Shown: positions 1-64,000 of the stretch, in pieces
Layout: each line of letters starts with the position of its first letter
Position numbering within the stretch: position 1 is the stretch's first letter
Source of the DNA: Pseudomonadota bacterium
GTDB lineage: Bacteria; Pseudomonadota; Alphaproteobacteria; Rhodospirillales; Magnetospirillaceae
Length of the DNA stretch: 64,000 nt
Direction: 5' to 3'
Assembly (NCBI GenBank): GCA_021793155.1
Contig: JAJYTF010000006.1
Coordinates: forward strand, 62,001 to 126,000
Translations under genes and position numbers: made by a program
The notes under the pieces: generated by a model
What the model was told of the DNA's origin: nothing
Database searches by the model: none
What the model saw: only the letters and a program-made list of their open reading frames with translations

Positions 1-1
1 G

Positions 2-289
2 GCCGAGGCGGATGCCTATTTTGCCAGCCGCGCCCGGGGCAGCCAGATTGGTGCCTGGGCCTCGCGGCAGTCGCGGCCGATGGGCGGCCGGTTCGAATTG
101 GAGAAGCGGATCGGCGAATTTGCCGCCAAATTCGGTTTAGGCAGCATCCCGAGGCCGGCTTGCTGGTCCGGCTTCCGGCTGGTACCCGACCGCATCGAGT
201 TCTGGCAAGACCGGCCATTCCGCCTGCATGACCGGACGGTCTATCTGCGATCCGAGGACGGCTGGCGGACCGAGCACCTGTTCCCCTGA
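2..289 (+). CDS. pdxH: Pyridoxamine 5'-phosphate oxidase, C-terminal part (5' end outside window)
   Basis: This is the last 95 codons of an FMN-dependent pyridoxine/pyridoxamine 5'-phosphate oxidase, which makes pyridoxal 5'-phosphate in the cytoplasm. The frame is open from base 2. It shows the family's C-terminal signatures in order: [13 protein letters not shown], then a run ending LEKRI, then [21 protein letters not shown], the substrate-binding RLHDR, and the closing hydrophobic tail LFP before TGA. These match the known PdxH C-terminal dimer and active-site region. The N-terminal half is cut off by the window edge, so FMN-binding residues cannot be checked. It ends about 350 bases before the next gene and is probably not in an operon with it. 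Confidence 0.93.
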
Positions 290-350
290 TTTTATCCCAC
301 TGGGCAGGTCTGTCGCGCCTTTCCGGGCATTTCCGTTTGGTCGGAAAGGC

Positions 351-400
351 GCTAGTGTTCTGACGCAAACTACAGATCCAGGTTACGTCAGAACATTAGC
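351..400. repeat. 15-bp inverted repeat (hairpin)
   Basis: GCTAGTGTTCTGACG at 351-365 is mirrored by CGTCAGAACATTAGC at 386-400, with one mismatch in 15 pairs and a 20-base loop. There is no T-run after it, so a simple terminator is unlikely. The CTAGTG motif recurs in the palindrome at 579-616, which suggests the two mark a small mobile-element remnant or MITE-like unit. No transposase is present. Confidence 0.7.
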
Positions 401-578
401 CTTGGTTTTTGTCCCTCGCCAGGCGAGGCCATCGGGCCCCTTGGCCGCCGCCTCAATAGCGGCTGCTTGGGGCCGCTGCTTGGGGCGGCTGGTTGGCCGG
501 TTTCCTTGTCCCAGCGCCCGGTGAGGGCGCGGCCAAAGGGCCGGACGGCCCTGTGCCCGGCGAGGGGCCATGGTAAAC

Positions 579-616
579 CTAGTGCAGTGAGCTTTTTCAT
601 TGAGCCACTGCACTAG
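579..616. repeat. 11-bp perfect inverted repeat before the kinase-like gene
   Basis: CTAGTGCAGTG at 579-589 pairs perfectly with CACTGCACTAG at 606-616, loop 16 bases. It ends 26 bases before the chosen start of the next gene and could be a terminus of a small repeat element, a regulatory palindrome or a leader hairpin. It shares CTAGTG with the hairpin at 351-400. Confidence 0.7.
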
Positions 617-642
617 TGTGGATGGATAAATGGAGCGTTCCG

Positions 643-2166
643 ATGTCTCCCGACCAGCAAAGCGACGTTTTCGCCCTGCTGTCGACGCCTGCAGCCTATG
701 GGCCTGGGGTCAGGCGTGTCCGGCGAATCGACACTCATATCTCGGCGGTTTTCATCGCCGGAAACCGGGTCTATAAGCTCAAGCGGGCCGTGCGTCTGCC
801 GTTCGTCGATTTCTCGACACTGGCCGCCCGGCATCGCGCCTGCCAGGCCGAACTGGCCGTGAACCGCCGTACCGCGCCCGCTCTCTATCTCGGCGTAACC
901 CCGGTGACCCGCGAAGACGACGGGACGCTGGCGCTGGGCGGGGAAGGTCAGCCGGTGGACTGGCTGGTGGTGATGCGGCGTTTCGAAGACCTGAATCTGT
1001 TCGACCGCATGGCCGCCGCCGGCCGGTTGACCCGCGAACACGCCCGTGCCCTCGCCGACGCGGTGGCCGCCTTGCATGAGACCGCCGAGCTGCGCCCCCA
1101 ATGGGGCGGCGAAGCGGGGCTCGGCCAGACCATCGAGGGCAATGCCGTGTGCTTCGCCCAGTATATCCCCGGCCTGTTCGATGCGGTGAGCACCGGCCGC
1201 CTGACCGAGAAGTCGCTGGAGTGGCTGATCCGTCTCACGCCTCTCCTCGAGGCGCGGCGCGCCTCAGGCAAGGTGAGGCTGTGCCATGGCGATCTCCATT
1301 TGGGAAATATCTGCCTGTTCGAGGGGCGGCCCACCCTGTTCGACGCCATCGAGTTCAACGACGAATTCGCCTGTATCGACGTGCTCTACGACCTGGCTTT
1401 CCTGCTGATGGATCTCCAGGCGCGGGGGCTGGCCGATATGGCGAACTGGGTGTTCAACCGTTACCTTGAGCGGACCACCGATTTCGAGGGGTTGGCGGCG
1501 CTGCCATTGTTTCTGTCGCTGCGGGCGGCGATTCGGGCTCATGTTTCAGCCGCCATGGTGGCCGCCGGCGGCCAAGGGCTGGAACGGGACGCCCTTGCCT
1601 ATCTCGAACGGGCCTGCGGCTACCTGTCGCCGCCGCCACCACGGTTGTTGGCGGTCGGCGGGCTGTCCGGGTCGGGCAAGTCGCGGCTGGGGCGCGGCCT
1701 GGCACCGCTGATGGGGGCGGCGCCGGGGGCGGTGATCCTGCGGACCGACGTGTTGCGTAAACGCCTGATGGGGGTGGGGCCGGAGGTGCGTCTGCCGGCG
1801 GAAGGTTATTCCACCGAAATGACCGAGCGGACCTACCAAACCCTTTATGATGAAGCCGAGCGGGTGCTGGCGGCCGGCCAGTCGGTCGTGGCCGATGCGG
1901 TGTTCGCCAACGCCACGCAGCGTGCCGCCATCGAGGAGGTGGGCCGCCGAATGGCGGTGCCGTTCGACGGCTTGTGGCTGGAGGCCAGTCCAGAGGTGAT
2001 GCGCGGCCGCATCCGAACCCGCCGGGGCAATGCGTCCGACGCCACGGTGGCGGTGCTCGAGCGGCAGTTGACCTATGATCTGGGGGCCATCGGCTGGCAT
2101 CGCGTCGATTCATCGGGGCCGAGGGAAGAGACCTTCAATGACGCGCGGGCGGCCCTGCAGCTATAA
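643..2166 (+). CDS. Aminoglycoside-phosphotransferase-like / P-loop kinase fusion protein
   Basis: A 507-residue two-domain protein. The first two thirds resembles the aminoglycoside phosphotransferase/choline kinase fold: VYKLKRAVRLPFVDFS carries a likely nucleotide-contacting lysine pair near the N-terminus, and RLCHGDLHLGNICLF plus FDAIEFND are the catalytic and metal-binding loops. The last third is a separate AAA-type kinase domain with Walker A GLSGSGKSRL (about residue 343) and a later arginine-rich lid (RGRIRTRRGN). This fusion is a recognised but functionally uncharacterised bacterial family; the substrate is unknown. ATG at 643 is preferred because GGAG lies 7 bases upstream; GTG 616 and ATG 622 are in frame but overlap or abut the palindrome. 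Confidence 0.85.
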   Translation: MSPDQQSDVFALLSTPAAYGPGVRRVRRIDTHISAVFIAGNRVYKLKRAVRLPFVDFSTLAARHRACQAELAVNRRTAPALYLGVTPVTREDDGTLALGGEGQPVDWLVVMRRFEDLNLFDRMAAAGRLTREHARALADAVAALHETAELRPQWGGEAGLGQTIEGNAVCFAQYIPGLFDAVSTGRLTEKSLEWLIRLTPLLEARRASGKVRLCHGDLHLGNICLFEGRPTLFDAIEFNDEFACIDVLYDLAFLLMDLQARGLADMANWVFNRYLERTTDFEGLAALPLFLSLRAAIRAHVSAAMVAAGGQGLERDALAYLERACGYLSPPPPRLLAVGGLSGSGKSRLGRGLAPLMGAAPGAVILRTDVLRKRLMGVGPEVRLPAEGYSTEMTERTYQTLYDEAERVLAAGQSVVADAVFANATQRAAIEEVGRRMAVPFDGLWLEASPEVMRGRIRTRRGNASDATVAVLERQLTYDLGAIGWHRVDSSGPREETFNDARAALQL

Positions 2167-2251
2167 CTTGCGGCCATGATGAAATGTTGCCTGTTCTCCC
2201 TAGTGGTAGAAGGGGCATAATGACATCTGGAACTCCGAAGGGAGGGCAAAC

Positions 2252-3112
2252 ATGACTGCCTATCGAACCATTCTCGCCTGTCTCAGCGACCCGGATACAG
2301 CTCCGGCCACGCTCGGTTTGGCCTTTCTATTGGGGCGGGATCATGCAAGCCATGTAGAGGCGCTGCACGTGCGCGCCGACCCGGCCAGCGCCGTGCCTTT
2401 GGTAGGCGAAGGCATGTCGGGCGCGATGGTGGAGGAGATGTTGGCCGTGGCCGAGCGTCAGGCGGCCGAACGCGCCGGTCGGATTCGCGGTGAATTCGAT
2501 GCGGCGTCCCGGCAATTGGGCGCCTCGATGGTGACCGTTCCCACCGTTCCGCCGGTCTTCAGCGCTTTGTGGCGCGAAGAGATGGGGCGCGAGGAGGAAG
2601 TGGTGGCCAATGCCGGCCGGCTGACCGACCTGCTGGTTCTGGCCAAGCCGTTGCCCGAGCGCGACACCCCGTCCATCATGACGCTCAACGCGGCGCTCAT
2701 GGAGACCGGACGGCCGGTGCTGCTGGCACCGCCAACCATCCCCGCGGCCATCGGCCGCAATGTCGCGGTCTTCTGGAACGGCAGCGCCGAAGCTTCGCGT
2801 GCCGTCGCCGCCGCGATGCCGGTCCTGCAGCGGGCGGAAAGGGTCGCCGTTCTCTCGGCGCGCGAGGAAGACGGCGTGATACCCGGTGAACTGGCCGGGT
2901 ATCTGGGTTGGCACGAGGTGCAGGCCAGCGTCCATACCTTCGTCGCCGGGCCTCATGTCGGCCAGACTCTGCTGGCTGAGGCGGAAGGTCTCGGGGCCGA
3001 CCTGGTGGTGATGGGTGCCTATACCCATAGCCGGCTGCGCCAGTTGATCCTGGGCGGCGTGACCCGGCACGTCCTGCATGCCGCAACCTTGCCGGTCCTC
3101 TTCAGCCATTGA
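2252..3112 (+). CDS. Universal stress protein, two-domain
   Basis: A 286-residue cytoplasmic protein of the UspA superfamily. The C-terminal half carries the typical tail: a hydrophobic strand DLVVMGAY, then HSRLRQLILGG-TRHVL and PVLFSH, which corresponds to the G-x2-G-x9-G-(S/T) nucleotide-binding signature in a diverged form. The N-terminal half begins with a similar strand (TILACLSDP) but is less conserved, as usual for tandem Usp proteins. A good Shine-Dalgarno (GGGAGG) sits 6 bases before ATG 2252. A paralogue with nearly the same C-terminal motif lies at 10173-11006. Such proteins bind ATP/AMP and are induced by starvation or respiratory stress; no specific role can be read here. No neighbour is close enough to define an operon. 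Confidence 0.9.
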   Translation: MTAYRTILACLSDPDTAPATLGLAFLLGRDHASHVEALHVRADPASAVPLVGEGMSGAMVEEMLAVAERQAAERAGRIRGEFDAASRQLGASMVTVPTVPPVFSALWREEMGREEEVVANAGRLTDLLVLAKPLPERDTPSIMTLNAALMETGRPVLLAPPTIPAAIGRNVAVFWNGSAEASRAVAAAMPVLQRAERVAVLSAREEDGVIPGELAGYLGWHEVQASVHTFVAGPHVGQTLLAEAEGLGADLVVMGAYTHSRLRQLILGGVTRHVLHAATLPVLFSH

Positions 3113-3241
3113 TGGCGTTGTCCCGCGCGGGGTGAGCCCCGCGCGTCGCTAATGCCAATGCGCCCGGCCGCGGCCCAGTGTTGAGTTTCACCGTGGTCGC
3201 GGCCGGTGGTATGATGCCGCCCGTTTCACGGAGGAACGTTC

Positions 3242-3278
3242 GCCCGGTTTCGGGCATCACCAGGCGGGAAAAACCCGC
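3242..3278 (+). other. Two tandem stem-loops in the leader of the 87-residue gene
   Basis: Two perfect 5-bp hairpins stand side by side: GCCCG-GTTT-CGGGC (3242-3255) and GCGGG-AAAAA-CCCGC (3264-3278). The second can be extended by CCA/TGG with one bulge. They end 5 bases before the AAGGAGG ribosome binding site at 3284. The T-rich first loop and A-rich second loop could pair with each other. This may be a translational control leader; it matches no riboswitch class I can recall. Confidence 0.5.
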
Positions 3279-3294
3279 TGGGAAGGAGGTTGCT

Positions 3295-3558
3295 ATGCTG
3301 ACACTCGAGGATTGTCTCGGCTTCAGCAGGCTGACGGCCGAGCAGATCGAAGCCATCGCCTCCCATCAACATCTGGACATGATCATCGCTGCCGAATGGG
3401 CCGAAAACGTGCTTGATCGGCCCGGCGGCCGGGCGGTCGTGCAGCAGGTCCTGGAAGAAGAGGCGGATCGCTGCCGCAACCGTGGGGATTTCCGACGGTG
3501 GCGCCGCTACCAAACGGGCTTCGACGAATTCGTCCGCGGGGAAAGGGCCCGCCGCTGA
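3295..3558 (+). CDS. Small hypothetical protein, 87 residues
   Basis: Start is ATG 3295, preceded by a near-perfect ribosome binding site AAGGAGG ending 5 bases upstream; the longer open frame from 3178 lacks such support. The protein is predicted soluble and helical: MLTLEDCLGFSRLTAEQ begins a short helix followed by an acidic/hydrophobic segment, and the C-terminus is rich in Arg (RRWRRYQTGFDEFVRGERARR ends it). There is one Cys near each end and no membrane segment. I do not recognise a named family. The paired hairpins in its leader suggest regulated translation. The next gene upstream ends 180 bases away and the next downstream starts 200 bases away, so it is likely monocistronic. Confidence 0.75.
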   Translation: MLTLEDCLGFSRLTAEQIEAIASHQHLDMIIAAEWAENVLDRPGGRAVVQQVLEEEADRCRNRGDFRRWRRYQTGFDEFVRGERARR

Positions 3559-3723
3559 TCGGCCCGAGCGGTGTTTGAGCCTGCCGCAGCCGGGGGGGGG
3601 GCGGGCGTCGCATCGGAATGGTCGGGGAGGGAAGCGGAGAACGCTTTACGCGTACTGGGCCCTGACGCCTCTGCCGACAGGCATGGAATTCGCGGAACAC
3701 TTGAGATAGCCATGTTTATCCCG

Positions 3724-3753
3724 TTGCTAGAATATGCCGACTGCGGTATATTC
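3724..3753 (+). promoter_or_regulatory. Sigma-70-type promoter with ArsR-type operator in the spacer
   Basis: -35 TTGCTA (3724-3729), a 17-base spacer, and -10 TATATT (3747-3752). The palindrome GAATATGCC-N6-GGTATATTC (3730-3753, one mismatch in 9 pairs) fills the spacer and covers the -10, the position expected for an autoregulatory ArsR/SmtB operator. The predicted start point falls on the A of ATG 3759, so the mRNA should be leaderless; there is no Shine-Dalgarno. Confidence 0.75.
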
Positions 3754-3758
3754 CTGAA

Positions 3759-4109
3759 ATGGAATGTGTCGTCGCCATCCTTTCCGCCCTGTCAGACCCG
3801 ATACGCCTGCGCAGCCTGGCCTTGATGGCCGGCGAGGGTGAGTTGTGCGTCTGTGAGCTGACATATACCCTCGAGGCCGGTCAGCCGACCATTTCCAAAC
3901 ATTTGGCGACATTGCGCGAAGCCGGCTTGGTCAAGGATCGGCGCCGGGCCCAGTGGGTGTTCTATTCTGTCGCCACCGACCTGCGGCCTTGGGCGGGCCG
4001 GGTGGTCGATGCGGCGCTCGACGGCGTTGCCCAGGCCGCCGAGCACGCTGCGGACCTTCGGCGGCTGAAGGCGATGCCGGGCCGCCCGCCGCGAGACGGC
4101 TTGGCCTGA
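3759..4109 (+). CDS. ArsR/SmtB-family transcriptional repressor
   Basis: A 116-residue winged helix-turn-helix regulator. The motif ELCVCEL (about residues 28-34) with paired cysteines is the classic arsenite/metal-sensing ELCVCDL box at the start of the DNA-binding helix, followed by QPTISKHLATLREAGLVKDRR (recognition helix) and the wing QWVFYSV. By family knowledge it represses its own promoter and dissociates on binding a thiophilic ligand such as As(III). The operator palindrome at 3730-3753 lies between -35 and -10, and translation seems leaderless. Twelve bases after its stop begins a permease remnant, then a thioredoxin-like gene; ArsR-permease-thioredoxin sets are typical for metal(loid) export loci. 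The permease here is broken. Confidence 0.93.
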   Translation: MECVVAILSALSDPIRLRSLALMAGEGELCVCELTYTLEAGQPTISKHLATLREAGLVKDRRRAQWVFYSVATDLRPWAGRVVDAALDGVAQAAEHAADLRRLKAMPGRPPRDGLA

Positions 4110-4120
4110 AGGCGGCGCGC

Positions 4121-4692
4121 ATGTTCGAGATCTTTACCCGTCTTGCGGACTGGACGACCTATCGGCCTTCGGCTTGGCCGGGGGCAGAAAGCTGGCCGAT
4201 GCGGTGCCTTCTTCGTCGAAGACACCACGAAGATTTTCGTGCTTCTGGTGGCGGTCGTTTTCCTCATGGGCCTGTTCCGCACCATGCTCTCGCCCGAGCG
4301 GGTGCGGAGCTATATGGAAGGCCGCTCGCATGGTCTCGGCTATCTTCTCACCGTGATCCTGGGAGCCGTCACCCTTTTCTGCTCCTGTTCCTCGGTGCCG
4401 CTGTTCATCGGCTTCCTCGAGGGCGACACCGCCGTTGTTGAGCCTGACGGCTCGCTCGCCGGGCGGGCGGCCTATGCCTGGGGTGAAGTGCGCAGCATCG
4501 TCGGGCGCATCTGGCTCTATGTGCTCGTCGCCATCGGCATCGGGGCCGCGCTGCATGGCTACGTGCCCGAGGAGCTTTTCGCCCGTATGCCTCGGCGGAC
4601 AATCCATTCGCCGTTCCCCTGGCCGTCCTGATGGGGCTCCCGCTGTATTCCATGCCACCGGCATCATCCCGGTAGCCGAGGCGCTGATCGCC
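4121..4692 (+). pseudogene. Decayed permease (DUF318/ArsP-like) pseudogene
   Basis: Fragments of one predicted permease can be followed only by changing frame. MFEIFTRLADWTTY starts at 4121; the frame shifts near 4163 to read AFGLAGGRKLADAV; it shifts again near 4208 to FFVEDTTKIFVLLVAVVFL and on to FCSCSSVPLFIGFLE. A segment is then missing in frame (near 4425) before AYAWGEVRSIVGRIWLYVL. Another shift near 4586 gives YASADNPFAVPLAVLMG, and a last shift gives TGIIPVAEALIA, which runs directly into the next gene. The FCSCSSVP motif is the family signature of these metal(loid) or organoarsenical permeases. With at least four frame changes plus internal and C-terminal loss, a functional transporter is not possible unless the assembly is poor. 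Only 11 bases separate it from the arsR-like gene. Confidence 0.8.
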
Positions 4693-4929
4693 ATGAAGTC
4701 GTTCAAAGTTCTGGGTTCGGGCTGCAAGAACTGCGTCGCTACCGCCAAGCTCATCGAAGACAAGGCCAAGGCCCTGGGAATTCCGGTCGAGGTGGAAAAG
4801 GTTACCGACACGGCCGCCATCCTGGGCTACGGGGTGATGAGCACGCCGGGCGTCGAACTGGACGGAAAAGTGATCCATGCCGGCGGCGTGCCGGCGCCGG
4901 ATAAGGTGGCCGGCTGGCTACGGCATTAG
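4693..4929 (+). CDS. Redox-active thioredoxin-like small protein (CxxC)
   Basis: A 78-residue protein of the TM0996/MTH895 glutaredoxin-like family. The active site GSGCKNC (CxxC, Cys 11 and 14) follows the first strand MKSFKVL; the cis-proline loop is STPGVELDGKVIHAGG. These small proteins accompany DUF318 permeases and ArsR regulators, and are thought to act in thiol chemistry of metal(loid) handling. ATG 4693 lies at the junction with the permease remnant; the frame is open further upstream only because of that remnant. The ribosome site is weak (GAGG about 10 bases upstream), so translation may depend on coupling. The protein itself looks intact, and it is followed by a hairpin with a T-run. 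Confidence 0.85.
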   Translation: MKSFKVLGSGCKNCVATAKLIEDKAKALGIPVEVEKVTDTAAILGYGVMSTPGVELDGKVIHAGGVPAPDKVAGWLRH

Positions 4930-4963
4930 CACTGCTCCGTTGGTACCGCAGCACAGTGCTTTT
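4928..4963 (+). terminator. Probable intrinsic terminator after the thioredoxin-like gene
   Basis: AGCACTG (4928-4934) pairs with CAGTGCT (4954-4960), followed by TTT. The 19-base loop contains a further TGC/GCA pairing. The stem starts within the TAG stop codon. The loop is long, so efficiency is uncertain. Confidence 0.5.
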
Positions 4964-5088
4964 CGACGGTTTGGCGCCAATTCCGGGCGTTCAAAAGGTT
5001 GCCTCCGATCGTAACGGGGCGGCGGAGCAACTCTGGGTCAGTGTCGCGGTCAGCCCGATCGGCTATGGCTTGGCGCCGGGGCAGACCC

Positions 5089-5094
5089 TATACT
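5089..5094 (+). promoter_or_regulatory. -10-like TATACT box just before the SDR start
   Basis: TATACT lies 8 bases before ATG 5103, and no Shine-Dalgarno precedes the ATG, which would fit a leaderless transcript. No good -35 at 16-18 bases is visible (TTGGCG is only 13 bases away), so this is tentative. Confidence 0.35.
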
Positions 5095-5102
5095 CCATCC
5101 CC

Positions 5103-5843
5103 ATGAGCACAGACACCAAGACGGTCATTCTTACCGGGGCCAGCCAGGGAATCGGGCACGCCACGGTCGAACGCTTCATGCGCGAAGGCTGGCGGGTAAT
5201 CACTTGCGCCCGGCAGGACGTGCCGGCACATTGCCGCCGCGATCCCTTGTGGTCGCATCACATCCCCACCGACCTGGCGGATCCGGCCAGCCTCGACGCC
5301 TTCGTGCGCGAGGCCAACGCCGTTCTGGACGGCCAGCCCCTGCACGCGCTGGTGAATAACGCGGGTGTCAGCCCGAAGACCACCTTCAAGGAGCGACTGG
5401 GGATCCTCAACGGCTCTATCGATGGCTGGAAGCAGGTATTCGAACTGAACTTCTTCGCGCCGCTGAAGCTGGCGCGAGGCTTCGCTTCGGCCTTGCATCG
5501 GGGCAAGGGGACGGTGATCAACGTCACCTCGATCGCCGGTCACTACGTCCATCCCTTCGCCGGCTCGGCCTATTCCACCTCAAAGGCCGCGTTGTCGGGG
5601 CTGACCCGCGAAATGGCGGTGGAATTCGCCCAGTTGGGTGTGCGCGTCAATGCCGTGGCGCCGGGGGAAATCAAGACCGATATGGTCTCGGCCGAATACG
5701 AAGCGCTGATTCCCCGCATCCCGCTGGACCGCATGGGCTCAGTGCAGGACGTGGCGGGGGTGATCTTCCGCCTATGCTCCGACGATTTCGGCTATGTGAC
5801 GGGAAGCGAAGTCTTTGTCACCGGCGGCCAGCACCTGTATTGA
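5103..5843 (+). CDS. SDR-family oxidoreductase
   Basis: A 246-residue classical short-chain dehydrogenase/reductase. Motifs in order: cofactor-binding TGASQGIG (about residues 11-18), the NNAG strand motif (NNAGVSP), the catalytic serine in NVTSIAGHY, the catalytic YSTSK (Tyr and Lys), and PGEIKTDM. The C-terminal VTGSEVFVTGGQ is typical. It resembles 3-oxoacyl-ACP reductase/glucose dehydrogenase-like SDRs; substrate cannot be assigned. Although the frame is open from 4956, ATG 5103 gives the canonical N-terminus (MSTDTKTVILTGAS). It stands alone between hairpins and is probably its own transcription unit. Confidence 0.9.
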   Translation: MSTDTKTVILTGASQGIGHATVERFMREGWRVITCARQDVPAHCRRDPLWSHHIPTDLADPASLDAFVREANAVLDGQPLHALVNNAGVSPKTTFKERLGILNGSIDGWKQVFELNFFAPLKLARGFASALHRGKGTVINVTSIAGHYVHPFAGSAYSTSKAALSGLTREMAVEFAQLGVRVNAVAPGEIKTDMVSAEYEALIPRIPLDRMGSVQDVAGVIFRLCSDDFGYVTGSEVFVTGGQHLY

Positions 5844-5854
5844 TTTGTCGTCTG

Positions 5855-5878
5855 TCCGGAAATAACCGGATCATTTTC
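5855..5878 (+). terminator. Probable terminator after the SDR gene
   Basis: TCCGG (5855-5859), a 6-base loop, CCGGA (5866-5870), then TCATTTTC. The short stem lies 12 bases after the SDR stop and before the convergent gene end at 5923. Confidence 0.5.
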
Positions 5879-5922
5879 GGGCAAACGCGGGGGCGTGCGC
5901 CGCACTAACACACTAAGCGCCC

Positions 5923-6459
5923 CTAAAGTGAGCGGCAGAACTCCTCCAGCCAATTCACGCGACCACGCAACTGCGCGATATCGTGATCCAGCCAGGCCAG
6001 CAGGGCCGGATCCTCGCCGGCGCTGGCGTCGCGCAGGTCTTCCAGCCGCGACAGTTCCGAATCGCAGACGTCCAGCAGCATGTCGATCTGCGCTGCCTGT
6101 TCCTTGCGATCCAGCAGATGCAGGAAACGGAACTTCAGGGCAACCACCAGCTTGGTCAGGTCCGACGAGGGGCGCATCCGCGCCGTCAGCAATGCACGCA
6201 GTTCCCGACGCCCGGCCTCGGTGATGGAGAGCAGGGCGTCGTCTTCCATACCCTGGCCGTCAATGGCCTCCACCAAGCCTTCATAGCGCAGCAGTTCGAC
6301 GGACAGGCCCATCAGATCGAGGGACGGCCCCATGATGCGGCTGCAGAAGTGCCGCACGGAACCGGCCAGCGCGCTGTAGCGCATGGGGGCGTTCGCCACC
6401 GTGCCCAACGCGCAGACGCGAACGGCTTCCTTGGGGGTCAGTGTATTATCGGCAAACAT
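5923..6459 (-). CDS. PadR-like winged-helix protein
   Basis: A 178-residue cytoplasmic protein. The N-terminal 90 residues look like a winged helix: LTPKEAVRVCALGTV, then a conserved-looking region GLSVELLRYEGLVEAID and the wing DDALLSITEAGRRELRALL, which matches the PadR-type pattern of a short beta-wing followed by T-E-A-G-R. The C-terminal half (about 100-178) is helical with ERR/LEDLRD heptads, similar to the dimerising helix of PadR-type regulators. I read it as a transcriptional regulator; the ligand is unknown. It lies 111 bases downstream of hemA on the same strand, so it may be cotranscribed with it and could influence heme supply, but that is inference from position only. Confidence 0.7.
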   Translation of the reverse strand: MFADNTLTPKEAVRVCALGTVANAPMRYSALAGSVRHFCSRIMGPSLDLMGLSVELLRYEGLVEAIDGQGMEDDALLSITEAGRRELRALLTARMRPSSDLTKLVVALKFRFLHLLDRKEQAAQIDMLLDVCDSELSRLEDLRDASAGEDPALLAWLDHDIAQLRGRVNWLEEFCRSL

Positions 6460-6570
6460 GGCGGCGGCCTCCCGGTCGTCTCCTCAAGCCTTATAATAAT
6501 AGGCGCGGCAACGGGGTTCGTCCACTCGACGAATGCGCAAGATTGAAATCGCAGGAGCGGAAGGCGGCCA

Positions 6571-7782
6571 TTAAGCCGCCTTCTTGATGCCCAGGCTGCG
6601 CCATACCTCGAGCAGCGAGGCGACCAGCCGATCCATCATCGCGTCGTCGTGCAGGGGCGTCGGCGTGATACGCAGGCGCTCGGCCCCTTTCGGCACGGTC
6701 GGATAGTTGATCGGCTGGACATAGATATTGTGACGGCGCAGCAGGTCGTCGGAGGCCTGCTTGCACAAGGCGGCGTCGCCTACCATGACCGGGACGATAT
6801 GGCTGACCGAGGGCAGTACCGGGATGCCTTCGGCGGTCAGGCGCCGCTTCAGTGTGGCGGCACGTTCCTGGTGGCGCTCGCGAATCTCGTTGTGGTCCTT
6901 GAGGAAGCGGATACTGGCCAGGGCGCCGGCAGCAACCGCCGGGGGCAGAGCCGAGGAGAAGATGAAGCCTGGGCCGAAACTGCGCACGAAATCCACCAGG
7001 CTGTGCGACGCGGCGATATAGCCGCCGACCACGCCGATGGCCTTAGCGAGCGTTCCCTGCACGATGGTGATACGGTCCAGCACGCCGTCACGCTCGGCTA
7101 CCCCCGCGCCGGCTAGGCCATACATGCCGACGGCATGGACTTCGTCGCAGTAGGTCATGGCATTGTGCTTTTCGGCCACGTCGCAGATCTCGGCCATCGG
7201 GGCGATATCGCCGTCCATCGAATAGACGGATTCGAAAGCCACCAGCTTGGGCAGGGCCGGATCGACACTGGACATCAGGCGGTCCAGGTCGGCCGGGTCG
7301 TTATGCTTGAAGATATGCCGCTGGGCTTTGGCCTGGCGGATACCCTCGATCATCGAGTTGTGGTTCAGCGCATCGGAAAAGATTTGCAGGTTGGGGATGT
7401 GGTTACCCAGCGTCGACAGCGTGGTCTGGTTGGCCACATAGCCGGACGTGAACAGCAACGCCGCTTCCTTGCGGTTCCAGCCGGCCAGTTCCTCTTCCAG
7501 CAACACATGGTAGTGATTGGTTCCCGAGATATTGCGGGTGCCACCAGCTCCGGCTCCGCAGTGGCGCAATGCGTCGCACATCGCTTCGATCACTGCCGAG
7601 TTCTGTCCCATGCCCAGATAGTCGTTGCTGCACCACACGGTGACGTCGTGGACGGCGCCGTCACGATAGTTCTTCGCTGTCGGGAATGCTCCGGCCTGCC
7701 GCTCCAGGTCGGCAAAAACACGGTAGCGACCTTCCCGCCGCAAATCGGCAATGCGGTTGGAGAAGAACTGTTCGTAGTCCAT
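6571..7782 (-). CDS. hemA: 5-aminolevulinate synthase
   Basis: A 403-residue PLP enzyme that condenses glycine and succinyl-CoA to 5-aminolevulinate, the first step of the C4 tetrapyrrole pathway used by alphaproteobacteria. Visible motifs: [10 protein letters not shown] and [13 protein letters not shown] (substrate region), [24 protein letters not shown] with the PLP-pyridine aspartate (about residue 213), and the Schiff-base lysine in GTLAKAIG (about residue 247; many homologues have GTLGKA). Length is normal for the family. ATG 7782 (MDYEQFF) is chosen over the longer frame from 7893 because GAGG lies 7 bases upstream and homologues start like this. A PadR-like gene follows on the same strand. 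Product feeds heme, and in phototrophs also bacteriochlorophyll. Confidence 0.96.
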
Positions 7783-7928
7783 GGGCGGCCTCATTTCATG
7801 CGCCGGATCGCCGACGCTCTTCTTGCCGGGCGATCCTAGCGAGGTCAAATCCCCAGTGCAACATGATCGGCGATTAACGAGGGGGCAGGGCAATGCGGGT
7901 CACCCTGTTTCCGCTCCTCGATGCATCC

Positions 7929-9395
7929 CTACGCCGCCCAGGTCCTGTACCGCCCGGCCGCCAGGTCGACTTCGATAATGCGATGGTTGTTCGTGTCGGA
8001 CACCAACAGGCGGGCCGGGCCCGCGACGGCTATGCCGGCCGGCTCGGCGGCCGGCCGGCATAGCGGATCCGCGCAGTCGCCGATGGCCAGGTCATCGACC
8101 CGGTGCGACCGGAGGTCGAGGCGGCGCAGCATGCCGTTGTAACTGTCGGCCACGAGGATCGCGCCGGCCGTTACTGCGAGCCCCAGCGGGTGCTGCAACA
8201 GGGCCTGGTCGAACGGGCCGTTCTCATGGCCGAAAGCGAAGAGGCCCTGGCCGACCAGGGTACTGACCTGGGGCCGAGGGGCCAAGGCAAGGTGGCGGAT
8301 GGCCGAAGATTCGGCATCGGCGAAAAAGAGTCCCCGGCCGTCGGGTGCAGGTGCGATACCACTGGGCTGGGCCAGCAACGCCTGTTCGGCCGGGCCGTCG
8401 ACGATGTCCTCCCCTCCGGTGCCGGCGATTGGCCGGATGCGGCCGGTCTGCGGATCGAGCAGGCCGATCTGGTGGCTGCCGGCATTGGCAAAATAAAGAC
8501 CGTCTCCCAGCCGTTCCACGTCCCAGGGGGAAGCCAAGGCGGCGCCGGTGCCGGGTTCGGGCTGGCGCAGCGGTGGGCCGCGATGCCCCAGGCCGGCCAC
8601 CGTTGAAATCTGTCCGGTAACGCGGTCGATGCGGCGCAAGGCATGGTTTCCAGTGTCGGCGACCCAGATGGCCTCGCCGTCGCAAGCAAGGCCCTGCGGC
8701 CCACAGAAGGTGGCTTCGGCGGCGGCGCCATCGGTGAATCCGGGGTTCCCGGAACCGAAGCGGCCGACCTCGGCACCCTGGTCATCGAACAGGGCGATTT
8801 GGTGGTGGCCGGCATCCGCCACGGCCCACAGCATGTGGCCGTCGGCGGTCGGGCAAGCCTTGATCTTTCCGGGAAACCGCAGGCGCCCGCACGTTACCTC
8901 GGGCGTCGCCAGCGGCAATCTGCCGGGCGACAACTCGCCCTGGTCGCGGAACTGGCGGACCATGTCCCCCAGGCCCTGGACCAGCGCGTCGGGGTTCGGC
9001 TCTCCGGCCATCTGGCCGATGACATAGCCGTCAGGTGACAGGAACACGAGGGTCGGCCAGGCGCGGACCGCATAGTCCTCCCACAGGGTCATCGCCGGGT
9101 CATGCGCCACGGGATGGCGGACCCCGTGGCGGGCGATAGCCTGGGCGAGGTTGGCGGCTTTCCGTTCGGCCGGGAATTTCGGCGAGTGGATGCCGATAAC
9201 CGCCACCGCGTCGGGATAGGCGTTCTCAATGCGGCTCAGGGTGGGCAGCACCTGAATGCAGTTGATGCAGCAATAGGTCCAGAAATCGAGAACGACGATG
9301 CGCCCGCGCAGGTCGGCCAGGGACACCGGCTTCGGCGTGTTGAACCACTCCAGTCCGGGACGGTCGATCTCTGGCGCGCGGGTGATGCCGAGCAT
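7929..9395 (-). CDS. Thioredoxin-domain / NHL-repeat protein (NHLRC2-like)
   Basis: A 488-residue protein with two parts. Residues about 1-150 are a TlpA/thioredoxin-like domain with the redox motif WTYCCINC (CxxC preceded by another Cys) and a cis-proline in AWPTLVFLSPDG. Residues about 170-488 form repeated beta-propeller blades of NHL type: WVADTGNHALRRID, YFANAGSHQIGLLD, FFADAESSAIRHL, LVADSYNGMLRRLD, LVSDTNNHRIIEVD. This arrangement is that of NHLRC2-like proteins, whose bacterial role is not defined. No signal peptide follows the chosen ATG at 9395, so it should be cytoplasmic; the longer open frame upstream is antisense to the copper chaperone gene. Divergent from that gene with a 196-base gap containing a tandem repeat. 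Confidence 0.9.
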   Translation of the reverse strand: MLGITRAPEIDRPGLEWFNTPKPVSLADLRGRIVVLDFWTYCCINCIQVLPTLSRIENAYPDAVAVIGIHSPKFPAERKAANLAQAIARHGVRHPVAHDPAMTLWEDYAVRAWPTLVFLSPDGYVIGQMAGEPNPDALVQGLGDMVRQFRDQGELSPGRLPLATPEVTCGRLRFPGKIKACPTADGHMLWAVADAGHHQIALFDDQGAEVGRFGSGNPGFTDGAAAEATFCGPQGLACDGEAIWVADTGNHALRRIDRVTGQISTVAGLGHRGPPLRQPEPGTGAALASPWDVERLGDGLYFANAGSHQIGLLDPQTGRIRPIAGTGGEDIVDGPAEQALLAQPSGIAPAPDGRGLFFADAESSAIRHLALAPRPQVSTLVGQGLFAFGHENGPFDQALLQHPLGLAVTAGAILVADSYNGMLRRLDLRSHRVDDLAIGDCADPLCRPAAEPAGIAVAGPARLLVSDTNNHRIIEVDLAAGRYRTWAA

Positions 9396-9470
9396 CGGGC
9401 AAGCTTTCTTCAGCGGATGCCGCTGCACAAAATAAGGCGCCGCGACGAACCGATTGCAAGAGCCGGCCAA

Positions 9471-9518
9471 TCGCCGGGGTCCGGTGTCGCCGGGGTCCGG
9501 TGTCGCCGGGGTCCGGTT
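9471..9518 (+). repeat. Three tandem 16-bp repeats
   Basis: The unit TCGCCGGGGTCCGGTG occurs at 9471-9486, 9487-9502 and, with one final change, 9503-9518. It lies between the divergent NHL-repeat and copper chaperone genes, so copy number changes could alter promoter spacing. Confidence 0.9.
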
Positions 9519-9591
9519 GACAAGTGGTGGTACCGCTGAAACACTGGCCGTTCTTCCGATTTTCCGCAATTTCGTTCGAGCCGAGGCCGTC

Positions 9592-10086
9592 ATGAAGCTC
9601 CGTATGTTGATTGCCGCCGTCATTTGTGGTCTTGCTATGTCCGCCCAGGCGGCCGAATTCAAGAGCGGCTCGCTGACCATCGAAAACCCGTGGGCGCGCG
9701 CCTCGACCGGCCCGATTGCCGGGGCGTTTCTCGTCATCCACAACAATGGCGGCGATGCCGACCGTCTGGTCGGTGTGAGCTCCGAGGCGGCGGGCGAGGT
9801 GCAGATGCATCGCAGCCAGGAAGAGAACGGCGTGGTGTCCATGCGCCGTGTCGAGGTCATCGAGGTGCCGGCCCACGGCGAGGTCGCTTTGAAGCCGGGC
9901 AGCTACCACATCATGCTGATGGGGCTCAAGGCTCCGCTCAAGGCCGGCGACACCGTGCCCTTGACCTTGAAGTTCGAAAAGGCCGGCCCGGTGGCGGTGA
10001 CCGCCGTTGTCCAGAGCCCGGCTGCGGCCGCGCCGGGGGGCGGCATGATGGACCACCAGCACATGATGGATCATTCCCACCAATAG
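9592..10086 (+). CDS. Periplasmic copper chaperone PCu(A)C
   Basis: A 164-residue secreted protein. The N-terminus MKLRMLIAAVICGLAMSAQA-A is a clean Sec signal peptide. The mature part has the exact PCu(A)C copper motif H-x10-M-x21-H-x-M: MHRSQEENGVVSM followed by 21 residues and HIM. The C-terminus is a His/Met tail (MMDHQHMMDHSHQ), often used for Cu(II) capture. The family carries Cu(I) to the CuA/CuB sites of cytochrome oxidases in the periplasm. The ATG at 9592 is chosen because it yields the signal peptide. The nearby thioredoxin-domain gene is transcribed divergently, a suggestive but unproven link to metal or thiol handling. Confidence 0.95.
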   Translation: MKLRMLIAAVICGLAMSAQAAEFKSGSLTIENPWARASTGPIAGAFLVIHNNGGDADRLVGVSSEAAGEVQMHRSQEENGVVSMRRVEVIEVPAHGEVALKPGSYHIMLMGLKAPLKAGDTVPLTLKFEKAGPVAVTAVVQSPAAAAPGGGMMDHQHMMDHSHQ

Positions 10087-10172
10087 AAGAATAGCGGACG
10101 TATTTCGCATCAGTGGTCAAGTCGCCCTCCAGGGTTTATGATGGGCCTAGGACCTTCGAAGGAGGATCCGCC

Positions 10173-11006
10173 ATGACCCTGAAGGACATCCTTGTGCACG
10201 TCGACAACGGGCCTGCCTGCCCGGCACGCCTGGAAACAGCGGTGAACCTGGCGGTGGCCCACGGCGCCCATCTGGTCGGATTGCACGTGCGGCCGTCGCT
10301 CGTGTTGCCCGGAGCCATCTCTCCCGACTATGGCGGCGAGATCTCCCGCCTTCACGGGCTCTACAGTGAAAGCGCGTCCGCCGAGGCCAAGAAGAGTTTC
10401 GATCGAGCGGTCGGCGCCGTCAGCCTGTCATCCGAATGGCGTGACATCCGCGGCGACATGATCGACCTTGTAGCCCTGCATTCCCGCTATTGCGATCTGG
10501 CCATCGTCGGCCAAGCCGACAGCGCCGACGGAGCGATCGTGGGCGATCGGCGCCTCTGCGATCACCTGCCTATCGCCAGCGGGGTGCCGGTGTTGGTGGT
10601 GCCTTGCGTGGGGCACTACCCGGTGGTCGGTGAGCGTATTCTGGTCGGTTGGGATGCCAGCCGCGAGGCGAAGCGTGCACTGAGCGACGCCATGCCGCTG
10701 CTGGCGCGCGCCAAGCGCGTCGTCGTCCTGGCGGTAAATCCTGAAGGTGGGGGCAAGCACGGCGACGTCCCTTGCGCCGACATCGCCCTGCATCTGGCGC
10801 GCCACGGCGTCAAGGCGGTCTGCGAGACGATCCGGGCCGAGGATCTTGAGGTCGGTAGCGTGCTGCTGTCCCGTGCCGCCGACGAAGAGGCCGACATGAT
10901 CGTGATCGGCTCCTATGCCCACTCTCGGCTGAGGGAACTGGTCCTCGGTGGCACCACCCGCCATCTCTTGGCGCATATGACCGTGCCGGTTCTGATGTCG
11001 CATTGA
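10173..11006 (+). CDS. Universal stress protein, two-domain
   Basis: A 277-residue tandem UspA-family protein. The N-terminal domain begins MTLKDILVHVDNGPAC (strand followed by loop), and the second begins near residue 155 with ERILVGWDASREAKRAL. The C-terminal nucleotide-binding signature is GSYAHSRLRELVLGGTTRHLL, ending in PVLMSH. It is paralogous to the gene at 2252-3112, sharing the HSRLR-L-LGG-TRH core. A strong ribosome site GGAGGA lies about 8 bases before ATG 10173; the frame from 10113 is not supported. It converges on the permease gene ending at 11020, leaving only 13 bases between stops. Confidence 0.92.
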   Translation: MTLKDILVHVDNGPACPARLETAVNLAVAHGAHLVGLHVRPSLVLPGAISPDYGGEISRLHGLYSESASAEAKKSFDRAVGAVSLSSEWRDIRGDMIDLVALHSRYCDLAIVGQADSADGAIVGDRRLCDHLPIASGVPVLVVPCVGHYPVVGERILVGWDASREAKRALSDAMPLLARAKRVVVLAVNPEGGGKHGDVPCADIALHLARHGVKAVCETIRAEDLEVGSVLLSRAADEEADMIVIGSYAHSRLRELVLGGTTRHLLAHMTVPVLMSH

Positions 11007-11019
11007 GAAAAGCGCGGGG

Positions 11020-11892
11020 CTAACGCTCCCCGCCGCGCGGGTCCAGGGTATCCTGCAATCCGTCGCCCAGCAGGTTGAACGACAGCACGGTGAGGAAGAT
11101 CAGCACGCCGGGCCAGACGGCCAGGGCGGGAGCGGTGTACATCTGATCCAGAGCGGATGACAACATGTTGCCCCAGCTGGGCATGGGTGGCTGCACGCCG
11201 AGTCCCAGGAAGGACAAGGCGCTTTCCAGCAGGATGATGTTGCCGATGGACAGCGTTGCCGCGACGATCATCGGAGAGACCACGTTGGGCAGGATGTGCA
11301 CAGTCATGACGTGTAGCGGGCGGGCTCCCAGCGCCTCGGCGGCACGGACGAAGTCCTGGACCTTCACCGTCAAGGTGGCGGCGCGGACCAGCCTTGCCAC
11401 GGTCGTCCAGCCGACCAGAGCTATGATGACTACGATGCGTCCAAGGCTTGCCAGTTCCGAGTGGAATAGTTCGGGCGGCAGGCCGACCTTGGCTGGGTCG
11501 ACCGCGCCCAGGATGATCAGCAGGGGCAGCAGCGGCAGGGCGATGACTCCGTCGGTCAGGCGCATCAGCAGCGCGTCGGCGGCGCCGCCAAAATAGCCGG
11601 CCGCCAACCCGACGACCGTTCCCACCGCCGCCGCGACCAGGGCGGTGACCAGGCCGACCGCCAGGGATACCTGTCCACCCCTCAACAGGCGCAGCAGCAG
11701 GTCGCGGCCCACTTCGTCGGTGCCAAGCGGATGGGCCGCCGAAGGCCCGGCCAACTGCGCAGCCAGATCCAGAGTCTCGGCATCGATGCCCAGCGCCCGC
11801 TCGACCAGCCCGGCCGATGCCGCGGCCGCGACCAGCAGAGCCAGGAGCGCCAGGGCGAAGATCGCGGCGGGGTGCCGCAGCAGCCCCCTCAT
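11020..11892 (-). CDS. ABC transporter permease, DppC/OppC type
   Basis: A 290-residue inner-membrane permease of the peptide/nickel class. An N-terminal membrane segment (IFALALLALLVAAAASAGL) precedes the conserved HPLGTDEVGRDLLLRLLRGG loop that defines the DppC subfamily; further hydrophobic helices follow. The EAA-like cytoplasmic loop is visible as AEALGARPLHVMTVHILPN. The C-terminus NLLGDGLQDTLDPRGGER is typical of the family. It overlaps the DppB-type gene by 4 bases (ATGA), indicating translational coupling. With the binding protein at 12904-14571 it forms a peptide-type importer; no ATPase gene is adjacent. Confidence 0.94.
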   Translation of the reverse strand: MRGLLRHPAAIFALALLALLVAAAASAGLVERALGIDAETLDLAAQLAGPSAAHPLGTDEVGRDLLLRLLRGGQVSLAVGLVTALVAAAVGTVVGLAAGYFGGAADALLMRLTDGVIALPLLPLLIILGAVDPAKVGLPPELFHSELASLGRIVVIIALVGWTTVARLVRAATLTVKVQDFVRAAEALGARPLHVMTVHILPNVVSPMIVAATLSIGNIILLESALSFLGLGVQPPMPSWGNMLSSALDQMYTAPALAVWPGVLIFLTVLSFNLLGDGLQDTLDPRGGER

Positions 11893-12842
11893 CGGAAATG
11901 GATCCGGGGGTCGAGAACGCCATACAGAAGATCGGCCAGCAGGCTGCCGAACAAGGTCAGTCCGGTCGCCAGCATCAGCCCGGCCAGGGCCAGATTGTAG
12001 TCGTTGCCCATCACCGCGTCGTAGATCAGCTTGCCCATGCCGGGATAGGCGAACACCGTTTCGGTGACCAGAACGCCGGAGAACAGGGTGCCGAGGTCGA
12101 GCGCCAGGATCGTCACCACGGGGATCATGGCGTTGCGCAAGGCGTGGCGGAGAACCACCTGTGCCCAGGACAGGCCCTTGGCGCGCGCGGTGCGGATCCA
12201 GTCCTGGCGCAGGGTGCCGATCATGGCGGCCCGCATGTAGCGCATGTAATGGCCGAAGCTGGCCAGGGCCAAGGCGGCGACCGGCAGTGCCAGGTGCCGC
12301 AGCCGGTCGACGAGGCCGCCCCCGCCCACCGTCTCGACCCCCGAGGCGGGAAGCCAGGCCAGATCGACGGCGAAGATGATGATGAGAACCAGACCGAGCC
12401 AGAATACCGGCAGCGAGATGGCGGCGAAGGCGGCAAGGTTCAGCGCATGGTCGAGCGGGCGCCGATGGCGCAGCGCCGCGACGGCGCCGGCCGGGAGGGC
12501 GGCCAGGGCGGCGGCGGCCAAGCTGCTGATCATCAGCGCGGCGGTGTTGGCGAGCGGCGGCCCCAGGGTGTCGATCACCGGCAGGGCCGACAGGCGCGAA
12601 AAGCCAAGGTTGCCCGACAGGGCGGCCGTCAGCCAGTGCCAGTAGCGCAAGCCAAGCGGTTGATCCAGGCCATAAAGCGCCTTCAGGCGGGCAACGTCGG
12701 CGGGGGTCATGGTCGGCGACCCGGCGGCCATCAGTTCCACCGGATCGCCCGGCATCAGGCCGATCAGTCCATAGACCAGGAAGGACATGACCAGCATCAC
12801 CAGGGCGGCCTGGATCAGGCGGTGGATCAGGTGGCGGGCCAT
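11889..12842 (-). CDS. ABC transporter permease, DppB/OppB type
   Basis: A 317-residue inner-membrane permease. The start MARHLIHRLIQAALVMLVMSFLVYGLIGLMPGDP is the DppB hallmark: first membrane helix then the periplasmic LMPGDP motif. The EAA loop is IRTARAKGLSWAQVVLRHALRNA, followed by TETVFAYPGMGKLIYDAV, another family signature. It lies between the binding protein gene (61 bases upstream) and the DppC-type gene (4-base overlap). The substrate could be peptides, nickel or other small compounds; the sequence does not decide. Confidence 0.94.
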   Translation of the reverse strand: MARHLIHRLIQAALVMLVMSFLVYGLIGLMPGDPVELMAAGSPTMTPADVARLKALYGLDQPLGLRYWHWLTAALSGNLGFSRLSALPVIDTLGPPLANTAALMISSLAAAALAALPAGAVAALRHRRPLDHALNLAAFAAISLPVFWLGLVLIIIFAVDLAWLPASGVETVGGGGLVDRLRHLALPVAALALASFGHYMRYMRAAMIGTLRQDWIRTARAKGLSWAQVVLRHALRNAMIPVVTILALDLGTLFSGVLVTETVFAYPGMGKLIYDAVMGNDYNLALAGLMLATGLTLFGSLLADLLYGVLDPRIHFR

Positions 12843-12903
12843 GGCGTCATCCTGAACATCATCGTGATCCCGAGAAGGATGCCAGCGATGTTCGCTCCCA
12901 CAC

Positions 12904-14571
12904 TCATTCCCCCACCCGCCAGTTCTCCACCCACAAGGTGGTGGGGTACTGATGGCCGGTGGGTTCGACGCCCTGCAGCCACTTCGGCAGGATGAACGGA
13001 TCCGCGCGGAAAGTCAGAGGCAGATCGGGCAGGTCCTCGGCATAGAGTTCCTGCAGCCGGTACCACAGGTCGCGGCGCTTGTCCCGGTCGAGTTGCACCT
13101 CGATGGCGTCGATCAGCCGGTCCATCTGAGGATTCTTGTAGCCCCCCACATTTTCGCCGGCGAAATTGTTCTCCTTGGTGGGGACCATGTCGGAATAAAG
13201 GGTCAGCCGCGGCACGTTTTCCGGCGAGGACATCCAAGCGAACAGCGCGAGCGAGGGGAAGGCGTGCTTCAACACGGTCTCGCCGAAAAAGGTGCGGGCC
13301 GGCTGGTTGCGCAGGGTGACATCGATGCCCAGCCGCTTCCAGGCCTGCTGGCACACCAGTTCCATCACCTCGCGGTTACGCATTCCGGCCGTGGTCATCA
13401 GTTCCACGCTCAGCTTTTCGCCCTTGGCGTTTCGTCGCTGGCCGTCCGCGCCCAGGCTCCATCCGGCGGCGTCGAGCAGCCGGCCAGCCTTCACCGGATC
13501 GAAGGGATAGGTCTTGACCTTGGGGTCGGCACACCAGTCAAGCGGATTGACCAGGCTGTTGGCCACCTCCTGCTTGCCCTGGAAGATCTGCTGGACCATC
13601 GACTTGCGGTCGAGGCCGTAGAGCAGGGCTTGGCGCACCCTTCGGTCGGCCAGCGCCGGATTGTCCATGTTGACGGTTATGTGATCGTAGGAGAGGCCCG
13701 GCTTATAGATGACGGTCCATTCCGGGCGGTTGCGGCGCTCGAAGGCCAGTGCGCCGTCTACCGTCATGCCCAACTCGCCGGCGATCATGTCAATGCCCCC
13801 GGCCAGAAGGTTGGCTTCCAGGGCCGGCGTCGTCTCGATGGCCTTGACGACGATTTTGGCGAAGGCCGGCTTGCGGCCCCACCAGGTGGGGTTGCGCTCG
13901 AGCACCACGTACTGGCCGCGCACCACCTTGGTGATCTTGTAGGGGCCGAAATAGAGGCCGGGATTGGTCGTGTCGGTCTCGTAAAGGCTCTTGTTGCGAT
14001 ACTCGGCCGGTTCGGCGAAAGCCGCCCTTTCCAGATGAACGGGCAGAATCTGGAAGTCGTTTATGGCGTTGTAGTCAAAGGTCAGGCGGTCGAAATGCAG
14101 GGTAAAGGTCCTGGCATCCTTCGCCTCGACCGAAAGAATTCGGCGAAATAGCTCCCCGTTGGCGACTCCGCTTTGCGGGTGGCGTCCCACCTGCCAGGTG
14201 AACAGCACGTCGTCGGTGGTCACCGGCACACCGTCGCCCCAGGTGGCACCCGGCTGGATGGTGTAGGTGATGGCAACGCCGATACGGCCCCCGGGCAGGG
14301 TCTCCGGGATTGCCATGCGATTTCCGAGAGTCGGCAGGCGGGTGCACAGCATGCACACCAGTTGCCAATCCTTGTCGTAGACGGTGAACGGCCGCCGGGC
14401 CAGGCCAAGGATGTAATCCCTCGCCGCCATGGTGTCGATCAGCGGGTTGAAAGTGGACGGGAACTGCGAAATCCCGATGACCAGTTGGTCGTGCTGGGCA
14501 CGCGCCGCCCCGGGCAGAGCCAGGCAAATCAGCAACAGAAGGCCGAGAACAAAGCGACGGCACTGCCGCAT
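12904..14571 (-). CDS. ABC transporter substrate-binding protein, peptide/nickel class (SBP_bac_5)
   Basis: A 555-residue exported binding protein. N-terminal signal peptide: basic MRQCRR, a leucine-rich core and the ALPGAARA cleavage region. The mature part begins HDQLVIGISQFPSTFNPL and contains the family's characteristic WGDG-PVTTDDVLFTW, RRVRQALLYGLDR and TADPF-type elements. It captures ligand in the periplasm for the two permeases downstream. The thioesterase gene ends only 3 bases upstream of its start, so the four genes probably form one minus-strand operon. Confidence 0.92.
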   Translation of the reverse strand: MRQCRRFVLGLLLLICLALPGAARAQHDQLVIGISQFPSTFNPLIDTMAARDYILGLARRPFTVYDKDWQLVCMLCTRLPTLGNRMAIPETLPGGRIGVAITYTIQPGATWGDGVPVTTDDVLFTWQVGRHPQSGVANGELFRRILSVEAKDARTFTLHFDRLTFDYNAINDFQILPVHLERAAFAEPAEYRNKSLYETDTTNPGLYFGPYKITKVVRGQYVVLERNPTWWGRKPAFAKIVVKAIETTPALEANLLAGGIDMIAGELGMTVDGALAFERRNRPEWTVIYKPGLSYDHITVNMDNPALADRRVRQALLYGLDRKSMVQQIFQGKQEVANSLVNPLDWCADPKVKTYPFDPVKAGRLLDAAGWSLGADGQRRNAKGEKLSVELMTTAGMRNREVMELVCQQAWKRLGIDVTLRNQPARTFFGETVLKHAFPSLALFAWMSSPENVPRLTLYSDMVPTKENNFAGENVGGYKNPQMDRLIDAIEVQLDRDKRRDLWYRLQELYAEDLPDLPLTFRADPFILPKWLQGVEPTGHQYPTTLWVENWRVGE

Positions 14572-14574
14572 CGT

Positions 14575-14976
14575 TCAGGCCCACTCGGTTTCTGGGGGGA
14601 GCGGGCGGGGACGGTTGTCGTCGGTCACCGCGACGAAATGGAAGAGCGCCGAAGTGACGCGCACCAGCTGGCGGCTCCTGCAGCGGCGGACCCAGGCCTC
14701 GACGGCGATGGACATGGAACTGCGGCCGACCCTGACGATCTCGGTGTAGCAACTCACCTCGTCGCCGACGAAGACGGGAGCGTGGAAGACCATGCCGTCC
14801 ACCGCCACCGTGGCGACGCGGCCGTTCGCCCGGAACATGGCGTGGGTGCCGCCCGCCAGGTCCATCTGGCTCATCAGCCAGCCGCCGAAGATCTGGCCCG
14901 AAGGATTGGTGTCGGCGGGCATGGCGATGGAGCGCAGGGACAGAATTCCGGTGGGGGTGGGTTCAGGGGCTGCCAT
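14575..14976 (-). CDS. Acyl-CoA thioesterase, YciA-like hotdog protein
   Basis: A 133-residue single-hotdog protein. Motifs: LRSIAMPADTNPSGQIFGGWL with the catalytic aspartate in PADTN and the conserved GGWL helix start, then VAVDGMVFHAPVFVGDEVSCY and FHFVAVTDD. These match YciA/acyl-CoA hydrolases that release free fatty acids from short to medium acyl-CoAs. Length is normal. It is the first gene of a likely operon with the ABC transporter components. No specific link between thioester hydrolysis and that transporter is evident. Confidence 0.9.
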   Translation of the reverse strand: MAAPEPTPTGILSLRSIAMPADTNPSGQIFGGWLMSQMDLAGGTHAMFRANGRVATVAVDGMVFHAPVFVGDEVSCYTEIVRVGRSSMSIAVEAWVRRCRSRQLVRVTSALFHFVAVTDDNRPRPLPPETEWA

Positions 14977-15159
14977 TGATCTCGCTTCCGTGGTCTCTCA
15001 TGGTTCCTGCCGAATCGAAGGAACCCGACATTAATGTACGTGCACGGATTAGGCAAATCCACGGGAGGCAGGCGTGAGATAACCGGATAAGCGTGCGCAC
15101 CGCTGGCCGCACTACGGAATCAATGGTCCGGTAAGGACGAAGAATGGATCCGGGTAAGA

Positions 15160-15209
15160 GAACGCCCCTTCCCGCCTCGGGCGGGGGATGAGCTGGGGAA
15201 GGGGCGTTC
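15160..15209. repeat. Long palindrome, 14-bp perfect arms with nested hairpin
   Basis: GAACGCCCCTTCCC (15160-15173) pairs perfectly with GGGAAGGGGCGTTC (15196-15209). Within the loop CCCGCC pairs with GGCGGG. There is no T-run. The sequence style resembles dispersed palindromic repeats of many proteobacterial genomes rather than a terminator. Confidence 0.8.
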
Positions 15210-15397
15210 CAGGCGATCACCGGAGGGGCGGTGTGTCGCCGTACTGAATTGTTGAGCGATGCCAACGGCGCATTGGACCACGGCCTGGTAACAGTAGAAT
15301 TGCGTGCAGCGGCCTTTTCGTTTCATTTTGTAACAGGCGGGCTTGACCGAAACCCTCCGTTACCCGATTTCCGCTGCCGCGGTATGCCCGCCACGCA

Positions 15398-15403
15398 TAT
15401 ACT
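15398..15403 (+). promoter_or_regulatory. -10 TATACT box giving a leaderless response-regulator mRNA
   Basis: TATACT ends 6 bases before ATG 15410 and there is no Shine-Dalgarno, so the predicted transcription start coincides with the start codon. No consensus -35 is present, as is common for activator-dependent promoters of two-component systems. Confidence 0.5.
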
Positions 15404-15409
15404 GCGGGT

Positions 15410-16129
15410 ATGCCCGATCCCAACGTATCGCATATCCTGGTGGTCGACGACGACCGAGAAATTCGCGAACTGCTTGCCCGTTTCCTGGCGAAGCACGGCC
15501 TGCGCGTCAGCGCCGCGAAAGACGGCGTGGAGATGATGAAGATCCTGGACGGCTCGGCCGTGGACCTGGTGGTCCTCGACCTCATGCTGCCGGGCGAGGA
15601 CGGTCTGTCCCTATGCCGCCGGCTGCGGGCGAAGTCCAGCCTCCCGGTGATCATGCTGACCGCCATGGGCGAAGACACCGACCGCATCGTCGGGCTGGAA
15701 ATGGGGGCCGACGACTATCTGCCCAAGCCATTCAATCCTCGCGAACTGCTGGCCCGGATCAAGGCGGTGCTACGCCGCGTGCAGGCCGTGCCGACCGTCG
15801 ACTCGCCTGTCGGCGACGTCGTGCGTTTCGATGGCTGGTCCATGGAGCTGGGAGCCCGACGCCTGGTATCGCCCGAGGGGGCCGAGGTCGAGCTGTCCAC
15901 CGGCGAATACGAACTGTTGCTGGCCTTCGTCACCCATCCGCGCCGCGTGCTGAGCCGGGACCAGTTGCTCGATCTGGCGCGGGGCCGCAGTGCGGCGCCG
16001 TTCGACCGCAGCATCGACATCCAGGTGATGCGCCTGCGCCGAAAGATTGAAAGCGATCCGAAAGAACCACGCCTGATCAAGACGGTGCGCGGCGGCGGAT
16101 ACGTGTTTGCCGCCGAGGTGGCTTCGTGA
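15410..16129 (+). CDS. Two-component response regulator, OmpR family
   Basis: A 239-residue regulator. The receiver domain (about 1-125) has the acidic pair DDD near residue 13, phosphoacceptor Asp 57 in VVLDLMLPGEDG, the conserved Thr in MLTAMGED, and the Lys of PKPF. The C-terminal winged helix (about 145-239) has STGEYELLLAFVTHPRRVLSRDQLLDL and the recognition segment RSIDIQVMRLRRKIE ending in TVRGGGYVF. It is coupled by a 4-base overlap to a sensor kinase. The stimulus is unknown; the PHHP-like proline-rich kinase periplasmic domain does not tell. ATG 15410 is likely leaderless. Confidence 0.96.
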   Translation: MPDPNVSHILVVDDDREIRELLARFLAKHGLRVSAAKDGVEMMKILDGSAVDLVVLDLMLPGEDGLSLCRRLRAKSSLPVIMLTAMGEDTDRIVGLEMGADDYLPKPFNPRELLARIKAVLRRVQAVPTVDSPVGDVVRFDGWSMELGARRLVSPEGAEVELSTGEYELLLAFVTHPRRVLSRDQLLDLARGRSAAPFDRSIDIQVMRLRRKIESDPKEPRLIKTVRGGGYVFAAEVAS

Positions 16130-17478
16130 GCTTCGGCTGGCGACGGTTTGTGCCCGACACACTGGTCGGCCGCACGCTGATGGTGCTGTTGGCCGGCCTG
16201 GTCCTGTCGCAACTGGCCGGCCTGGTCCTGTTTTCCATCAACCGGCTGGAGCTGGCCAATCGCCTTGGCGCCTCGCAGGCGGCCGATCGCATCGCCGGGG
16301 TCCTGCAGCTGGTCGAGCAGACGCCCGAGGCCGAGCGCGGACGGGTCGTCCATGCCATGGAACGGCCGGGCCTGAGGGTTGGCTGGGGACTCTCGCCATT
16401 GACCGGCGGTGACGATAAGGCGAGCGAAAGCGTCGTGCTGCGCCATGAACTGGAGCGACGCCTGCCAGGTCGGCTTTTCCATGCGGAGTTCCGGCCACCG
16501 CCGGTGCCTCCGCCACCGGGCGAAGGACCGGAGCCGGGACCAGGAATGAGTCATGGCCGTCCCCCGGCGACACTGGTTGCCGTGCGACTCGACGACGGCA
16601 CCTGGCTCAACATCGCGGTGTTCTGGCCTCATGAGGGAACCCTGTGGCGCCCCGGGTTCGTCGGCCCTCTGGGCGGCGGCCTGCTGGTCGTGGTCACCTT
16701 GTCCGTTCTCGCGGTGCGCCGCGCCGCCAAGCCGTTGCGCCAACTTGCCGAGGCCGCCGAGCGGCTGGGTCGCGACGTGGCGGCGCCGCCCCTCGCCGTC
16801 GGCGGACCCTACGAGGTCCGGCAGGCGGCATTGGCCTTCAACCGCATGCAGCACCGTCTGCGCCGCTTCATCAATGACCGCACCCAGATGATCGCCGCCA
16901 TCAGCCACGACCTGCGGACACCGATCACCCGGCTGAAGCTGCGCGCCGAATTCGTCGAAGACGAGGAGCAGCGGATCAAGATGCTGGCCGATCTCGACGA
17001 GATGGAGGCGATGATCGCCGCCACCCTGGCTTTCGCCCGTGAAGACGCCCTGCGCGAGGCGCATCGCCCGGTCGATCTGGCACAACTGCTGCGTGGGCTG
17101 TGCACCGATTTCCACGCCACGTACAGAGGCCCCGACAGTTTGATCGTCAATGCGGGCGAGACCGGGCTGAAACGCGCCTTCGCCAACCTTCTCGACAATG
17201 CCCGCAAATATGGAGGCGCGGCCCGGGTCGGGGTGGTCGCCGACGGCGGGCATGCGGTGGTCACTATCGACGACGACGGGCCGGGTATACCGGAGAGCGA
17301 ATTGGAACGCGTTTTCGCGCCCTTTTATCGCGTTGAAAGCTCGCGCAATCGCGAGACCGGTGGCACTGGCCTCGGCCTTTCGGTCGCCCGTTCCGTGATG
17401 CGCGCCCACGGCGGCGACATCGCCCTGACCAACCGCTCGAGTGGCGGACTGTCGGCGCTGGTCACCGTTCCTATCTGA
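16126..17478 (+). CDS. Sensor histidine kinase, EnvZ-like
   Basis: A 450-residue inner-membrane kinase starting at GTG 16126, overlapping the regulator stop. Order: first membrane helix (LMVLLAGLVLSQLAGLVLFSI), a periplasmic region of about 130 residues with an unusual proline-rich stretch (FRPPPVPPPPGEGPEPGPG), second membrane helix (LLVVVTLSVLAV), HAMP, then the H-box AAISHDLRTPITRL with His 261, the N-box NLLDNARKYG, and G-boxes DDDGPGIP and GGTGLGLSVARS. All catalytic motifs are intact. Its stop lies 2 bases from the end of the convergent phasin gene. Cognate partner is the upstream OmpR-type regulator. Confidence 0.96.
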   Translation: MSFGWRRFVPDTLVGRTLMVLLAGLVLSQLAGLVLFSINRLELANRLGASQAADRIAGVLQLVEQTPEAERGRVVHAMERPGLRVGWGLSPLTGGDDKASESVVLRHELERRLPGRLFHAEFRPPPVPPPPGEGPEPGPGMSHGRPPATLVAVRLDDGTWLNIAVFWPHEGTLWRPGFVGPLGGGLLVVVTLSVLAVRRAAKPLRQLAEAAERLGRDVAAPPLAVGGPYEVRQAALAFNRMQHRLRRFINDRTQMIAAISHDLRTPITRLKLRAEFVEDEEQRIKMLADLDEMEAMIAATLAFAREDALREAHRPVDLAQLLRGLCTDFHATYRGPDSLIVNAGETGLKRAFANLLDNARKYGGAARVGVVADGGHAVVTIDDDGPGIPESELERVFAPFYRVESSRNRETGGTGLGLSVARSVMRAHGGDIALTNRSSGGLSALVTVPI

Positions 17479-17480
17479 AT

Positions 17481-18176
17481 TCAGTGCGGACGCGATTCGC
17501 GGCCCGCACCTTCGACTCCGCGTGGTGCGGCCGGGCGCGGCTCCTCCGGCTCCAACGGTCCATTGCCGACATGTTCTCGGATCGGATTGACCGCATCATT
17601 GGCGACACGGCTGGAAAGATGCAGCAGGCGCGCGCTTTGGGCGACCAGCACGTCCACCGTCTCCTTGACGAAGTCACGCTGACGGGCGATCACCTCTTCC
17701 ATGGTTCGGCATTCCAGAAGGTCGTTGGCCAGCTGCATTCCAAGGCGCATCGACCGCTGGGTGAAATGCGTCATCTCCCAGCCCATTTCCTGCAGGCCGC
17801 GCGCTAGGCGGGCGCTGGACTGCATCATGGCGTCGAAATCGGCCCGCGAATGCTCGGTGATGTCGCGATAGGCATGGGTCGACATATTCAGCAGGTTATG
17901 CGCTTCCTCCTGCTGGCTGCGCACCATGTCGGCTGTCTGGCGGATTGCCCGGTCGGTCACGCGCGTCGCTTGTTCTGCCGCCTGGCGCCCGGATTCAGCA
18001 GCCTGCTGCCCCGTCTGTTCGGCGGCCTGCCTGCCGGCCTCGACGCTGTGCTGGGCTTCCTCAGCCACCCGCGGGGGGCGTTGCCCGCCGCTCCCCGGGT
18101 CGGTGGGGGTGGCGGGTTGTGCCGGCCGCTCGCCAGGCGCGGAGGTGCCGCTCGCTTCGTCCTTCCTGTTCGCCAT
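17481..18176 (-). CDS. Phasin-family protein
   Basis: A 231-residue cytoplasmic protein. The N-terminal 90 residues are low complexity, rich in Ala, Gln, Gly and Pro, with repeated QAAEQTGQQAAESGRQAAEQ segments predicted to be amphipathic helix. Residues about 105-190 carry the phasin core: FDAMMQSSARLARGLQEMGWEM, QLANDLLECRTMEEVIARQRDFV. Phasins coat polyhydroxyalkanoate granules and control their size and number. A strong ribosome site (GAGGAGGAA) precedes ATG 18176. It is transcribed toward the sensor kinase and is not obviously linked to it; no PHA synthase is in the window. Confidence 0.88.
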   Translation of the reverse strand: MANRKDEASGTSAPGERPAQPATPTDPGSGGQRPPRVAEEAQHSVEAGRQAAEQTGQQAAESGRQAAEQATRVTDRAIRQTADMVRSQQEEAHNLLNMSTHAYRDITEHSRADFDAMMQSSARLARGLQEMGWEMTHFTQRSMRLGMQLANDLLECRTMEEVIARQRDFVKETVDVLVAQSARLLHLSSRVANDAVNPIREHVGNGPLEPEEPRPAAPRGVEGAGRESRPH

Positions 18177-18378
18177 GATGAGCTTCCTCCTCGACGGGTT
18201 CGATGGTGGCGAAACGGCTCATGCCATCGAAGGTTCCCGTCGCGGTGAGGAAATGTTCGGCAGCGGCCAAGCGCGCATGGCGATGCCTCGGCCGGAAGGA
18301 GAACGTTCGGCGTGCCGGAATGTTTCGGCGCCTCAGGCGCCCCGCAGTCATGTTTCCTTGCTACGCCCGTTCCGAATG

Positions 18379-18405
18379 AAAAACGCCGGGGCGTGTCCCG
18401 GCGTT
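18379..18405 (-). terminator. Intrinsic terminator of the 67-residue membrane protein gene
   Basis: On the minus strand AACGCCGGG, a 6-base loop, then CCCGGCGTT followed by TTTTT-C. A 9-bp perfect stem with T-run lies 26 bases after the stop of the gene at 18431-18634. Confidence 0.85.
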
Positions 18406-18430
18406 CCGATGCGTGGAAAACCGGCCGAAA

Positions 18431-18634
18431 TCAGCCGGCGTGCTCGTCAGGAGAGGACGCTGTTGCCAACACCACGACGGTGATCAGCATGACGGCGGTC
18501 ATGGCCAGACCGAAGTACAATGCCAGGCCGAACAGGCTGATCTTGAAGTCGAGACCGATGAAAACGCCGACATAGACGAGCAACCCGACGAGGGCGACGC
18601 CCAGGGAACTGAGGGTCTTGGCAGTGGCAGACAT
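18431..18634 (-). CDS. Small two-helix membrane protein, unknown function
   Basis: A 67-residue protein of two membrane segments: LGVALVGLLVYVGVFIGL and ALYFGLAMTAVMLITVVVLA, joined by a short charged turn (DFKIS). No Cys or His ligands are present. A ribosome site AAGGAG 6 bases upstream of ATG 18634 and a clean terminator downstream support a real, monocistronic gene. I do not recognise the family; small subunits of membrane complexes or stress-related proteins look like this, but nothing here assigns a role. Confidence 0.8.
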   Translation of the reverse strand: MSATAKTLSSLGVALVGLLVYVGVFIGLDFKISLFGLALYFGLAMTAVMLITVVVLATASSPDEHAG

Positions 18635-18674
18635 GCGAACTCCTTAAGTAATTGCCGCGGCGACGAATTTCCAG

Positions 18675-18730
18675 CCGAACCGGGGCGCCAGCCCCTGCTC
18701 AGCCGTTCGGGGCGCGGCTTTCCTTTTTCC
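18675..18730 (+). other. Nested hairpin followed by T-rich tract
   Basis: CCGAAC (18675-18680) pairs with GTTCGG (18705-18710); inside, GGGGC (18682-18686) pairs with GCCCC (18691-18695). About ten bases further comes TTTCCTTTTTCC. No plus-strand gene ends just upstream, so it could be an attenuator or a leader structure of the glucan operon. Confidence 0.45.
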
Positions 18731-18851
18731 CCCCGGGAAGCCACACCGAACGAGCAGTCTGCTTCCGAAACGGTACAACCGTCAATGCCCAAACACAGGA
18801 ACATACGGTTGGGTCGGCTGTTGACCTGCCAGCCGCTGGCCGGAATGGCGC

Positions 18852-18966
18852 TGGTGGTCCTGCCCTGAGGCTTGGCCTCCAGGCCTCAAGGCCGGACCAC
18901 CAACTGACTGAATTGTGGCGAGCATCTGGAGGATGACGCCCGCACCATCCGTCAGGTGCTCGCCAC
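18852..18966 (+). ncRNA. Structured repeat, copy 1 (upstream of GH13-GlgE gene)
   Basis: A compact 115-nt unit: an outer stem TGGTGGTCC/GGACCACCA (18852-18860 with 18894-18902) enclosing a hairpin around GAGGC/GCCTC, a linker ending TGAATT, and a long hairpin GTGGCGAGCA/TGCTCGCCAC (18915-18924 with 18957-18966), extended inward by CTG/CAG and GGATG/CATCC. A second, diverged copy lies at 60741-60862 with compensatory changes in the long stem. It ends 18 bases before the GTG start and 4 bases before the TAGGAG ribosome site, so it would be in the 5' leader of the glucan operon. It may be a cis-regulatory RNA or a mobile palindromic element; the sequence alone cannot separate these. Confidence 0.55.
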
Positions 18967-18984
18967 AGGGTAGGAGCATTCCGC

Positions 18985-21900
18985 GTGCAGACAGGGCCGC
19001 GCATTTACAACCTTTTCCCTCTGCTGGCAGGCGATGTGGAAGGGTGGGCCGGCCACCTTGGGCGCATTGCCGGCATGGGATTCGATTGGCTCTTCATCAA
19101 TCCGTTCCACTACCCCGGCTTTTCCGGCAGCCTTTACGCGGTCAAGGACTATTACGAGATGCATCCGCTGTTGCGCGGAACCAGCCGGGAAGGTGCCGAT
19201 GATCTGTTGCGCGGCTTCGTCGCGGCGGCGGCAGGGCACGGTCTCAGGGTGATGATGGACCTCGTGGTCAATCATACCTCGAAGGACAGCAGGCTGGTCG
19301 AACGGCATCCCAACTGGTTCGCCCGCAACCGGGATGGCTCGTTGCGATCCCCTCGGGCGATCGATCCGACCGCTCCGGAAGGCTTTGTCGAATGGGGCGA
19401 TCTGGCCGAAATGGATTTCGCCAACCCGTCGATCCATTCCGATGTGGTGGCCTATTTCCGTGGAGTTGCCGGCCATTATGCCGAACTTGGGTTTGCCGGC
19501 TTTCGCTGCGACGCCGCCTATCAGGTGCCGTCGATGGTTTGGGAAGGCATCATCGGCGGCGTCAAGCGGCGCCGGCCGGATACGGTGTTCGCCGCCGAAA
19601 CCTTGGGATGCACCCCGGATCAGGCGGCCGAAGTTGGGCGGGCCGGCTTCGACTATCTGTTCAACAGCGCCAAGTGGTGGGATTTCCGCTCGGACTGGTA
19701 CTTCGAACAGTACGACCTATTCCGCGGCATCGCTCCGTCCATAGCCTTCCCGGAAAGCCACGACACCCCGCGCCTGGCCGCCGAACTGCCGGCCGGCGCC
19801 GACGTCGAAGCCCATTACCGGCGACGGCTGGCGTTCTCGCTGTTCGCCTCGGCCGGGTGGATGATGCCCCTGGGCTACGAATATGGTTTCGTCCGCCGTC
19901 TGGATGTGGTGGCGACCCGGCCGGGCGACTGGGAAAAGGCGCGCTTTGACCTGTCTTCCTTCGTCACTCGGCTGAACCGGCTCAAGGCCAGCACCCGCGC
20001 GCTCAACGAGGAAGGACGGCTGGAGCGCCTGACTTCGCCCGACGGGCCGGTTCTGGCATTGCGTCGCCACGACCGGGCCGAGGAGGACGCGGTATTGCTG
20101 CTGATGAACCTCGACGAAGCAGGCGAACGGACGGTGGATCTGGCAGCGTTCGGCGATGCCGGCGAGGATATCACGCCCGGCGGCGGACCTGCGGAGGCGA
20201 ATCGCGACCGGGTGGTCCTGGCACCTCTGGAAGCCCGCCTGCTGCACCGGAGCAGGCAGGGCACCTCCGTCGGAAGCGCCGCGTCGCGCGGCCTGCCGCA
20301 CACCGTCAGCCGGGCCATCGTCATCGAGGACGTCCGGCCGCGCCTCGATGACGGCCGCTACCCGGTGAAACGGGAAGTGGGCGACATGGTGGAAGTGTCT
20401 GCCGACGTCTTCACCGACGGACATGACCACCTGGCTGCGCGGATCCTGTTCAAGGAGAAGGGCTCGTCGCGCTGGGATGAAACGGTGCTGGCGGCGCGCG
20501 ACAATGACCGCTGGGCCGGGCGCTTCCTGCTGACCCGCAACTGCCGATGGGTTTTCACCATCGAGGCCTGGGTCGACCGATTCGAGTCGTGGCGTGACGG
20601 CGTGCTCAAGAAGCGGCAGGCTGGACAGGACCTCGGTATCGACCTGGCGGAAGGCCGGCAGCTCGTCGAATCCGCCCTGGCCCGCGCCGACGCGCCGGAC
20701 CGTACACGGTTGGAACGCATCCTGGCCGATGTGGACCGGGCTGCCAACGAGGACGAGCGGAGCGGGCTGTTGCTGTCCTCGCTGGTCCGCCAGCTGATGG
20801 TTTTGAGCCCGGACCGTAGCCGCGCGGTCGCATGCGATCGCGAATACGAGGTGGTGGCCGACCGGGTCGGCGCCCGCTATGCCGCCTGGTACGAGATGTT
20901 TCCCCGCTCGCAGGGACGGGATCCGACCAGGAGCGCGACATTCGGCGACTGCGCGGCTCGGCTGCCCGATATCGCTGCGATGGGGTTCGACGTCATCTAT
21001 CTGGTGCCGATCCACCCCATCGGCCGGGTGCATCGCAAGGGGGCCGACAACAGCCTGGAAGCCGGTCCCGAGGATCCGGGAAGTCCCTATGCCATCGGCT
21101 CGGCGGAAGGCGGTCACCGGGCGGTCCATCCGGATCTCGGCACACTGGAGGATTTCCGCAGCTTTGTCGCTGAGGCCCGTCGGCTGAACATGGAGGTGGC
21201 GCTCGACCTGGCCCTCCAATGCGCGCCGGATCACCCATGGGTCGCCGAGCATCCGGAATGGTTCCGCTTCCGCCCCGACGGCACCATCCGCTATGCGGAG
21301 AACCCGCCGAAGAAGTACCAGGATATCGTCAATGTCGACTTCTGGAACGCCGAAGCACGCGCCCTCTGGGACGAAATCCTGGGGACCGTGCTGTTCTGGG
21401 TCGGACAGGGCGTGACGATCTTCAGGGTCGACAACCCCCACACCAAGCCGGTGCCGTTCTGGGAGTGGCTGATCGCCACCGTCCAGGCGCGCCACCCCGA
21501 GGTTCTGTTCCTCGCCGAAGCGTTCACCCGGCCGAAGATGATGCGGATGCTGGCCAAAGTCGGCTTCAACCAGAGCTATACCTATTTCGCCTGGCGCAAT
21601 TTCAAGGATGAGCTGACCGAGTATCTGACCGAGCTGGCGCTAAGCGAAATGCGCGAATACTACCGCCCACACTTCTTCACCAATACCCCTGACATCCTGA
21701 CTGCTTATCTGCAGACGGGCGGGCGCCCGGCCTTCCGCATCCGGCTGGTGCTGGCCGCCACGCTGTCATCGCTCTACGGCATCTACAACGGCTTCGAACT
21801 ATGCGAGGCGGCGGCCGTTCCGGGCAGCGAGGAATACCTGCATTCCGAGAAATACCAATACAAGGTCTGGGAGTGGAACCGCCCCGGCAACATCAAGGCG

Positions 21901-22272
21901 GATATCACCCGGATCAATGCCATCCGACGGGCCAATCCGGCCCTGCACGAGTTCGAGAACTTGAGGTTTCACCAGGCGGACGATGACAGCGTGCTGTTCT
22001 ACGGGAAGATGAGCTTGGACCGGTCGAACATGGTGTTCGTCGCGGTCAACCTGGACCCTTTCGACGTCCACGAGGCCGTCCTGCATTTTCCGCTTGCCGA
22101 AATGGGGGTACCGGAAGGCGAAACCTTCGAGGTGGAAGAATTGCTGGGTGGCGGACACCATCTGTGGCGTGGCGCGGAACACCGCCAGAGGCTTGACCCG
22201 CAGGTCAATCCGGCTGCCGTTTTCCGGATCACCGTGTGGCGGTCGGTCGGCTGGCGAGAGCCATGCCTGTAG
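18985..22272 (+). CDS. glgE: GH13 alpha-amylase-like domain fused to GlgE maltosyltransferase
   Basis: A 1095-residue fusion. Residues about 1-425 are a GH13 domain with its own catalytic set: VVNHTSKD, nucleophile Asp 176 in GFRCDAAYQ, acid Glu 205 in FAAETLG, and Asp 260 in PESHDTPR. Residues about 440-1095 are a complete GlgE: the N-terminal beta-domain (RAIVIEDVRPRLDDGRYPVK), YAAWYEMFPRSQG, nucleophile Asp 816 in FRVDNPHTKP, Glu 845 in FLAEAFTRPK. GlgE transfers maltosyl units from maltose-1-phosphate to alpha-glucan. It is the first gene of the cluster and precedes treS, matching the TreS-Pep2-GlgE-GlgB pathway. GTG start with TAGGAG 8 bases upstream. The activity of the first domain is unknown; hydrolysis or transfer on the same glucan is plausible. 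Usual GlgE proteins are about 660 residues. Confidence 0.9.
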   Translation: MQTGPRIYNLFPLLAGDVEGWAGHLGRIAGMGFDWLFINPFHYPGFSGSLYAVKDYYEMHPLLRGTSREGADDLLRGFVAAAAGHGLRVMMDLVVNHTSKDSRLVERHPNWFARNRDGSLRSPRAIDPTAPEGFVEWGDLAEMDFANPSIHSDVVAYFRGVAGHYAELGFAGFRCDAAYQVPSMVWEGIIGGVKRRRPDTVFAAETLGCTPDQAAEVGRAGFDYLFNSAKWWDFRSDWYFEQYDLFRGIAPSIAFPESHDTPRLAAELPAGADVEAHYRRRLAFSLFASAGWMMPLGYEYGFVRRLDVVATRPGDWEKARFDLSSFVTRLNRLKASTRALNEEGRLERLTSPDGPVLALRRHDRAEEDAVLLLMNLDEAGERTVDLAAFGDAGEDITPGGGPAEANRDRVVLAPLEARLLHRSRQGTSVGSAASRGLPHTVSRAIVIEDVRPRLDDGRYPVKREVGDMVEVSADVFTDGHDHLAARILFKEKGSSRWDETVLAARDNDRWAGRFLLTRNCRWVFTIEAWVDRFESWRDGVLKKRQAGQDLGIDLAEGRQLVESALARADAPDRTRLERILADVDRAANEDERSGLLLSSLVRQLMVLSPDRSRAVACDREYEVVADRVGARYAAWYEMFPRSQGRDPTRSATFGDCAARLPDIAAMGFDVIYLVPIHPIGRVHRKGADNSLEAGPEDPGSPYAIGSAEGGHRAVHPDLGTLEDFRSFVAEARRLNMEVALDLALQCAPDHPWVAEHPEWFRFRPDGTIRYAENPPKKYQDIVNVDFWNAEARALWDEILGTVLFWVGQGVTIFRVDNPHTKPVPFWEWLIATVQARHPEVLFLAEAFTRPKMMRMLAKVGFNQSYTYFAWRNFKDELTEYLTELALSEMREYYRPHFFTNTPDILTAYLQTGGRPAFRIRLVLAATLSSLYGIYNGFELCEAAAVPGSEEYLHSEKYQYKVWEWNRPGNIKADITRINAIRRANPALHEFENLRFHQADDDSVLFYGKMSLDRSNMVFVAVNLDPFDVHEAVLHFPLAEMGVPEGETFEVEELLGGGHHLWRGAEHRQRLDPQVNPAAVFRITVWRSVGWREPCL

Positions 22273-22303
22273 AGAGATTGCGCGCCGTGGAAAAAGCGCC
22301 GGT

Positions 22304-22367
22304 GTCATCCTGAGCGGAGCGAAGGATCTCGCTGGCCGAGGAGATCCCTCGCTCTGCTCGGGATGAC
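22304..22367. repeat. Dispersed 27-bp inverted repeat between glgE and treS
   Basis: Left arm 22304-22330 begins GTCATCCTGAGCGGAGCG; right arm 22341-22367 ends CTGCTCGGGATGAC; the arms are imperfectly complementary over 27 bases with a 10-base loop. I recall this GTCATCCTGAGCG-type palindrome as a dispersed repeat found in many unrelated bacteria. Here it fills the glgE-treS gap and ends 7 bases before the treS start, so it could shape the mRNA. Confidence 0.85.
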
Positions 22368-22374
22368 AGTTGCG

Positions 22375-25300
22375 ATGCCCGCCCGTGATCCTTACTGGTT
22401 CAAGGACACCGTCATCTACCAGTTGCACGTCAAGTCGTTCTTCGATGCGAACAACGACGGGATCGGCGATTTCCGGGGGCTGACGGACCGGCTCGACTAC
22501 ATTCGGCGACTTGGCGTCGAGACCATCTGGCTGCTGCCGTTCTATCCGTCGCCGCTCAAGGACGACGGCTACGACATCGCCGACTACCGCAACGTCCACC
22601 CCAGCTACGGGACCCTGCGGGATTTCCGGACATTCGTCCGCAAAGCCCATGCCCACGGCCTCAAGGTGCTGACGGAACTGGTCATCAATCACACCTCGGA
22701 TCAGCACCCCTGGTTTCAGCGGGCCCGACGGGCGCCGCCGCGCTCGGCAGCACGCCGATTCTACGTATGGAGCACCACCTACGAGCGCTACGCGGGCACC
22801 CGCATCATCTTCACCGACACGGAGAAATCCAACTGGCAATGGGACGACACGGCCGGCGCCTATTACTGGCACCGCTTCTTCGCGCATCAACCCGACCTCA
22901 ATTTCGACAATCCGCGAGTGGTGCGCGAGGTCATCGCGGTCATGCGGTTCTGGCTGGATATCGGCGTCGATGGCATGCGGCTCGACGCCGTCCCCTATCT
23001 GTGCGAGCGCGAGGGCACCAACAACGAGAACCTGGCCGAGACCCACGCCATCCTGAAGCGTCTGCGCCGGGCCATGGACGAAAGCCATCCGGGGCGGATC
23101 TTCCTGGCCGAGGCGAATCAGTGGCCCGAGGATGTGCTGCCCTATTTTGGCCAGGGCGACGAATGCCACATGGCGTTCCATTTCCCGCTGATGCCGCGCA
23201 TGTTCATGGCGATCGCACGCGAGGACCGGCATCCCATCACCGACATCATGCGCCAGACGCCGGAGATCCCGCCCAACTGCCAGTGGGCGGTGTTTCTGCG
23301 CAATCACGACGAACTCACCCTGGAAATGGTCACCGACCGCGAGCGGGACTATTTGTGGGACACTTACGCCAAGGATCTGCGCGCGCGCCTCAACGTCGGG
23401 ATCCGCCGGCGGCTGGCTCCGCTGATGGACAATGACCGGCGCAAGATCGAACTGATGAACAGCCTGCTGATGAGCATGCCCGGCACGCCGATCATCTATT
23501 ACGGTGACGAACTGGGCATGGGCGACAACATCTTCCTCGGCGACCGCAACGGGGTCAGGACGCCCATGCAGTGGTCGGAAGACCGTAACGGCGGGTTTTC
23601 GCGGGCCGACCCGTCATCCTTGTACCTGCCGGCCATCATGGATCCCGGCTACGGCTACCGCTCGCTCAACGTCGAGGCGCAGACCCGCAGCCCGTCTTCG
23701 CTGCTCAACTGGATGCGCCGCCTGATCCAGGTGCGTCGCAGCCGCAGCACCTTCGGGCGCGGCTCCCTGCGGTTCGTCTACCCGGCCAACCGGCGGATCC
23801 TCGCCTATTTGCGGGAATACGAAGGCGAGGCCATCCTATGTGTGGTCAATCTCGCCCGCTCGGTCCAGGGTGTCGAACTGGAATTGGCCGAGTTCAAGGG
23901 GCGGGTGCCGATCGAACTCATGGGGCAGAGTTCCCTGCCGCCCATCGGCGATCTGCCCTATTTCCTCACCCTGCCGCCCTATGCTTTCTACTGGCTGCTG
24001 CTAGCTCGCGAGACCGAAGCGCCTGACTGGCATCAGGAGGTGGCGGCGGCATCGCCCGAATTGCACACGCTGGTGGTCCGCGACGGGATCGCCGGCATCC
24101 TGCTCGGCAGTTGCCGTCGTTCGCTGGAGAACGATATCCTGCCGCGCTTTCTGCCCAACCAGCGCTGGTACGGTGACAAGGGGCAGGCGATTGCCGGAAT
24201 CGAGATCCTCCGCTGGGCCGACTTGCCCGACGGCCGCGGGGGGAACTGGCTGCTGGTCCTGGTAGCGGTGCGCCGGGCCGATGGCGTGGTGCGACAGTAT
24301 TCGCTTCCGCTGGCCTCGGCCTGGGGAGCGGTGGGCGAGGAGATGGCCGCTGCCGCCAATCCCGCCGTCCTCGCTCGTTTGCGGTCCGGACCGAGAGTGG
24401 GCGCGCTGTACGATGCGGCCGCTGATGAGGGGTTTTCCTTGGCCTTGCTAGCGGCGATGCGCGACGGTCGGACCTTTCCGGCCCCGGAAGGGCTGGTGGC
24501 CTGCTTCTACACCAAGGCGATGGAAACCCTTCTGTGGGCGCCCGAAGTGCCCTCGGTTCGCCGCGTCAGCGCCGAGCAGTCGAACAGTTCGATCGTCGTC
24601 GGCGAGGCGGCGGTGATCAAGCTGATCCGCCGGCCCGAGCCGGGTATCAGCGTCGAGGTGGAGATGGGGCGTTACCTTACCGAGGTCACGACCTTTCCCT
24701 TCGCCCCGGCCCTGCTGGGCGGGATCTCGCTGAATGAGCCGGGCGGTCGCGCCGTGTTTGTGGCGACGGCGCATGCGCTGGTGCCCAATCAAGGCGATGC
24801 CTGGTCCTGGGCAACCCGCCAGCTGGAGCGCTTCCTCGACGAACTGAGCCTGCTGCCGCCGGCGGAAAGCAGTAACCGCCTGACTGCCGGGGATCCGGAG
24901 CTCTCCAATTTCATCGAGGTCCTGGGTAGCCGCACAGGCGAATTGCACCGGGCGCTGGGCTGCATCACCGGCGACCGCGACTTCGATCCGGAGCCGATCC
25001 AGCCGGCCGACATCGAGATGTGGCGGTGCCGGGCTCAGGAGCAGGCGGGCGCCGCCTTGGCGGCGCTGCGGGGCTCAGCGGGAGAGTTCCGCGAAGCGAA
25101 ACACCTGCTCGCCAACGCCGAACGGCTGCACCGGCGGGTGGACGAACTGGTGCCGGATCGGGTCGACGGTGCCAAGTGCCGGGTCCACGGCGACTACCAT
25201 CTGGGTCAGGTTCTGGTGGTCAAGAACGATGTGTCGATCATCGATTTCGAAGGAGAGCCGGCCCGCCCGCTGGCCGAGCGGCGGGCCAAGGACAGCCCGC

Positions 25301-25639
25301 TTCGCGACGTGGCGGGAATGTTGCGGTCATTCGAATATGCCGCCGCATCGGTCCTGGCCCGGATGGACGCCGCGCGTCCCGGCTCGCGCCGGACCCTCGA
25401 GCCGCTTACCGCAGTGTGGATCCATCGGGCCCGCCGGCATTTCGTCGGGTCATACATCCTCACCACCGAAGGATTATCCACCCTGCCGACGGATCTACAG
25501 CAATTCCGCGGCATTCTCAGGCTGTTCTTGCTGGAAAAGGCCTGTTACGAGATATGTTACGAAGCGGCCAACCGGCCGGCCTGGCGCGCCGTTCCGGTGC
25601 GCGGAGTGTTGAGGTTGCTCGAGATCGAGGAGGGCGACG

Positions 25640-25659
<20 letters not shown>
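22375..25659 (+). CDS. treS: Trehalose synthase-maltokinase fusion (TreS-Pep2)
   Basis: A 1094-residue bifunctional enzyme. Residues about 1-550 are GH13 trehalose synthase (interconverts trehalose and maltose): [19 protein letters not shown], Asp 204 in [17 protein letters not shown], Glu 246 in [11 protein letters not shown], Asp 312 in LRNHDELT, and the [11 protein letters not shown] loop. Residues about 570-1094 are maltokinase Pep2: [14 protein letters not shown] start, then kinase loop [14 protein letters not shown] (about 935-950) and [12 protein letters not shown]. It makes maltose-1-phosphate for GlgE. Fusion of the two is common. ATG 22375 is preferred to 22363, which lies inside the dispersed repeat. 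It overlaps glgB by 20 bases. Confidence 0.95.
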
Positions 25660-27862
<2,203 letters not shown>

Positions 27863-28010
27863 CCGGGGCGCTCGCGCAGTTCATGGCCTCGTGTTAGTGT
27901 CGCCGGGTATGACGGACGCGATTATCGCCTATGACCTGCGGAGAGATCACCGCAACCCCATCCCTCTCTGCTCGTGGCAGGCGGCCTTGCCGTCTGCCTG
28001 GACCTGACCA

Positions 28011-30124
<2,114 letters not shown>

Positions 30125-30128
<4 letters not shown>

Positions 30129-31921
30129 GGCGCAACCACCGCATGCCGTTCGGCACCGAAATTCAGACCGGCGGCGTCCGGTTCCGCCTGTGGGCGCCGT
30201 CGGCGACGGGCGTCGAATTGCTGGTGGATGGAGCCGAGCCGCGTGCAATGGAGAGACTTGCCGATGGCTGGTGCGAGCTGTTGGAGCCGATGGCGCGCCC
30301 CGGCAGCCGCTACCGATTCCGTATCGGCGGCGACCTGCTGGTGCCGGATCCGGCGTCGCGCTACCAGCCCGAAGATGTGCAGGGGCCGAGCATGGTGGTC
30401 GACCCGGCCGAGTTCCAGTGGGAGGATGGCAACTGGCATGGCCGGCCGTGGGAAGAGGCGGTCCTCTATGAACTCCATATCGGCGCCTTCACGCCGGAAG
30501 GCAGCTTTGCCGCGGTCGAAAGCCATCTTGACGAGCTTGCCGATCTGGGGGTCACCGCCATCGAACTGATGCCCGTGGCCGATTTTGCCGGGCGGCGCGG
30601 CTGGGGTTACGACGGCGTATTGCCGTTCGCGCCAGACTCCGCCTTTGGCCGGCCCGACGAGCTGAAACGCCTGGTGCAGGCCGCCCATGCCCGGCGGCTG
30701 ATGGTTTTCCTCGATGTGGTCTACAATCACTTCGGCCCCGAGGGGAACTATCTTCATGCCTATGCCGCGCCGTTCTTCACCCGGCGCCACCATACACCCT
30801 GGGGCGCCGCCAACAATTTCGACGGCCCTGGCAGCCGGGCGGTGCGCGACTTCTTTATCGAGAATGCCCTCTACTGGCTCGACGAATACCATCTAGATGG
30901 ACTGCGGCTGGATGCTGTCCATGCCATCCTGGACGACAGCCCGAAGCACTTCCTTGTCGAATTGGCCGAACGGGTCCGCGCCGCCTTCGCCGACCGCCAT
31001 GTCCATCTGGTGCTGGAAAACGATGCCAATCAGGCGCGGTTTCTCATGGCCCATCTGTTCGACGCGCAGTGGAACGATGACTTCCATCATATCCTGCATG
31101 TCCTGGCGACCGGCGAGACGGCCGGATATTACCGCGACTATCGCAAAACGCCTCTTCAGTGGTTGGGTCGGGCGCTAACGAAGGGGTTCGCCTATCAGGG
31201 CGAACCCTCCGAGCACCGGGGCGGCGAGCCGCGCGGCGAGCCTTCGGCCCATCTGCCGGCCACTCGGTTCGTCGCGTTCCTGCAGAATCACGACCAGATC
31301 GGCAACCGGGCGACGGGCGAGCGACTATCCGCCTTGGCCGCACCCGAAGCGCTGCAGGCGGCGCTGGCGATTCTGCTGCTCTGCCCCTCGATCCCCCTGC
31401 TGTTCATGGGCGAGGAATGGGGCAGCAGCCAGCCATTCCTTTATTTCTGCGATTTCCACGCCGAATTGGGGGCCGCCGTGCGCGAAGGCCGTCGCCGCGA
31501 ATTCGAACAGTTTCCCCAGTTCGCCGACGCCGAGGCGCGCCGGCGGATCCCCGATCCCAATGACGAGGCCACGTTCCTAGGCTCCAAGCTCGATTGGACG
31601 GCGCGCTCCGGACCGGCGGGCGCGGAGCGGCTGGCCCTGGTCCGCCGGCTGCTGGTGCTGCGTCACGCCGAGATCGTGCCGCGGCTGAAGGGTCTGGTCG
31701 CCGAGGCAGGGTTCGCCCTCGAAGAACCTCACCTTCTGCATGCCTGGTGGCATCTGGCTGACGGCGCGACTTTGGCGCTGCAGGCCAATCTGGGCGAGAA
31801 TGCCTGCCAGGCGGCGGGCCCGCCGCAAGGACGGATCATCTATACCAACCACGGCGGCTTCGCCGCCGGCGGCAGAGGGGACAATCTGCCGCCCTGGACC
31901 GTAACCTGGTGTCTTGCCTGA
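30125..31921 (+). CDS. treZ: Malto-oligosyltrehalose trehalohydrolase
   Basis: A 598-residue GH13 enzyme that releases trehalose from the end of malto-oligosyltrehalose made by TreY. N-terminal beta-domain (FGTEIQTGGVRFRLWAPSATGVELLVDG) then the barrel: LYELHIGAFTPEGSF, VVYNHFGPEGNYLHAY, Asp 263 in GLRLDAVHAILDD, Glu 298 in LVLENDANQARF, and LQNHDQIGNRATGERL. These are the TreZ-specific forms of the GH13 motifs. It starts with a 4-base ATGA overlap with glgX and ends overlapping malQ in TGATG, so the three are translationally coupled. TreY, its partner, is two genes further on. Confidence 0.96.
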
Positions 31922-34146
31922 TGGCTTCAGAGGACCGCCGCCACATGAACTTGGACGCGCTGCACCGTCTTGCCGAACTGGCCGGTATCGAGGAGGGGTG
32001 GTGGGACTTTTTCGGCCGTTACCGGCAGGTCCCAGCCGAGACGAAGCAGGCTTTCCTGGCCGCCATGGGTTTTGCCGTGGCGACGGAAGAGGAGATCGCC
32101 GCGAGCCTCGAGGAGTTTGAGACGCGGCCTTGGCGCCGATGGCTGGAGCCGGTGCTGGTGAGCGTCGAGAAGAACGGGCCGCCGGAGGTCGTGGTAACGG
32201 TTCCGCAACCCTGCGAGGACGACTTGGTCGCATGGACCGTCGAGGAGGAATGCGGGACGGTCCACCGGGGCAAGTGGTGTGCCCGCGACCTGCCGGTCGT
32301 CGCCGAGCGTGACGTCGGCGGCCTGCGTCATCGCCGGCACGTTTTCCGCCTGCCGGGGACGCCCATGTGGGGCGTGCACAGGCTGCGGCTGGCCATGCCC
32401 GATGGAACTGGCCAGGAGATGACCCTCATCGTCGTGCCGGCGCGGGCCTACCTACCGGATTTCATCGATGACGGGGGACGCCTTTGGGGCTATGCCACCC
32501 AGCTCTACGCCCTGCGTAGCGAGCGCAACTGGGGGGTCGGGGATTTCACCGACCTGGCCGAACTCGGCCGGCATGCGGCGAGGCATGGGGCGGCCGCGGT
32601 GGGCGTCAATCCGCTGCACGCGTTGTTCGCCAACCGGCCCGAGCGCTTCAGCCCCTACTCGCCGTCGAGCCGCGTCACTCTCAACGTCGCCTATATCGAC
32701 GTCGAGGCGGTTCCCGACTTCAGGGACAGCCTGGAAGCCCGCCGCCTGTTCGGCTCGCCGGGTTTTCAGGCGCGGCTGGCGGTGGCGCGAAACGCCGAGC
32801 TGGTGCATTACGACGAGGTCGGCAAACTGAAATTCGTCGTCCTGGAAGCCTGCTGGAAGAGCTTCTCGGCCAACCACTTGGAGCAGGCGGAAAGCGAGCG
32901 CGGCGCAGCCTTCCGGCAGTTCCAGCGGGAGGGCGGGCGCCTGGCCGAACGCTTTGCCACTTTCGAGGCGCTGCAGGAATTCTTCCTGCGCCAGAATGCT
33001 GTCGACGGTTATTGGCGCAATTGGCCGAAGCAATATCAGGATCCCGACGGCGCGGCGGTGGCCGCTTTCGCCCAGGCCAACCGCCGGCGGGTCGAGTTCT
33101 TCTGGTATCTCCAATGGCTGGCGAACATCCAGTTGGCCACCGCGCAGGAGGCATGCTCGAACGCCGGCATGCCGGTGGGCATATACCGCGATCTGGGAGT
33201 CGGCATCGCCGACGACGGGGCCGAGGCCTGGGCCAACCAATCCCTTCTTTGTCTGGGGGTATCGGTGGGCGCGCCGCCGGACCCGCTCAACCTGGCCGGC
33301 CAGGACTGGGGGTTGGCGCCGTTCAATCCGCTGGCCCTGCGCGAGGCGGCCTACCAGCCGTTCCTGCAGGTGCTGGAAGCCAATATGGACCATGCGGGAG
33401 CCATGCGGCTCGACCATGCCATGAGCCTCCAGCGGCTTTACTGGGTGCCGCGCGGCGCCAGAGCCGACCAGGGTGCCTATGTCCGCTATCCGGTGGAGGA
33501 GATGTTCGCCCTGGTGGTGCTGGCCAGCGCCCGCCGCCGTTGCCTGGTGATCGGCGAGGACCTGGGCACGGTGCCGGACGGTTTCCGCCAGAGGATGGAG
33601 GCGGCGGGGCTGCTGGGCTATCGGCTGATGGTCTTCGAGAAGGACGGAGACCGCATGAAGCGGCCGGCCGAATTAACCGAGCACGCGCTCGTGGCTTTCG
33701 GCACCCACGACCTGCCCAGCCTGGCCGGCTGGTGGCAGGGCATGGACGTAGGCTTGCGCCGTCGGCTGGAACTCTATCCGGATCCGGCCATGGGCGAGCG
33801 GGAGGCGGCCGAGCGGGCCGAGGACCGGCGGCGCCTGGTCGCCGCGCTGGCGGCGGAAGGATTGCTTGCCGAGGACTTTTCCGACGGCCCGGACCTGGAC
33901 GCCGCCCGACTTTCTCGATTGGCGGTGGCCATTCACGCTTATCTCGGCCGCTCGCCGGCCAAGTTGCTGATGGCACAATTCGAGGACGCCCTGGGCCTCG
34001 CCCTGCAGATGAACCTGCCCGGCACCACCGACCAGCACCCCAACTGGCGGTCTCGCTATCCCATGCCGCTCGCCGAAATGCTGGGCGATCGGCGGGTGCA
34101 GGCGGTCGCCGAGGTGCTGCGCGAGCGGGCGTGGCGGCAAGGATAG
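31921..34146 (+). CDS. malQ: 4-alpha-glucanotransferase (amylomaltase)
   Basis: A 741-residue GH77 enzyme that disproportionates malto-oligosaccharides. It has an extra N-terminal region of about 170 residues with beta-strand character, then the GH77 barrel with LYALRSERNWGVGDFTDL, the nucleophile Asp 498 in MRLDHAMSLQRLYWVPRG, the acid Glu 546 in VIGEDLGTVPD, and GTHDLPSLAGWWQG (HD motif). The C-terminus PGTTDQHPNWRSRYP is also a family hallmark. ATG 31921 overlaps the treZ stop (TGATG); ATG 31945 is an alternative with GAGG upstream. It works between debranching and phosphorylase reactions. Confidence 0.95.
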   Translation: MASEDRRHMNLDALHRLAELAGIEEGWWDFFGRYRQVPAETKQAFLAAMGFAVATEEEIAASLEEFETRPWRRWLEPVLVSVEKNGPPEVVVTVPQPCEDDLVAWTVEEECGTVHRGKWCARDLPVVAERDVGGLRHRRHVFRLPGTPMWGVHRLRLAMPDGTGQEMTLIVVPARAYLPDFIDDGGRLWGYATQLYALRSERNWGVGDFTDLAELGRHAARHGAAAVGVNPLHALFANRPERFSPYSPSSRVTLNVAYIDVEAVPDFRDSLEARRLFGSPGFQARLAVARNAELVHYDEVGKLKFVVLEACWKSFSANHLEQAESERGAAFRQFQREGGRLAERFATFEALQEFFLRQNAVDGYWRNWPKQYQDPDGAAVAAFAQANRRRVEFFWYLQWLANIQLATAQEACSNAGMPVGIYRDLGVGIADDGAEAWANQSLLCLGVSVGAPPDPLNLAGQDWGLAPFNPLALREAAYQPFLQVLEANMDHAGAMRLDHAMSLQRLYWVPRGARADQGAYVRYPVEEMFALVVLASARRRCLVIGEDLGTVPDGFRQRMEAAGLLGYRLMVFEKDGDRMKRPAELTEHALVAFGTHDLPSLAGWWQGMDVGLRRRLELYPDPAMGEREAAERAEDRRRLVAALAAEGLLAEDFSDGPDLDAARLSRLAVAIHAYLGRSPAKLLMAQFEDALGLALQMNLPGTTDQHPNWRSRYPMPLAEMLGDRRVQAVAEVLRERAWRQG

Positions 34147-34238
34147 GAGAGCATTCCCGTAAGGGCATCCCCATATCAGTAGTCATGAGGTGTTCCCAAG
34201 CACCTCGCTTCGGCTCGCCGGACGGCGGGGAGACGGCC

Positions 34239-35525
34239 ATGACTGAAAAAGGGAAATGGCGGAGCCGCATGCTGGGCAGGCGGCCCCTCAGCCCCGAGAC
34301 CTTGATGATGGGCTACGGCTACGATCCGTTCCTTTCCGAGCGCTCGCTGAAGCCGCCGGTATTCCGCACCTCGACCTTCGTCTTCCGGTCGGCCCAAGAC
34401 GGCAAGGAATTTTTCGAGCTGGCCTACGGTCTGCGGCAGAAGCGGCCGAATGAAGAACCCGGTCTGATCTACAGCCGGATCAACAATCCCGACCTCGAAA
34501 TGCTGGAGGATCGGCTGGCCATCTGGGATGCGGCGGAAGCCAGCCTGGTCTTCGCCTCGGGCATGGCGGCCATCTCGACGACCTTGTGGGCCATCGTCCG
34601 GCCGGGCGACGTGCTGTTTCACTCCGATCCGGTGTATGGCGGCACGGATTTCCTGCTGAAGCGGATTCTGCCGCAGTTCGGCGTCACGCCGATCGGGTTC
34701 GCCGCCGAAGGCGGCACCGCCGCCCAGGCCGAGGCGGCGGCGCGAGCGCGGAGCGCGGGTCCGGTCGCCGCCATCTATGTCGAGACGCCGGCCAATCCGA
34801 CCAACGGCCTGGTCGATCTCGCCGAAACACGGCGAATCGCCGATACCTTGGGACAAGGCGGCCGGCGGCCGGTGATCATCGCCGATAATACGATGCTCGG
34901 GCCGCTGTTCCAGACACCTCTGTCCCTTGGCGCGGACCTGGTGATCACCTCGTTGACCAAATATGTCGGCGGACATTCGGATCTGATCGCCGGCAGTTGC
35001 TCGGGGTCGCGCCAAATTCTGGAGTCCATCCGTGGCATGCGCACCATCCTGGGCACCATGTGCGGGCCGGAAACCGGATGGCTGCTCATGCGCTCGCTGG
35101 AGACGTTGAAGCTGCGGATGACCGCGGCGGCCGACAATGCGCGCCGGGTGGCCGAGTTCCTGCGCCGGCACCAACAGGTCAAGTCGGTCTGGTATCTGGG
35201 CTTCCTGCCGGACGGGGACCCTGATCGCCAAGTGTTCGAGCGCCAATGCACCGGTGCCGGATCCACCTTCGGGTTCGAGGTCAAAGGCGGTGAGACCGAG
35301 GCCTTCGCCGTGTTGGATCGGCTCGAGGTGATCAAGTTGGCCGTGTCGCTGGGCGGCACCGAATCCCTGGCCAGCCATCCGGCGGCAATGACCCACTCGG
35401 ACGTCGCGCCCGAAGAAAAGCAGAGGCTGGGCATCAGCCCGGCCCTCATCCGTCTGTCGGTGGGCATCGAGAACGCCGACGATCTGATCGCCGATCTCGA
35501 CCAGGCGCTGTCGGCGCTGGGGTAG
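34239..35525 (+). CDS. Cystathionine gamma-synthase/lyase-family PLP enzyme
   Basis: A 428-residue fold-type I PLP enzyme of the trans-sulfuration family. Motifs: YSRINNPDLEMLEDRLA, SGMAAISTT, DPVYGGTDFLLK, YVETPANPTNGLVDL, the PLP-binding aspartate in IIADNTMLGPLFQ, and the Schiff-base lysine in ITSLTKYVGGHSD. The C-terminal LAVSLGGTESLASHPAAMTHS is typical of methionine gamma-lyase/cystathionine enzymes. It could act in methionine, cysteine or homocysteine metabolism; the exact reaction cannot be read. It is odd in the middle of a glucan cluster. GGGGAGA lies just before ATG 34239, and 92 bases separate it from malQ. Confidence 0.9.
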   Translation: MTEKGKWRSRMLGRRPLSPETLMMGYGYDPFLSERSLKPPVFRTSTFVFRSAQDGKEFFELAYGLRQKRPNEEPGLIYSRINNPDLEMLEDRLAIWDAAEASLVFASGMAAISTTLWAIVRPGDVLFHSDPVYGGTDFLLKRILPQFGVTPIGFAAEGGTAAQAEAAARARSAGPVAAIYVETPANPTNGLVDLAETRRIADTLGQGGRRPVIIADNTMLGPLFQTPLSLGADLVITSLTKYVGGHSDLIAGSCSGSRQILESIRGMRTILGTMCGPETGWLLMRSLETLKLRMTAAADNARRVAEFLRRHQQVKSVWYLGFLPDGDPDRQVFERQCTGAGSTFGFEVKGGETEAFAVLDRLEVIKLAVSLGGTESLASHPAAMTHSDVAPEEKQRLGISPALIRLSVGIENADDLIADLDQALSALG

Positions 35526-35550
35526 GATCTGCGGACCCTTTGAGATCGGC

Positions 35551-35602
35551 ATCCCACGGAAGCGGGGTCCATCGGCGGAATGGTCCCCCGAAACCGCGGG
35601 AT
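35551..35602. repeat. 52-bp imperfect palindrome after the PLP enzyme gene
   Basis: ATCCCACGG at 35551 is mirrored by CCGCGGGAT ending at 35602, with inner GGGGTCCAT and ATGGTCCCC also complementary except the centre base. It sits 25 bases after the stop and may serve as a transcript end or processing hairpin, though no T-run follows. Confidence 0.6.
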
Positions 35603-35605
35603 TGA

Positions 35606-35855
35606 CGAACGAATGCCAAGGCGGGCTCGGTCTCGTGTCTGCGTCAGACCGCTTTAGCAGGGCCGTGGAATCACCGGCGCGACCGGCCGTGCGGGGATGC
35701 CGAAAAGGGTGCGGACGAGATCCTGGGGTTTCCTGGCTTCCTATGCCAATCGGTGGACGGCACGGAACCGCACATCGATCTGCTTGTCCGCTCGGCGCAT
35801 CCAAGGCGCGCAGCTGACGGTTGATCTCGTCGGCAAGGAACCATGGCTTTTCCAT
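35606..35855 (-). other. Possible truncated gene start, MEKPWFLADEINRQL
   Basis: On the minus strand, ATG 35855 is preceded by a good ribosome site (GGGAG, 6 bases upstream) and encodes a plausible start, MEKPWFLADEINRQLRALDAP. Beyond about 60 codons the frame continues as an antisense shadow of the PLP gene, with proline/arginine-rich composition. I think only the N-terminus of a former gene is left, or that a short peptide is made. End position is arbitrary; function unknown. Confidence 0.25.
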
Positions 35856-35997
35856 CGCAAAGCTCCCTTGCAGTGAGTGAGGATCAAATTCCTGTCGTCG
35901 CCCAAGCTTAGTGGTCCCGTGCGGCTCCCGGCTGCAACGAGGCCGCGAGATTTCTGTCACAACGAGTGGCGTCGGCATGCCGGTAGGTCGAACTTGA

Positions 35998-36023
35998 CTG
36001 CAGCTTGGTTGTTCAAGCTGCAG
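35998..36023 (+). promoter_or_regulatory. 10-bp palindrome adjoining the treY ribosome binding site
   Basis: CTGCAGCTTG (35998-36007) and CAAGCTGCAG (36014-36023) are perfectly complementary with a 6-base loop. The right arm runs into the GGGAGG ribosome site of treY. It may be an operator or a hairpin that modulates translation. Confidence 0.55.
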
Positions 36024-36036
36024 GGAGGACACCGCC

Positions 36037-38832
36037 GTGCCGCCGCCGCGCGTTCCGCGAGCGACCTACCGTTTGCAGTTCAACAGGGATTTCACCTTCG
36101 CCCAGGCAGCGGAGCTGGTGCCCTATTTCGCCGAGCTGGGCATCAGCCATCTCTATGCGTCGCCCTTCCTTAAGTCCCGAGCAGGCTCTCTCCACGGCTA
36201 CGACATCATCGACCACGGGGCATTGAATCCGGAAATTGGTGACGAGGCCGACTTGGCCGCCCTGGTAGCGGCGCTCGACCGCCATGGCATGGGAATGATT
36301 TTGGACTTCGTGCCTAACCACATGGCGGTCGGTGGGGCCGACAACGCCTGGTGGCTGGATGTGCTCGAATGGGGGCGCGAATCCCCGTTCGCCACCTATT
36401 TCGATATCGGCTGGCAGGCGGGACGGCGTGAAATGCGCGGCAAGGTGCTGCTGCCGTTCCTCGGCGACCACTATGGCGCTGTGTTGGAGAAAGGCGAACT
36501 GGTGCCGCGCTTCGACCGAGCGGAAGGATCCATCAGCGTCTGGTACTGGGGACACCGGGCGCCAATCCATCCTGCCGACTACGCTTCGGTCCTGGCATCC
36601 GCGGCGGATGCGCGGCGGGGTTCGCCGGCCGGGGTGGAGCTCAAGGAACTGGCCGCCGTTGCCAAGCGGCTGCCGGCCGTCGATCCGGTGAGCCGTCGCC
36701 GCCAGGGGCAGGAGGTCAAGCGTCGGTTGCGCGAGCTGACCGAGGCCCATGATGCCATCGAGCGCACGCTGGAGCGTCTGGCCGGCGATGTGCCGGCGCT
36801 GCACGCGCTCCTGGAACAGCAGGCCTATCGCCTGAGTTTCTGGCGTACGGCGGCCGACGAGGTGAATTATCGCCGGTTCTTCGACATCAACGATCTGGCC
36901 GCCCTACGCATGGAGGGTGTCGAGCTGTTCCGTCTGGCCCACCGCAAGGTCTTTTCCATGCTGGAAAAGGGGCAGATCCACGGCTTGCGGATCGATCACG
37001 TCGACGGGCTCTACAATCCGGCGGAATACTGCCGGCGCCTTCAGGCCGGCGCGGCCGATGCGCTGGGGCGTCGGGGTGAGGAGCAGCCCGTCTGGCTGGT
37101 GGTGGAGAAGATCCTGGCCTCCCATGAGCGGATCCGCCGCGACTGGCCGGTGGCCGGAACCACCGGCTACGACTTTTGCAACCAGGTGTTGGGCCTGTTC
37201 GTCGACCCCGACGCCGACGCCGCCATGGAACGCGTCTACGCGGGCTTCATCGGTCATTACGTGGATTTCGAAACCGAGATCTACGCTTCGAAAAAGCAGA
37301 TCCTGACCGAGGTGATGACCGGCGAGCTGAACGTCCTGGCGGCCGAACTGGCCCGCATTGCCGCCACCCATTGGCATTCACGTGATTTCACCCTCGGTGC
37401 CCTGGCCGCCGCGCTGACCGAAGTGGTCGCCTGCTTTCCGGTCTACCGCACCTATGTGACGGCCCAGCGCGTCACCGACCTCGACCGGCGCTATATCGAC
37501 TGGGCGGTGGCGCGGGCGCGCAAGCAGGCGCCGGCGATCGACGCAGCGCTGTTCGATTTCCTGCATTCGGTGCTGGACACTTCAGCAGCCCGCCGGCGCG
37601 AAGCGGCCTATGACCGGACCGCGGTCATCGACTTCGCCATGAGCTTCCAGCAATACACCGGCCCGCTGATGGCCAAGGGGTTCGAGGATACGGCGCTGTA
37701 CCGCTACAACCGCCTGCTGGCCCTCAACGAGGTGGGCGGAGATCCGAAGCATTTCGGCCTGTCTCCCGGCACCTTTCACCGGGCCATGCGGAGGCGGCGG
37801 GAGAGGCCGCAGGCGATGCTGGCCACCGCCACCCACGATACCAAACGGGGCGAAGACGTGCGAATGCGCCTGGCCGCACTTTCCGAAATGCCCGGTGAAT
37901 GGCGCCAGCATCTGGAGCGGTGGAGCCATCTCAACGCGTCCTTCAAGGGCGAATTGGACGAGGGGCCAGCGCCCTCGGCCGATGACGAGGTGTTTCTCTA
38001 TCAGACCCTGCTTGGCGCCTGGCCCTTGTCGGAGCACCCCGACGAGGAGTTTCTGGAGCGGATGTCGGCGGCGACGGTGAAGAGCCTGCGCGAGGCCAAG
38101 CGGCGGACTTCCTGGGGGCGGCCGGCACCGGCCTATGAAGAGGCGGTGGTTGGCTTCCTGCGCCGTATCGCGGAAACCAGTCGGCATAATCCGTTTCTCG
38201 ACGACTTTCTGCCGTTCCAGCGTCGGCTGGCCGCCCTCGGCATGGTCAATGGGCTGGCTCAAACCTTGATCAAGCTGACCGTGCCCGGTGTCCCCGACAT
38301 CTACCAGGGGACCGAGCTGTGGCAATTGGCCCTGGTCGACCCCGACAATCGCCGGCCTGTCGACTGGCCGCGCCGCCGCCAGGTCTCGACCGAGTTGGCC
38401 GGAAAGAGCGTCGCCGACCTGCTGACCCATTGGGTCGACGGCGCCATCAAGCTGGCGGTGATCCGTGCCGCCTTGGCCCATCGGCGCGAGGACCCGGCGC
38501 TCTATCGCGACGGGCTCTATCAGTCGCTGGCGGTGCGCGGCGAGCGGCGGTCTAATCTCGTCGCTTTCGCCCGCCTGCACGAAGGGCGCGGTGTCGTGAC
38601 CGTGGTGCCCCGCCTGATTGCCAGGCTTTGGGCCCCCGAGGCGCCGCTGCCGCCGCTGGGCGCCGCATGGCGCGGCGCCTTCGTCGAACCGCCCAAGGCG
38701 CTGGCCGGCAGGCGCTATCGCAATCTACTGACCGGTGGAGAGGTTGCCAGCGTCGAGCGGCGTGGTCAGGCCTTGCTGCCCGGCGAACAACTGTTCGCCG
38801 AATTGCCTGTCGCGTTTCTGCTCGGGGTGTAA
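36037..38832 (+). CDS. treY: Malto-oligosyltrehalose synthase
   Basis: A 931-residue GH13 enzyme that isomerises the reducing-end alpha-1,4 bond of malto-oligosaccharide to an alpha,alpha-1,1 bond. Signatures: RATYRLQFNRDFTFAQAAELVPYFAELGISHLYASP at the start, VPNHMAVGGADNAWW, Asp 320 in GLRIDHVDGLYNP, Glu 357 in LVVEKILASHE, and ATHDTKRGEDVRMR, ending with VPGVPDIYQGTE. All are TreY-specific. GTG 36037 is preceded by GGGAGG and by a palindrome. With treZ it makes trehalose from glucan. Length is a little over the usual 700-800 because of long linkers. Confidence 0.97.
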   Translation: MPPPRVPRATYRLQFNRDFTFAQAAELVPYFAELGISHLYASPFLKSRAGSLHGYDIIDHGALNPEIGDEADLAALVAALDRHGMGMILDFVPNHMAVGGADNAWWLDVLEWGRESPFATYFDIGWQAGRREMRGKVLLPFLGDHYGAVLEKGELVPRFDRAEGSISVWYWGHRAPIHPADYASVLASAADARRGSPAGVELKELAAVAKRLPAVDPVSRRRQGQEVKRRLRELTEAHDAIERTLERLAGDVPALHALLEQQAYRLSFWRTAADEVNYRRFFDINDLAALRMEGVELFRLAHRKVFSMLEKGQIHGLRIDHVDGLYNPAEYCRRLQAGAADALGRRGEEQPVWLVVEKILASHERIRRDWPVAGTTGYDFCNQVLGLFVDPDADAAMERVYAGFIGHYVDFETEIYASKKQILTEVMTGELNVLAAELARIAATHWHSRDFTLGALAAALTEVVACFPVYRTYVTAQRVTDLDRRYIDWAVARARKQAPAIDAALFDFLHSVLDTSAARRREAAYDRTAVIDFAMSFQQYTGPLMAKGFEDTALYRYNRLLALNEVGGDPKHFGLSPGTFHRAMRRRRERPQAMLATATHDTKRGEDVRMRLAALSEMPGEWRQHLERWSHLNASFKGELDEGPAPSADDEVFLYQTLLGAWPLSEHPDEEFLERMSAATVKSLREAKRRTSWGRPAPAYEEAVVGFLRRIAETSRHNPFLDDFLPFQRRLAALGMVNGLAQTLIKLTVPGVPDIYQGTELWQLALVDPDNRRPVDWPRRRQVSTELAGKSVADLLTHWVDGAIKLAVIRAALAHRREDPALYRDGLYQSLAVRGERRSNLVAFARLHEGRGVVTVVPRLIARLWAPEAPLPPLGAAWRGAFVEPPKALAGRRYRNLLTGGEVASVERRGQALLPGEQLFAELPVAFLLGV

Positions 38833-38955
38833 GCTTGATACTTTATTGTGAAGGGGTTCCGGCTTGACTGGGGCTGGCGACAGACTGCATTCAAGCCGTG
38901 GCGTCAGGATGACCGCAGGCCTGGTGTAGTTGATCAGCCGACAGGAGCGCGAGGC

Positions 38956-41421
38956 ATGTTCAGGACCACCGACTCGAAGGTACCGTTGCAGCGCGCCTCG
39001 GTAAACGAGGTGGCCGCCATCAAGCAGGACCTCACGGACCACCTGGTCTATTCGGTGGGCAAGGATCCCCTGCTGGCAACTTCGCGCGACTGGTTCTTGG
39101 CCGCCGCCTATGCGGTCCGCGACCGCCTCATCGACCAATGGATGAAGACGATGCGCGGCTACTACGACAATGACGTGAAACGCGTCTACTACCTGTCGAT
39201 GGAGTTTTTGGTCGGCCGCGCGCTTACCAACGCCATGATCAACCTGGGTGTTCATGAAGCGTTCCGCGAGGCGGTCGGCGAACTGGGCTACGACCTCGAC
39301 GAGCTGCAGACCTGGGAGGTCGAGCCGGCCCTCGGCAATGGCGGCCTCGGACGGTTGGCCGCCTGCCTGGTGGACAGCATGGCGACCCTCGGCATGCCGG
39401 GTTTCGGCTACGGCATCCGCTACGAGTTCGGCATGTTCACCCAGCATGTCGAGCAGGGCTGGCAGGTCGAAGCCCCGGAGAACTGGCTTCGCTATGGCAA
39501 TCCATGGGAATTCCAGCGTCCGGGGGTCATCTACCCCGTGCGTTTCGGCGGCAGGGTGGTGCGCTATCGCGACGGTGAGAGCCGCTGGCGCCACCAGTGG
39601 ATCGATGCAGAAGAGGTGATGGCGATGGCCTACGACGTGCCGGTTCCCGGCTACGGTGGTGAGACCGTCAACAATCTTCGTCTATGGGTGGCAAAGTCAA
39701 CGAGAGAATTTAATCTTAAATACTTCAATCAGGGAAACTATATAGAGGCGGTTCGAGATAAGAACGAATCGGAAAACCTGTCGAAAGTGCTTTATCCAAG
39801 TGATTCGACGGCCCGAGGCAAGGAGCTGCGCTTTCGTCAGGAATATTTCTTCGTTTGCGCCTCGTTGCAGGACATCCTGGCCCGCTTCCGCAAGACCCAC
39901 GCCAATTTCGACCTGCTGCCCGATTACGTGGCGCTGCAACTCAACGATACTCATCCGGCTATGGCCGTGGCCGAACTGATGCGCATCCTGGTGGACGAAC
40001 ACCATTACGACTGGGAGCGCGCCTGGGACATCACCGTCCGGACCTGCGGCTATACCAATCACACCCTGCTGCCGGAAGCGTTGGAAACCTGGCCGGTGGG
40101 GCTGTTCGAGCAGTTGTTGCCGCGCCACCTCGAAATCATCTACGAGATCAATCAGCGCTTCCTCAACGCGGTGCGTTACAGCTGGCCGGGCGACGTCGAA
40201 GTGCTGCGCCGCATGTCCCTGATCGACGAGAACGGGGAGCGGCGTGTCCGCATGGCCCATCTGGCGGTGGTCGGCTCGCACAAGGTCAACGGCGTGGCCA
40301 GAATCCACACCGACCTGATGAAAAGCACGATCTTCTCGGATTTCGAACGCTTCCAGCCGGGCAAGATCACCTGCAAGACCAACGGCATCACGCCGCGCCG
40401 CTGGCTGCTGGCCGCCAATCCGCTGCTCGCCTCGCTGATCACCTCGCGCATCGGCGATCGGTGGATCTCTCATCTCGACGATTTGAAAGCCCTGGTCCCG
40501 CTCGCCGACGACCCCGCTTTCCGTGGCGACTTCACCGCGGCCAAACGCGCCAACAAATTGCGGCTGGCCCATGTCATCGACCAGCGCCTGGGCATTCCGG
40601 TCAACACCAATTCGCTGTTCGACGTGATGGTCAAGCGGATGCACGAATACAAGCGCCAGTTGCTGAATGTCCTGCATGTGGTGACGCGCTACAATCGGAT
40701 CCGGGCCAATCCGACCCTGCCGACGGTGCCGCGTACGGTGATTATCGGTGGCAAGGCGGCGCCGGGCTACGTCATGGCCAAGCTGATCATCAAACTGATC
40801 AACGACGTGGCCGACGTCATCAACAACGACCCATTGGTGGGGAGCCGTCTGAAGCTGGTTTTCGTACCGAACTACAACGTCTCCACGGCCGAAATGATCA
40901 TTCCGGCGGCCGACCTCTCCGAGCAGATCAGTACGGCGGGAACTGAGGCCTCGGGCACCGGCAACATGAAGCTGGCCCTTAACGGCGCGCTTACCGTCGG
41001 CACCTGGGACGGCGCCAATGTGGAGATCTGCGAGGAGGTGGGCGAAGAGAACATGTTCCTCTTCGGCCTGTCCGCCCACGAGGTGGCAGGCCTGCGTCGC
41101 AGCGGCTGGGACAGCAATGCCGCCATCGCCGCCGATCCTGAACTGGCCCAAGTCCTGGACATGATCGGCAACGGCTATTTTTCGCCCGACCAGCCCGACC
41201 GCTTCCGGCCGATCGTCGACACCTTGACGGTGGGAGGCGACTACTACCTGCTGACCGCCGACTACCGGTCGTACGTGGCGACGCAGGAGCGGGTGGACCA
41301 GCTCTTCCGGACCACGGACGACTGGTCCCGGCGCGCCATCCTCAACGTCGCGCGGATGGGGAAGTTCTCGTCGGACCGCACCGTCGCCGAGTATGGCGAT
41401 GAGATCTGGGGGGTGCGCTGA
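38956..41421 (+). CDS. glgP: Glycogen phosphorylase
   Basis: An 821-residue GT35 enzyme that phosphorolyses alpha-1,4-glucan to glucose-1-phosphate. Family motifs are clear: YYLSMEFLVGRALTNAM, EPALGNGGLGRLAAC, NDTHPAMAVAELMR, KTNGITPRRWL, VKRMHEYKRQLLN and EASGTGNMKLALNGALT, with the PLP lysine at about residue 672. ATG 38956 has GGAGCGCGAGG upstream; the longer frame from 38848 is not needed. Codons 245-285 or so are markedly AT-rich (see findings). It closes the glucan cluster, 123 bases after treY. Confidence 0.96.
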   Translation: MFRTTDSKVPLQRASVNEVAAIKQDLTDHLVYSVGKDPLLATSRDWFLAAAYAVRDRLIDQWMKTMRGYYDNDVKRVYYLSMEFLVGRALTNAMINLGVHEAFREAVGELGYDLDELQTWEVEPALGNGGLGRLAACLVDSMATLGMPGFGYGIRYEFGMFTQHVEQGWQVEAPENWLRYGNPWEFQRPGVIYPVRFGGRVVRYRDGESRWRHQWIDAEEVMAMAYDVPVPGYGGETVNNLRLWVAKSTREFNLKYFNQGNYIEAVRDKNESENLSKVLYPSDSTARGKELRFRQEYFFVCASLQDILARFRKTHANFDLLPDYVALQLNDTHPAMAVAELMRILVDEHHYDWERAWDITVRTCGYTNHTLLPEALETWPVGLFEQLLPRHLEIIYEINQRFLNAVRYSWPGDVEVLRRMSLIDENGERRVRMAHLAVVGSHKVNGVARIHTDLMKSTIFSDFERFQPGKITCKTNGITPRRWLLAANPLLASLITSRIGDRWISHLDDLKALVPLADDPAFRGDFTAAKRANKLRLAHVIDQRLGIPVNTNSLFDVMVKRMHEYKRQLLNVLHVVTRYNRIRANPTLPTVPRTVIIGGKAAPGYVMAKLIIKLINDVADVINNDPLVGSRLKLVFVPNYNVSTAEMIIPAADLSEQISTAGTEASGTGNMKLALNGALTVGTWDGANVEICEEVGEENMFLFGLSAHEVAGLRRSGWDSNAAIAADPELAQVLDMIGNGYFSPDQPDRFRPIVDTLTVGGDYYLLTADYRSYVATQERVDQLFRTTDDWSRRAILNVARMGKFSSDRTVAEYGDEIWGVR

Positions 41422-41437
41422 CCCGGGCCTGCCCTCC

Positions 41438-42349
41438 TCAAGGTTGTGCGGTGAGGGCGTCCTTCGGCAGGCCGTCGGCATCGGCGGGCCTGGCGGGGCG
41501 CGGCGTCGGAGCGGGAGAGGGTGTCGGGCCGCTACCGCCTTCGGCCGCCTTTTCCGCGGTCGCTGTTCCGCCGGCCGGCTTGTCCTTGGCGTCCTTCGGT
41601 GGTGCCTTTGCCGCCGCCCTGGCCGCCGCTTTCACGCTCGCCGCCTCCCTGCGCAGGCGGGCTTCCACCTCGTCGATGGTGTAGCGCGGCAATTGCCGGC
41701 GCAGGGATTCGATGGCGATCTTCGGCTGGAAGGCCATGTCCTGCTCTTCCAGTTCGACCACGTCGCCTTCCTGCGCCCGGCGGTACCAGTAGTAGGCTTC
41801 CGCACGGTCGGGGCGGACGCCCCAACCCGCCTCGTAGGCGGCACCGAGCATGTATTCGGCGGCCGGGTGGTGGTGATCGGCCGCCTTTTTCAGCCATTTC
41901 ACCGCTTCCACCGGATCGCGCGGCACGCCGCGCCCGCGCAGGGTCATCCGGCCGATGGCGTATTCGGCATCTGGCAGGTTCCCCGCCGCTGCCTTGCGGT
42001 AGTAGGTCATGGCTTCTGCCAAGTCACGGCGCCCAGCCTTGCCGGATTCGTATAGCAGTCCTAAAGCGTAAAGGGCATCGATATTGTTCGATGCTGCCGC
42101 TTTTTCATACCAATACTTCGCCTTGACGATATCCCCCGGGACCCCAAGGCCGAATTGATAAAGGTATCCGATCGAGTATTGAGCCCGGGCATCCCCGGCT
42201 GCTGCCGCCGTCTGCCACGCTTCCATAGCCTTGGCATAGTCGCCGGTTCGAAGAGCGTCGACTCCGTCGTCGAATTGCGCCAGCACCGGCGAGGTGCAGA
42301 TCAGAAGCGCGCCGAGAATCGACAGCAGTGTGCGAGACAGTTGGCTCAT
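41438..42349 (-). CDS. Sel1-repeat protein, exported
   Basis: A 303-residue protein. The N-terminus MSQLSRTLLSILGALLICTSPVLA-Q is a Sec signal peptide. It is followed by Sel1-like helical repeats: AMEAWQTAAAAGDARAQYSIGYLYQFGLG, AKYWYEKAAASNNIDALYALGLLYESG, AMTYYRKAAAGNLPDAEYAIGRM and a fourth; then a linker and a low-complexity Ala/Lys/Pro/Thr tail after about residue 230. Sel1 proteins bind partners in the envelope. The long open frame upstream of ATG 42349 is not used, as the signal peptide marks the start. It is divergent from the CHAP-domain gene, sharing an AT-richer promoter region. Confidence 0.88.
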   Translation of the reverse strand: MSQLSRTLLSILGALLICTSPVLAQFDDGVDALRTGDYAKAMEAWQTAAAAGDARAQYSIGYLYQFGLGVPGDIVKAKYWYEKAAASNNIDALYALGLLYESGKAGRRDLAEAMTYYRKAAAGNLPDAEYAIGRMTLRGRGVPRDPVEAVKWLKKAADHHHPAAEYMLGAAYEAGWGVRPDRAEAYYWYRRAQEGDVVELEEQDMAFQPKIAIESLRRQLPRYTIDEVEARLRREAASVKAAARAAAKAPPKDAKDKPAGGTATAEKAAEGGSGPTPSPAPTPRPARPADADGLPKDALTAQP

Positions 42350-42558
42350 GGCTTGTTTATAGGCTGATGCCCGACCTAAGTCACGTCCACCTTTCCCTTG
42401 CTGGTAAAGTGTTCCAGTCTTGGCGGCCCGCTTGATCCAAGGGTTGGCAGCCAAAATTGGCGCAAAAAATTGCATACGACTGTCATTCTGTGGTTGCTTT
42501 TTGCGCTTGTACAAAGGTAAATGAATTCCGCCAAAACCCATTGACGGGGAGGGTCTGG

Positions 42559-43290
42559 GTGCAGGTGCACTCCCGAAGTATTGCCGCTTTGGTGATTGCT
42601 GCGGTATTGATGTATTCAACCGAGGCAGGCGCTCTTTCGTGCGTTCCATTCGCTCGTGAGGTTTCGGGCATCAGCCTCCGCGGAGATGCCTGGACCTGGT
42701 GGAATGGTGCTGTCGGTCAGTATGATCGAGGCCAGGCGCCGCGTCAGGGCGCGGTGTTCGTCTTCAAGAAGCACGGGTCTATGCATCACGGCCACGTGGC
42801 CGTGGTGGCGCGTGTCATCAATTCCCGCAAGATATTGGTCAATCACGCCAATTGGGCGCCCCATCGGGGCCATGGACGCGGGCAGGTATCGACCATGGTC
42901 GCGGTGGCAGATGTTTCGCCGCGCAACGACTGGACCGAAGTCCGGGTGTGGAACGCGGCGACGCAGGATTTCGGCACTCGCATCTATCCCACCTACGGCT
43001 TCGTTTACCCCAAGGTCTCGCATCCTCATCCCCAGCGGGCGTCTGTGGCGAAGGACGGCGGCGACATGCCGGCCGGGCCGGCGGTCGCCGGTACCGACCA
43101 GCCGGGCGCCGCAATCCCCTTGGATGCCGGCGCGCACACCGTTGCTGAAGTGAAGCCGGCCGAGGCAACAGCCGTTCTGGCGAAAACGGAGGTCACCGCA
43201 GCAGTGTTGGTGACCGACCCGAAAAACACCGAGGCGGCTTGGGATGGGGACCGTGCGGCCGCAGAACGTTCCGGCGCGGGCCATTACTGA
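42559..43290 (+). CDS. CHAP-domain (NlpC/P60-like) exported protein
   Basis: A 243-residue protein. Start GTG 42559 follows the ribosome site GGGGAGGG and gives a signal peptide (RSIAALVIAAVLMYSTEAGA). The mature N-terminus holds a CHAP domain: catalytic Cys in SCVPFAREVSG, the His motif MHHGHVAVVARV, and the polar residue Asn/His in VNHANWAP. These are the papain-like amidase elements that cut peptidoglycan. Residues after about 160 are low complexity, Ala/Pro/Val-rich and likely linker. It may have envelope remodelling activity; its target bond is unknown. Confidence 0.88.
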   Translation: MQVHSRSIAALVIAAVLMYSTEAGALSCVPFAREVSGISLRGDAWTWWNGAVGQYDRGQAPRQGAVFVFKKHGSMHHGHVAVVARVINSRKILVNHANWAPHRGHGRGQVSTMVAVADVSPRNDWTEVRVWNAATQDFGTRIYPTYGFVYPKVSHPHPQRASVAKDGGDMPAGPAVAGTDQPGAAIPLDAGAHTVAEVKPAEATAVLAKTEVTAAVLVTDPKNTEAAWDGDRAAAERSGAGHY

Positions 43291-43482
43291 TCCTATCAGA
43301 CCGAAATATCACGAAGTCTGACGCACCTTGCTTTTCTCCTCGCCGATTTTTCAGGTAGTGTCCACCGGCACGGCCGTAGTGCCGCTGCACAAGCTTCTTG
43401 AGCGATTGTGCTCTGACTCGTTTTCGTTCGGCAGGGTACCGGCTCCCGCAGCGGCTGGTTTCCGCAGCGTGAGACAAAGAGG

Positions 43483-45088
43483 GTGCGTGTGGGAGTCCCC
43501 GCTTCACAGACCCGATGGTTCCGCCATCTGTCCCGAAATGTGCCCGATCTTGTCTGCTCCAGCCGCGGTGGCGTGATCGATTACATCAATCCTGCCGGTG
43601 CCCGGCTGCTCGGTTACGGTGACCCGACTCTCCTTTCCGGCCGGCCGCTCTCCGACCTGCTCCGCGTCAGTGACCGCGCTGTGGTCGAAGCGGGGCCGTC
43701 TGCCCCGGCGGCGGAGGGCCAGGCACATCCGGTGGTTTTTCTCTCGGCGGCGGGGCAGCCCATAGCCGCCTCGGCCTGGATCTATCGGCGGGGGAAGGGG
43801 GCGCAAGGCTGCATGCTGCTGTATGGACAGGTCTCTGACGAAGGCCAGCGTCCGCCGTCGCGGTCGGAACAGGTCTTCGTCTTGCGCGACGCCACCGAGC
43901 GCGAGCAGATCGAAGACAAGCTGCGTCTAGCCGCCACGGTGTTCGAGACCATTGCCGAAGGCATCATGGTGCTCGACGCCAGTTTCCGCATCACCGCCGT
44001 CAATCCGGCGTTCACCTCGATCACCGGCTATGCCTTGGATGAGGTGGCCGGCCGCCAACCGCGACCCGCTCGAGCGCATTCGTACGGCGGTGCGTGACGA
44101 GGGACGATGGGACTGTGAGCAATGGAGCAGGCGGAAGAACGGCGAGGAATACGCCGAACGCGTGTCGCTCAGCGCCATCCCCGACGACGCTTCCAGCGTG
44201 CATGCCCTGCTGAAGAATGCCGATGCCGCCATGTACCGGGCCAAGGAGCAGGGCAAGGCCAACTACCAGTTCTTCACCGCCGAACTCAATGCCGAGGCCC
44301 GCCAGCGCATGGTCATCAAGAACGGCTTGTCCAAGGCGCTGGAACGGCAGGAGTTCGCCCTGCACTATCAGCCGAAATGCGACCTCGCCACCGGCCGGCT
44401 GACTGGCGCCGAGGCGCTTTTGCGCTGGTGCAGCCCAGAGCTGGGGATGGTCTCTCCGGCCAAGTTCATCCCCGTCATGGAGGATACCGGCCTGATCGGC
44501 ATCGTCGGCGACTGGGTCCTTGAGGCCGCTTCCCGGCAATACAAGCTGTGGCGGGATTCCGGCTATCCGCATATGCGGGTGGCGGTGAACCTGTCGGTCC
44601 GCCAACTGCGGCAAGGCAACCTGACCCGGACCGTGGAGGACGTCCTCATGCGGGTCGGCATCGAGCCGTCGGGCCTCGAACTGGAGATTACCGAAAGCAT
44701 GATCATGCGGGACACCGAACACGCCGTGGCCGTCTTGAGGAGTCTCAGCGACATGGGCATCCATCTGGCGATGGACGATTTCGGCACCGGCTATTCGTCG
44801 CTCAGCTACCTGAAGCGGTTCCCGCTGCACACCATCAAGATCGACCGCAGCTTCATCAACGACATCGCCTGGGATCCTGACGATCGCGAGATCATCCGCA
44901 GCATCATCACCATGGGCCATTCGCTGCGCCGGCGCATCGTCGCCGAGGGGGTTGAGACGGAAGACCAGCGGGTATTGCTGCGCAAGTTGCGCTGCGACGA
45001 GATGCAAGGGTACCTGCTCAGCCCACCAATGCCTCCGGCCGATATCGATCGTATGCTGGCGTCCACCCGGCACGGAGCAGAAGTATAA
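43483..45088 (+). pseudogene. Broken PAS-(GGDEF)-EAL cyclic-di-GMP signalling gene
   Basis: The first open frame (43483-44097) has two PAS-like segments (VPDLVCSSRGGVIDYINPAGARLLGY and VFETIAEGIMVLDASFRITAVNPAFTSITGYALDEV), then runs into a stop. A shift near 44055 restores the frame, RDPLERIRTAVRDEGRWDCEQWSRRKNGEEYAE. Next, SLSAIPDDASSVHALLKNADAAMYRAKEQG joins the PAS end directly to the very end of a GGDEF domain, so nearly all of that domain is missing. The C-terminal EAL domain (about 44300-45088) is intact: GAEALLRW, NLSVRQL, LEITES, MDDFGTGYSSL, IKIDRSF, AEGVET. It could still act as a phosphodiesterase only if separately translated. A shared ISAI-like sequence may have mediated the deletion. 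Confidence 0.8.
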
Positions 45089-45117
45089 TTGCGCAGTTGA
45101 ACGCGAAACCGTAGATT
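45089..45117 (+). promoter_or_regulatory. Candidate promoter for the transketolase operon
   Basis: -35 TTGCGC (45089-45094), a 17-base spacer and -10 TAGATT (45112-45117), between the EAL gene end and tkt. The match is moderate. No clear CbbR box is visible. Confidence 0.4.
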
Positions 45118-45240
45118 TTTCCTCCACGGCGCCGACTGCTACAGAGATTCTTGAAATCTGCGCCGAAAAGGACGACAAGCGCCAATGCACGGGCGCAGTG
45201 TTCGGGCGCAGCTCAAAAACAGGTGGAAGGTTCTCCCTTC

Positions 45241-47241
45241 ATGACAGCGGATCTCGCCAAGCGTTCCCATGCGGTGGCCTCCCGGGACATGGCCAACGCC
45301 ATTCGTTTCCTTGCCGTCGACGCCATCGAAAAAGCCAAGTCCGGTCACCCGGGCATGCCGATGGGCATGGCCGACGTGGCGACGGTCCTGTTCACCCGCT
45401 TTCTCAAGTTCGACGCCAAGGCGCCTCGCTGGGCCGATCGCGACCGCTTCATCCTGTCCGCCGGCCACGGCTCAATGCTGCTTTACGCGCTGGCCTACCT
45501 CACCGGTTTCGATGACGTCGATATCGACCAGGTGAAGAATTTCCGCCAGCTTGGTGCCCGCACCGCAGGTCATCCGGAATACGGCCATGTGGCAATCGCC
45601 GAAACCACCACCGGCCCTCTGGGACAAGGCATCGCCAACGCGGTCGGCTTCGCCCTGGCCGAGAAAATGCTCGCCGCTCGTTTCGGCCGTGAGGCGGTGG
45701 ACCACTACACCTACGTGATCGCCGGCGACGGCTGCCTGATGGAAGGCATCAGCCAGGAGGCCATCTCGCTGGCCGGCCACCATAAATTGGCCAAGCTGAT
45801 CCTGCTGTGGGACGATAACGAGATCTGCATCGACGGCCAGACCAGTCTGACCACCAGCGACGACCAACTGGCGCGCTTCCGCGCCAGCAACTGGAACGCC
45901 ACCCGGGTCGATGGCCATGACCACGAGGCCATCGCCCAGGCCATCGAAGCGGCGCGACATTCTGACAGGCCGTCGTTGATCGCCTGCCGGACGATCATCG
46001 GCTACGGTGCGCCGACCAAGGCGGGTTCGGAAAAGACCCATGGTTCGCCGCTGGGAGCTGAAGAGATCGCAGGGGCCCGAGCCAAACTTGGCTGGCCGCA
46101 CGAGCCCTTCGTCGTGCCGGCCCCGGTGCTGGATGCCTGGCGGGCCGCCGGTTCACGCGGTGCGGTCGAGCGGTCGGCGTGGGAGAAGCGGCTGGCTGCT
46201 CTCGATCCGGCCAGGCGGGCCGAATTCAACCGTATGCTGTCCGGCCGCCTGCCCGACGGCTGGAAGGCCGCCGCCGCCTCGTTCAAGTCCAAGGCCATTG
46301 CCGAGAAGCCGAAATGGGCCGCTCGCAAAGCCTCGCAGGAGGCGCTGGAGGTGCTGACCGCCACCGTTCCCGAACTGATCGGAGGTTCAGCCGACCTGAC
46401 CCACTCCAACCTCACCATCACCAAGGCGACGCGGCCGATCACGCCCGACGACGCCTCGGGCAGCTATCTCCACTATGGGGTTCGCGAGCATGGGATGGCC
46501 TCGCTGATGAACGGCATGGCCCTGCATGGCGGTTTCATTCCCTATGGGGCCACCTTCATGGTGTTCACCGATTATCTGCGGCCGGCTTTGCGGATGTCGG
46601 CGCTGATGGGGCTGCGGGTCGTTTATCTGATGACTCATGACTCCATCGGCCTCGGCGAGGACGGCCCGACCCATCAGCCGATCGAGCATTTGGCTTCGCT
46701 GCGCGCCATGCCTAATCTCCGTGTGTTCCGCCCCTGCGACCCGGTGGAGACCATGGAGTGCTATGAATTGGCGCTGGAGGACACCTTGGGCCCGAGTCTG
46801 CTCTCGCTGTCGCGCCAGAACTTGCCGACCGTGCGCACCGATGCCGGCGAAAACAAGTCGGCCCGGGGCGCTTATGTGCTGGCCGAGGCGAACGGCACCC
46901 GCCAGGTAACGCTGATCGCCACCGGCTCGGAGGTGGAACTGGCGCTGGCGGCCCGCGACCTGCTGGCCGCCAAGGGGGTGGCTGCCGCCGTGGTGTCCAT
47001 GCCGTGTTGGGAACTGTTTGACCGGCAGGATGCGGCCTATCGCGCCGCCGTCCTCGGAGAGGGAACGGTCAAGGTGGCGGTCGAGGCCGCCTCGACCTTC
47101 GGCTGGGAGCGATATGTCGGTCCCGCTGGTACAGTTGTCGGGTTGACGGGCTTCGGAGCTTCCGGTCCACCCGATCAGGTTTACGCTCATTTCGGCATCA
47201 CCGCCGAGGCTGTGGCCAATGCCGCGCTGGCCCGTCTTTAA
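45241..47241 (+). CDS. tkt: Transketolase
   Basis: A 666-residue TPP enzyme moving two-carbon units in the pentose phosphate and Calvin cycles. Motifs: [27 protein letters not shown] (TPP), [13 protein letters not shown], and in the second half [19 protein letters not shown] with the acid-base histidines. Length and motifs are normal. Start at ATG 45241 ([14 protein letters not shown]); weak ribosome site GGAAGG. It is followed 18 bases later by fba, an arrangement seen in cbbT-cbbA operons of phototrophic and autotrophic alphaproteobacteria, so a role in carbon fixation is possible but not proved. Confidence 0.97.
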
Positions 47242-47259
47242 CCAAGAGGAAGATCCAAG

Positions 47260-48324
47260 ATGGCTTTGATTTCTTTGCGTCAGCTGCTCGACCATGCCGC
47301 CGAGCATGGCTACGGGCTGCCCGCTTTCAACATCAACAACATGGAACAGATGCTGGCGATCATGGCGGCCGCCAAGAAGACCGACTCGCCGGTCATCATG
47401 CAGGCCAGCCGGGGCGCCCGCAGCTACGCGAACGACATCGTGCTGCGGCATCTGATCCAGGCGGCCACCGAGCTTTACCCCGACATTCCGGTGTGCATGC
47501 ACCAGGACCACGGCAACAGCCCGGAAACCTGCTTGTCGGCCATCACCAACGGCTTCACCTCGGTGATGATGGACGGCTCGTTGAAGGAAGACGCCAAGAC
47601 CCCCGGCGACTGGGAATACAATGTCGGGGTGACCAGCAAGGTGGTCGAGCTGTCCCATATGGTGGGCGTTTCGGTCGAGGGTGAGCTGGGTGTGCTCGGC
47701 TCGCTGGAAACCGGCAAGGGCGACAAGGAAGACGGCCATGGCTTCGAGGGCACCCTCGATCACAGCCAGCTGCTGACCGACCCCGACCAGGCGGTCGATT
47801 TCGTCAGAAAGACGAAGGTGGACGCCCTGGCCATCGCCATGGGCACCTCTCACGGTGCCTACAAGTTCAGCCGCAAGCCGACCGGCGACATCCTGGCCAT
47901 GCATGTCGTCAAGGCGATCAACAAGCGGCTGCCCAATATCCATCTGGTCATGCACGGCTCGTCTTCGGTGCCGCAGGACCTGCAGGACATCATCAACCAG
48001 TTCGGCGGCGAAATGCCGCAGACATTCGGCGTGCCGGTCGAGGAAATCCAGCAAGGCATCAAGCACGGCGTGCGCAAGATCAACATCGACACCGATTGCC
48101 GCATGGCTATCACCGGCCAGGTCCGCAAGGTGCTGATGGAGAAGCGCTCCGAGTTCGATCCGCGTGCGTTCTTGAAGCCGGCCATGGCGTCGATGCAGAA
48201 GCTGTGCGAACTGCGCTACGAGCAGTTCGGCACCGCCGGCCGGGCTTCGAAGATCAAGGTCGTGCCGCTGTCTGAGATGGCCAAACGCTACAAGGACGGC
48301 TCGCTCGATCCGAAGGTGAACTGA
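47260..48324 (+). CDS. fba: Class II fructose-bisphosphate aldolase, Calvin-cycle subtype
   Basis: A 354-residue zinc aldolase cleaving fructose- or sedoheptulose-bisphosphate. Zinc-binding [35 protein letters not shown], and VMHGSSSVP are all present. The long C-terminus ([21 protein letters not shown]) and sequence style are those of the subtype linked to Calvin-cycle operons (CbbA). AAGAGGAAG precedes ATG 47260. It lies between tkt and rpe and is probably cotranscribed with tkt. Confidence 0.97.
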
Positions 48325-48341
48325 GCGCCGCTTTTAATCTT

Positions 48342-48406
48342 GGATTGCCGGGTCAGGCCCGGCAATGACGGAATATGCGTCATGCCCGGGCTTGACCCGG
48401 GCATCC
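48342..48406. repeat. Pair of inverted dispersed repeats between fba and rpe
   Basis: Arm 1 (48342-48370) and arm 2 (48378-48406) are diverged reverse complements of each other. Each is itself palindromic: TGCCGGGT-cagg-CCCGGCA and TGCCCGGG-cttga-CCCGGGCA. This is the common alphaproteobacterial dispersed palindrome family. It could act as terminator or mRNA-stabilising element. Confidence 0.9.
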
Positions 48407-48428
48407 ATGTTTCCAGGGGAAAGCCACC

Positions 48429-49067
48429 ATGACCGTCAAGATCGCGCCGTCCATTCTTTCCGCCGATTTTGCCCGCCTGGGTGAAGAGGTGAGGGCCATC
48501 GACGCGGCCGGGGCCGACTATATCCATGTCGATGTGATGGACGGGCATTTCGTTCCCAACCTGACCATTGGTCCGGCCGTGGTAAAAGCCCTGCGACCCC
48601 ATACCACCAAGGTTCTCGACGTCCACCTGATGATCGAGCCGGTAGATCCTTACGTCGCCGCATTCGCCGAAGCCGGCAGCGACATCATCACGGTGCATGC
48701 CGAAGCGACCCGCCATCTTGACCGCACTCTGCAGTTCGTCCGCTCGCTCGGCCGCAAGGCGGGGGTCTCGCTCAATCCGGCCACCCCGGAAGGCGCGATC
48801 GCCTATGTGCTCGACAAGGTCGACCTGATCCTGGTGATGTCGGTCAACCCGGGATTCGGCGGGCAGAGCTTCATTCCCTCGGCGCTGGACAAGATCCGCC
48901 GGCTGTGCGACATGGTCGGCGACCGGCCCATCGAAATCGAAGTGGACGGCGGCGTCACGGCGGAAAACGCCCAACTTCTCGCCACTGCCGGCGCCCAGGT
49001 GCTGGTGGCCGGAAGTGCCGTTTTCCGCACCCCGGATTATCGCGCCAACATAGCTGCTCTGCGCTGA
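48429..49067 (+). CDS. rpe: Ribulose-phosphate 3-epimerase
   Basis: A 212-residue TIM-barrel enzyme interconverting ribulose-5-phosphate and xylulose-5-phosphate. Motifs: [35 protein letters not shown] (metal-binding His and Asp), [26 protein letters not shown] and [10 protein letters not shown]. All ligands are present. ATG 48429 has GGGGAAAG upstream. It follows fba after the repeat, and the three enzymes regenerate pentose phosphates. Confidence 0.97.
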
Positions 49068-49093
49068 GAAATTTAACCGCCGGTTGACTCGCT

Positions 49094-49138
49094 CTGTAAC
49101 TAAACTTTAATCCTATTGTCATGGGGCGAGGATATTGT
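49094..49138 (+). promoter_or_regulatory. PhoB-dependent promoter of the pst operon (three half-sites)
   Basis: CTGTAAC (49094-49100), CTTTAAT (49105-49111) and TTGTCAT (49116-49122) occur at an exact 11-bp period with AT-rich linkers, the geometry of Pho boxes. Ten bases later is TATTGT (49133-49138) as -10, the same spacing as in E. coli phoA. The third half-site replaces the -35. Strong candidate for PhoB activation. Confidence 0.85.
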
Positions 49139-49196
49139 GGGCATCCGTCGATCGGCATGATCGTGCCCGTCGACTGACTCTACAACCGGAGGACCA

Positions 49197-50216
49197 ATGA
49201 TCAGGAAGACCCTTGTCGCCGCCGCCGTGGCGGCCGTGGCGCTTTCCGGCACCGCCCATGCCCGAGACCAGATCCGCATCGTCGGTTCTTCGACCGTCTA
49301 CCCCTTTGCTACGGCCGTGGCCGAGCAGTTCGGCAAGACGTCGGGCTTCAAGACCCCCGTCGTGGAAAGCACCGGCTCCGGCGGCGGCCTGAAGCTGTTC
49401 TGCGCCGGCGCCGACGAGAACTCGCCGGACATCACCAACGCCTCGCGCCGGATCGAGCCCAGCGAAGTCGCCGCCTGCGCCGCCAACGGCGTCAAGGACA
49501 TCACCGAAGTGGTGATCGGCTATGACGGCATCGTCGCGGCGAATTCCGTTCACGGCCCGAAGTTCAAGCTGACCAAGGCCCAGCTGTTCAAGGCCGCGGC
49601 CAAGACGGTGCCGGTGGACGGCAAGCTGGTGGCCAATCCCTACACCAAGTGGAGCGACATCGATCCGTCGCTGCCCAAGGAAGACATCCTGCTCTATATC
49701 CCGGCGCCGAACCATGGCACCCGCGACGCGTGGAACGAGCTGGTGATGGATCCGGCCTGCGATGCCTTCCCCGAGGTTAAGGCCCTGGACAAGGCGGCCA
49801 AGAAGGCGGTCTGCAACACGCTGCGCGAGGACGGTGCCGAGGTGGACGTCTCGGAAAACTACACCGTCACCCTGCAGAAGATGATCAGCCAGCCGGCCGC
49901 CGTCGGCGTGACCACCTTCAGCTATCTCGACCAGAACGGCGACAAGATCCAGGCCGCGACCGTCGATGGCGAGGTTCCGACCTACGACAACATCGCTTCC
50001 GGCAAGTATCCGGTGTCGCGCCCGCTGTTCTTCTATGTCAAGAAGTCGCATGTCGGCGTCATCCCCGGCATCAAGGAATACATTGCCGAATTCACCTCCG
50101 ACAAGGCTTGGGGCAAGACCGGCTATCTGGCCGAAAAGGGCCTGATCACCCTGCCCGACGACAAGCGCAAGTCCGAGGCGGCGAACGCCAAGAACCTGGG
50201 TAATCTGAAGCTGTAA
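49197..50216 (+). CDS. pstS: Phosphate ABC transporter substrate-binding protein
   Basis: A 339-residue periplasmic phosphate-binding protein. Signal peptide MIRKTLVAAAVAAVALSGTAHA-R. Phosphate-binding loops: IRIVGSSTVYPFATAVAE near the N-terminus, STGSGGGLKLFCAG and the NASRRIEPSE motif. It is first of the pst operon behind a Pho promoter, so it should be induced in phosphate limitation. Ribosome site CCGGAGGACC. A strong hairpin follows its stop, which may allow higher pstS than pstC levels. Confidence 0.95.
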   Translation: MIRKTLVAAAVAAVALSGTAHARDQIRIVGSSTVYPFATAVAEQFGKTSGFKTPVVESTGSGGGLKLFCAGADENSPDITNASRRIEPSEVAACAANGVKDITEVVIGYDGIVAANSVHGPKFKLTKAQLFKAAAKTVPVDGKLVANPYTKWSDIDPSLPKEDILLYIPAPNHGTRDAWNELVMDPACDAFPEVKALDKAAKKAVCNTLREDGAEVDVSENYTVTLQKMISQPAAVGVTTFSYLDQNGDKIQAATVDGEVPTYDNIASGKYPVSRPLFFYVKKSHVGVIPGIKEYIAEFTSDKAWGKTGYLAEKGLITLPDDKRKSEAANAKNLGNLKL

Positions 50217-50227
50217 GGAAACTGGCT

Positions 50228-50254
50228 CCGGCGGCCGATTGCTTCGGCCGCCGG
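50228..50254 (+). other. Strong hairpin between pstS and pstC
   Basis: CCGGCGGCCGA (50228-50238) and TCGGCCGCCGG (50244-50254), an 11-bp perfect stem, 5-base loop. No T-run follows, so it more likely blocks 3' exonucleases and boosts pstS mRNA than terminates fully. Confidence 0.75.
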
Positions 50255-50321
50255 ATCTGGTGCAAGTTTAAGCGCGGGCTGCAGCAAGCGGCCCGTTCGT
50301 TGACAGGAAACGGCGGCGTTG

Positions 50322-51704
50322 ATGCAGTTTCTTACCTTGGTGGCCGTGTTGTTGCTGATGTCGGCCGCGGTCTACCGCATGGGGCGCGGGCGTGCCCAGG
50401 TTCTCGCCGGGACCGAAGCCCGTTCGCTGCACTCTCTGCCGTCCTATTATGGTTATTACGTCGCCCTGTGGTGCGGCATTCCTGCCCTGCTGCTGATCGT
50501 CGGCTGGCTCAGCCTCGAGCCGTTCATCCTGCGCAGCCTGGTCGTTGACGCCCTGCCGACCGAGGCCAAGGCCTTGTCGCCGGCGCGTCTGTCGCTGCTG
50601 ATGAACGAAGTGCGTCAACTGGCGGCGTCCGGCGACTTCCGTTTCTCCTCGGGTCCCGTCGCCTCGGCAGCCGCCGAGCAATACCGCGGCCTGCGGGCCA
50701 CCAGCTTCGGCGCCATGACGGTGCTGGCCCTGTCGCTGGCGGTGGGCGGGGCGGTCTACGGCATGCGGGCGATTTCGCCCAAGCTCAGGGCTCGCAACAG
50801 GGTCGAGTCGGCGGTCAAGGTGTTCCTCGTCGCCAGCTCCACCCTGGCGATCTTCACCACGATCGGCATCGTGCTCTCCCTGCTGTTCGAATCGCTGCTG
50901 TTCTTCCAGAAGGTCCCTCTGACCGATTTTCTGTTCGGGCTCAACTGGAGCCCGCAGACCGCCATGCGTGCCGACCAGGTCGGGGCCTCGGGTTCGTTCG
51001 GCGCGGTTCCCTTGTTCGCCGGCACGTTGCTGATCTCCGTCATCGCCATGTTCGTCGCCGTGCCCATTGGCCTGTTGTCGGCGATCTACATGGCGGAATA
51101 CGCCCATCCCAAGTTCCGTTCGATTGCCAAGCCGCTGCTCGAGGTGCTGGCCGGCATTCCCACCGTGGTCTACGGCTTCTTCGCGGTTCTGGCGGTCGCG
51201 CCGTTCCTGCGCAGCATCGGCCAGTCCGTGGGGATTTCCATCGCTTCGGAGAGCGCCATGGCCACCGGCATCGTCATGGGGGTGATGATCATCCCCTTCA
51301 TCTCCTCGCTCTCGGACGATGTGATCTGCGCCGTGCCGGATTCCTTGCGCCACGGCGCCTACGGCCTCGGCGCGACGCGTTCCGAAACCATCAAGCAGGT
51401 GGTCATCCCGGCCGCCCTGCCGGGAATCATCGGCGGGATCCTGCTGGCGGTGTCGCGGGCCATCGGCGAGACCATGATCGTCGTGATGGCGGCCGGCCTG
51501 TCGGCCCATCTGACCGCCAATCCTTTCGCCTCGGTGACCACCGTCACCGTACAGATCGTCACCTTGCTGGTCGGCGACCAGGAATTCGACAGCCCGAAGA
51601 CGCTTTCGGCCTTCGCCCTCGGCTTGGTGTTGTTCGTCGTCACCCTTGCCCTGAACGTGGTGGCCTTGCATGTCGTCCGCAAATACCGAGAAAAATATGA
51701 CTGA
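50322..51704 (+). CDS. pstC: Phosphate ABC transporter permease PstC
   Basis: A 460-residue inner-membrane permease, longer than the usual 320. The N-terminal 180 residues hold extra membrane segments (LTLVAVLLLMSAAVYRM, YVALWCGIPALLLIVGWL) and an extracytoplasmic stretch; the classical PstC core follows, with FLFGLNWSPQ, PIGLLSAIYMAEYAHPKFR and GLGATRSETIKQVVIPAALPGI (EAA loop). Such long PstC variants are common in alphaproteobacteria. ATG 50322 is one codon inside the open frame. It overlaps pstA by 8 bases. Confidence 0.93.
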   Translation: MQFLTLVAVLLLMSAAVYRMGRGRAQVLAGTEARSLHSLPSYYGYYVALWCGIPALLLIVGWLSLEPFILRSLVVDALPTEAKALSPARLSLLMNEVRQLAASGDFRFSSGPVASAAAEQYRGLRATSFGAMTVLALSLAVGGAVYGMRAISPKLRARNRVESAVKVFLVASSTLAIFTTIGIVLSLLFESLLFFQKVPLTDFLFGLNWSPQTAMRADQVGASGSFGAVPLFAGTLLISVIAMFVAVPIGLLSAIYMAEYAHPKFRSIAKPLLEVLAGIPTVVYGFFAVLAVAPFLRSIGQSVGISIASESAMATGIVMGVMIIPFISSLSDDVICAVPDSLRHGAYGLGATRSETIKQVVIPAALPGIIGGILLAVSRAIGETMIVVMAAGLSAHLTANPFASVTTVTVQIVTLLVGDQEFDSPKTLSAFALGLVLFVVTLALNVVALHVVRKYREKYD

Positions 51705-52998
51705 GGCCGTCGAACAATTGCGGGCGTCGGTGATCGCCGGCAAGGTCGGGGCCCGGCTGCAGCGGCGCTATGCGGCGGAAAAGCGGTTCCGCGTCTACGG
51801 CGTCGCCGCCATCGCCATCGCGCTCAGTTTTCTTGCGGTTCTGCTGGTGAGCATCATCGCGCAAGGCTACTCGGCCTTCGTGCAGACGGAAGTGCGCCTG
51901 ACGCTTGACCTCGATCCGGCGGTGATCGACCCTGACGGCAAACGTGACCACGCGACTCTGTCCTCCGCCGACTACGCGACGGTGATCCGCAACGCCCTGC
52001 TGGCGCGCTTCCCTGACGCGGACGACCGGGTCGGCCGGCGCGAACTCAGCCATATGATGAGTCAGGGGGCCGAGCTGGAGGTGCGCAAGCTGGTGCTGGC
52101 CGATCCCTCGGTAATCGGCAGCCGGCGCGAGATGTGGCTGCCGGTTGCCGCCCCGGTCGATCAGCTGATCAAGGGCAATATGGAGCGGGCGCCCGACAAG
52201 GGGGGGCAGTTCAAGGAACGTGAGCTGGCGCGGATCGATGCGCTGAAGGCCGACGGCAGCCTGCAAACCCGCTTCAACAGGTGGCTGTTCACCGAAGGAG
52301 ATTCCCGTCAGCCCGAATTGGCCGGATTGTGGGGGGCGGTGGTGGGATCGTTCTACTCGTTGCTGGTGACGCTGGCGCTGTCGTTTCCTCTCGGCGTGGC
52401 CACCGCGGTCTACCTCGAGGAGTTCGCCAGCCGCAGCCGCTGGACCGATGTGATCGAGGTCAACATCAACAATCTGGCAGCCGTGCCTTCCATCGTCTTT
52501 GGCCTGCTGGGGCTCGAGATCTTTCTCAATCTGTTCGAGTTGCCACGCTCATCGCCGCTGGTCGGTGGCCTGGTGCTGACGCTGGTTTCTCTGCCGACCA
52601 TTATCATCGCCGCTCGTGTCGCGCTGAAGGCGGTCCCGCCGTGGATCCGCGAAGCCGCGCTGGGCCTTGGCGCATCCCGGCTGCAAATGGTGGCGCACCA
52701 TGTCCTGCCTCTGGCCATGCCGGGCATTTTGACGGGGACGATCATCGGCATGGCCCGCGCGGTCGGCGAATCGGCCCCGCTGCTGATGATCGGCATGGTG
52801 GCGTTCATCGTGGACGTGCCGGCCACCCCGATGGATCCGGCGACGGCGCTGCCGGTGCAGGTCTATCTGTGGGCCGCCAGCCCGGAACGTGCATTCATCG
52901 AGCGGACGTCGGCCGCCATCATCGTTCTTTTGTGCTTCCTGGCGGTGATGAATGCCACGGCCATTTATCTCCGTAAACGTTTCGAGCGCCGTTGGTGA
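51697..52998 (+). CDS. pstA: Phosphate ABC transporter permease PstA
   Basis: A 433-residue inner-membrane permease. One membrane helix ([17 protein letters not shown]), an extracytoplasmic domain of about 150 residues, then the PstA core with [35 protein letters not shown] and [29 protein letters not shown]. The large periplasmic insertion is typical for proteobacterial long PstA. ATG 51697 overlaps the pstC stop, so translation is coupled. Partner of PstC in the channel. Confidence 0.93.
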
Positions 52999-53003
52999 AG
53001 GCG

Positions 53004-53810
53004 ATGACGACAGCCAGCGAGTCCCAATCCCGGCCGGGCGACCAGGGGATCAACGTCGCCAAGGTCACCGCCAACGACGTCAACGTGTACTACGGCGATA
53101 AGCACGCCCTAAAGGGTGTGAATCTGGCTATCCAGGCCAATGAAGTGACCGCGCTGATCGGTCCTTCGGGCTGCGGTAAGTCGACCTTCCTGCGTTGCAT
53201 CAACCGGATGAACGATCTGATCGAAGGCGCCAGGGTTACCGGGACGATTACCCTCGACAGACAGAATATCTACGACCGCGACCTTGATGTCGTGCAGTTG
53301 CGGGCCCGCGTCGGCATGGTATTCCAGAAACCCAATCCCTTCCCCAAATCGATCTACGACAATGTCGCCTATGGTCCGCGCCTGCACGGCCTGGCCCATT
53401 CGGCGGCCGATCTGGAAGAGGTCGTCATCACCAGTCTGGAACGGGCGGGTCTTTACGCCGAGGTCAAGGACCGGCTCGACGAGCCGGGGACCGGGTTGTC
53501 GGGCGGCCAGCAGCAGCGGCTTTGCATCGCGCGGGCCATCGCCGTCAGTCCCGAAGTGATCCTGATGGACGAACCTTGCTCGGCGCTGGACCCCATCGCC
53601 ACTGCCAAGGTCGAGGAGCTGATCGACGAACTGCGGGAGAATTTCACCATCGTCATCGTCACCCACTCGATGCAACAGGCGGCGCGCGTGTCCCAGAGGA
53701 CGGCATTCTTTCACCTGGGTGAACTGATCGAGGTCGGCAATACCGAACAGATCTTCACCAATCCGCAGCACAAGCTGACCCAAGGCTACATAACCGGCCG
53801 GTTCGGTTGA
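53004..53810 (+). CDS. pstB: Phosphate ABC transporter ATP-binding protein
   Basis: A 268-residue ATPase energising PstCA. Walker [11 protein letters not shown]-loop [17 protein letters not shown], signature [14 protein letters not shown], Walker [14 protein letters not shown], and H-loop [11 protein letters not shown] 53004 follows the pstA stop by 5 bases; GTG 52995 is an in-frame alternative. Family length and motifs are normal. Confidence 0.97.
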
Positions 53811-53832
53811 CTTGGATTCAGGAGGACGACGC

Positions 53833-54552
53833 ATGACGGGAGAACACACGGTGCGGTCCTACGATGAAGAGCTTTCGCATCTCAACAACATGATCGCCCG
53901 CATGGGCGGCCTGGCCGAAGCGCAGCTGGACGGCGCCCTACAGGCCCTGGCCAAGCGCGATAGCGACCTGGCCGGAAAGGTGATCGCCTCGGATTCGAAG
54001 GTCGACGAGATCGAGCAGGAGGTGCACGCCTTTACCGTGCGCCTGCTGGCGCTGCGCCAACCGGTCGCCCATGACCTGCGCATGATCGTCGGCGCGCTGA
54101 AGGTTTCAGGCGACCTCGAGCGCATTGCCGACTATGCGGCCAATGTGGCCAAGCGGGCCTTGGTGTTGAACCAGGTGCCGCCGGTCAAGCCGACCGCCGG
54201 GGTTCCGCGCCTGGGCCGGCTGGTCCAGGAAATCGTCAAGGATGTGCTCGACGCCTATGTCGAGCAGGACAAGGAAAAGGCCGTCAAGGTATGGAAGCAG
54301 GACGAGGAGGTGGACGACATGTACACCGGCCTGTTCCGCGAACTCATCACCTATATGATGGAAGACCCGCGTAATATTACCGCCTGCATCCATTTGATGT
54401 TCATTGCCAAGAACATCGAGCGGATCGGCGATCATGCCACCAACATTGCCGAAACCATTCATTTCCTGGTGCAGGGGACGCCAATCCGCGAGGTGCGGCC
54501 GAAAGGCGATTCGATTCTGCCCGATCCCTCCCACATTGGTAAGGACGAGTGA
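53833..54552 (+). CDS. phoU: Phosphate signalling protein PhoU
   Basis: A 239-residue all-helical protein that restrains Pst transport and PhoR/PhoB signalling when phosphate is plentiful. Two three-helix halves are visible, each with the metal-cluster style E/DxxxD motifs: DSKVDEIEQEVHAFTVRLLALRQPVAHDLR, and NIERIGDHATNIAE. AGGAGGACGACGC precedes ATG 53833. The stop overlaps phoB by one base (TGATG). Confidence 0.96.
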   Translation: MTGEHTVRSYDEELSHLNNMIARMGGLAEAQLDGALQALAKRDSDLAGKVIASDSKVDEIEQEVHAFTVRLLALRQPVAHDLRMIVGALKVSGDLERIADYAANVAKRALVLNQVPPVKPTAGVPRLGRLVQEIVKDVLDAYVEQDKEKAVKVWKQDEEVDDMYTGLFRELITYMMEDPRNITACIHLMFIAKNIERIGDHATNIAETIHFLVQGTPIREVRPKGDSILPDPSHIGKDE

Positions 54553-55268
54553 TGGATCGCGAAAATGTAAGCAAGCCGCTGGTCATGGTGGTGGAGGACG
54601 AAGCCGCCCTCGTCACCATGCTTCGCTACAACCTGGAAAAGGAAGGCTATCGGGTCTGCGAGGCGATGGACGGCGAGGAAGCCCTTACCGTATTGGCCGA
54701 ACGCAGCCCCGATCTGGTGGTGCTGGACTGGATGCTGCCCATCATGTCCGGGATCGAGGTCTGCCGGCAGATCCGCAGGAAACCCCGCACCCGCGACCTG
54801 CCGGTGATCATGTTGACCGCCCGCGGCGAAGAAGGGGACAAGATCCGCGGCTTGAACACGGGCGCCGACGATTACCTGACCAAGCCGTTTTCCCTTCCGG
54901 AACTGATGGCGCGGGTAAGGGCGCTGCTGCGCCGCGTGCGCCCCAGCCAGAGCAAGGGCGTGCTGCAATACGAAGCCATCGTCATGGATCTTGCCGCCCA
55001 TCGCGTCACCCGCGAGGGGCGGAACATTCATCTGGGCCCCACAGAATTCCGCCTGCTGCAATTCCTGTTGCAGCATCCGGGTTGTGTCTTCTCGCGCGAA
55101 GAATTGCTGAATGCCGTCTGGGGCCCCGACATCTACGTCGAACCGCGCACGGTCGACGTCCATATTCGCCGACTGCGCAAGGCGCTCAACGGCGACGAAG
55201 AGGCGGATATCATCCGCACCGTGCGCGCCGCCGGCTATGCCCTGGACGCTGAAGGCACGACTGTCTGA
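54552..55268 (+). CDS. phoB: Phosphate regulon response regulator
   Basis: A 238-residue OmpR-family regulator. Receiver: VVEDEAALVTMLRYNLEKEGY, phosphoacceptor Asp 59 in VVLDWMLP, MLTARGEE and DDYLTKPFS. DNA-binding half: GPTEFRLLQFLLQHPGCVFSREELLNAVWGPDIYVEPRTVDVHIRRLRKAL, and RTVRAAGYAL. The W-L-P and WG features are characteristic of PhoB, and its place at the end of pstSCAB-phoU supports it. It should bind the 11-bp repeats upstream of pstS. The usual PhoR kinase is not in this window. Confidence 0.95.
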   Translation: MDRENVSKPLVMVVEDEAALVTMLRYNLEKEGYRVCEAMDGEEALTVLAERSPDLVVLDWMLPIMSGIEVCRQIRRKPRTRDLPVIMLTARGEEGDKIRGLNTGADDYLTKPFSLPELMARVRALLRRVRPSQSKGVLQYEAIVMDLAAHRVTREGRNIHLGPTEFRLLQFLLQHPGCVFSREELLNAVWGPDIYVEPRTVDVHIRRLRKALNGDEEADIIRTVRAAGYALDAEGTTV

Positions 55269-55376
55269 CCTCGCCGATCTCTTGCGAGCCTATCCTCCTG
55301 CGCCGTTGAAGGCCGAAGCCGTCATGCTCACCTCAGATTTCGCAGAGTCATCCTTACGCGAGGAGGCCGCCGGCCG

Positions 55377-55997
55377 ATGGGCGAGAGGCGAGGAAAAAGG
55401 GGCGTCTTGTTCCTTGTTTGCGGCCCCAGCGGCGCAGGAAAGGATGCGATAATTAAAGGGGCTAAGCGGCGCTTGGCCGGCGACCCACGCTATGTATTCC
55501 CATTGCGGATAATAACCCGGCCCGAGGGGTTTGGCGGGGAACTTCACATTGCCGTCACTCCGGCACAGTTCGATCGATTGCGGCGGCGTGGCGATTTCGC
55601 ATTGTTCTGGGGTTCCATGGGGCATAACTACGCCGTCCCCGTCAGCATCGAGGGCGAATTGGCGGCTGGGCGGGCGGTCGTGGTGAACGTGTCGGCCCAG
55701 GTCTGTGGCGAGGCGCGTGCCCGCTATCCGGGCGCCGGCATCATCTGGATCTCGGCTTCCGTCGAGCTGTGCCGCCGGCGGCTACTGGTGCGCGGGCGTG
55801 AGAGTGCGGCCCAGATCGACGAGCGTCTGCAACTGATCGACGAGCCTCCGGTCGACGAGGACATCGAGATTCTGACGAACGAGGGATCTCTGGAGGCTGC
55901 GGTCGATGCCTTCGTCCACATGCTCGATGAGCGGATGGGGGGCCGGCCGATCAGACAGGCTGGTCTTTCGGGGATCGCTTCTCCGACGGGCTTATGA
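55377..55997 (+). CDS. phnN: Ribose 1,5-bisphosphate phosphokinase PhnN-like
   Basis: A 206-residue P-loop kinase of guanylate-kinase type. Walker A VCGPSGAGKDAII near residue 20, then RIITRPEGFGGE, FALFWGSMGHNYAVP, and the lid ARYPGAGIIWISASVELCRRRLLVRGRES. PhnN makes PRPP from ribose 1,5-bisphosphate in the phosphonate lyase pathway. No other phn genes are in the window, but the location behind phoB fits a phosphate-starvation role. It starts 108 bases after phoB. Confidence 0.9.
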   Translation: MGERRGKRGVLFLVCGPSGAGKDAIIKGAKRRLAGDPRYVFPLRIITRPEGFGGELHIAVTPAQFDRLRRRGDFALFWGSMGHNYAVPVSIEGELAAGRAVVVNVSAQVCGEARARYPGAGIIWISASVELCRRRLLVRGRESAAQIDERLQLIDEPPVDEDIEILTNEGSLEAAVDAFVHMLDERMGGRPIRQAGLSGIASPTGL

Positions 55998-56019
55998 CCC
56001 TCGCTCCTTCAAGCCCCCT

Positions 56020-56062
56020 CTTGGACTTCGTTGTCACCAAAACTTAATAGCGGCGCCATAAA
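56020..56062 (+). promoter_or_regulatory. Candidate Pho-box promoter before the 99-residue ORF
   Basis: CTTGGAC (56020), TTGTCAC (56031) and ACTTAAT (56042) repeat at 11-bp spacing, with CAAA as a linker like TAAA in the pst promoter. CATAAA (56057-56062) is a weak -10 some 8 bases after the last half-site. The match is weaker than at pstS. Confidence 0.45.
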
Positions 56063-56116
56063 ACCGTCGGCGCAGGCATGTAGAGTGCGCAAGCCAGGCA
56101 TCCAGAGGGGGGCTCC

Positions 56117-56416
56117 ATGCGTCTCATGCGTGATGATTTCAGCGCACTCGACTTTCTCTCCTGCGGTGGCTTCCGCTTGTCGCCGCCAAAGCCGCCGCGC
56201 AAGGCCAAGCGCAAATTTACCCTGCCGCGGCCGTGCCGCGCGAAGACCGCTGACAAGCGAGGCCTGGGGTCGTTGCTGCCGTTCCTGGCAAGCAAGGTGC
56301 AACCGCCGACAAAGCCGGGCCTATTCGAAGGCTGGCCAGTCCCATTGTCGTGGCCACGCGTCGAATCGACCAGCAACGACTTCTGGTGGGAGCAGGCTGA
56401 TCGGCAGGCCTCGTAA
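56117..56416 (+). CDS. Small basic hypothetical protein, 99 residues
   Basis: ATG 56117 follows AGAGGGGGG, a purine-rich ribosome site. The protein starts MRLMRDDFSALDFLSCGGFRL and contains a strongly basic, proline-rich middle (PPKPPRKAKRKFTLPRPCRAK) and a Trp-rich end (FEGWPVPLSWPRVES...DFWWEQ). No membrane helix, no family known to me. It lies between a Pho-box-like array upstream and a perfect hairpin downstream, which speaks for a real transcription unit, perhaps phosphate regulated. Composition is unusual and a shadow frame cannot be excluded. Confidence 0.45.
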   Translation: MRLMRDDFSALDFLSCGGFRLSPPKPPRKAKRKFTLPRPCRAKTADKRGLGSLLPFLASKVQPPTKPGLFEGWPVPLSWPRVESTSNDFWWEQADRQAS

Positions 56417-56422
56417 GGCCGA

Positions 56423-56452
56423 GCTGTGGTGATCGGGACCGATCACCACAGC
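56423..56452. terminator. Perfect 14-bp palindrome between convergent genes
   Basis: GCTGTGGTGATCGG (56423-56436) and CCGATCACCACAGC (56439-56452), separated by only two bases. It lies 6 bases after the 99-residue ORF and about 70 bases from the end of apt, so it may act as a bidirectional transcript end. No T-run is present. Confidence 0.55.
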
Positions 56453-56524
56453 CTCCGTCTTCGGCAACACCGGCGGGCCAGCCAAGTCTCGATGAGTTTC
56501 GGCCATCAAGGCTTGGCATAATTC

Positions 56525-57040
56525 CTATTGGTCATAGGAAACGACCGAGGTCACCGGCACGTCGAGGCGCTTGCGGCCATCGAGGAAGGCCAGTTCGATA
56601 ATGCAGGCAGCACCGGTCACCTGGGCTCCCATCTTGCGCAGCAAGTTGATGGTTGCCGCCATCGTGCCGCCCGTCGCCAGCAGGTCGTCCAGGACGACCA
56701 CCTTCTGCCCGGGGGCTACCGCATCTTCCTGCATTTCAATGATGTCGGTGCCGTATTCCAGGTCATATTCGTAGCGTACCGTCTTGCCCGGAAGTTTGCC
56801 GCGCTTGCGCGCCATGACAAAGCCGCAGCCGAGCTTAAGGGCGAGAGGGGCGGCCACGAGGAAGCCCCGCGACTCGATGCCGACAAGAATGTCGGGGTGC
56901 TGGGCGCGCACGGCATTGGCAACCCGCCCCATCGTGACCTGCCAGGCATCGGCGTGGGAGAGCAGGGTCGAAATGTCGTAGAACAGGATTCCCGGTTTTG
57001 GGAAGTCGGGGATCTGCCGAATATGGTCCTTGATGTTCAT
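56525..57040 (-). CDS. apt: Adenine phosphoribosyltransferase
   Basis: A 171-residue purine salvage enzyme converting adenine and PRPP to AMP. Motifs: [27 protein letters not shown]-type [14 protein letters not shown], and the PRPP loop [16 protein letters not shown]. The start [14 protein letters not shown] at ATG 57040 is standard; the longer frame upstream is not supported. Soluble and cytoplasmic. It is convergent with the 99-residue ORF and divergent from the TAXI gene. Confidence 0.97.
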
Positions 57041-57171
57041 CGCGAGTGGTCCGTGCGGCCTTTCGAAAAGGGAAAGCGATGCTAGCCGGAAAGCCCCATT
57101 TCCGCCAGAGCGCTGGCAAGCGGCCTTGACGTCGCCGGGCCGTTGTGTGAGGCAGGAGAAACCTTGGCAAG

Positions 57172-58161
57172 ATGGACGGTGTGATGAAGATATGGAGCCT
57201 GTTCGCCATCGGCGTGTCGGTTTTGATGTCGGTCTTGGCGGGAAGTGGCCTGCCGGCGATGGCCGAGGCCGCCCATAGCTTGATTCTCGAGAGCGGCGAC
57301 GTGGTCGGCATGCATTATCCCGAGGCCGGAGCAATTTGCCGTTTGGTGAACAAGGATCGCGCCGGTCACGGCTTGCGCTGCCTGGTCGAGCCGACCACTG
57401 GTTCGGCGGCCAATCTGGCGGGCCTCGAAAGCGGTGACGGCCAGTTGGCCATCGTTCAATCGAAAATGCTGGAGCAGGCCGTCGCCGGCAAGGGGCCATT
57501 TGCCAACGCGCCGCGGGCCGACCTGCGCAGCCTGATGAGCCTGCACGGTGAATCCGTGGCCGTCGTGGTCGCTCCGGGCGCCAAGTTGAAGAAGGCGGCC
57601 GACCTCAAGGGAAAGCGCGTCAACCTGGGCCATACGGGAAGTTTCCAGCGTTCGATGGCGGAGGCTATGCTGGCCGCCGAAGGACTGGCGCCTGCCGACC
57701 TCGGGGCCGCACTTGAAATGGACGAGTCCAAGGTGGCCAAAGCGCTGTGTCGGAACGAAGTCGATGCCGCGGTTTTTACCGGACTGCACCCGATCGCCGA
57801 AGTGCAGGAAGCCATCGACGGATGCGGCGCCAGCTTGTTGCCCTTGAAGGATGCCGCGCTCGACAAGTTCCTCAAGGAGAACGCCGCCTATTCCCGTCAG
57901 GTCATTCCCGGCGATGCCTATACCGGCTTGCGCGAAAAGGTGCCGACCTTCGGCCTTCGCGCCGTGCTGGTCACCACAAGCAGGCTGTCTGCCGAAGATG
58001 CTTATGAAGTCGTCAAGGCGGTGTTCGACAATCTGAAGGCATTCAGGGCGATGCATCCGCTGCTCGGCGAACTGGAAAAGAAGCAGATGACCCATGACGC
58101 GTTGGTGGCGCCGTTGCATGAGGGGGCGCAACGATACTACCGGGAAAACGGCGGCTTGTAG
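57172..58161 (+). CDS. TAXI-family TRAP transporter substrate-binding protein
   Basis: A 329-residue exported protein. The N-terminus ([30 protein letters not shown]) is a signal peptide. The mature part has the TAXI pattern: [60 protein letters not shown] and a C-terminal [13 protein letters not shown]. These proteins bind ligands such as glutamate or organic acids for a TRAP transporter, but no DctM/DctQ-like membrane subunit is nearby, so it may serve a remote transporter or a sensor. AGGAGA lies 13 bases before ATG 57172, a little far. A terminator follows. Confidence 0.9.
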
Positions 58162-58235
58162 CTCTGGGCTAGGGCGCAGCAGCGCTGGCGGAGGTGTCAG
58201 GCCCAATTGCCCTGAAATGCGGGTCATAGAAACGA

Positions 58236-58266
58236 AACGCCGCCCCGGGGGGCGGCGTTCTTCTTA
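58236..58266 (+). terminator. Intrinsic terminator after the TAXI gene
   Basis: AACGCCGCCCC (58236-58246) and GGGGCGGCGTT (58249-58259), an 11-bp stem with a minimal loop, followed by CTTCTT. It lies 75 bases after the stop at 58161. Confidence 0.75.
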
Positions 58267-58335
58267 GATCAGCTCCGTGGCCATCCTGACCGCGATGCTC
58301 AAGCGCCGCGCGGGCTTGTTCGCGGTTTTCGGCCT
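58264..58335 (-). pseudogene. Orphan C-terminal coding remnant (RRLSIAVRMATELI)
   Basis: On the minus strand, a frame ending ...RRLSIAVRMATELI-stop is open between two stops but has no proper start. Its last codons align with the end of a 28-codon minus-strand frame at 60859-60945 (...SRLAVRMTAKLT-stop), with mainly codon-third-position differences: 26 of 36 bases identical by my count. It looks like the tail of a repeated small coding unit. Function unknown. Confidence 0.35.
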
Positions 58336-58354
58336 TCACGCAAAGGCCGAAAAC
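58325..58354. other. 12-bp perfect hairpin between TAXI and cytochrome genes
   Basis: GTTTTCGGCCTT (58325-58336) and AAGGCCGAAAAC (58343-58354), loop 6 bases. It lies between two convergent genes (cytochrome ends at 58387) and may terminate the cytochrome transcript. Confidence 0.6.
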
Positions 58355-58386
58355 GCTCTAAGCTTCGTGCGATCGCCGCAGCGCGA

Positions 58387-58827
58387 TCAGTTGCACTCCG
58401 GCTTGCCCTTGATCGCCTTCAGGAAGGCGACGATTTCCTTGCGCTTCTGCTCGTCCTTCAGCGCGAAGAACATGGCGTGCTTGACCTCCTTGCCATTGAC
58501 CTTGATCAGGAAGGCCTTGGGGTCGTTCACGTATTCCATGAGGTTCTCGTCGGTCCACACCAGCCCCTTGGCGGCAGCACCCTGCATGCCCTCGGAATAT
58601 TTCGGGAAGTCGCTCCGCTGGCCGGCCTTCGAGCCATACACGTCATGAATGTTGGGAGCGGTGGGGCGCGACGGCTTGTCCGCCTCGAACACGTGGCAGC
58701 TCTTGCACTGGTTGGAAATGGTCTTGCCAGCCTGTGCATCGGCAGGAAGAGTGCATTCGGCGGCAATAGCCGAGCCCCCCGCTACGATTGCTACAGCCAC
58801 GCCGGCCAAAACGGTCTTAAGGAACAT
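58387..58827 (-). CDS. Periplasmic class I c-type cytochrome
   Basis: A 146-residue exported cytochrome. The signal peptide is MFLKTVLAGVAVAIVAGGSAIA-A. One heme-binding site CKSCH (about residues 41-45), and a later methionine ligand candidate in HAMFFALK or KYSEGM. Overall similar to cytochrome c2/c550 of electron transfer in the periplasm. ATG 58827 has GGAGAA just upstream. A good promoter lies 41-69 bases before the start. Likely an electron carrier to an oxidase or reductase; partner unknown. Confidence 0.93.
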   Translation of the reverse strand: MFLKTVLAGVAVAIVAGGSAIAAECTLPADAQAGKTISNQCKSCHVFEADKPSRPTAPNIHDVYGSKAGQRSDFPKYSEGMQGAAAKGLVWTDENLMEYVNDPKAFLIKVNGKEVKHAMFFALKDEQKRKEIVAFLKAIKGKPECN

Positions 58828-58867
58828 TGAATTTCTCCGACAGGGTTAGTTAGCCAAACGGCCGGGC

Positions 58868-58896
58868 ATTATCATTCAGGATTGTGGTAATCGCAA
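58868..58896 (-). promoter_or_regulatory. Sigma-70-like promoter of the cytochrome gene
   Basis: On the minus strand: -35 TTGCGA (58891-58896), 17-base spacer, -10 GATAAT (58868-58873). Predicted start near 58861 gives a leader of about 34 bases with a GGAGAA ribosome site. Confidence 0.65.
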
Positions 58897-59103
58897 CCAG
58901 CCTTTAGCCGTTCTAGAACCGCCTTTTCGCCGAAATCGGGTGTCGGGAGCGGTTCGGCGGCCGCCTGCCGCCCAGCGAAACGCATCCACGCGAGTGGGGT
59001 AAGGTCGAGCACAGGAGAGGCAGGGCACCACCGCGTCCGTGTATTCCTATCCAGCCTGGGGCAGAGTGCTGACCCGAACATTCCCACAAAGCGGTATCGG
59101 CCA

Positions 59104-59454
59104 ATGCTCAGTCGCTTTCCTGAAAAGCTCAACCTGCGTTTCAACGGCCTGACCCTCGGCGTCATCGCCACATGGGCATGGATTTTGATGGTCGGTCTTT
59201 ACGTGCATCATCACCATCACGTCCCCTCATTGATTGAATACAAGAGCGCGCAATCGAATGTCGCCGCCTGTTCGGCACCTGATGTACGCCTCTTGAACAA
59301 CTGCCTCGACGAGCATTATGCGGGGTTGCTGAGCGCATGGCGCACCGATGCAGGAGTTGAAGTCGTGCTTCCTCCCGCGCTGGCATGGATCGCCGCGCTG
59401 CTGCATAACCTGGCCGGTGGCTTCGGCCTGCTCCGCCGCCGCCAACGGGCTTGA
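59104..59454 (+). CDS. Small membrane protein, 116 residues, unknown
   Basis: The frame starts MLSRFPEKLNLRFNGLTLG. One membrane helix (VIATWAWILMVGLYV), then a natural histidine run (VHHHHHVP) and a soluble loop with two Cys (VAACSAPDVRLLNNCLDEHYAGLL), then a second hydrophobic helix (LPPALAWIAALLHNLAGGFGLL) and a basic tail RRRQRA. The His run and Cys pair suggest metal or heme proximity but nothing specific. The ribosome site is weak. Its neighbours are a cytochrome (divergent) and a low-complexity protein downstream. Confidence 0.65.
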   Translation: MLSRFPEKLNLRFNGLTLGVIATWAWILMVGLYVHHHHHVPSLIEYKSAQSNVAACSAPDVRLLNNCLDEHYAGLLSAWRTDAGVEVVLPPALAWIAALLHNLAGGFGLLRRRQRA

Positions 59455-59573
59455 TCCGCGCGATCGCTTGGACGCGATAGCCCCGCGGGCGTGATCACGG
59501 TATTCCGCGGCGAGGGAACGCGCCGGTCTTATTGGCTGTTTGAAAGGGGGAAGCTGCGACAGCGAGGTCCGTG

Positions 59574-60743
59574 ATGGTCACCAGCCCCGGCCTGACCCTT
59601 AGCCCGTTCGGTTCCTACCAAGCGCTGATCGGCTCGTCGACGCTGGCCGGTGCGGGCTTGGGGTCGGCGATTTCGCCGGTCATTCCCACGGCGGCGCCCG
59701 AGGTCAACGGCGCGGCCGGATTGAGCGGCACGACTCTGGGAGCCGCCGGCACCGCCGTGCCGCCTAGCCCGGCAATCGCTTCGACGCTGAATACGCCACT
59801 GGGCGCGGTGGGATCCGCGGGCGGTGTGACCGGCTCGTCGCTGGCGGGGGGCGCCACACCATCGCTGCCAGGGGCTTCCGCCGCCCTCGTCATGCCGACG
59901 ACTTCGGGCAGTCTCGCGACGGCAATTCCCGCCGCCGCGCCTGGCATCGGGGTTCCTGCGGTGGGCACGACGGCTCCACCGATCGGCGGCGTGACGACGC
60001 CGACGGCCTTTCCGATACCGGGCGTAACGGTCACCCCATTGAGCTCGGCGGTCGAGGCGGCAGCGGTAAACCAGACCAACGCGCTGGCGGCCGGTGTCAG
60101 CCCTGTGGCGGCGGCGAGCGGGGCGGTGGCGCTTCCCCCGACCGTTCCAGCCTCGGCGGCTACCTCCGGCGCAGGGGCGGCCCAGGTATTTCAAGCGACG
60201 TTGGACCCGATCAACAATTCGGGTGTGCATGGTTCGGCCACTATCACCCTTTCCGGCCAGATGCTGACCGTCGACCTCCAGGCCAGCGGGCTTCAGCCTG
60301 GGCAGATCCATCCTCAATATATCGACACCATGGCCGGTGGTGGCGCCGATCGAATGCCGACCGCCGCGGACGACGTCAATCACGATGGCTTTATTGACCA
60401 GACCGAGGCGATGTCGGCGATCGGTGCGCCAGTCCTCGACTTATCCCTCGATCCCTCGGTAACCGCCAGCGGCACGCCGGTGGCCGACCGCCTGGCGATC
60501 TTCCCGGTGGCCGCCGCGGACGGCACGGTGATCTATCACGAAGTCTTCGCTTTCAATTCGGGCCAGCCGGCGGCAACTGCGGCCTTTACCCAGTTGACGA
60601 GCCATCTGGCCGCTGGCGCCGTCGTCCTGGACGGGATGACCGTTCATCCGCCGGGCCTGGCGGGTGGGGCCGTCGGCTACCTGCCCCAGCTTCCCGTGGC
60701 TGTCGGCCTGCTGCACGAGACGGCCGGCCCGCCCATCGGCTAG
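59574..60743 (+). CDS. Low-complexity protein with CHRD-like C-terminal domain
   Basis: A 389-residue protein. The first 190 residues are very rich in Ala, Gly, Pro, Thr and Val without charge, likely disordered. Residues about 200-389 resemble a CHRD-type extracellular beta-domain: VFQATLDPINNSGVHGSATITLSGQMLTVDL, HPQYIDTM, and a calcium-loop-like DVNHDGFID. No signal peptide is present, so it is either cytoplasmic or exported by an unusual route. GAGG stands before ATG 59574. It lies 250 bases ahead of the type IV secretion genes, and the structured repeat copy 2 begins in its stop codon. Confidence 0.7.
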   Translation: MVTSPGLTLSPFGSYQALIGSSTLAGAGLGSAISPVIPTAAPEVNGAAGLSGTTLGAAGTAVPPSPAIASTLNTPLGAVGSAGGVTGSSLAGGATPSLPGASAALVMPTTSGSLATAIPAAAPGIGVPAVGTTAPPIGGVTTPTAFPIPGVTVTPLSSAVEAAAVNQTNALAAGVSPVAAASGAVALPPTVPASAATSGAGAAQVFQATLDPINNSGVHGSATITLSGQMLTVDLQASGLQPGQIHPQYIDTMAGGGADRMPTAADDVNHDGFIDQTEAMSAIGAPVLDLSLDPSVTASGTPVADRLAIFPVAAADGTVIYHEVFAFNSGQPAATAAFTQLTSHLAAGAVVLDGMTVHPPGLAGGAVGYLPQLPVAVGLLHETAGPPIG

Positions 60744-60862
60744 TGGTCTGCCCCAGACGCTTGGTCCCCAAGCGCCTGGATCAGGCGGCCCACCAACCAA
60801 TTGAATTGTGGTGAAAATTCGACGGCTGGTGGCGGTACCATCCGTCGGATTTTGACCACTAG
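60741..60862 (+). ncRNA. Structured repeat, copy 2 (upstream of virB10)
   Basis: Same architecture as 18852-18966: outer TAGTGGTC/GGCCCACCA, an enclosed hairpin CGCTTGG/CCAAGCG, a shared linker ending TTGAATTGTGG, and a long hairpin 60808-60825 with 60842-60859 (GTGGTGAAAATTCGACGG against CCGTCGGATTTTGACCAC, one mismatch). The TAG of the upstream gene is its first three bases. Relative to copy 1, stem pairs changed in concert (see findings). It lies 135 bases before the chosen start of virB10. Confidence 0.55.
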
Positions 60863-60945
60863 GTCAGTTTCGCGGTCATTCTGACGGCGAGGCGAGAGAC
60901 GCCGCTTCCGGCCTTGCGTGAAAACGCGTATACAGATGTATCCAT
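60859..60945 (-). other. 28-codon minus-strand ORF (MDTSVYAFSRKAG...)
   Basis: ATG 60945 opens a frame MDTSVYAFSRKAGSGVSRLA and ends VRMTAKLT-stop. Its end is related to the remnant at 58264-58335. The start lies inside the palindrome 60937-60955 and the stop at the tip of repeat copy 2. No ribosome site. It may be a small repeated coding unit or a coincidence of repeats. Confidence 0.3.
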
Positions 60946-60955
60946 AACGGATACA
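60937..60955. promoter_or_regulatory. 7-bp palindrome upstream of virB10
   Basis: TGTATCC (60937-60943), 5-base spacer, GGATACA (60949-60955). A compact, perfect operator-like palindrome 41 bases before the chosen virB10 start. Confidence 0.5.
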
Positions 60956-60996
60956 TTGTGGTCCGACTGTGTTTCTTGCGAGGAAGAGAGCTTGCG

Positions 60997-62538
60997 GTGG
61001 CGGCGCGGGGCGTATTGCTGGTCGGCTTGGTTCTGGTTTGCGCCATTCTGCCGCTGGCTGCCTGCGACGATCCGCCGGCCCCCCGGCAGGAACGGAAGCT
61101 GGCTGTGCCGAAAGGCGAAAGCACGCTGGACGGCCTGATCAAGAAATCGCAGGAGCGATCCGCCGCGCCGCCGGCTGCTGGCCGTCTGGAGGCCAAGCCC
61201 GACAGCGTCGACTTCGCGGCGGTCCCCGTCGGGCAAAGCGCCACACGCCAGCTGCAGTTGGTCAACGTCGGCGAGGCGCCGGTTCTGCTGCTGCCGCTCC
61301 ACGTCGCCGGGCAGCCTGCGGCGTATCGGCTGTCCGGAACCTGTGCCGCCGGGCAGGAACTGGGCGGCGGCAAGAGTTGTGTGGTGGAGGTGACGTTCCA
61401 TCCCCTTCGCGAAAGCGTGGCGGATAGCGAACTGGTGGTCGACCGCGGCGGCGCCGGCGGCACCCTGTTCGTCCCCCTGACCGGCGAGGTGAAACCCAGC
61501 CAGGACCACGCGCCGCTATCCGTCAGGCCGGCGGCAGCCGAGGCGTCGTTGATTTATGCCAGGGTCCGCCAGGACGGCGGCCTGGCGGTGGAAGGGGATC
61601 CCCCCGCGCCGCCGGCCGATCGGCAGGCCGCCGACATCGACTACGCCGAGGCCGGTCTGCCGGGCATCGTCTCGACGTTCCCGGTCGAGCGCTCGCGGGT
61701 GATCACAGCCGACCGCTATATCCCCGCCGTCCTCGAAAACACCATCGATAGCCAACTCCCCGGGCGGGCGATCGCCGTCGTGGAACGGAACGTGTATGGG
61801 GCGGGCGGCCGGGTCGTGCTGATCCCCGCAGGCTCGCGGGTGATCGGGCATTACGAGTCGCTGGCCAAGGTGGGGGAGGCGCGGCTCAACATCAACTGGT
61901 CGCGGATCCTTCGCCCTGACGGTGTCAGCATCAACATCGACACCGCTGCCGCCGACGTCATGGGGCGCAGCGGTCTTCCCGGCGACCTCGACACCCGGTT
62001 CTTCGAAAAATACGGCAGTTCGCTGCTTACCAGCGTGATTGCCGCTGCCGGCGACTGGGCTCTCAACGGCACCACGACGGCGGTTACCAGTCCGCTCGGG
62101 GGCGCGACCCAGGTGTTGAGCGGGCGCGCCATGGCCGCCAACCGCCTGGGCAACGATCTCGATGTGCTGGGCCAGCGAATGGTCCAGGAAAACGTCGACA
62201 TGCGGCCGGTTCTGACGGTGCCCCAGGGCACTCGCCTCAACATCATTCCGTCCGAGGACATCTGGCTGCGGGACCCCAATCGTGTTCAAGCGGTGACGCC
62301 GCCGCGAAAGACAGCGGGCGCGATCCGCGCCAGCGCCGATAACGTCATGCAGTTGGTGCCCGGGTTAGTCGACCTGATCGCCCAGAACCCGGCCCTGCAG
62401 AAATATGCTCCGCAGACGGCCCAGCAGATCATGCAGTCGAATCTCTTGCAGCAGTTGCGAGGCGGCAATTTCAGCCCTCCCTCCGGCGCCCAGGCGCCCC
62501 TTGGCCCGAGCGAAGGGGGGCAGGCGCCGCGGCCATGA
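60997..62538 (+). CDS. virB10: VirB10/TrbI-family T4SS protein with lipobox and ASH-like domain
   Basis: A 513-residue protein. GTG 60997 follows AGGAAGAGAG and yields a lipoprotein-type signal: basic VAAR, a hydrophobic core and the lipobox LPLAAC with Cys 23, followed by Asp-Asp. Residues about 60-165 form an Ig-like ASH/choice-of-anchor-D type domain (DSVDFAAVPVGQSATRQLQLVN, GKSCVVEVTFHP, FVPLTGEV). The C-terminal 260 residues are VirB10/TrbI: YIPAVLENTIDSQLPGRAIA, NVYGAGGRVVLIPAGSRVIGHY, MGRSGLPGDLDTRFFEKYG, VPQGTRLNIIPSEDIWL. VirB10 normally spans the envelope with one inner-membrane helix; the lipid anchor and added domain are unusual. It overlaps virB11 by 4 bases. GTG 60958 is an alternative start. 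Confidence 0.88.
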   Translation: MAARGVLLVGLVLVCAILPLAACDDPPAPRQERKLAVPKGESTLDGLIKKSQERSAAPPAAGRLEAKPDSVDFAAVPVGQSATRQLQLVNVGEAPVLLLPLHVAGQPAAYRLSGTCAAGQELGGGKSCVVEVTFHPLRESVADSELVVDRGGAGGTLFVPLTGEVKPSQDHAPLSVRPAAAEASLIYARVRQDGGLAVEGDPPAPPADRQAADIDYAEAGLPGIVSTFPVERSRVITADRYIPAVLENTIDSQLPGRAIAVVERNVYGAGGRVVLIPAGSRVIGHYESLAKVGEARLNINWSRILRPDGVSINIDTAAADVMGRSGLPGDLDTRFFEKYGSSLLTSVIAAAGDWALNGTTTAVTSPLGGATQVLSGRAMAANRLGNDLDVLGQRMVQENVDMRPVLTVPQGTRLNIIPSEDIWLRDPNRVQAVTPPRKTAGAIRASADNVMQLVPGLVDLIAQNPALQKYAPQTAQQIMQSNLLQQLRGGNFSPPSGAQAPLGPSEGGQAPRP

Positions 62539-63533
62539 ATCCATTGCTTGCTGACACGTTGCGCCGCCTGGCCGCGCATTACGCCTCGGACGAGATCGAG
62601 GAAATCGCGATCAATCGCCCGGGCGAGGTTTGGATCAAGGCAGCGGGGGAAGGCTGGCGGCCGCGCGCCGATCCCAGTCTTACCGAGGACTACGTGCTGG
62701 TCCTCTGCCAGCAGCTTGCCAATGTCGGCGGCCAGGCCTTCCACCGAGCCCGTATGCCGCTGTTGTATACCACGCTGCCGGAAGGCCACCGCTTCACTGC
62801 GGTGGTCGGCCCCAATGTGCGCTACGACATGGGCGACACACGGGGGATCGCCGTCACCGTGCGGGTGTTCAATCCCCGCCGGAAGATCTCTCTGGACCGT
62901 TACGGGCTCGAGGAGCGCTCGGCCCTGGCGGCATCACCCTTGCACGCCGGACGTCGGCGCTACGATCCTTCGCCGCTGGAGGATCTGCTGGAAGCAGTGA
63001 AGAACCGCGAGGCGATCCTGGTGTCCGGCGCAACCTCGACCGGCAAGACCACGTTCCTCAATGCCATCCTCGCCTATCTGCCGCCCGACAGCCGGATCGT
63101 CACGGTGGAAGACGCGCGTGAGGTGCTGGTGCCCCACCCCAACCGTGTCCATCTGGTGGTCTCGCGGACCGAGACCACCAACGGCGTCGATTTCATGCGG
63201 GTCGTGGATGCGGTGGTGCGTATGACGCCTGACGTCATTATCTGCGGCGAAATCGGCATCACCAACGCGCCCGGGGTGTTCCGACTGATGACCACCGGGC
63301 ACACCAATTTCATGGCCACCATCCACGCCAGCAGTCCCGAGGCGGCTTTGCGGGCCTTCTACCAGAACCTGGCGCAGAGCAACCCGGGGATCGACGCCGA
63401 GGCCGCCATCGACATCATCGGTTCGGCATTCGGTCGGATCGTCCAGATCGACCGGCACGGTTCGCAACGCATCGTCACGGCAATCGACATCCCCCCTATG
63501 GCCCGCGACGCCGTCGAGTCGCTCGATGGATGA
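62535..63533 (+). CDS. virB11: VirB11-family type IV secretion ATPase
   Basis: A 332-residue cytoplasmic hexameric ATPase. N-terminal domain (ADTLRRLAAHYASDEIEEIAINRPGEVWI) then Walker A SGATSTGKTTFLN with Lys 171, the Asp box (RIVTVEDAREVLVPHPNRVHL), Walker B-like MTPDVIICGEI, and the His box TTGHTNFMATIHASSPEAAL. All motifs for VirB11 are intact. Coupled to virB10 by ATGA overlap and to virD4 by an 8-base overlap. It powers substrate transfer or pilus assembly. Confidence 0.96.
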   Translation: MNPLLADTLRRLAAHYASDEIEEIAINRPGEVWIKAAGEGWRPRADPSLTEDYVLVLCQQLANVGGQAFHRARMPLLYTTLPEGHRFTAVVGPNVRYDMGDTRGIAVTVRVFNPRRKISLDRYGLEERSALAASPLHAGRRRYDPSPLEDLLEAVKNREAILVSGATSTGKTTFLNAILAYLPPDSRIVTVEDAREVLVPHPNRVHLVVSRTETTNGVDFMRVVDAVVRMTPDVIICGEIGITNAPGVFRLMTTGHTNFMATIHASSPEAALRAFYQNLAQSNPGIDAEAAIDIIGSAFGRIVQIDRHGSQRIVTAIDIPPMARDAVESLDG

Positions 63534-64000
63534 TGAAAGCCGCAAATGCCTTCAGTGGCGGGCGATGTCGGCAGTGGCGGCGATCTTCTGCCTGTTGCTC
63601 GGTCTGCCACTCGCCCTGCCGCTGACCTACCTTGCCGAACGCGGTGTCAGTCTGGCCACCCTGGGCTGGGTCGAAGGATATTTCTCCACGCTCGTCCAGC
63701 ATCACGAGTATTGGTTGGCCGTACACCGCGAATGGCTGGCCAACGCCTTCGTCGCCGGGAAGATCCCGGTCTTCCTGGCTGCCATCCCCAGTGCGGCGGT
63801 CGTGGTTCTCGGTACCGGCCTGGCCCTCAATCCGTGTTCCGTCATTCCCCCCATCCACGGTTCCGCCCGTTGGGCGAACGACAAGGATGTCCGCCGCATG
63901 GGGCTGTCCGACGGCTTTCTAACCGTTCTCGGCCAATGGCGCCGGAGGTTGCTGAAGCTTCACGAGACGTTGTCGGTTCTGTGCATCGCCCCGCCGGGGA
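63526..64000 (+). CDS. virD4: VirD4/TraG-type coupling protein, N-terminal part (runs off the window)
   Basis: A 158-codon fragment beginning MDDESRKCLQWRAMSAVAAIF at ATG 63526, overlapping virB11. Two membrane segments (AIFCLLLGLPLALPLTYL and VFLAAIPSAAVVVLGTGLAL) are followed by IHGSARWANDKDVRRMGLSD, the signature of VirD4/TraG coupling proteins. The last residues HETLSVLCIAPPG appear to be the start of Walker A. The C-terminus is cut. It would deliver substrates to the secretion channel. The sequence lacks the end, so completeness cannot be judged. Confidence 0.88.
   Translation, partial: MDDESRKCLQWRAMSAVAAIFCLLLGLPLALPLTYLAERGVSLATLGWVEGYFSTLVQHHEYWLAVHREWLANAFVAGKIPVFLAAIPSAAVVVLGTGLALNPCSVIPPIHGSARWANDKDVRRMGLSDGFLTVLGQWRRRLLKLHETLSVLCIAPPG

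Follow-up and report, generated by a model that had tools for sequence, protein, structure and literature searches.

An established precedent of a MITE mobilised by an IS630 transposon is RUP of Streptococcus pneumoniae, an element of about 107 bp present in about 108 copies and attributed to IS630-Spn1 (PMC2229807). Its ends are like those of an IS630 element of its own genome, its targets are TA dinucleotides, and it has inserted into other repeats (PMC2229807). The repeat analysed in this work shares with RUP the IS630-like ends and, as it appears, the TA targets; however, sequence and host are different, and RUP is not described (PMC2229807) as two palindromes plus a linker. A layout of two long inverted repeats and a linker, of about 110 bp, is instead that of the CcrM-associated intergenic repeats (CIR) of Caulobacter and other alphaproteobacteria (PMC2229807), and both folds and alignment reveal two arms joined by a linker in the present repeat as well. 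CIR, however, possess a conserved GANTC near the loop, whereas in the present repeat GANTC occurs in 18 of 34 representatives, scattered and mostly in the arms, and in neither copy of the window (that is, the whole 64-kb stretch of DNA that was analysed). We therefore keep the repeat apart from CIR on the basis of GANTC, relying on the description of CIR rather than on their sequence. The Correia elements of Neisseria are also short and present in high copy number, with terminal inverted repeats and TA ends, and an IHF site within such an element has been reported (PMC2229807); nevertheless, according to the same review most elements of this type are a single stem made by their ends, and lack the arrangement of paired arms around a linker.

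Concerning the autonomous transposons, ISY100 inserts at TA with duplication of the TA (PMC2170065), and CTAG (its TA) is given as the preferred target of IS630 in the title of a 1991 paper by Tenzen and Ohtsubo that PMC2170065 cites. The present repeat agrees with this group in its apparent TA target, in the CTAG preference reported for IS630 and in its ends, which match through an IS copy on contig C12 of the window's own genome (G000); it differs from these autonomous elements in lacking a transposase. On the basis of the matching IS ends, the empty sites and the single CTAG common to tandem copies, we suggest, with a probability of roughly 0.93, that we are dealing with a MITE that is non-autonomous, belongs to the IS630/Tc1-mariner group and inserts at CTAG; the two copies in the window are then most likely remnants of transposons and not an RNA switch common to both operons.

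Two copies in the window and many in the genome

The features of the two copies are the following:

18851..18969, + strand: copy 1, a decayed older member of the two-hairpin repeat, with ends CTGG...CAGG instead of CTAG...CTAG
18854..18900, + strand: copy 1, hairpin 1, palindrome of the IS right end (GTGGTCC...GGACCAC), from fold and alignment
18901..18914, + strand: copy 1, linker, CAACTGACTGAATT, which on the minus strand deviates from an IHF-type site at two positions
18915..18966, + strand: copy 1, hairpin 2, palindrome of the IS left end, from fold and alignment
60740..60862, + strand: copy 2, a young full-length MITE of 123 bp, CTAG to CTAG, with 2 differences from the young consensus
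60740..60743, + strand: copy 2, left CTAG (target site), with the TAG that terminates the upstream ORF 59571-60743
60743..60793, + strand: copy 2, hairpin 1, palindrome of the IS right end, from the fold
60794..60807, + strand: copy 2, linker, CAACCAATTGAATT, which on the minus strand resembles an IHF site except for one mismatch; the same linker occurs in L043
60808..60859, + strand: copy 2, hairpin 2, palindrome of the IS left end, from the fold
60859..60862, + strand: copy 2, right CTAG, the second copy of the target site

The initial annotation had described a two-copy structured repeat. Both sequences do lie where it had placed them, within a base or two, but the repeat is not confined to two copies: the window's genome (4.93 Mb) harbors at least 40 full-length copies with 97–100% identity to copy 2, plus many decayed ones. 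The young insertions that were extracted occupy 41 distinct sites, all are exactly 123 bp long from CTAG to CTAG, and their flanks are unrelated outside the CTAG. Copy 1 belongs to an older, decayed layer with about 70–74% identity; a repeat-family profile, the seed of which includes copy 1 itself, matches it at 18851-18967, and an independent blastn search relates it to other copies (74% identity, E 2.6e-15). In the alignment its hairpin 1 is devoid of the 4-base insert of the young subfamily. Copy 2 had been proposed to begin in the stop codon of the upstream gene; it does overlap that codon, and its start has been moved to the C of the CTAG at 60740. A loop sequence thought to be shared by the copies, CCATCCGTC, turned out to belong to the long stem, in its 3' arm, and not to a loop, and it corresponds to the IS end ...GACGGATGG.

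Several contigs of the genome terminate in the repeat, as expected of dispersed repeats. A crude test by longest-ORF calling disclosed no preference in orientation to the next gene or for a leader position, and 16 of 34 sites appear to fall inside an ORF, a figure made unreliable by shadow ORFs in this high-GC genome; the continuity of ORFs across the joined flanks gave no consistent signal. Recombinant halves were found in L032 and L043, and exchange between copies is thus one route to matched arms.

Several copies lie at the ends of genes, with the CTAG acting as a stop codon. This arrangement, together with the effects of published MITEs on neighbouring transcripts (PMC2229807), speaks for a mobile repeat co-opted at some sites as terminator, mRNA stabiliser or insulator, an idea that would be compatible with the MITE explanation. 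No site-specific conservation was found, however, and in G001, a genome of the same genus, the loci orthologous to both window copies lack the repeat, so that we regard such co-option as rather unlikely, even though single copies may possibly act on neighbouring genes.

Target site, empty loci and an IS630 transposon

All the young copies have CTAG on both sides, and tandem copies have one CTAG in common (L131, L132). With CTAG as the target, a duplication of 2 bp and one of 4 bp look alike; accordingly, what the insertions beside a second repeat and the G001 sites support is the sharing of CTAG or TAG rather than the length of the duplication. At the L019 site the gene ends in TCC-TAG followed by the MITE in G000 vs TCA-TAG, empty, in G001, and the orthologs of the L003 and L020 sites are also empty in G001. 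The same is true for both loci of the window, the glgE locus being empty also in G004; the G001 ortholog of the copy 2 site reads ATCGGCTGA, without the repeat, and the stop codon there is TGA vs the TAG supplied by CTAG in the window. The exact ancestral CTAG was not seen at any of the empty sites, none of which is conserved enough.

CTAG is scarce in the window (20 occurrences in 64 kb vs about 209 expected from base composition), and the repeats are therefore a sizeable source of CTAG targets. The second dispersed repeat (L060:2358-2449; also L002, L005, L021, L027, L104 and L133) has ends like CTAGTGCAGTGA, which resemble CTAGTGCATTGA, the ends of IS630 elements in G012 (L146, L148). It occurs in tandem with the first repeat or nested beside it, with CTAG sites in common, the first repeat lying at the CTAG on its edge.

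The examination of CTAGTGGT sites outside recognisable copies led to a 1158-bp IS630-family element (G000:C12:118106-119263), which begins with CTAGTGGTAAAAATCTAACGGATG and ends with AGACTCGGACCACTAG / TAGACTCGGACCACTAG. It has one open frame, the stop codon of which is the TAG of its last CTAG, and the encoded transposase is full-length, with a DDE_3 domain (PF13358, 63.6 bits) plus helix-turn-helix domains; the context of its DDE motif (DEKSQIQALDR, ADNYATH, SWLNAVEGFF) fits IS630. The ends match crosswise, the IS left end with the repeat right end (22/24) and the IS right end with the repeat left end (20/24), vs 16/24 for the wrong pairings, when the typical ends of the repeat family, read from the alignment by eye, are compared; for the individual relatives that agree best, the figures are 22/25 and 23/25. 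The repeat itself encodes no transposase, and no further copy of the C12 element was detected in G000 at E 1e-20. Since the ends of this IS, the sole one of its kind found in the genome, are not identical to those of the MITE, the actual parent may have disappeared or may reside in another place.

According to the mechanism that we propose, an IS630-type transposase would recognise the outer ends (CTAGTGGTCCG... and, read from the opposite strand, CTAGTGGTGAAAATC...), excise the repeat and insert it at the TA of CTAG, which would leave CTAG on both sides. That the C12 transposase or a related one moves the repeat is suggested by the sequences of the ends. The location before glgE and virB10 would be a by-product of insertion, copy 2 having presumably landed on a CTAG now used as a stop codon.

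The hairpins, with a tetranucleotide at their foot, might also recall a REP/BIME-like palindrome mobilised through single-stranded hairpins by a Y1 transposase (RAYT or IS200/IS605), and G000 does possess four Y1 transposase genes, three of them on contig C58 alongside two repeat copies. Yet the outer ends are inverted repeats matching an IS630 element and not a Y1 element, the CTAG stands on both sides and is common to tandem copies, as in a target duplication, and CTAG is the reported target of IS630; mobilisation by a Y1 enzyme thus appears very improbable. As for C58 (a contig of 12.9 kb; L136, L137, L138), two of its three Y1 genes, of IS200/REP type, lie within about 1 kb of repeat copies, and the repeats on it exceed the expectation from repeat density; the four Y1 genes of the genome are confined to two contigs. 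The alternative preferred here, a mobile palindromic element, had already been put forward beside a regulatory RNA by the initial annotation, and it is supported by the high copy number, the fixed CTAG ends, the empty sites in a relative and the matching IS630 transposon in the genome.

Covariation of the stems at the DNA or the RNA level

Folding predicts two strong hairpins in each copy of the window, on either strand (z -6.5 to -7.9). The compensatory changes between the two long stems (C-G/T-A at pair 5, G-C/A-T at pair 8 and C-G/A-T at pair 9) are visible by eye, as first noticed, while a nonstandard G.G at pair 6 of copy 2 is due to the two positions deviating from the young consensus. 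Covariation was also recovered in the larger alignment that had been called for: in 34 distinct full-length relatives 89.8% of the stem cells pair, 30 of 45 pairs are changed on both sides, and the covariation score is 0.257, vs 0.125 in shuffles and 0.04–0.09 in slid controls.

Strong predicted folds and real covariation are what would be expected if the hairpins were under RNA-structure selection, as cis-regulatory RNAs in the leaders of the operons of glgE and virB10. The genes 3' of the copies do code for a GlgE-type protein (copy 1) and a TrbI/VirB10 protein (copy 2), according to Pfam, and copy 1 sits 18 bases 5' of the start codon. If selection acted on the RNA strand, however, G.U should exceed A.C among the stem intermediates on that strand. 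The two are about equally frequent (62 G.U vs 59 A.C cells, counts that are not independent events as the sequences are related), also in hairpin 2 alone (37 vs 29, p = 0.39); nothing in these counts indicates that an RNA strand is under selection, and they fit palindromes kept at the DNA level. The Rfam search of the window, at curated thresholds, yielded 0 matches at or above the gathering score, in agreement with the initial statement that the repeat belongs to no nameable RNA class.

The genomic context also speaks against a cis-regulatory RNA: at least 40 near-identical copies occupy unrelated sites, the repeat is absent from both orthologous loci of G001 and from the region before glgE in G004, and the crude orientation test disclosed no preference toward the next gene. 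Between copy 2 and virB10, at window positions 60936-60956, there is in addition an operator-like palindrome (ATGTATCC-ATAAC-GGATACAT), whose counterpart upstream of the same gene in G001 is AATGTATCC-TTGGG-GGATACATT; from these sequences it looks like a conserved regulatory site. Lying 3' of the repeat, it implies that the virB10 promoter may well be downstream of copy 2, which further weakens the idea of an RNA common to both operons. On the whole, we consider this idea, as originally proposed, hardly tenable.

On the reading of the repeat as an IS630-type MITE, the paired stem changes would stem from arms held palindromic in the DNA, being transposase ends and probably undergoing conversion between arms or between copies, which is the likely mechanism keeping the arms matched.

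Anatomy and distribution of the wider family

Each half of the repeat consists of an IS end with an inverted copy of that end behind it, and this would generate the two hairpins. Stand-alone halves bounded by CTAG exist in G000 (53 and 58 bp), and three palindromes comparable to stand-alone halves were found in G050. The inner CTAG is intact in several elements (L264, L270, L272), suggesting, from their sequences, that two solo units have fused. L255 (G022:C1:314197-314328) is chimeric, with one half carrying a CTAGTGCACTGA-type end, of a different IS630 type, and the other half of the CGGACCACTA type, which points to interchangeable halves.

A motif chosen after the linkers had been seen, WATCAANNNNTTR, is present, when no more than one mismatch is allowed, in 38 of the 64 elements, which are related to each other, and in 36 of them it lies in the linker, vs 4.6% in mononucleotide shuffles. 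The frequent resemblance of the linker to an IHF site should be taken as a lead and does not prove that IHF binds; judging from the motif, it may do so.

Further copies were sought, as had been suggested, with a covariance model of the 34 aligned relatives. In the order, 27 of 150 genomes have matches. In the class, 12 of 289 genomes have matches, namely the window's own, 1 of its family and 10 of other orders (one of them marginal, E 8e-4). The distant elements that were read have other arm sequences, but for the most part the same two-palindrome layout with outer ends of CTAG or TA. Among GTDB species genomes, exact matches to the repeat core (L149, L156, L168 and others) were found only in Telmatospirillum, Magnetospirillum, Rhodospirillaceae/Rhodospirillales, proteobacterial MAGs and one Stygiobacter-labelled MAG, which is probably mislabelled. 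Literature searches for the repeat or for RIME1 found nothing.

It is tempting to extend this anatomy to the two-arm repeats of Alphaproteobacteria, including those of CIR type. These might be composite IS630 MITEs in which two end-palindromes, formerly solitary and each flanked by CTAG, are connected through a linker that is an IHF site. Their inner ends would be disabled, the pair thus moving as a single unit, and the halves would be interchangeable, with arm sequences turning over together; we advance this generalisation tentatively, as somewhat less probable than its contrary. The present results suggest how the two-arm repeats of alphaproteobacteria may move, a question described as unresolved in PMC2229807. 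For the repeat itself, the strong covariation does not imply an RNA, and a tempting false lead is thereby removed; equal counts of G.U and A.C, which point to palindromes kept at the DNA level, may serve as a practical filter. A repeat of many genomes in the window's order has now a candidate parent transposon, a target and an anatomy.
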